Source: an uncultured Lachnospiraceae bacterium (GTDB taxonomy: Bacteria; Bacillota; Clostridia; Lachnospirales; Lachnospiraceae). Taken from it: a stretch of DNA of 21,978 bases. The stretch is taken from positions 1-21,978 of the forward strand of contig CAKRHP010000028.1 in the NCBI GenBank assembly GCA_934339135.1. Direction: 5' to 3'. Both the position numbers and the translations under genes were made by a program. Positions 1 to 21,978 of the stretch are shown in pieces. The notes under the pieces are model-generated. The model searched no databases. It was not told the origin of the DNA and worked only from the letters and a program-made list of their open reading frames with translations. Position 1 is the stretch's first letter; every line of letters begins with the position of its first letter.

Positions 1-2366
1 CTCGGTGTTGCGCTTGGTTTCGCACTTGGACTGGTGCTTGGTTTTTCACTCGCTGCAGTTGTCGGTGTCGCACTCGGTTTACTGCTCGGACTCGTGCCCG
101 GTGTTGCGCTTGGTTTCGCACTTGGACTGGTGCTTGGTTTTTCACTCGCTGCTGTTGTCGGTGTCGCACTCGGCTTACTACTTGGACTCGTGCTTGGTGT
201 TGCGCTTGGTTTCACACTTGGACTCGTGCTTGGGTTTTCACTCGCTGCTGTTGTCGGTGTCGCACTCGGTTTACTACTTGGACTCGTGCCCGGTGTTGCA
301 CTTGGTTTCGCACTTGGACTCGTGCTTGGGTTTTCACTCGCTGCAGTTGTCGGCGTCGCACTAGCACTTAACGTTGGCTTCGGTGTTACCTTTGTATCGG
401 TTTCCTCTTCGATGTCCTGATGAGCACGATAGGTATTGATGAGCCAGATTCCAACAGGACTCAAATCGGATTCAACAAACCCACCCTCTGTTTTGCTACA
501 GGATGCCTTTAAATACGATGCTTTTTCCCCCCCTTCCTCTTTATTGCAAAAGCTCCAGCATGCATAACTTATATTCAAGGAATCACATAATTCAATCCAT
601 TTATCAGCATTGGCCGTATCGTATCTTCCCTTTCCGGATGCTTCACAAATACCAAATTCCGTCACAAATATTGGTGTTCCATCATTTGCCGCCTGTTTCA
701 CCCGATTTCGTAGATCCTCCCCATGTGTTGCTGCATAAAAATGAAACGTATATAATATATTGTCAAAACCATCCTCTTTTAATGGTTTATTTTTTACATC
801 CTGTACATCCTGTGACCAAGTATTAGTTCCACACACGATCAATGCGTCACTCCCACAATTACGAATAATACCGGCAATTTCTTTGCAATAAGTATAAAGA
901 TCATTTCCGCTACCCGTATACCACTGCACTCCTGTAGGTTCATTACAGATTTCAAAAATGACGTTACCATATTTCTGATACTTTGTTGCATATTTAGTAA
1001 AAAAGTCCTTAGCCCATGATTTCGTGTCATGAGGATTTTCCTTATGAATATGCCAGTCAACAATAACATACATCCCCAGTTCCTTGGCAGCCGCAACACC
1101 TTCTTCTATTTTTTTATCTATAATTGCCTGACCACCCTTTGTATAACCGTTATATTGTGTAACATAACATGCAAGGCGAATTAAATTTACCCCCCATTCA
1201 TCCCGAAGAGCCTGCATTGCTCCCTTATTGATATATTGCGGGAACCATTGTACACCGTGGGTACTTGCTCCCCGTAATTGAAATGGCTTATTGTATTGAT
1301 CCACAATTACCGGAGCATTTCCATAACCATCTACTTTCTGAAGGTGAAGCTTTCCATGCTTTCCAAACGGTGTCTGATCATCTGGAATATCCTTTGTTTG
1401 TCCGGTAATTTTATAATTTAACTGACCGGAAGATGTCCCTTCTCCAGATGGAGGATTGCAGTTTACCGCACGGACATAGGGTGTCCCCAATGTAACAGAC
1501 TTTGGATTAAAACCAACCTTTCCTTCTATGGCGACCGTCTGCCCGGCAGCAACCTCTCCCGAGTAATAAACGATCATTCCACCAACCGTTTTATTATATA
1601 CTAAATTTAAAGAGCTGTGAGTCTCCAAATTTTCCGGCTCACCACTTGTTGGCAATACGATCTGCACTCTGGATACTGCTGAATTTGTATGATTCGTAAT
1701 AGAAAAACTGTATTCTGTATACCACTCATCATGAGGAATATTAGTAATACTAGCAGAATATTTGCTCTGATCTTCCCTGGCATCTGCTGCCAGACCATCC
1801 TCCGTAGTCCCTCCGGTAGAACCGCCTGTGCTCCCACCACTGGAAGAAGAGTCTCCCACAATCAGCTTTGCAGAAGCAAGTGTATAACTAACTGTTGATG
1901 TATTCACTGAATTGTCGACAAAACGCAGACCAATCCTTTTTAACGTAGATCCTTTCCATACCATCTGTGTCAGATCATAGCTGAGACTAAACTCCTGTCC
2001 TGCTTTCACAGCTACTGCCTGCTTCGTCTGGTTCCAATTCCAGCTGTCATCCAACGTATAGAGCATCGCCTGCAGACTTCCTGTATCGCTGCTGATGCTA
2101 TTAACCTTACCCGTGATCTCTATCCTTGATCCAGATGCGGTCAGCTTGCTTTTTTCCTTTGCGGCATCCGGTACGTAAAAAATAACATCGGCAATATAAT
2201 CCGATTTATTGATTGCCATGGTCACAGGACTCTGTCCTTTCTCGACCGTCAGATCATACGACGTCTCTGCCGCCTTTGCCTTCTGTCCCTGTGGCAGTGC
2301 CAGTCCTGACAGCATCATGGCTATTATCAAAAGCCATGATAACCCCTTGCGTTTGATTTTCTTCAT
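1..2366 (-). CDS. Secreted multidomain GH5 endoglucanase/cellulase, C-terminus beyond window
   Basis: An uninterrupted reading frame runs from ATG 2366 (AGGAGG about 5 bases upstream) to the window edge, giving 788 visible codons. Residues 1-33 are a signal peptide (basic KKIKRK, then a hydrophobic stretch ending near KAKAA). About 36-165 is a beta-sandwich-like, carbohydrate-binding-type region, followed by a Ser/Gly/Thr linker at 171-190. A second module at about 200-305 resembles CBM2-type modules, which is tentative. The GH5 barrel covers about 345-640, with RGASTHGVQWF near 365, the acid/base Glu476 in FEICNEP, and the nucleophile Glu570 in VTEFG. From about 660 onward it is a Pro/Ser/Thr linker of 32-residue repeats. 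Such linkers normally lead to another catalytic or binding module, which would lie left of the window. GH5 enzymes cut beta-1,4-glucans or mannans; the HGVQWF-type motif favours endoglucanase. It is probably secreted or cell-surface. Confidence 0.9.
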   Translation of the reverse strand, partial: MKKIKRKGLSWLLIIAMMLSGLALPQGQKAKAAETSYDLTVEKGQSPVTMAINKSDYIADVIFYVPDAAKEKSKLTASGSRIEITGKVNSISSDTGSLQAMLYTLDDSWNWNQTKQAVAVKAGQEFSLSYDLTQMVWKGSTLKRIGLRFVDNSVNTSTVSYTLASAKLIVGDSSSSGGSTGGSTGGTTEDGLAADAREDQSKYSASITNIPHDEWYTEYSFSITNHTNSAVSRVQIVLPTSGEPENLETHSSLNLVYNKTVGGMIVYYSGEVAAGQTVAIEGKVGFNPKSVTLGTPYVRAVNCNPPSGEGTSSGQLNYKITGQTKDIPDDQTPFGKHGKLHLQKVDGYGNAPVIVDQYNKPFQLRGASTHGVQWFPQYINKGAMQALRDEWGVNLIRLACYVTQYNGYTKGGQAIIDKKIEEGVAAAKELGMYVIVDWHIHKENPHDTKSWAKDFFTKYATKYQKYGNVIFEICNEPTGVQWYTGSGNDLYTYCKEIAGIIRNCGSDALIVCGTNTWSQDVQDVKNKPLKEDGFDNILYTFHFYAATHGEDLRNRVKQAANDGTPIFVTEFGICEASGKGRYDTANADKWIELCDSLNISYACWSFCNKEEGGEKASYLKASCSKTEGGFVESDLSPVGIWLINTYRAHQDIEEETDTKVTPKPTLSASATPTTAASENPSTSPSAKPSATPGTSPSSKPSATPTTAASENPSTSPSVKPSATPSTSPSSKPSATPTTAASEKPSTSPSAKPSATPGTSPSSKPSATPTTAASEKPSTSPSAKPSATP
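5..366. repeat. 96-bp tandem repeats encoding the Pro/Ser/Thr linker
   Basis: Units begin at 5, 101, 197 and 293, exactly 96 bp apart, and differ by only a few substitutions. The last unit fades near 366 and the first runs to the window edge. On the minus strand each unit encodes 32 residues made of short blocks such as KPSATP, GTSPSS and TTAASE. Within a unit there is a weaker shorter periodicity (SPS, KPS, TPS). The near-identity of the units suggests recent expansion or gene conversion. Confidence 0.95.
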
Positions 2367-2386
2367 TTCGTCCCTCCTGTTATCAC

Positions 2387-2410
2387 TCTTAAGAAAACAA
2401 CTTCTTAAGA
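2387..2410. promoter_or_regulatory. Perfect inverted repeat in the glucanase leader, candidate operator
   Basis: Arms TCTTAAGAA (2387-2395) and TTCTTAAGA (2402-2410) are perfectly complementary with a 6-base centre. The site lies about ten bases upstream of the glucanase Shine-Dalgarno, so a bound protein or an RNA hairpin here could affect expression. No T-run follows, so it is not an intrinsic terminator. Confidence 0.45.
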
Positions 2411-2476
2411 ATACTTTGGAAATCTCCACCTTCATTGCCCGAGCAGACTGACTGCCCTTTCTTGATAACAGCAAAA

Positions 2477-2555
2477 AAACTGCAATACCATACAATCGTA
2501 CCACTCGCTTTTTTACCCAAAAATACCAGTATTATTGTATCAAATATTGCAGTTT
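2477..2555. promoter_or_regulatory. Widely spaced 11-bp inverted repeat upstream of the glucanase
   Basis: AAACTGCAATA (2477-2487) and TATTGCAGTTT (2545-2555) are perfect complements 57 bases apart. They lie between the TetR stop codon and the glucanase start and flank the region where a promoter would be expected. On the minus strand a TACAAT hexamer occurs just inside the right arm. Two half-sites for a DNA-looping or catabolite-type regulator is one reading; the binding protein cannot be named from sequence. Confidence 0.35.
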
Positions 2556-2583
2556 AAAACTACCCTAAAAAAATGACAATCTC

Positions 2584-3186
2584 TCAATCCTTGAACAGAA
2601 CCGACGCTCTTTCAAACGGGATACCCGCATATACCAAATACATGGTTCCCACGCTTTCCAGCATCCTTATTGCTTCCTCACGGGATACCATGATGGTTCC
2701 GTCTATAATAAAAGTCACAAGTCCCTGCGTATAGATCACGACTGTATTCATAAATTCTCTGGCTTTCTCCTCGCTGATCCCCACAACACGGCAAAGAGCT
2801 TCCCTGAGAGATTTGTTCTTCTCCTCATCAAACACGGCTCCGATTCCACCAAGATTAACAAGACCTTTAGAGTCTGTCCGCAGATAACGGATCAGGTTAG
2901 GCTCATCAAATGCCATGTTTACATAAGTCTCTCCTACGGAAAAAAATGCAGCAGCCGGATTCGTCCCATTTGGTCTCATTTTCGAATTCATATAATTTAA
3001 TGAATATCGGAAAAGTTCCTCACGGAACGCTTCCATATTGCCAAAGGACCATGAGATCGGCTGTGTAGAACATCCCAGTTCCTTGGCCAGACGCTTAATA
3101 TTGATCACTTCATAACCTTCCCGGATCACCAGATCCAGACCTGTCTTTAAAATCATTTCTTTTGGTATTTGTGTTTTTGGCGGCAT
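2584..3186 (-). CDS. TetR/AcrR-family transcriptional regulator
   Basis: The 200-residue protein has the TetR plan. An N-terminal helix-turn-helix spans about residues 10-55 (ILKTGLDLVIREGYEVINIKRLAKELGCSTQ is its core, with GCSTQPISWSFGNMEAFREEL as recognition helix and following turn). A helical ligand/dimer domain of about 140 residues follows. The MPPKT start at 3186 is chosen because GGAGGT lies about 9 bases upstream; the ATG seven codons earlier overlaps or precedes that site. The effector is unknown. The nearest gene downstream on the same strand is the glucanase, 217 bases away, and no transporter is adjacent, so the target is unclear apart from likely autoregulation. Confidence 0.88.
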   Translation of the reverse strand: MPPKTQIPKEMILKTGLDLVIREGYEVINIKRLAKELGCSTQPISWSFGNMEAFREELFRYSLNYMNSKMRPNGTNPAAAFFSVGETYVNMAFDEPNLIRYLRTDSKGLVNLGGIGAVFDEEKNKSLREALCRVVGISEEKAREFMNTVVIYTQGLVTFIIDGTIMVSREEAIRMLESVGTMYLVYAGIPFERASVLFKD

Positions 3187-3217
3187 TATTGACTTACCTC
3201 CCATCATAGTAAATATT

Positions 3218-3264
3218 ATATATAACTTTATTTATATATTAGGTGCATACTGTATATTTGTCAA
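3218..3264 (-). promoter_or_regulatory. Sigma-A promoter of the TetR gene with overlapping operator
   Basis: On the minus strand, TTGACA (3259-3264) is 17 bases from TAATAT (3236-3241). An inverted repeat with 8-bp arms, ATATATAA (3218-3225) and TTATATAT (3232-3239), overlaps the -10 box and the expected transcription start. That placement is typical of TetR-family self-repression. The arms are entirely A/T, so chance is a concern. Confidence 0.7.
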
Positions 3265-3309
3265 GAAAATTCGCTGTTTTAAGCTCATTAATTTACGAAA
3301 ATGATTACG

Positions 3310-3354
3310 AAACAAAACAAAAAACTGCTTTCCAAAAAATCGGAAAACAGTTTT
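3310..3354 (-). terminator. Intrinsic terminator of the small acidic-protein gene
   Basis: Arms 3321-3333 and 3342-3354 pair over about 12 bp with one mismatch (CAGTTTT against AAAACTG, and GGAAA against TTTCC). On the minus strand the hairpin is followed by TTGTTTTGTTT. It begins five bases after the stop codon of the 56-residue gene. Confidence 0.8.
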
Positions 3355-3358
3355 ATTT

Positions 3359-3529
3359 TTACCATAAATCCTCATTCACATCATCCGACGAAAACTCTCC
3401 AAAACCTTGGAGGTCACCGCCATCTGACAGAGAAAAACCTTTCTCTTCTAATATTCGTTTATCTTCCTTCTCCTGCGCTTTTAGCGCTTTTTCTTCCTCT
3501 TCTCCTAAAGAAAACAAGTCTCCATCCAT
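3359..3529 (-). CDS. 56-residue acidic protein of unknown function
   Basis: I do not recognise a family. The protein begins MDGDLFSLGEEEEKALK, has a charged, probably helical middle (about residues 9-30, rich in Glu and Lys) and an acidic, Gly/Phe-containing tail ending VNEDLW. There are no cysteines, signal peptide or membrane segment. The start at 3529 is preferred over upstream ATGs at 3628 and near 3559. A TATACT box sits at 3566-3571, so the mRNA would start near 3559, and an AAAGG-like ribosome-binding site precedes 3529. Promoter, gene and terminator form a complete single-gene unit, divergent from the HD-GYP gene, which supports it being real. Confidence 0.6.
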   Translation of the reverse strand: MDGDLFSLGEEEEKALKAQEKEDKRILEEKGFSLSDGGDLQGFGEFSSDDVNEDLW

Positions 3530-3565
3530 AATTTTTCTGCCTTTCTTTTCTGCTCTCATAATTCC

Positions 3566-3571
3566 AGTATA
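3566..3571 (-). promoter_or_regulatory. Extended -10 promoter of the small acidic-protein gene
   Basis: The minus strand reads TGTTATACT, an extended -10 element (TGnTATACT). No good -35 hexamer is found 17 bases upstream, which is usual for extended -10 promoters. Confidence 0.5.
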
Positions 3572-3657
3572 ACAAATTTTTCCAAAAAGCGATAGTTTAT
3601 TCTCTTTTGTTTTTCTTTTTGTTTTCATTAAGGCTTTATCTATTTCCCGAAATAAGG

Positions 3658-3663
3658 TATACT
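3658..3663 (+). promoter_or_regulatory. Probable -10 box of the HD-GYP gene
   Basis: TATACT lies about 35 bases upstream of the preferred start, with a weak -35 (TTTATC) 17 bases further upstream. The resulting leader is too short to hold a cyclic-di-GMP riboswitch. Confidence 0.45.
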
Positions 3664-3696
3664 ATGATACAGATATATTTCGTATATAAAGGCGGT

Positions 3697-4806
3697 ATGA
3701 AAGTGGTAAAACGATATTTTGTGAGAACCCGCGATCTCCGAAAAGGAATGCGGATCGATCAGGAAGTAGAGAACAGCCGGGGGCACTCTCTGATCGTGCG
3801 TGGCTCTTATCTGGATGAATATCAGATCGAGGCACTGAAAAAACTGAATATCAGCGGGGTATATATTAAAGAGGGAGAAGAAGATGACAATCCCTCTTCT
3901 GTTGCTGAGCCCACCTCTGCCATTGCCAAAAATAATATTTCCAAATACCGCGAAGCAGATCCCGCCAAGGTCAGCCTGTCGGTGAGCGTCAAAAAACGTA
4001 TTTCCGAAGGCATACAGCATCTGTATAGTGATACCAGCAATCCGCATTTTACCCGGACAACAACGACTATTACCAGCGACCTGATGCGCGCTATTGATGA
4101 CAATGCAGCCGTAGCCGTGGATATCAGTGCCCTGAAAACAAGTGATGAATACACCTTCAAGCACAGCGTCGATGTTGCCACCATGTCTATGATCGTTGCC
4201 AAAAACATGCAGATGTCCCAGCAGGACGTCTACAACATTGGCATTGCCGGTCTTCTTCATGACATGGGTAAATCAAAAATTCCACTAAATATTTTAAATA
4301 AACCGGGACGTCTCACTGATAAGGAATTTGCTGTCATAAAAGAGCATTCCCTGTTAGGCTACCGCATTATTAAAGAAAAAAATAAATTTAATGACAGTAT
4401 CTGTTTTGCGGTACTGCAGCATCACGAAAAAATGAACGGCTCGGGTTATCCCATGGGAGTCAGCAGTGATAAGATCGTACCCTATGCCAAGATCCTGTCC
4501 GTGGTGGATGTGTACGATGCCCTTGTGACAGAACGTCCCTACAAAAAGGCTTTTTCCCAGAGAACCGCAGTGGAGATGGTGATGTCCATGTCCGAAGAGC
4601 TGGATATTACTGCCATGCGAAGCTTTCTCTCCAGTGTCATCCTGTATCCGGTAGATTCTACCGTTGAACTGAGCAACGGTGAAAAAGCCCGTGTCGTAAA
4701 GAACAGTGCCCTTTCTGTACTGCGGCCTACCGTCGTAGGGCTGCAAAGCGGTACTGTTTATAATCTGGCAGAAGATCTTTCCTGTGCCAACATTGTTATC
4801 TTATAA
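3697..4806 (+). CDS. HD-GYP domain cyclic-di-GMP phosphodiesterase
   Basis: The protein has 369 residues from ATG 3697 (MKVVKRYF). An AAAGGCGG element lies immediately upstream, so a GTG two codons later is also possible; the earlier TTG start has no support. An N-terminal segment of about 65 residues resembles the DUF3391-type domain often found before HD-GYP. The HD-GYP domain spans about 155-340. It has HSVDVA, the metal pair HDMGK (188-189), HHE (242-244), GSGYP (248-252, the GYP signature) and DVYDAL (271-276). There are no membrane segments, so it is cytosolic. The family hydrolyses cyclic-di-GMP to pGpG or GMP; all metal-binding motifs are intact, so activity is expected. It has no partner gene on its strand. 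Confidence 0.9.
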   Translation: MKVVKRYFVRTRDLRKGMRIDQEVENSRGHSLIVRGSYLDEYQIEALKKLNISGVYIKEGEEDDNPSSVAEPTSAIAKNNISKYREADPAKVSLSVSVKKRISEGIQHLYSDTSNPHFTRTTTTITSDLMRAIDDNAAVAVDISALKTSDEYTFKHSVDVATMSMIVAKNMQMSQQDVYNIGIAGLLHDMGKSKIPLNILNKPGRLTDKEFAVIKEHSLLGYRIIKEKNKFNDSICFAVLQHHEKMNGSGYPMGVSSDKIVPYAKILSVVDVYDALVTERPYKKAFSQRTAVEMVMSMSEELDITAMRSFLSSVILYPVDSTVELSNGEKARVVKNSALSVLRPTVVGLQSGTVYNLAEDLSCANIVIL

Positions 4807-4870
4807 TCAAAACACAACCTGTATTTTATCCTTGTTTTCGTTTTCCACCGGATTACTAATATTTCTATAC

Positions 4871-4896
4871 AAAAACGGACCCGCTCAGGCAGGTCC
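4871..4896 (-). terminator. Intrinsic terminator overlapping the DUF1858 stop codon
   Basis: On the minus strand GGACCTGC (4889-4896) pairs with GCGGGTCC (4877-4884) around a CTGA loop, with one G-T pair, and is followed by GTTTTTG. The TGA stop of the DUF1858 gene is in the loop. Confidence 0.8.
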
Positions 4897-5088
4897 ATTA
4901 ATATGTTCATCCAGCTTTTGGATCAATTCGTCGACATCGCAGGAATGTACCTGACATGCCTGCTCCAGTGTCTCCCTTGGGGACATATGGCAGGATACAC
5001 AATGCATTCCCATTTCATTAAAGCATTTCTCTGCGGAAGGGTACATCTGAAGCACCGCTCCGATCAGGGAATATTTTGTAATTACCAT
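4885..5088 (-). CDS. DUF1858-type redox-disulfide small protein
   Basis: The 67-residue protein reads MVITKYSLIGAVLQMYPSAE, then an EMGMHCVSCHMSP motif with a CxxC pair (residues 30 and 33), then a helical tail with a further Cys. This matches the DUF1858 domain (hydrid-cluster-protein-associated disulfide domain): start IT...I..VL..YP, then F...G..C..C, then ETLE.A. Its biochemical role is not established; the cysteine pair suggests thiol redox or metal binding. ATG 5088 is chosen because GGAGAG sits 4 bases upstream; the ATG four codons earlier lies inside that element. It is 79 bases downstream of the MraY-like gene and is probably the last gene of that transcript. Confidence 0.85.
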   Translation of the reverse strand: MVITKYSLIGAVLQMYPSAEKCFNEMGMHCVSCHMSPRETLEQACQVHSCDVDELIQKLDEHINGPA

Positions 5089-5167
5089 AATTCTCTCCAT
5101 TCTGCCGATCTATTCACGGCTCTATCCAGGAAAATAAATCCTGTTTCACGAAAATAATCTGTCTCTT

Positions 5168-6124
5168 TTACAGATAAGCTGCAAAAATATAAGCAACCGC
5201 CACCAGCACGATCTGATAAATGCAGAACCGGAACACCACCTGCGTATCTGACCACTCTTTGTTTTTGCGGACATGATCATGAAGAGGTGTCAGCGTATTT
5301 TTCAGAATACAGATCTTAAAGAATCTCTTCAGGAAGATCTTTACCAGTCCGATTCCACCATCTATGATAACCACCAATGCAAGAATTATGTATGCAAACG
5401 GATGACCTGACTTCATGGCGATCACTGCAAGATAAAATCCCAATGCTCTGGATCCGGCATCTCCCATCAACATAGAGCTTGGCTTAGAATTAAAATACAG
5501 ATATGCCAGCAATACCCCCATAAACATCAGGCTGGCAATGCCATACTGTCCCAGCTCTTTCGAAAAGATCACCGTAAAACCACCCAGCACCACCATACAG
5601 AGGCTTGCACAAAGTCCGTCTACACCATCCGTACAGTTTGTGACATTGACCGATACCCACAATAAAACCACTCCCAAAAGGAAATAAACCGGAACCGGAA
5701 TGGAAATGGTGTTCCCAAACAACATGATATCTGTAGAATTGTTGGAAACAAATGTCCACATTGCCACCAATGACAGGATCAGATCAATAGCTCCTTTTTT
5801 GTAGTCGTTCCACGGCTTGTCAGAAGCATCGTCCAGATACCCGCTGAGCATCATGGCAAACAGAAGAATACAGTAAATAACATATTCTCTGGTAATTGGT
5901 AAAAACAAAAGAGAACATACAATAAAAGCGCAAACAAAGGTCAGTCCCACGCCCCGGAGCTTTCCTTTGGAAAGTGCTCCATTTACCGCAAAGGCACGCC
6001 CCTGATCCTTTGGCAGAAACGGAAATGGAAACTTCAACATCAGAAATGTCAGTATAAACGCCGCCAGCACACCCAGCATCGCAATCTGATTGGTCGTCAA
6101 TACATCTTTTAGTACATAATACAT
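5168..6124 (-). CDS. MraY-like polyprenyl-phosphate phospho-sugar transferase (divergent paralogue)
   Basis: This 318-residue polytopic membrane protein has about nine to ten hydrophobic segments. Glycosyltransferase-4/MraY landmarks are in order: the Asp pair in GYLDD (98-99), NVTNCTDGVDG (160-170, standard form NLTDGLDG), MGDAGSRALG (220-229, standard MGDTGSLALG) and TPLHDHVRKN (279-288, standard TPIHHHFE). MraY links phospho-MurNAc-pentapeptide to undecaprenyl phosphate to make lipid I. The usual early K.GTPTMGG motif is replaced by SKGKLRGVGL, a Cys is inserted in the NLTDG loop, and the HHH triad is HDH. The gene is also outside any cell-wall cluster. It is therefore either a divergent MraY or a related transferase with another substrate. 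AAGGAT precedes the start. Confidence 0.82.
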   Translation of the reverse strand: MYYVLKDVLTTNQIAMLGVLAAFILTFLMLKFPFPFLPKDQGRAFAVNGALSKGKLRGVGLTFVCAFIVCSLLFLPITREYVIYCILLFAMMLSGYLDDASDKPWNDYKKGAIDLILSLVAMWTFVSNNSTDIMLFGNTISIPVPVYFLLGVVLLWVSVNVTNCTDGVDGLCASLCMVVLGGFTVIFSKELGQYGIASLMFMGVLLAYLYFNSKPSSMLMGDAGSRALGFYLAVIAMKSGHPFAYIILALVVIIDGGIGLVKIFLKRFFKICILKNTLTPLHDHVRKNKEWSDTQVVFRFCIYQIVLVAVAYIFAAYL

Positions 6125-6195
6125 AATTTATCCTTTCTTCCACTTGTCTATACAAGCAGACAGGCATGAAAGTCTCCCCCTCCATGCCTTGTATA

Positions 6196-6720
6196 TTATG
6201 ATAAGAGCAAAGAAAATACGCCATAAATACAAACTACGGCAACTGCAATGATAACAAATGCAATGATCCTGTTTTTCCATGCCGTCTTTGTCTCCTGACG
6301 GATGATCTGCCTTTTGCATTCCTCGATCCGCTCCCCACAATCCTTGTATTGTGGAAATCGTTCCAACTCGGAAATAACCGTGCGGTAATCCATCTTGGTC
6401 ACAGCATCCTTTTGAAGCTTTACCGCCTCCTGATACGCTTTTTCCTTACCTTTCTTTTCGTATGACTCTGCTTTTCTGCGACAGTCTGCTGCCAGCTTTG
6501 TACTATCCTCATAATCGCTGATCTCGTCAAACAAAGCCGCTGCATCCAACAGGGTTTTGACTCCCTGTTCATAACGTTCAACACACACAAGCGAATCCCG
6601 AAGCTCTTTGGCACTGCGGTACTTTGCTTCCTCCGTGGTCAGCTCCTCTTCCTCAAAAGAATCCTCATCCGGCACCGCAACCTGGTTCTTATCTTCCTCT
6701 GTTTCTTCAATGATTATCAT
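6196..6720 (-). CDS. C-terminally membrane-anchored repeat protein, function unknown
   Basis: The protein has 174 residues. Residues 1-30 are acidic and disordered-looking (many Glu/Asp). About 35-145 is helical and contains two repeat-like segments, ALFDEISDYEDSTKLAADCR and ELERFPQYKDCGERIEECKR. These follow the pattern F..i.dY.Ds....eCr seen in short tetratricopeptide-like repeats of clostridial proteins. A single membrane helix at about 152-172 (IIAFVIIAVAVVCIYGVFSLLL) ends the protein, so the soluble part should face the cytoplasm. It is 71 bases upstream of the MraY-like gene on the same strand and may be co-transcribed with it. The Shine-Dalgarno before ATG 6720 is weak, while a perfect one at about 6765 has no usable start codon. 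Confidence 0.75.
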   Translation of the reverse strand: MIIIEETEEDKNQVAVPDEDSFEEEELTTEEAKYRSAKELRDSLVCVERYEQGVKTLLDAAALFDEISDYEDSTKLAADCRRKAESYEKKGKEKAYQEAVKLQKDAVTKMDYRTVISELERFPQYKDCGERIEECKRQIIRQETKTAWKNRIIAFVIIAVAVVCIYGVFSLLLS

Positions 6721-6773
6721 ATCATATACCGATCTTTCTATTTCGATTTATATTCTCACAAAGTTACCTCCTT

Positions 6774-6802
6774 ATAATAAGCAGAAAATCCCTGCTTGTC
6801 AA
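6774..6802 (-). promoter_or_regulatory. Strong sigma-A promoter for the anchored-repeat protein/MraY-like unit
   Basis: On the minus strand TTGACA (6797-6802) is exactly 17 bases from TATTAT (6774-6779). The -35 box lies in the loop of an inverted repeat, CCCTGC and GCAGGG (outer arms at about 6803-6808 and 6790-6795). That arrangement could act as an operator. Confidence 0.82.
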
Positions 6803-6862
6803 CGCAGGGTTTAGATGAAAAACAATGATAATAAATGCTGTAGGAAGGAATATAAAAGGACT

Positions 6863-7115
6863 ATGGACGTATTTTTATCTGCATTTCAGCAAATGCTTTT
6901 TATGTTTTTATTTATGATGCCTTATGGTCGCAAATATTGCTTTTATGGGGAATGCCGTAGTTGAGGGCATCTTTGGAAATGACATCCTCTTTGACTATCT
7001 GATGTTTACTCTGCCGATCAATCTGTTTTTGAACAGCATCGGCGCATCCATGGCTCTGATCTCCAATCTTCCGGCACTGATCACCATTCCGCTCGTCTTT
7101 TTTTACTGCTGCAGG
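6863..7115 (+). pseudogene. Remnant of an AEC-family (auxin efflux carrier-like) permease
   Basis: From ATG 6863, with AAGGA-type upstream bases, the frame reads MDVFLSAFQQMLFMFLFMM, a good AEC-family N-terminal helix. It then goes out of frame near 6920. A second frame from about 6924 reads VANIAFMGNAVVEGIFG and NDILFDYLMFTLPINLFLNSIG, the conserved mid-protein AEC segment. It then passes directly into NLPALITIPLVFFYCC, resembling the start of the second half. Intact members are about 300-320 residues; here only about 80 recognisable residues remain. This implies at least two deletions plus a frameshift. The 3' part beyond about 7115 is not recognisable. AEC proteins are small-molecule (organic or amino acid) exporters. 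Confidence 0.72.
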
Positions 7116-7169
7116 ATCAACCATTCTGCCGTTTCCTGCAATATACTATCAACGTCGTCTGTTCCCACT

Positions 7170-7580
7170 TTACTTGTTTTTATTGAAGAAACGCATCTCC
7201 GACTTTTGCTCGGCATACTGCTTGGCTACAATCTGTAACCCCTGCATTCTATGGCATTCCGGACATAAAGTACCGAACTCGATCGGCTTTCCGCAAATCT
7301 GACAGTGAACCCCGGATACGGACTTTCCAGCCTCTCCCTTATACTGTATCCTTCCTTCCCGTATCCACTTTCTCACCTTCGATACCGGAATATCAAAATG
7401 GTCTGCCACATCCATCTCCCGAACATCATTTTCCCGTATAAAATCCTTCACCTCTGCAAACAGGTTTGCTTCCTTGCAGGTTGGACAAATATCATCCTCC
7501 TCATAGACATCCGGAAGAATACGCCCACACTGTGTGCATCGAGGTGCCTCTTCAAACAGCTCTCTTGATCTCGCAATCAT
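7170..7580 (-). CDS. Zinc-ribbon / helix-turn-helix protein (flagellar-region TIGR03826-like)
   Basis: The protein has 136 residues. An N-terminal CTQCGR...CPTCKE zinc-ribbon (about 15-37) is followed by a helix-turn-helix-like segment (about 55-80, DVADHFDIPVSKVRKWIREGRIQ). A second zinc-ribbon, CQICG...CPECH (about 93-112), precedes a basic C-terminus. This resembles YvyF/TIGR03826-type proteins found near flagellar genes in Firmicutes, here with no flagellar genes nearby. The regulatory target is unknown. AAGGAGGTG lies 6-8 bases before ATG 7580 and a promoter is visible upstream, so it is probably transcribed alone. Confidence 0.78.
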   Translation of the reverse strand: MIARSRELFEEAPRCTQCGRILPDVYEEDDICPTCKEANLFAEVKDFIRENDVREMDVADHFDIPVSKVRKWIREGRIQYKGEAGKSVSGVHCQICGKPIEFGTLCPECHRMQGLQIVAKQYAEQKSEMRFFNKNK

Positions 7581-7618
7581 GAGAACACCTCCTTTTCGTT
7601 ACGAATATTCTCTATATA

Positions 7619-7647
7619 AATATACCGCATGTAGCATTTCTCTGCAA
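7619..7647 (-). promoter_or_regulatory. Promoter of the zinc-ribbon/HTH gene
   Basis: On the minus strand TTGCAG (7642-7647) and TATATT (7619-7624) are separated by 17 bases and lie about 40 bases upstream of ATG 7580. Confidence 0.65.
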
Positions 7648-7735
7648 TCATTAGTTTTGCCACTCCATTTTTTCTTTCCGATATTCCATCGGGGTAACCC
7701 CGTAAGCCCTGTAAGAAAATAATATCAATCTGTCA

Positions 7736-9814
7736 TTATTCCCGGCTATACTGTAAAGAGGTTACCTCTCCCGAAGACAGGCTGTACAGATAAGTTCCCT
7801 TGACCGCTACATTATCCTCCGCACTCGCTGCAAAATTAATCTTTAATGTATCATTATCCGCAATCTCCATCAAAGAATAGACAACGGCACCGTTTTTTTC
7901 CAGGGTAATATCATCGGAAGCACCATATTTTTGAAAAATCTTTTGCAATGCTTCATTTCCATTTTGTGGCCGGTAACACATTGTCGCATCTTTTACATCA
8001 TACAGTGAAAATGTCCTGCCATCCGTTCCATTATAAGTTAGCAATGCATATCTTTTCTGGTCCTTGTCCGAAGGCGCCCACTGCAGGTCTAAATAATACC
8101 CTTCCACATCTGTTATGGTTTTGGTCCCGGTCCGCTGATCCAGCCCATCCGGATTGATCCTTATCTTTTTCACCGAAAGACCCCCGTTATCCTGCTTGCT
8201 GACCGATACATCCATCACTTCTTTATCCTCTTTATCCGTGAGAGAATATTGCGTCTGTGATTCCTGTGTTTTTTCATTTTCCTCACTCCGGCGCTTTTCC
8301 AGCTGCTCCTCCGTCATATCCTGCTGCTCATACTCCTGCCTCAGCGTGTTCCAGACATAATAGGATGTCACACCATTCTCCGTCACCGTAATGACACCGC
8401 CTGCTCCCTGCACATAGGATAGCACCAGAGAGCCCTCCTGTAATGCCGTAACCTGCTCAAAATGAATTGCCGGACTGACTGCCTCCAGCTTGTCCTTTTT
8501 TATATTGATAATGTAGTAGTCATATCCTGTTTTCTGGTTTTGTACTGTCTTCTGTCCAATAGCAATTTCTTTATCACCATCTTCATTATAATCCGCAGCC
8601 TCCAGGGAAACATTTTCATTAAAACATAAGGTCTTTCGATCAGAAAACACATTGTCCAGATCAAGTGCGGCCGCCTGCTTTCCCTGGGTATCCTTCAACT
8701 GAAGCCGGCATATTCCCTGATATCCTTTTCCCTTCTGATATGTTCCCTTAGACAGCACCAGCTCCAGCCGGAAGGCACTGCCGCTGGATACCTGCACATC
8801 ACTGCCTGCAATAACACGATCCGTCACATTTCTCGCCTGATCACTGTTAAAAAGATTCTCCGATGCCTCTTCATTTGCCACTCCACCATGAAAAGCAGAC
8901 AAAACAAATGCCCAGAAAATAAATAATGTCACGAGAAACGCCCCAAGACTATTCTGCCATAAAGATCTTTTTTTCAAGTACAAAAGATTTTCTGCCCGTC
9001 GGGATAAATTCCCCTCATAGCTGCTCATTAACGAAAGCGATATCTTACGTTCATCACCTTTTTTCATATTGGCCAGCACCTGAGCACACCGGGTCGGCTC
9101 CATCCCTGTTCTTTTCACAAATGCTGCGTCACATGCCCCATTCTGGTCACACCAGAACAAATAATATGCCAGCCAGATTCCCGGATTCCACCAATGGATG
9201 CAACATACCAGAAAGGCAATTCCTCTCCACAGATCATCTCTGCGCCGTCTGCGTAACTGTTCAAAGGAAATAATCTCTTTCATTTCCTTTGCCAGAAGTC
9301 CCTCCGGCAGGTAAATCTTTCCTCTGCCCAGTCCGGTTCTCACTGGAAAGGCAAGCAGATCTGACTGATATATCCGGTCAAATAGACACTGGGAATTCTG
9401 TTTCAGTTTCTTCTGAATCCTCATCTGCTTCCCTATTGTCCCAAGAAACAAAAGCACCATTCCTCCAATCCAGATCAGCGCACAGACCTGATACGTCCGG
9501 GATGCCCTGAGACTTCCCAGAAATACATATCGCCAACTGGTCAGCAGTCCATGATCCGGCAATATCTGAAGTCCCAAAGAACGCAGCAAAGTATGAAACT
9601 GCCGATTCCATGGTTCGTACAGACAAACCGGACTGCTCATTCCCAACGGACAGACTGCTCTCAAAAACAAAGCTCCCCATAATGCCAGAATAGTCCCTCC
9701 GGCATGTCCACGAAACAAAAGGCGTAAAAGCAGTACCACCGGAAGCAGCACCAACACCATACAGCTCATGGAAAAAACGGTATAAAATAACTGATACAAA
9801 ATATCCATAATCAT
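7736..9814 (-). CDS. BlaR1/M56-family membrane protein with degenerate protease site
   Basis: The protein has 692 residues from ATG 9814 (MIMDILYQ; AAAGG 8 bases upstream; ATG 9808 also possible). The N-terminal half has four or five membrane helices and the M56 layout. It includes the IYLPEGLL approach, the position normally HELAH (here FEQLR, 184-188), RRDDLW, HWWNPGIWLAYY, and the position normally REXACD (here DQNGACD, 223-229). Both zinc-binding histidines and the third ligand Glu are missing, so proteolysis is not expected. A last membrane helix (about 292-312) leads to an extracellular region of about 380 residues with beta-rich stretches and one charged, Glu/Gln-rich segment, not recognised. 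Active relatives cleave BlaI-type repressors; no BlaI gene is present here. It may be a ligand-sensing or scaffolding pseudoprotease. Confidence 0.82.
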   Translation of the reverse strand: MIMDILYQLFYTVFSMSCMVLVLLPVVLLLRLLFRGHAGGTILALWGALFLRAVCPLGMSSPVCLYEPWNRQFHTLLRSLGLQILPDHGLLTSWRYVFLGSLRASRTYQVCALIWIGGMVLLFLGTIGKQMRIQKKLKQNSQCLFDRIYQSDLLAFPVRTGLGRGKIYLPEGLLAKEMKEIISFEQLRRRRRDDLWRGIAFLVCCIHWWNPGIWLAYYLFWCDQNGACDAAFVKRTGMEPTRCAQVLANMKKGDERKISLSLMSSYEGNLSRRAENLLYLKKRSLWQNSLGAFLVTLFIFWAFVLSAFHGGVANEEASENLFNSDQARNVTDRVIAGSDVQVSSGSAFRLELVLSKGTYQKGKGYQGICRLQLKDTQGKQAAALDLDNVFSDRKTLCFNENVSLEAADYNEDGDKEIAIGQKTVQNQKTGYDYYIINIKKDKLEAVSPAIHFEQVTALQEGSLVLSYVQGAGGVITVTENGVTSYYVWNTLRQEYEQQDMTEEQLEKRRSEENEKTQESQTQYSLTDKEDKEVMDVSVSKQDNGGLSVKKIRINPDGLDQRTGTKTITDVEGYYLDLQWAPSDKDQKRYALLTYNGTDGRTFSLYDVKDATMCYRPQNGNEALQKIFQKYGASDDITLEKNGAVVYSLMEIADNDTLKINFAASAEDNVAVKGTYLYSLSSGEVTSLQYSRE

Positions 9815-9974
9815 CCTGCATTCCTTTCTCCCGCCCACAACCCCCCGGACATAACTACAAACTTTCTTCTTTCGTCAGACAACAGCATTATCATAACACA
9901 ATTCTTTTCTCCGGAAAACACCCACTTCTACCGTATATCTCATCTGCAGTCAAACGGCTCCTTCCGGAGAATGA

Positions 9975-10002
9975 TTGCTTTTTCCCTGCTTTTGGGTATA
10001 AT
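9975..10002 (+). promoter_or_regulatory. Promoter of nadE
   Basis: TTGCTT (9975-9980) is 16 bases from TATAAT (9997-10002), and the latter lies about 43 bases upstream of the nadE ATG. The 9839-9974 stretch upstream holds no gene. Confidence 0.65.
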
Positions 10003-10044
10003 TAAAAATAATGATTTATTTATTCATGAAAGGATGACATCATT

Positions 10045-11985
10045 ATGAAAGATGGATTTATCAAAGTTGCAGCAGTTACACCGGATATCGAAGTGGGTAA
10101 TACTGCTTACAACACAGAACAGATCATTCAGTGCATGGATCGGGCTTGGAAGGAATGTATCAGGCTTTTGGTCTTCCCTGAGCTTTGTATCTCCGGATAT
10201 ACCTGTAATGATCTCTTTTTACAAAATATCCTTCTGGATGGCTGCCTCGAGGGACTGGAACGGATCCGTTCTGCTTCCGGTACAAAGGATATGCTGATCG
10301 TGGTGGGACTTCCTTTCCTTTGCCATGCACGCCTGTACAATGTTGCAGCTGTCATTTATCAGGGGAAGCTTTTGGGACTTGTACCAAAACAACATATACC
10401 AAACTACTCTGAATTTTATGAAGCCAGACATTTTGCACCGGCACCTGTCGAAAATGAATTTGTTGACATTCCAGCCTTAAGAGAACACGGTGATCAGATT
10501 CCTTTCGGTACCAAGCTTCTGTTTGCCGCAGATAATCTGCCGGACTTTGTGCTTGGTATTGATATCTGTGAAGATCTGTGGATGCCAATCCCACCATCCT
10601 GTCATCATGCCATGGCATCGGCCACGGTGATCGCAAACCTTTCCGCAAGTGATGAAACCACCGGCAAGGAGGTATATCGCCGGGAGCTGGTCAGTAATCA
10701 GTCCGCACGTCTGATCTGTGGATATGTCTATGCAGATGCCGGAGAAGGCGAGTCCTCGACAGATCTTGTGTTTGCCGGGCACAATCTGATTGCCGAAAAC
10801 GGAAGTATCCTGTCACAATCAGAGCGTTTTCATAACGAAATGACGGTATCGGAACTGGACCTGGGACGTCTGGTCAGTGAACGCCGCCGTATGGGAACCT
10901 TCGAGATCATACCCCCCACACAGGACGGTTACAGAGTATGTCACTTCTCCTTTCAGAATATTACAGAGACGAAACTGACACGATTCTATTCCCGCACACC
11001 ATTTGTCCCAAGTGCAAAAGCTGACCGTGACCGCCGTTGCAATGAGATTTTTAATATCCAGGCAATGGGGCTGAAAAAACGTCTGGCTCACACGCACTGT
11101 AAAACTGCTGTCCTTGGGATCTCCGGCGGACTGGACTCGACGCTGGCACTTCTGGTTACCGCAAAAGCATTTGATCTTCTTGGACTTGACCGTTCCGGCA
11201 TCAAAGCCATCACCATGCCATGCTTCGGAACCACAGACCGTACCATGAGAAATGCCTGCACATTGACAGAAAAGCTTGGCGCTTCCCTGCAGGAGATTCC
11301 GATTCACGAAGCAGTCAATCTGCATTTTCGCGATATCGGCCACGACCCGGAGATCCATGATGTCACCTACGAGAACTCTCAGGCGCGCCAGCGCACCCTG
11401 ATCCTTATGAATGTTGCCAATCAGGCAAACGGTATGGTGATCGGTACCGGAGATATGTCTGAGCTGGCTCTGGGCTGGGCTACCTACAACGGCGACCATA
11501 TGTCAATGTACGGCGTCAACTGTTCCATCCCCAAAATGCTGGTACGTTATCTCGTTCTTTATTATGCCGAAACCACGGATGACGAGGAGCTGCGCACAGT
11601 CCTTCTTGACATTCTGGATACCCCGGTCAGCCCGGAGCTCCTCCCGCCAAAAGATGGAGAAATCTCCCAGAAAACAGAGGATCTGGTGGGACCATACGAG
11701 CTGCATGACTTTTATCTGTATTATATGATGCGTTTTGGGTACACCCCATCCAAGATATATCGTCTTGCCTGCTACACCTTTGAAGGCGCTTATGACAGGG
11801 ACACGATCTACAAATGGCTCCGCACCTTCTACTGGAGATTTTTTGCCCAGCAGTTTAAGCGTTCCTGTCTGCCGGACGGACCGAAGGTCGGAAGTGTAGC
11901 ACTTTCCCCACGAGGCGACTGGCGTATGCCAAGTGACGCTTCCGTGGCAATGTGGATGAGGGATCTGGATCAGATCACAAAATAA
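10045..11985 (+). CDS. nadE: Glutamine-dependent NAD+ synthetase
   Basis: The 646-residue protein is the two-domain, glutamine-hydrolysing form. The N-terminal nitrilase-like glutaminase domain has the Glu-Lys-Cys triad: Glu46 in FPELCISGYT, Lys115 in VPKQHIPNY, Cys175 in GIDICEDLW. The C-terminal synthetase domain begins about residue 335. It has the ATP pyrophosphatase loop GISGGLDST (about 358-366) and later conserved stretches TGDMSELALGWATYNGDHM and KTEDLVGPYELHDF. It converts nicotinic acid adenine dinucleotide, ATP and glutamine to NAD+, the last step of NAD biosynthesis, in the cytosol. All catalytic motifs are intact and the length is normal for the family. An AAAGGATG element precedes the ATG. 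Serine acetyltransferase follows 93 bases later on the same strand. Confidence 0.96.
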   Translation: MKDGFIKVAAVTPDIEVGNTAYNTEQIIQCMDRAWKECIRLLVFPELCISGYTCNDLFLQNILLDGCLEGLERIRSASGTKDMLIVVGLPFLCHARLYNVAAVIYQGKLLGLVPKQHIPNYSEFYEARHFAPAPVENEFVDIPALREHGDQIPFGTKLLFAADNLPDFVLGIDICEDLWMPIPPSCHHAMASATVIANLSASDETTGKEVYRRELVSNQSARLICGYVYADAGEGESSTDLVFAGHNLIAENGSILSQSERFHNEMTVSELDLGRLVSERRRMGTFEIIPPTQDGYRVCHFSFQNITETKLTRFYSRTPFVPSAKADRDRRCNEIFNIQAMGLKKRLAHTHCKTAVLGISGGLDSTLALLVTAKAFDLLGLDRSGIKAITMPCFGTTDRTMRNACTLTEKLGASLQEIPIHEAVNLHFRDIGHDPEIHDVTYENSQARQRTLILMNVANQANGMVIGTGDMSELALGWATYNGDHMSMYGVNCSIPKMLVRYLVLYYAETTDDEELRTVLLDILDTPVSPELLPPKDGEISQKTEDLVGPYELHDFYLYYMMRFGYTPSKIYRLACYTFEGAYDRDTIYKWLRTFYWRFFAQQFKRSCLPDGPKVGSVALSPRGDWRMPSDASVAMWMRDLDQITK

Positions 11986-12078
11986 ATATTTATAGTGATA
12001 AAAAATATATAATGAAATATATTCTAAATAAAACGTGTAAGATCTTATATGATCTCATACACAGAAGCGAGGATTCTT

Positions 12079-13032
12079 ATGGATAATATTATTGAAAATA
12101 ACGTAAATGACATCGTCGATACCATCTTAAACGATTACACCCATGACCGCTCCATCGACAAAATGAAACTATTTACCCAGCCGGACCGGTTTGTGATCAT
12201 CAAGATCATTGAAAATCTGATGAAAATTATGTATCCGGGTTATTTCCGGGATACTTCCCACAAAATATATATCATGGAAAACAGTACACGCGTTCTGATC
12301 GAGGATACCTTGTTTCGTCTGAATAAACAGATCGAGCTGGCATTGAAATATTCTCCGGACTACGAAAATGCCGATGACTGCGAACTTCATGTAGAAGCAC
12401 AGCGTCTGACTGTGGCATTTTTCCACACATTACCTAAGGTTCGTGCTCTTCTGGAAACCGATCTGCAGGCTGCTTTTGACGGCGATCCCGCAGCCTACTC
12501 CAAAGAGGAAGTAATTCTATCTTACCCGGGACTTCAGGCAATCACGATCAACCGCCTCGCCCATGAACTGTTTTTGCTAAATGTGCCTTTGATTCCACGT
12601 ATCATGACAGAATATGCACACAGCACCACCGGTATTGATATTCATCCCGGTGCCACCATTGGAGAATACTTCTTTATCGACCACGGAACCGGCATTGTCG
12701 TTGGAGAAACTACAACAATCGGAAAGAATGTTAAGATTTATCAGGGTGTTACGCTGGGTGCTCTCTCTACCCGCGGTGGTCAGAAGCTCCAGGGTAAAAA
12801 ACGCCATCCTACGATCGGTGATAATGTTACCATCTACGCCGGCGCCTCCATTTTGGGTGGAGACAGTATCATTGGTGAAAACTGCGTGATCGGAAGTAAT
12901 GTATTTATTACTACATCTATCCCTGCCGGCACAAAAGTAAATATTAAAAATCAGGAATTAAAATATCATCAGGGTCAAAAGACAGTGAATGAACCTGTAG
13001 ATCCGGATGAAACCTGGTTTTATATTATTTAA
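12079..13032 (+). CDS. cysE: Serine O-acetyltransferase (EpsC/CysE-type)
   Basis: The protein has 317 residues from ATG 12079. That start is preferred because GCGAGG lies 8 bases upstream, whereas the ATG 30 bases earlier has no Shine-Dalgarno. An alpha-helical N-terminal domain (about 1-170) includes YPGLQAITINRLAHEL. A left-handed beta-helix of hexapeptide repeats follows (about 190-285). It has GIDIHPGATIGEYFFIDHGTGIVVGE, containing the catalytic His/Asp region and acetyl-CoA site, then VKIYQGVTLGALS and the KKRHPTIGDNVTIYAGASILGG loop. The enzyme makes O-acetylserine from serine and acetyl-CoA, the first step of cysteine synthesis. The C-terminal tail ends WFYII, a terminal Ile as expected for binding cysteine synthase. 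It belongs to the long, clostridial/Bacteroidetes subtype. Confidence 0.93.
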   Translation: MDNIIENNVNDIVDTILNDYTHDRSIDKMKLFTQPDRFVIIKIIENLMKIMYPGYFRDTSHKIYIMENSTRVLIEDTLFRLNKQIELALKYSPDYENADDCELHVEAQRLTVAFFHTLPKVRALLETDLQAAFDGDPAAYSKEEVILSYPGLQAITINRLAHELFLLNVPLIPRIMTEYAHSTTGIDIHPGATIGEYFFIDHGTGIVVGETTTIGKNVKIYQGVTLGALSTRGGQKLQGKKRHPTIGDNVTIYAGASILGGDSIIGENCVIGSNVFITTSIPAGTKVNIKNQELKYHQGQKTVNEPVDPDETWFYII

Positions 13033-13060
13033 TATGGTTACAAGCATTTTGCTATACCTT

Positions 13061-13106
13061 AAAAAGCTTCCCATATTCCGGCTCTGGATATGGGAAGCTT
13101 CTTTTT
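13061..13106. terminator. Strong bidirectional intrinsic terminator
   Basis: AAGCTTCCCATAT (13064-13076) and ATATGGGAAGCTT (13088-13100) form a perfect 13-bp stem with an 11-base loop. It is followed on the plus strand by CTTTTT and on the minus strand by TTT then AAGG. It separates the serine acetyltransferase gene from the convergent anti-sigma gene and can serve both. Confidence 0.95.
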
Positions 13107-13157
13107 GCCTTACAGGAAGCACTCCTATTTTCTATTGGAAAACACTCTAAATTACTA

Positions 13158-14102
13158 TCACCTATCCGTCAGATACTGATAATATTTTCCATTCTTTTGT
13201 TCAATCTTTATTTTCCCTTTGATCTGTTTCCCTGTATCCTTATTTTCCTTTATAACAGTGATAGAAGGCATGGCCGTTCCATGCTTCATATCCGAAACCA
13301 CAATAGAACATCCGATCTGTGTGCCTGATGCACAGGTTATCTTAGACTTTGTGTTCCCTTGCACAGTAATCTTTTTCTGTGCCGTATGGTTCCTGGCGAT
13401 CAATTCCATGGATAATCCAGAAGCTTTTAGTTGATATCTTGCCGTATCCCCTGTTGTCCCAAACTGTAATGTAAACTGTACCCTTTCATTTTCCCCTTTT
13501 CCTGTAATATTAGTAGGAAGAAGTTGTCTCTCTCCTGCCTGAAGTTGTTCTCCCTCCTGCTCTGAGACCCCGATAGTATCCCGGCTATCTGACTTTGCTG
13601 CACCGACAGTGCCCGCTTCTCCTCCACTAGAATCCTTTTCCTTCCCCTGAACGATTCCCTCGTTTTTCGAATCCCCCAGACTTTCCTTTTGGCCACTCTC
13701 TTTTTGGACATCGGAACTTTCGGTATTTTGATCCTGAGGGTCAGAATCTACATATTTCGTTGCATCCTCACCTGTTCCGAAAGCCATGCACCAGATATCC
13801 AGTTTCTCCTCCGACACATCCTTTGCCTGATCATTTTCCTTTAAGGCTGCCTTTTCTTCCGTCTTATCTATGTCTGCCGTCTGCTTTTGTAAGAATGAAC
13901 GATCACTTCCATGTAGCACAACAATACATAAGATGGCTGCCGCTGCCAGGCCACTTAAAACCTCTATGCGATGTCTCCGTTTCCGCTTCTGTTTCCCCTT
14001 TATTTCCTCAAAATCCAGAGCATCACAGATCATCTGCTCCGGCAGCTCTCCAATGGCATCTGCTATCTGCTCTGCCCTTTTGTTTGTATCTTGTTTTTTC
14101 AC
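13158..14102 (-). CDS. Membrane anti-sigma-like protein of the serpin operon
   Basis: The protein has 314 residues starting at GTG 14102, whose GTGA overlaps the TGA of the upstream sigma gene by 4 bases. AAGGAGGCGG lies 10 bases before it, and this overlap indicates translational coupling. The N-terminal cytosolic part (1-50, with EQIADAIGELPEQMICDAL) fits the short helical segment seen in ECF-linked anti-sigma/regulatory proteins of Lachnospiraceae. A single membrane helix spans about 53-70 (VLSGLAAAAILCIVVLHG). The long extracellular part is Glu/Gln/Ser/Lys-rich and low in structure up to about 195, then a beta-rich module of about 110 residues. No zinc-type anti-sigma motif is present. 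The role as regulator of the adjacent sigma factor is inferred from position and topology. Confidence 0.72.
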   Translation of the reverse strand: MKKQDTNKRAEQIADAIGELPEQMICDALDFEEIKGKQKRKRRHRIEVLSGLAAAAILCIVVLHGSDRSFLQKQTADIDKTEEKAALKENDQAKDVSEEKLDIWCMAFGTGEDATKYVDSDPQDQNTESSDVQKESGQKESLGDSKNEGIVQGKEKDSSGGEAGTVGAAKSDSRDTIGVSEQEGEQLQAGERQLLPTNITGKGENERVQFTLQFGTTGDTARYQLKASGLSMELIARNHTAQKKITVQGNTKSKITCASGTQIGCSIVVSDMKHGTAMPSITVIKENKDTGKQIKGKIKIEQKNGKYYQYLTDR

Positions 14103-14659
14103 AGATAAACCGCCTCCTTCTCCAGCCATCCCTTCAGATCCTTACGCATTCGGCTGAGTGTTGACCGTACAGTCCCCTCTCTCATTCCAAGTTTCTCTGC
14201 AATCTCCTTCGTGGGCATCATATAAAAATACCTCTGCAAAAAGATCGCCCGGTTTCTCTCCGACTGCCGGTTTAAAAATTTTGCAATGCTTGCCGACAAT
14301 TCCTTAAGCTCGATCTGTTCCTCTACTGTTCTGCCATCGGTAACGCAATCCTGTAATTCTTCCAAAGCAATATCCACACTGTTTCCCCCTCTTCGTGCTG
14401 TATGCATATGTCTGTATCTGTTTAAAGACAGATTTCGAACGATCTTTGCCAGAAATCCCGGCAATACCGCCGGTCGTTTCGGAGGAATGGCATTCCATGT
14501 CTGAAGCCATGTATCATTGACACATTCCCTGGCATCCTCCTCGTCATGAACAATCCGATAAGATATACTATGACAATAGTTATTATATTTATCGGATAAT
14601 CCTTTCAACCCCTGTTCTTTCCGCTCCCAGATCATCTGAATAATTTTCTCGTCTTCCAT
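14099..14659 (-). CDS. ECF-type RNA polymerase sigma factor (serpin operon)
   Basis: The protein has 186 residues from ATG 14659 (GGAGAAG 6 bases upstream; an ATG at 14671 is possible). Sigma region 2 covers about 20-85, with ISYRIVHDEEDARECVNDTWLQTWNAIPP and the FLAKIVRNLSLNRYR segment. Region 4 covers about 120-180, with AIFLQRYFYMMPTKEIAEKLGMREGTVRSTLSRMRKDL, a clear helix-turn-helix for -35 recognition. Regions 1.1 and 3 are missing, as in ECF factors. It starts 35 bases after the serpin stop codon and overlaps the anti-sigma gene. The operon promoter should lie upstream of the serpin, so if the factor is autoregulated, it would also drive the serpin. Confidence 0.9.
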   Translation of the reverse strand: MEDEKIIQMIWERKEQGLKGLSDKYNNYCHSISYRIVHDEEDARECVNDTWLQTWNAIPPKRPAVLPGFLAKIVRNLSLNRYRHMHTARRGGNSVDIALEELQDCVTDGRTVEEQIELKELSASIAKFLNRQSERNRAIFLQRYFYMMPTKEIAEKLGMREGTVRSTLSRMRKDLKGWLEKEAVYL

Positions 14660-14694
14660 ACACTTCTCCATACGGGCACATCCCCTCTTTCCGG

Positions 14695-16179
14695 TTACTC
14701 AATCCGACTCACTGCACCTACAAACAATGGTGCTCCCTGATCGTCTGACAACATCATAATGAAAGGCCGGTTGCACTTCATTTTCATCTTTATGTCCGGA
14801 ATCATCATTGATTCCTTTATTGTAATCTCTGTATAGGATGCCACACTACAGCCATTCTCGTCAACCTTTACCGCCCCTGCCTGTCTTGCCTGGCTTACAT
14901 AGAGATCCGGCTCCGATGTCTCTTTTCCATTCTCCTGCCAGGTGCGCCCAAAATCTGCTTTTTCCGTCTGGAACGCATCCTTAATCCCCATTTCCTGCAG
15001 CATCGGGATCAGATCCATATCAGACTGAAATTGAAGCTTTGGTAAGGACAGCTTGACAAGACCCTGCTTCCACTTTGCGCATTCCGGATCACACAGTTCT
15101 ATAATATCTTTTATATTCTTTGCACTGCTCATCTGATCAAAGGCTGCTCCCTTCCTTGGAAGAACCAGCGTCATCCGTGTATTCTTCATAGGAATAGATA
15201 CTGCTTGAAAGCGTTTATTCTCCATGCATAAACCACTCCAGGAGGTATTCATAAAATCACAAGTCACCTTATCCAGCTTTTCCTCCTCTGTGGTATTTCC
15301 ACAGGTATAATAATTACGTCCATAAAATGTATCCTCTCGGGTGTCCTTTTGGTCAAATACCTGCTCTTCCCATTCATCCTTAAAATTTGCAGCGGACAAA
15401 AGCATCATTGCCATATCCGCCTCTGTTTTAACATTAGAAGAAATCTCCTTTCGAAGCTTCCCTCCTGTCTGATGATCCAGCCACTTCTGTATCTTCTTAT
15501 CAAAAGCCGGATCTCCCATTCTGCCGGAATCGCACTCTGCGTAATAACTGTTCTTCAAAATATCTGTCATACTATCCGAAAAATCATACCGGTCACTAAA
15601 CCAGACCGAATTTCCAAAAGAGCAGACACCGGAAGCCTCTTTGCCATACAGCCACTGTGATGTCTGCCGGATCATCGTCTGCCGTCTGTCCCCCCGTTTC
15701 TTTTGCTCCTCAGAAGAAACGCACATATGATTCTTTACCGCTGTCTCTTCATCCAGACCGCCCAGTCCATCCTGCAGCTGCTGCCTCGTCTCCCCATCAC
15801 TCATCTCCGACAACATTCCCAATGCCATATAAAGATTTACCGGAGAGTACACTACCGCCCCCTGTCTGGGATTCTCGCCCCAGTTGAGCTGTAAAAATTT
15901 CGAAATGGATGTCTCACAATACGCCTGATAGTGCTTTTTAAAATCAGATTCCGTGATTTCATCTTCATCATTTACACTAATGTCCGTCCCACGTTCACTC
16001 CCGGCAGAATCCACGGATGTTGATCTGCCTCCTGCTTCTTCCGGAACCGCAGTCTCCTTCCCCAACACCACACCTCTGCCTTTCAGACCGGTTCCCGATG
16101 CCCTGCCGCATCCTGCCGCCCCGATCACGGAAAGTACCATAAGTAATGCCAAAACCCGCTTTCTCCTCCAATGCTTCAT
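14695..16179 (-). CDS. Serpin-family lipoprotein (serine/cysteine protease inhibitor)
   Basis: The protein has 494 residues from ATG 16179, with a GGGGG ribosome-binding site 8 bases upstream. A lipoprotein signal (RRKRVLALLMVLSVIGAAGC) puts the lipidated Cys at 24, so it is anchored on the outer face of the membrane. A low-complexity spacer to about 85 is followed by a serpin fold of about 400 residues. Recognisable parts are YSPVNLYMALGMLSEMSDGETRQQL (helix A/strand 6B region), AANFKDEWEEQVF, and the C-terminal CNRPFIMMLSDDQGAPLFVGAVSRI. The reactive-loop hinge reads VDENGCSVASYTE rather than the usual NEEGTEAAAAT. The C-terminal strand and length are complete. Serpins trap proteases irreversibly; gut bacterial relatives inhibit host serine proteases. 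It is first in an operon with sigma and anti-sigma genes. Confidence 0.9.
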   Translation of the reverse strand: MKHWRRKRVLALLMVLSVIGAAGCGRASGTGLKGRGVVLGKETAVPEEAGGRSTSVDSAGSERGTDISVNDEDEITESDFKKHYQAYCETSISKFLQLNWGENPRQGAVVYSPVNLYMALGMLSEMSDGETRQQLQDGLGGLDEETAVKNHMCVSSEEQKKRGDRRQTMIRQTSQWLYGKEASGVCSFGNSVWFSDRYDFSDSMTDILKNSYYAECDSGRMGDPAFDKKIQKWLDHQTGGKLRKEISSNVKTEADMAMMLLSAANFKDEWEEQVFDQKDTREDTFYGRNYYTCGNTTEEEKLDKVTCDFMNTSWSGLCMENKRFQAVSIPMKNTRMTLVLPRKGAAFDQMSSAKNIKDIIELCDPECAKWKQGLVKLSLPKLQFQSDMDLIPMLQEMGIKDAFQTEKADFGRTWQENGKETSEPDLYVSQARQAGAVKVDENGCSVASYTEITIKESMMIPDIKMKMKCNRPFIMMLSDDQGAPLFVGAVSRIE

Positions 16180-16210
16180 CTGAAAATCCCCCTTTGTCAT
16201 ATTTTAGAAT

Positions 16211-16256
16211 GATGCGTTTGATAAAACACGGTAATTGTTCCACAAAAAAACGCATC
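16211..16256. promoter_or_regulatory. Inverted repeat upstream of the serpin gene
   Basis: GATGCGTTT (16211-16219) and AAACGCATC (16248-16256) are perfect complements separated by 28 bases and lie 30-80 bases upstream of the serpin start. This could be a leader stem-loop or paired operator half-sites. No convincing sigma-A promoter was found here; a GGAAC element on the minus strand lies inside the loop and may be an ECF-type -35. Confidence 0.4.
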
Positions 16257-16331
16257 TACCTATATAGACACGTTTTTTTCAAAAATGCTGCAATAAATAT
16301 GCAAGATTCCATCCACCGATGTTTACTATCT

Positions 16332-16637
16332 TTACATTCGAAACCATACCTCCTGCGGTATGTTCGCTGCAAGCCAGTCTGCCCCCGCCATACACATGGA
16401 AAATCCTGTCAAAAGAAACAATATAATGATCGCAGCAAAATCATATTTTCCTGCTTTGTCTGATGCCAGACAGGTATAAAATAATATTTCTATCCCCAGA
16501 CCGATCAAAATCAACGGCCATAAATGAAAGATTAATTCATAATTCAAAAAACCTCCAAAGATATGTACCAAAAACAGTACACCGAATACTATCAGGCAAA
16601 CTCCCATGGTGATCGTTCCAATCCTGCGTTCTCTCAT
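16332..16637 (-). CDS. Small membrane protein, LiaI/LiaF transmembrane-region-like
   Basis: The protein has 101 residues with three hydrophobic segments (about 8-28, 34-52 with YELIFHLWPLILIGLGIEIL, and 68-86). The pattern of a Gly-rich first helix followed by WPLILIGLGI is typical of the LiaI/LiaF-like DUF5668 transmembrane region. These proteins occur in envelope-stress systems. The ATG overlaps the stop of the upstream gene (ATGA), with GGGAGAGAGG upstream, so the two are translationally coupled. It is the last gene of the four-gene ECF unit. No terminator was seen after it. Confidence 0.75.
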   Translation of the reverse strand: MRERRIGTITMGVCLIVFGVLFLVHIFGGFLNYELIFHLWPLILIGLGIEILFYTCLASDKAGKYDFAAIIILFLLTGFSMCMAGADWLAANIPQEVWFRM

Positions 16638-17185
16638 TCGTCCTCTCTCCCTTCCAGATATTTATCATCGTCATCCTGCAGATCTGATTTTTTGCCAAGG
16701 ATCATTTTAATACCAAGTCCAATGATCAAAAAGGAGATCAGCATCTGTGGAATATAACGGGTCAGGATCCGGCTCAGCTCATAAGAAAGATAAATGCCGC
16801 ACTGTGCCATAATTGCCACCACATCATTTCCCAGCAGATAAATTCCAAACAAGATCAAAAATACGGCTGCAAATTTTTTGCCCTTACCCACGGATAATTT
16901 GGGCAGCTCCTGTACATTTTCCAACAATACATAATGATCCTCCAATGCCGCAAACTCTTCATCCGGCATGGAATTTTTGTTGATCGCATCAAAAAATGCG
17001 TAAAACCAGACAACGATCGCCAGCAGGCCAAGCACATCCACATACAGCCAGCTTGATAATACCAAAACTCCGATAAAGAGCAGCATCAGACTGACCCCCT
17101 CCTTAAAAAGTCCCAGATACATCTGTCCCGCTCCCGGAATACAGGATAAAATAAATGTCATAAATTTTCCTCTTTTTCGCTTCAT
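16634..17185 (-). CDS. Polytopic membrane protein, TM2-like N-terminus
   Basis: The protein has 183 residues from ATG 17185 (AGGAGG 6 bases upstream; an ATG 10 codons earlier precedes the ribosome-binding site). Residues 8-60 (SCIPGAGQMYLGLFKEGV, then hydrophobic helices and VVWFYAFFDA) match the TM2-domain pattern of two helices linked by G.G..YLG. About 95-160 adds two more helices, and the C-terminus is acidic (DDDDKYLEGREDE). No catalytic motif is visible and the function is unknown. It lies 49 bases after the anti-sigma gene and overlaps the LiaF-like gene, so it is a member of the sigma-linked unit. Confidence 0.75.
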   Translation of the reverse strand: MKRKRGKFMTFILSCIPGAGQMYLGLFKEGVSLMLLFIGVLVLSSWLYVDVLGLLAIVVWFYAFFDAINKNSMPDEEFAALEDHYVLLENVQELPKLSVGKGKKFAAVFLILFGIYLLGNDVVAIMAQCGIYLSYELSRILTRYIPQMLISFLIIGLGIKMILGKKSDLQDDDDKYLEGREDE

Positions 17186-17234
17186 AATGATCCTCCTAAT
17201 TTCCAATATTTTCAAAATTATACGTTAAATAAAT

Positions 17235-17774
17235 TTATTGCTTCTTTTTCTGAAACCAGTTACTGATGTCCCACTTGCTTTCCTGCTGCTTTTTTTCTAC
17301 AAATTTTTCTCTCTGCTCCTTCTGTTTCTGCTTTTCCTTCGCTAACTTCTGTTGATAAGCAAGCTTTCCGGAGTCTTGTTTTGATATGATCTTCTCCGGA
17401 TCGCACTTAGAACCTGATGTATCCAAGCCGGAAATGATATGTGGCTGTGCCGTTATCGGCAGCCCCCGGTCTCCCTGAAAATTCACTGTCACCATAAGCC
17501 CCAGCGCCATACAGACTCCCAGTGCCACTCTGGTACAATACCGGTAATATTCTCTCTGTTTCTGCTTCCGGTCAGGAATCTTTGCTGCTTTCTCCAAAAT
17601 CCCTGCCGTTACTCCCCGAGGCAGCGATATCATTTCCACCTCTGGGAGTCCTGACGCCAGCCTTCCGGCACAGTATTCGCACTGTGCTGCATGCTGCAAT
17701 AATTCCATTTCTTCCTTTGCAGCCAACTGATGCTTATAATATTTTGTGATCTGCTGATCCGTAATATGTGCCAT
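17235..17774 (-). CDS. Zinc-finger anti-sigma factor
   Basis: The 179-residue protein begins MAHITDQQITKYYKHQLAA and carries HAAQCEYCAGRL at about 28-39. This is the H..xCxxC part of the zinc-associated anti-sigma (ZAS) fold. A membrane helix (about 84-100, VALGVCMALGLMVTVNF) is followed by a lysine/glutamine-rich helical extracellular tail of about 80 residues with a strongly charged coiled-coil look (about 140-179). It is 13 bases after the sigma gene, so the two should be made together. The family holds ECF sigma factors at the membrane until a signal releases them. Confidence 0.83.
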   Translation of the reverse strand: MAHITDQQITKYYKHQLAAKEEMELLQHAAQCEYCAGRLASGLPEVEMISLPRGVTAGILEKAAKIPDRKQKQREYYRYCTRVALGVCMALGLMVTVNFQGDRGLPITAQPHIISGLDTSGSKCDPEKIISKQDSGKLAYQQKLAKEKQKQKEQREKFVEKKQQESKWDISNWFQKKKQ

Positions 17775-17787
17775 AATGCGCCTCCTT

Positions 17788-18312
17788 TCATGGTCTGACC
17801 ATCTTTAGTCCCAGTTTTTTCTGAAGCATTTTCTTTGCTCTTAAAACCTGTGTCTGTACTGTCTTTAATTTGATCCCCTTCTGCTCTGCGATCTCCCGCG
17901 CGGTCCTGTCGCAGCAATAAAATTCGTAGGCAATCTGCCCATAGGGAGGTTTCAGGTCGCGGCACGCTCTCGCAAGCTCCTCCTTCACTTCCTCCTCCAG
18001 GAACCGTTCCTCCGGTGATGAAACCGTCCCGGCTCTGCTTTCCAGCACTTCCGACTCCGAAGGCATTTCTTTTCTTCCTTTTTGCTTCAAAAAATCCAGA
18101 CATTTGTTCGTCGCAATCTTTGTCAAAAATGCTTTCTCATTCTGTCCGTCAAAGCGGTCCAGAACTTTGTAATATGTAAGAAATGTTTCCTGTGTCGCAT
18201 CCTGCGCCTCAAAATAATCACCCACCATACGATAGCAGATGGAAAAGATCAGCCTCTCATATTTTTCCAGGGCTCTCTCCAACTGCGCTGTCTGTATGGA
18301 ATTGTCCGTCAA
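17788..18312 (-). CDS. ECF-type RNA polymerase sigma factor (first gene of second unit)
   Basis: The protein has 174 residues starting at TTG 18312. AGGAGGTGATGAGAC precedes it at proper spacing, and the ATG within that element is out of frame, which supports the TTG. Region 2 covers about 12-75 with YERLIFSICYRMVGDYFEAQDATQETFLTYYKVLDRFDGQNEKAFLTKIATNKCLDFLK. Region 4 covers about 110-165 with REIAEQKGIKLKTVQTQVLRAKKML. It heads a unit of sigma factor, anti-sigma, TM2-like and LiaF-like genes, which looks like an envelope-stress response. A sigma-A-type promoter is visible, so expression may not depend only on itself. Confidence 0.92.
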   Translation of the reverse strand: MTDNSIQTAQLERALEKYERLIFSICYRMVGDYFEAQDATQETFLTYYKVLDRFDGQNEKAFLTKIATNKCLDFLKQKGRKEMPSESEVLESRAGTVSSPEERFLEEEVKEELARACRDLKPPYGQIAYEFYCCDRTAREIAEQKGIKLKTVQTQVLRAKKMLQKKLGLKMVRP

Positions 18313-18335
18313 GTCTCATCACCTCCTTTCTCACC

Positions 18336-18369
18336 CCTCTCATTATATACAAACGAGAGGATTTGGCAA
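18336..18369 (-). promoter_or_regulatory. Sigma-gene promoter with inverted repeat around the -10 box
   Basis: On the minus strand TTGCCA (18364-18369) is 16 bases from TATAAT (18342-18347). CCTCTC (18336-18341) and GAGAGG (18355-18360), plus-strand reading, are perfect complements that flank the -10 box with a 13-base centre. A repressor bound there would block the promoter. Confidence 0.72.
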
Positions 18370-18416
18370 AAACCTTCAGATTTTTCAAATTTTTTCAATT
18401 TTTTAAAAAAATATTT

Positions 18417-18445
18417 TTGACATTCCCCGTTTCTTATGTTAGTAT
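18417..18445 (+). promoter_or_regulatory. Promoter of the MATE transporter leader
   Basis: TTGACA (18417-18422) is 17 bases from TAGTAT (18440-18445). Transcription would start near 18452, giving a leader of about 158 bases before the MATE start. Confidence 0.62.
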
Positions 18446-18451
18446 AAAACC

Positions 18452-18609
18452 CGTTCTAAAACTTATGTGGATTTTTCTAAATGTGTAAGCACACATTTAC
18501 TTTTCGCCGCATGGCCATCCGGTCATGTGGCGTTTTTCGTTCATAGAAAAATGCCTGCAACAAAAAAAACAAAACGATGTTTTCATTTCATGGGAAAGGA
18601 TGTTAGATT
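18452..18609 (+). promoter_or_regulatory. MATE leader with candidate terminator/antiterminator switch
   Basis: The leader contains a perfect 8-bp hairpin (18479-18486 with 18491-18498, loop AAGC). An intrinsic-terminator-like hairpin follows: CGCCGCATG (18505-18513) with CATGTGGCG (18524-18532), one G-T pair, then TTTTT at 18533-18537. An earlier copy of ATGTGG (18465-18470) is identical to part of the terminator's 3' arm and could pair with CCGCAT (18507-18512) instead. That would disrupt the terminator. No known riboswitch class was recognised. Confidence 0.5.
18505..18537 (+). terminator. Leader-embedded intrinsic terminator before the MATE gene
   Basis: A 9-bp GC-rich stem with a 10-base loop is followed by five Ts. 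No plus-strand gene lies upstream to be terminated, so its presence in the leader argues for attenuation. Confidence 0.6.
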
Positions 18610-19956
18610 ATGATGAAAGACACAGATCAGACTTATATGAAAACCCAATCGGTGCTCCGGCTGCTTCTGACCATGGCACTGCCGATGGTTATTTCCATGC
18701 TTGTAAACTCTCTGTACAATATTGTGGACAGTTTCTTTGTGGCCAAGATCAGCGAAGATGCCATGACCGCATTATCTCTGGTCTATCCCATGCAGAATCT
18801 GATCAATGCCGTAATGATCGGATTTGGTGTCGGGATCAATGCCGTCATTTCCTATTATCTTGGCGCGCAGAATCAGGAGAAAGCAGACCGTGCCGCAACC
18901 CAGGGTGTCATCCTCAGCACGGTTCACGGAATCCTTTTAATGGCATTCTGCCTGCTGACGATCCATCCGTTTTTGAAAATGTTTACTTCGGATACAGAAA
19001 CGATCAGGCTGGGACTGCGTTATTCCCATATTGTATTTGCATTCTCCGTCATGTTCGCCTGGGAGCTCGTCTTCGAAAAGGTGTTTCAGGCAGTGGGACG
19101 CATGGCCGTTTCCATGGTTTGCATGATGATCGGATGCATTGCCAATATTATTCTGGATCCAATCCTGATATTTGGACTTGGACCTTTTCCACGCATGGAG
19201 ATTGAGGGAGCAGCCCTTGCCACAGGACTTGGTCAGACCATCAGTGCCCTGTCCTACGTCATCATTTATTTCTGCCGTCCTCTGTCTGTCCGTATCCGAC
19301 GTGACTGTGTGCGTCCCGACCGCCGGATCTGCCGCAAACTGTATGCCATCGGCATTCCTGCCTCCCTGAATCTGGCGCTTCCGTCCCTGCTGATCTCTTC
19401 CCTCAATGTCATACTGGCGGCATATTCCCAGACTTATGTTTTTATCCTGGGCGTTTACTATAAATTACAGACATTCCTGTATCTTACCGCCAATGGCGTT
19501 ATTCAGGGAATGCGTCCTTTGCTGAGCTACAATTACGGTGCCGGGGAACATGTGCGTGTACGCAGTATTTTTAAAGATGCACTGATCATTGTTTTTCTGA
19601 TCCTGCTTGGCGGTATGCTTCTCTGCCTGACAGTTCCCGGGCAGCTTATGGGACTTTTTTCGGACAATCCGGACACGATCCGCTCCGGCGCACTGGCTCT
19701 GCGTATTATCAGTGCCGGCTTTATGACCTCCTCCCTTTCCGTCACCGCTTCCGGTGCTTTGGAAGCATTAGGCAAAGGACTCTCCTCACTGATCATCTCC
19801 TTATGCCGCTATGCGGTATTGATCATTCCAATTGCTTTTATTGTCAGCCGCATCCTGGGAGCCGTCGGCGTATGGCATGCCTTTTGGATCGCCGAGGCTC
19901 TTACCGCCGTTCTGGCTGTCCTTATTTTCGGACATACATTAAAGCAGACGGAGTAA
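18610..19956 (+). CDS. MATE-family multidrug/toxin efflux transporter
   Basis: The 448-residue protein has about 12 membrane segments in two related halves. MATE features include SVLRLLLTMALPMVISMLVNSLYNIVDSFFVAKISEDAMTALSLVYPMQNLI at the start and FGVGINAVISYYLGAQNQEKADRAATQG in loop 2-3. The second half repeats this as ALPSLLISSLNVILA and GVIQGMRPLLSYNYGAGEHVRVR. It exports cationic or other small compounds, usually driven by Na+ or H+. The start at 18610 has AAAGG 10 bases upstream; ATG 18613 is also possible. It is transcribed divergently from the ECF sigma unit. No regulator gene is adjacent, but the leader carries a candidate attenuator. Confidence 0.93.
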   Translation: MMKDTDQTYMKTQSVLRLLLTMALPMVISMLVNSLYNIVDSFFVAKISEDAMTALSLVYPMQNLINAVMIGFGVGINAVISYYLGAQNQEKADRAATQGVILSTVHGILLMAFCLLTIHPFLKMFTSDTETIRLGLRYSHIVFAFSVMFAWELVFEKVFQAVGRMAVSMVCMMIGCIANIILDPILIFGLGPFPRMEIEGAALATGLGQTISALSYVIIYFCRPLSVRIRRDCVRPDRRICRKLYAIGIPASLNLALPSLLISSLNVILAAYSQTYVFILGVYYKLQTFLYLTANGVIQGMRPLLSYNYGAGEHVRVRSIFKDALIIVFLILLGGMLLCLTVPGQLMGLFSDNPDTIRSGALALRIISAGFMTSSLSVTASGALEALGKGLSSLIISLCRYAVLIIPIAFIVSRILGAVGVWHAFWIAEALTAVLAVLIFGHTLKQTE

Positions 19957-19968
19957 TGTCCGCCTGCT
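19943..19968. terminator. Possible weak terminator at the MATE stop codon
   Basis: AGCAGACGGA (19943-19952) and TCCGCCTGCT (19959-19968) pair with one A-C mismatch, and the MATE stop codon is in the stem-loop. No T-run follows on the plus strand, and only TTTAA on the minus strand. Confidence 0.3.
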
Positions 19969-19994
19969 CTGGTGTAATGATATTGAAATTTTTA

Positions 19995-20417
19995 TTACTT
20001 ATATTGCAATGTGATCACCGTATCCGACTTATCCGGACATTTCTTTGGAACTTTTATGGTGATCTTATTATTCTTTACGGAATATTTTAATGCTTTTCCA
20101 TTCTGCAGGAGAGAAACCTTCTGCAGCTTTTTGTTTTTCAGCTTCGCTGCCACAAGCTTCTGATTCTTTGGCCATTTTATTACGTGGGCATATACCTTAT
20201 TTTCCTTCCGGGTATAACGTCCCCAGGATGGCTTTTTCTTAAATGGTGTCCCTGAACATCCGTAAATACTTTCCCCATTTTTCTTCATCCATGCGCCGAT
20301 GCCGGACAAAACCTTTTTGGTTCCCGCTGTCACCGCTCCTGTCAGCAGACAGAAAATCAATGCAAAGCTGAGAAAAATTCTTTCTGCTGGAATAAATCTT
20401 TTGAGGTTGTTGTTCAT
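19995..20417 (-). pseudogene. Remnant of a GH29 alpha-L-fucosidase: signal peptide joined to C-terminal part
   Basis: The 140-codon open frame starts at ATG 20417 with GGAGAGAG upstream. Residues 1-32 form a signal peptide (FIPAERIFLSFALIFCLLTGAVTAG). From about residue 36 the protein reads VLSGIGAWMKKNGESIYGCSGTPFKKKPSWGRYTRKENKVYAHVIKWP. That is the conserved segment found at the end of the catalytic barrel in GH29 fucosidases (IG.WlkvNGEsIYgt ... T.k.n.lYahv..wP), followed by the beta-sandwich tail. The roughly 350-residue catalytic barrel is missing and the reading frame is kept, so a single in-frame deletion is the simplest explanation. No catalytic Asp remains. It may still be secreted as a non-catalytic fragment. 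Confidence 0.7.
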
Positions 20418-20469
20418 AATCTCTCTCCTCTCACTTCCTCTTTTCCAAGAAATATCAAAATTATAAAAA

Positions 20470-21444
20470 TTAATTGTCAGCTTTTTCCGACTCCATTTTT
20501 AGTGCAAATACCTCACAGGATAATCCCGCCTCCTCTGCTGCATCTGTAATATTGAGAAGACCCTTCCGAACCAACTGTACCAGCATGTCCATTCTGCCCT
20601 GCTTTCGTCCAACCTCCTCGCCCTTCCGTTCTCTCGTCTTCATCATATCCTCTACTGCCTGACACACATTGACCACCTCCGTTTTTTCATTAATTGCAAA
20701 ATCTGTATGTGTTATTGTCTCTATCACACGGGCCGCTCCTGCTTCCAATACCTTTAAGCGTTCATCCTCTGCAAGCAGTCTTGTCAGCTCGTTTTCGTCT
20801 TTGGAATATTTAATATAGTTTAACACTTCCCGCAGGCTTGATGCAAATTTTTTGAAGTCTTCCTGCAAAATTCTACTTGGGTCTAACAGATGCACCCGAT
20901 AATCCTGTGCATATCTCCGTATCACATCATCCTGCACAGAAAACATTTCGTGCAAAGACGTTGGTCCATCCCATGGGTCTGCTCCAAAGTGTATCACCAG
21001 AGTGATTACCGGCTGCAGTCTGTCTTCTCTGAAAAATCCTGATAAAAATTCTGCACTGCTTATTTTACCAACATCCTTGTTCCTTCGATGACCCGCAGAT
21101 ATTTCTGATACCTGCCTCGCATACTGCATCGCATCATAAACCATATTCTTTACAGGCATAGCATAGTGAATATCAGTCTGATTCTCCAATCCAAGTAATA
21201 TATAAGATGCTTTCTCTCCACTCATAACCGTTATATATTTCAACACGTCCCGAAACTTTTGTACACCTGTTGCATTCTTTGACATGTTTTCCCCAAAAGC
21301 ATACATAATCTCTGCTGTGTCTAATTCCTTTAGTTCCGACGGTTTAATCACCTGTCTGCCATTGTACAATAAATAATTAAATGCATCCGCAAATACATCC
21401 GGTTTTCTCATATATTCCTTCGTAACAACATCTGCTAATCCCAT
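20470..21444 (-). CDS. Rpn-family / PD-(D/E)XK nuclease-like protein
   Basis: The 324-residue protein starts at ATG 21444 with GGAGGAGA upstream. The first half carries features of the Rpn/transposase_31-like PD-(D/E)XK group: KPDVFADAFNYLLYNG near the N-terminus, YILLGLENQTDIHYAMPVKNMVYDAMQYARQV at about 80-113 (conserved Glu and Gln around the predicted active site), and PVITLVIHFGADPWDGPTSLHEMF at about 145-170. The C-terminus has KGEEVGRKQGRMDMLVQLVRKGLLNITDAAEEAGLS, the E.GR..G......L...G.i....AA...G end typical of these proteins. Members are linked to DNA breakage and horizontal transfer. Its substrate is unknown. It lies between a long hairpin and the CRISPR array. Confidence 0.78.
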   Translation of the reverse strand: MGLADVVTKEYMRKPDVFADAFNYLLYNGRQVIKPSELKELDTAEIMYAFGENMSKNATGVQKFRDVLKYITVMSGEKASYILLGLENQTDIHYAMPVKNMVYDAMQYARQVSEISAGHRRNKDVGKISSAEFLSGFFREDRLQPVITLVIHFGADPWDGPTSLHEMFSVQDDVIRRYAQDYRVHLLDPSRILQEDFKKFASSLREVLNYIKYSKDENELTRLLAEDERLKVLEAGAARVIETITHTDFAINEKTEVVNVCQAVEDMMKTRERKGEEVGRKQGRMDMLVQLVRKGLLNITDAAEEAGLSCEVFALKMESEKADN

Positions 21445-21521
21445 TCTGATCTCCTCCTATTATACTACAATTTTTGTTAGTATATCAGGGGAATAACCAC
21501 TTAGCAATAGAAATAAAACAA

Positions 21522-21573
21522 ATGCCGTTTTGTACACGGCAGATCAGAAAAATTGCATTGTACAAAACGGCAT
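21522..21573. repeat. Perfect 15-bp inverted repeat between the nuclease gene and the CRISPR array
   Basis: ATGCCGTTTTGTACA (21522-21536) and TGTACAAAACGGCAT (21559-21573) are exact complements with a 22-base loop. Reading leftward from the CRISPR array (minus strand), the hairpin is followed by TTGTTTTATTT, so it could end the array transcript. It might also be a terminal-repeat relic of a mobile element. The 21574-21745 stretch is A/T-rich and holds no gene. Confidence 0.75.
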
Positions 21574-21745
21574 CAAACAAAAAATAATTGTTCTCATATT
21601 ACTTCACCAAACAGCTAATTATTTTATTGTCTATTTTTTAATAACACTTCAATAATAACTATTGTTTATGATCTTAAATCATCTAATTTTATTTTTCCCT
21701 AATTAAAAAAACATCACCATAGACAAACTCCAAGTTTGGAATAGG

Positions 21746-21896
21746 CAAATTTGCACTGCATATACGGGGAATATGATGCCTCTGCTCCATATACTACTGG
21801 CATCTCAGGTTCACCCCCGCATACGCGGGGAATATTAGCTACAGCCACATCACCAATCTGAGTCACCAGGTTCACCCCCGCATACGCGGGGAATAT
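21746..21896 (-). CRISPR. Short type I-E-like CRISPR array, two spacers
   Basis: Two 29-bp repeats (21807-21835 and 21868-21896) are identical. A third, degenerate copy lies at 21746-21774. The period is exactly 61 bp, with 32-base spacers at 21775-21806 and 21836-21867. Repeat plus spacer of 29 and 32 is the type I-E size. On the minus strand the repeat has TTCCCCGCG...GCGGGG at its centre and ends TGAACCT, matching the orientation of the E. coli type I-E repeat (TTCCCCGCG...GCGGGG...AAACCG). The degenerate copy is altered at its 3' side, as expected for the leader-distal end, so the leader and any cas genes should lie right of 21896. No cas gene is inside the window. Confidence 0.92.
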
Positions 21897-21978
21897 GCAG
21901 TTGGTCCTATGTCAAGATTTAGTACAAGTTAAAATGAGTTTTTCTCATTCTAACCTGCCAGCAATTCCGAAGTTGCCT
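21897..21978 (-). promoter_or_regulatory. Presumed CRISPR leader (start only)
   Basis: No repeat occurs at the next 61-bp step. The segment is A/T-rich and has a small stem (AATGAG 21933-21938 with CTCATT 21944-21949, five-T loop). Its position next to the intact repeat end fits a leader, cut by the window edge. Confidence 0.5.

Follow-up and report, generated by a model that had tools for sequence, protein, structure and literature searches.

The window analysed here is the whole of a 21,978-nt stretch of contig CAKRHP010000028.1, from an uncultured Lachnospiraceae bacterium. It carries a compact run of three genes encoding a lipoprotein serpin, an ECF sigma factor and a one-pass membrane anti-sigma factor, which was located where a preliminary description had placed it, entirely on the minus strand. 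The features of this run and its surroundings are as follows:

16253..16292 (-): predicted ECF promoter, from a held-out promoter model
14695..16179 (-): serpin lipoprotein, 494 aa
16108..16179 (-): signal peptide whose lipobox ends in Cys24, from the sequence and the alignment of Cys24
14773..14853 (-): reactive centre loop region of the serpin, Gly443 (P15) to Cys469, with hinge GCSVASYTE
14099..14671 (-): ECF sigma factor, 190 aa, with Pfam and NCBIfam matches
13158..14102 (-): anti-sigma factor, GTG start, 314 aa, matched by the profile of the anti-sigma domain of fused serpins
13962..14102 (-): cytoplasmic anti-sigma domain, residues 1-47, conserved and matched by the profile
13905..13961 (-): single predicted transmembrane stretch, residues 48-66, a hydrophobic run recognised by eye after KQKRKRRHR
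13551..13904 (-): outside linker, residues 67-184, of low complexity and variable length, with conserved LDIWCM at 101-106
13167..13550 (-): conserved outside beta domain, residues 185-312, from AlphaFold2 block pLDDT
13064..13100 (strand not assigned): 15-pair inverted repeat 3' of the anti-sigma gene, a possible terminator, scored on the plus strand only

Genes and proteins of the run

The sigma and anti-sigma genes overlap by GTGA (14102-14099), as previously described. The 35-base interval given earlier between the serpin and sigma genes holds if the sigma gene starts at ATG 14659, but shrinks to 23 bases with ATG 14671 farther upstream, for which the sequence offers a better-placed ribosome site (GAGGGGA). 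The inverted repeat, whose T run on the minus strand is short, is a possible terminator common to the anti-sigma gene and the convergent gene at 12049-13032.

Family PF00079 matched the serpin with an E-value of 1.4e-54, and both domain and fold are those of the serpin superfamily. The lipobox Cys24 was invariant in the 19 serpins aligned. Gly at P15 followed by small residues from P14 to P9 was taken as the mark of an inhibitory hinge. In the window serpin, positions P14 to P8 are occupied by C, S, V, A, S, Y and T, and residues 448-459 of the loop were modelled with pLDDT below 50. Inhibition by this serpin is not assured, because its hinge is unusual (Val at P12, Ser at P10, Tyr at P9). The bacterial serpins miropin and tengpin are not known to have an ECF partner. 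In comparison with these, the hinge GCSVASYT of the window, through its Val P12 and Tyr P9, deviates from the alanine-rich inhibitory consensus ExGTEAAAA, as given in the relevant extract of PMC8233489.

The sigma protein matched PF04542, PF08281 and TIGR02937 above cut-off, with no sigma3 family listed, and thus has the sigma2 and sigma4 regions without sigma3 that define ECF sigma factors. Its neighbour was classified as an ECF anti-sigma factor on its adjacency to the ECF gene, its N-terminal anti-sigma domain and its one membrane helix, the last recognised by eye. No Pfam or NCBIfam family matched this anti-sigma at E 0.001, including the RsiV/RsiP-type domains and the RsgI domain in Pfam, and it was assigned to neither the RsiV nor the RsgI family. 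The motif Hx3Cx2C of Class I zinc anti-sigma factors (ZAS), in the form given in an extract of PMC7406223, was absent from residues 1-47, where the helices modelled by AlphaFold2 have pLDDT below 50.

The outside part of the anti-sigma had been described as low in structure up to about residue 195 and as a possible protease-sensitive bait. The former agreed with AlphaFold2 (pLDDT below 50 at residues 21-97 and 110-182), except for a short conserved strand at about 101-109. Residues 181-312 reached block means of 69-89, apart from 50-60 at 231-250, and Foldseek found no counterpart of this outside domain in the PDB at E 0.001. Homologues span 267 to 324 aa, the length of the tail differing among relatives. 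The mostly low pLDDT and the variable length of the linker would suit a direct bait. The motif IWCM (residues 103-106) recurs in all 16 close homologues and might serve for recognition or cleavage. However, AlphaFold2 places IWCM in a short strand (103-106) that may be part of the beta domain, the motif is missing from locus L003, which includes the named genome of Butyribacter intestini TF01-11, despite the same gene order, and related fused proteins have a serpin in the place of the bait; we therefore hold this explanation to be improbable.

Serpins joined to the anti-sigma domain and linked to the sigma gene

In other Clostridia, the same kind of anti-sigma N-terminus and membrane helix was found fused to a serpin, in proteins whose genes mostly share 4 bases with the sigma gene upstream. 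A profile of the anti-sigma domain built from 13 fused proteins only, and searched among 8,347 ORFs, retrieved the separate anti-sigma of the window (E 7.7e-6) as well as those of L001 (2.0e-7), L002 (5.3e-6), L003 (1.4e-3) and L007 (3.9e-3). The domain was present in 119 of the 120 fused-profile matches listed, a proportion for which the query itself selects, and small residues occupied hinge positions P12-P10 in 117 of 118 of these listed matches. The fused serpin at L176 612-2189 has no recognisable hinge. The fused relatives suggest that the part facing proteases is the serpin and not the tail of the anti-sigma. Serpin set A6 excluded 14 of 68 serpin matches (near-copies, chimeras, fragments and long forms), and was compiled without P0014, a likely chimera. 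In P0011 and L002, serpin and sigma share one frame and the reactive loop is missing, which indicates a deletion and not a working fusion; L002 was left out of the serpin tree and P0011 out of set A6.

A recurrent link of serpin, sigma and anti-sigma, for which the preliminary description had suggested a search, was seen in the fused forms and in the starred clade of the window serpin, where each of the 5 rows is followed downstream by an ECF gene, that of L004 being of another ECF type. Related serpins lacking the pair, which that description would have counted against its proposal, are absent from this clade but make up its sister group of 6, all without this sigma, and are common among serpins at large; within the sister group only the L006 run has another ECF pair, which lies 439 bases beyond the last serpin of that run. 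At a larger scale, 157 distinct serpin ORFs from 138 loci were compared for gene order. A sigma gene overlapped the serpin gene directly upstream in 13 cases, with an anti-sigma-domain match in 12 of them, the order sigma, domain-bearing gene, serpin occurred 8 times, and the order of the window, shared by L003, was seen twice, while 130 of the 157 serpins had no such partner. None of the best 30 matches of a class sample was linked.

Three further candidates were set aside. L182, counted by the script as a third case of the window's order, was dropped by eye as YlxM-like. The sigma downstream of the serpin in L004, which carries label B on the serpin tree, resembles the second ECF of the window, and that in L017, a serpin too short for inclusion in the tree, has a neighbour starting like a zinc-type anti-sigma.

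Given that ECF genes are numerous (4 to 22 matches per genome at E 0.001 in 13 genomes) and that many serpins are unlinked, a serpin could come to lie beside an ECF pair without any functional link. Against this stand the fusions, the 4-base overlaps, three recurrent gene orders, the promoter-like motif described below and a position control on the 76 loci in which both flanks reach 2.4 kb or more. These loci contained 22 sigma ORFs. All but one were on the strand of the serpin, 12 of them no more than 60 bases away, 6 at 61-1500 bases and 3 farther off; the remaining one was on the opposite strand. Because the order is kept in relatives and because of this control, the three-gene arrangement is not attributed to chance, and an accidental neighbourhood appears highly improbable.

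Among the 13 genomes, which were picked for holding the link, 6 have one strong copy of the sigma subfamily (> 150 bits), the serpin-linked one; the single strong copy in G002 is a deletion fusion. Since 14 of 20 non-serpin copies have anti-sigma neighbours bearing other outside parts, the subfamily, judged from its gene neighbours, is not devoted to proteases. This variety would also suit a circuit in which the anti-sigma senses a non-proteolytic signal, such as envelope stress or a ligand of the beta domain, and in which the serpin, as one stress product, protects surface proteins. The unfused serpin of the window and the conserved outside domain of its anti-sigma fit such a role as mere output. 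On the other hand, the serpin tree shows, counting starred branches, 9 or more changes of the fused label (gains or losses); the fusion has thus either recurred or been kept for long, which favours a sensory part. We consider the output-only explanation rather unlikely.

A candidate promoter upstream of the serpin

Just upstream of the serpin gene lies a candidate ECF-type promoter, composed of a -35 element TGCAGCA (16292-16286), a 16-base spacer and a -10 block GTCTATATAGGTAGATG (16269-16253). The final model behind this prediction was trained on 25 other serpin-linked operons, with the window and L001 excluded. Held out in this way, the window site ranked 2 of 43,874 positions (1 of 43,884 when a shorter block was used) and the L001 site 1 of 42,882. 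The block in L001 is nearly identical to that of the window, though the upstream gene differs. The training likelihood was 243, against 62-81 for 10 shuffles, the training sites fitting the model unevenly (8 to 30 bits). This model was picked after the sequences had been seen; blind seeds reached the same optimum, on which the five best of 625 converged.

Earlier models had placed the site less well. With a first two-block model, based on 21 sigma-first operons, the window site scored 5.9 bits and ranked 51 in the window, a different site ranked 16 in L001, and ranks of 1, 9, 4 and 4 were obtained by L003, L007, L050 and L100 in their own loci. The final model differs from it in register and by the addition of these four serpin-first operons. 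An earlier one-block model did not include the window site in its top 8, and a simple count of paired words performed no better than shuffles.

In the related genome G001, the only exact match to the 17-base block lies upstream of the serpin; therefore no wider stress regulon was seen there, which speaks against the serpin as a mere output. Matches with up to 3 mismatches numbered 9 in that genome, against 26 for a reversed-pattern control.

A putative circuit and comparable systems

As for the earlier proposal of a single operon, the one gene run, the recurrent link and the ECF-type promoter candidate ahead of the serpin all agree with it at the sequence level. Most likely, serpin, sigma and anti-sigma form one autoregulated unit. 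The short N-terminal domain of the anti-sigma would bind the ECF sigma and keep it at the membrane; upon triggering, possibly with regulated proteolysis of the anti-sigma, the sigma would be freed and transcribe all three genes from the promoter at 16292-16253, which would make the surface serpin the chief product of the circuit. We regard as probable, though far from certain, a self-driven transmembrane signalling unit with the serpin as main product and protease activity outside the cell as the likely trigger. Protease attack as the signal is best suggested by the fused forms with their small-residue hinge. In these relatives, a protease cutting the loop of the serpin would end up trapped in the same protein that holds the sigma, so that spending the inhibitor could be coupled to freeing the sigma. 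Since inhibitor and switch are one protein in related bacteria, such cells may use the inhibitor to sense attack by proteases. In the window, the separate lipoprotein serpin would be the output, and perhaps a co-sensor with the outside beta domain of the anti-sigma.

A more specific form of this scheme, tenable but on the doubtful side of even, makes the serpin a single-use protease sensor: protease trapping, or cleavage and insertion of the loop, would itself release the ECF sigma, within one molecule in the fused proteins and in a split form in the window, where a lipoprotein serpin would work with a separate anti-sigma. Each spent inhibitor would then order its own replacement.

One of the closest parallels is the RsiV / sigma V system of Bacillus subtilis and Clostridioides difficile, in which, according to an extract of PMC5014341, the outside part of a membrane anti-sigma binds and inhibits an attacking, host-type enzyme, thereby freeing the sigma for its own operon. 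There, lysozyme is the enzyme, bound by a domain other than a serpin; the window has separate proteins for inhibitor and anti-sigma, and its anti-sigma matches no Pfam family. With protease sensing of this kind, the principle that the inhibitor of an attacking enzyme is its receptor would reach from lysozyme to proteases, and the irreversible serpin reaction would be the switch.

A sigma/anti-sigma family with several exchangeable outside sensors has its counterpart in RsgI of Clostridium thermocellum (extracts of PMC12484212 and PMC3413522), where the sensors bind polysaccharides; no RsgI domain was found in the window anti-sigma. Serpins and anti-sigma factors are treated separately in these extracts, and searches of open-licence literature found no serpin anti-sigma. 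The role and control of bacterial serpins are called enigmatic or lacking in data in extracts of PMC8233489 and PMC6718151; a serpin joined to an anti-sigma domain would give them a concrete and testable role, in sensing and answering proteases at the surface of gut-type Clostridia.

Induction of a serpin by proteases, through a signalling system encoded alongside, is described for Bifidobacterium breve in an extract of PMC8012564. That system is of the two-component type, in contrast to the ECF sigma and membrane anti-sigma of the window, where no sensor kinase or response regulator family was found among the 18 ORFs scanned. A separate attacked protein serving as sensor for an ECF/anti-sigma pair, comparable to the separate serpin of the window, is found in the PbpP - RsiP - sigma P system of Bacillus thuringiensis (extract of PMC8092216), with a penicillin-binding protein and beta-lactams in place of serpin and protease.

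Gene order around the serpin in the window and its relatives

The window is proposed to carry the split form of a system in which, elsewhere, an anti-sigma N-terminus, a membrane helix and a serpin form one protein. Its features, in transcription order except for the last, are:

16292-16253, minus strand: candidate ECF-type promoter
16179-14695, minus strand: lipoprotein serpin, 494 residues
14671-14099, minus strand: ECF sigma factor
14102-13158, minus strand: membrane protein (anti-sigma), 314 residues, last gene of the run
3' of the membrane-protein gene: inverted repeat of 15 pairs
18312-16332, minus strand: second ECF operon, upstream of the serpin run

The sigma and membrane-protein genes overlap by GTGA, and the gap between serpin and sigma measures 23 or 35 bases depending on the sigma start codon. 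The second ECF operon encodes a sigma factor (17788-18312), an anti-sigma with the zinc-type motif HAAQCEYC (17235-17774), a membrane protein (16634-17215) and a LiaI/LiaF-like membrane protein (16332-16637), all on the minus strand. A gene for a BlaR1-type M56 peptidase (PF05569) lies at 7736-9838 (-).

Serpin relatives turned up at 13 loci in a scan of genome contigs. Directly downstream of the serpin, L001, L003 (Butyribacter intestini) and L007 have a sigma of the same kind as the window's; in L002 such a sigma is joined to the serpin in frame, and in L011, L012 and L013 it lies directly upstream. L004 had an ECF gene downstream, but of another type, and no ECF gene was found near the serpin in L005, L008, L009 and L010 by the same locus searches. 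In L006, three tandem serpin genes with hydrophobic N-termini (9782-13930, +) were followed after 439 bases by another ECF pair.

A tree of 208 serpins placed the window with L001, L003, L004 and L007 in a supported set (96) of five rows, each of which has a downstream ECF gene. Six serpins of L005, L006, L008 and L009, all without this sigma, came in with the next larger supported set (99). The link is thus a property of the window's clade and not of its sister group. The co-occurrence of serpin and sigma expected from the preliminary description was borne out within the clade, L004 with its other ECF type included, and failed in the sister group.

For the position control, 76 loci (L097-L204) with a flank of 2.4 kb or more on either side of the serpin were used, and 22 sigma ORFs were found in them: 12 on the same strand within 60 bases, six at 61-1500, three farther, and one on the opposite strand. 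Copies of the sigma subfamily were counted in 13 genomes picked for holding the link. Six had a single strong copy (>150 bits), the serpin-linked one (a deletion fusion in genome G002); the remaining seven had 2 to 9. Since 14 of 20 non-serpin copies were followed by a domain-bearing gene (two weak) with another outside part, and no serpin was found in the loci of these 20, the serpin appears to be one of several sensor parts for this sigma family.

The in-frame join of L002 (2-1588), also seen in protein hit P0011, lacks the serpin reactive loop and C-terminus and is probably a deletion; it occurs in Lachnospiraceae MAG RUG13384 and a 6-member protein cluster.

The fused form and the shared anti-sigma domain

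In L011-L013, the gene after the sigma encodes a short charged N-terminal segment (LMGDIDIELIEKAE in L012), followed by a membrane helix and a serpin, which in L013 is incomplete and ends at the contig end. A profile of the N-terminal 60 residues, built from 13 fused proteins with no separate anti-sigma included, was run against 8,347 ORF N-termini. It matched the anti-sigmas of the window (E = 7.7e-6), L001 (2.0e-7), L002 (5.3e-6), L003 (1.4e-3) and L007 (3.9e-3), those of loci in other gene orders, and 16 of 16 homologues of the window's anti-sigma. By sequence, the window's separate anti-sigma therefore appears to belong with the fused proteins. The domain was present in 16 of 68 homologues of the window serpin. 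Searching with 14 fused proteins produced 3,730 hits. In the best 120, a set chosen by the query itself, a hydrophobic stretch was present in all 120 and the domain in 119; P0102, which lacks it, has a lipoprotein-like start.

Genomes with a PF00079 match numbered 124 of 392 in one order and 165 of 391 in a class sample. The order sample comprised 157 distinct serpin ORFs in 138 loci. A sigma gene overlapped directly upstream in 13, of which 12 had a match to the anti-sigma domain (L144 weakly) and L043 had none; in L177 the domain was present and the sigma not seen. The order sigma, domain-bearing gene, serpin was found for eight (L161 with one extra gene between) and the window's order for two; three were extra serpins following a fused one, and the other 130, including the reassigned L182, showed none of these arrangements. 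In the class sample, none of the 30 best-scoring and none of 11 picked serpins was clearly linked; L208 had a sigma 541 bases upstream and no domain match. A fused-profile search of this class matched at least four of 391 genomes (at least five genes) from the first profile positions, among the matches listed. Three were examined, excluding L011's own locus: two had a sigma overlapping by 4 bases, and L250 had none within the available flank. On the serpin tree, the fused label changed 13 times, at least nine on supported branches, as gains or losses. The fused form is thus rare per genome yet scattered.

L176 (612-5212, -) held two tandem pairs of sigma and fused anti-sigma-serpin in one genome. 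The 719-residue serpin protein of L043 (697-2856, -), behind an overlapping sigma gene, had a hydrophobic N-terminal stretch unmatched by the domain profile and a repeat-like C-terminal part.

AF2 models the window's anti-sigma with a beta domain beyond residue 185; the part ahead of it has mostly low confidence. Within the otherwise variable linker, LDIWCM is conserved (residues 101-106; 13785-13802, -); IWCM recurs in 16 of 16 close homologues, in L001 and L002, but not in L003. This segment could form one of the beta domain's strands or serve as a recognition site.

The candidate promoter

Training of a two-block model on 25 serpin-linked operons, with the window and L001 left out, converged on TGTAACC, 16-17 bases, GTCATTAAgAGTGAAGG (likelihood 243 versus 62-81 in 10 shuffles); the five best of 625 blind seeds gave the same optimum, and training sites scored 8 to 30 bits. 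Within the 160 bases upstream of the window serpin, the top-scoring site ranked 2 of 43,874 window start positions, and that of L001 ranked 1 of 42,882; for the regions upstream of the sigma, anti-sigma and second sigma genes of the window, the ranks were 11, 78 and 118. When the second block was shortened, the window site ranked 1 of 43,884; under an earlier model it ranked 51 and the L003 site 1. The stretch from TGCAGCA through GTCTATATAGGTAGATGCGTTTTTTTGT was almost identical in the window and L001, even though another ECF pair lies just upstream in L001, and the exact predicted -10 block occurred once in L001's genome.

Reactive loops and a proposed circuit

Of the 118 fused hits listed, 117 carry small residues at P12-P10; 97 have Gly at P2, and at the nominal P1 116 have Ala, Gly, Ser or Thr. 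These loop residues suggest an elastase- or subtilisin-like target. The loci contain 19 fused serpins. Anchoring was possible for 15, and every one of these has small residues at P12-P10; the others were L013 (truncated), L011 (motif and short loop), the second serpin of L176 (612-2189, no recognisable hinge) and L043. In the window's clade, the hinge G-C-S-V/M-A-S-Y-T was found in 26 of 27 anchored serpins, the loop past it being variable; so conserved, the hinge is probably in use. The AF2 model of the window serpin was a full serpin with the loop unresolved.

Serpins are consumed one for one, and tying their use to sigma release would be an economical design. PMC5014341 describes RsiV as holding sigma V while binding and inhibiting lysozyme, and PMC8012564 describes the B. 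breve serpin as protease-induced. By analogy with these, an anti-sigma that binds and inhibits the attacking enzyme and a serpin induced by protease, the most likely arrangement would be an autoregulated circuit with the serpin as product and protease attack as signal. Serpin consumption would be tied to the freeing of the sigma that drives its replacement, and in fused forms both could be coupled in a single molecule. The protease signal, the cleavage steps and the contact between sigma and anti-sigma are inferences.

Six cysteines of the window serpin (Cys186, 293, 307, 363, 444 and 469) are conserved in relatives, one at hinge position P14 and one just past the loop; they might form disulfides in this exported protein of what is probably an anaerobe.
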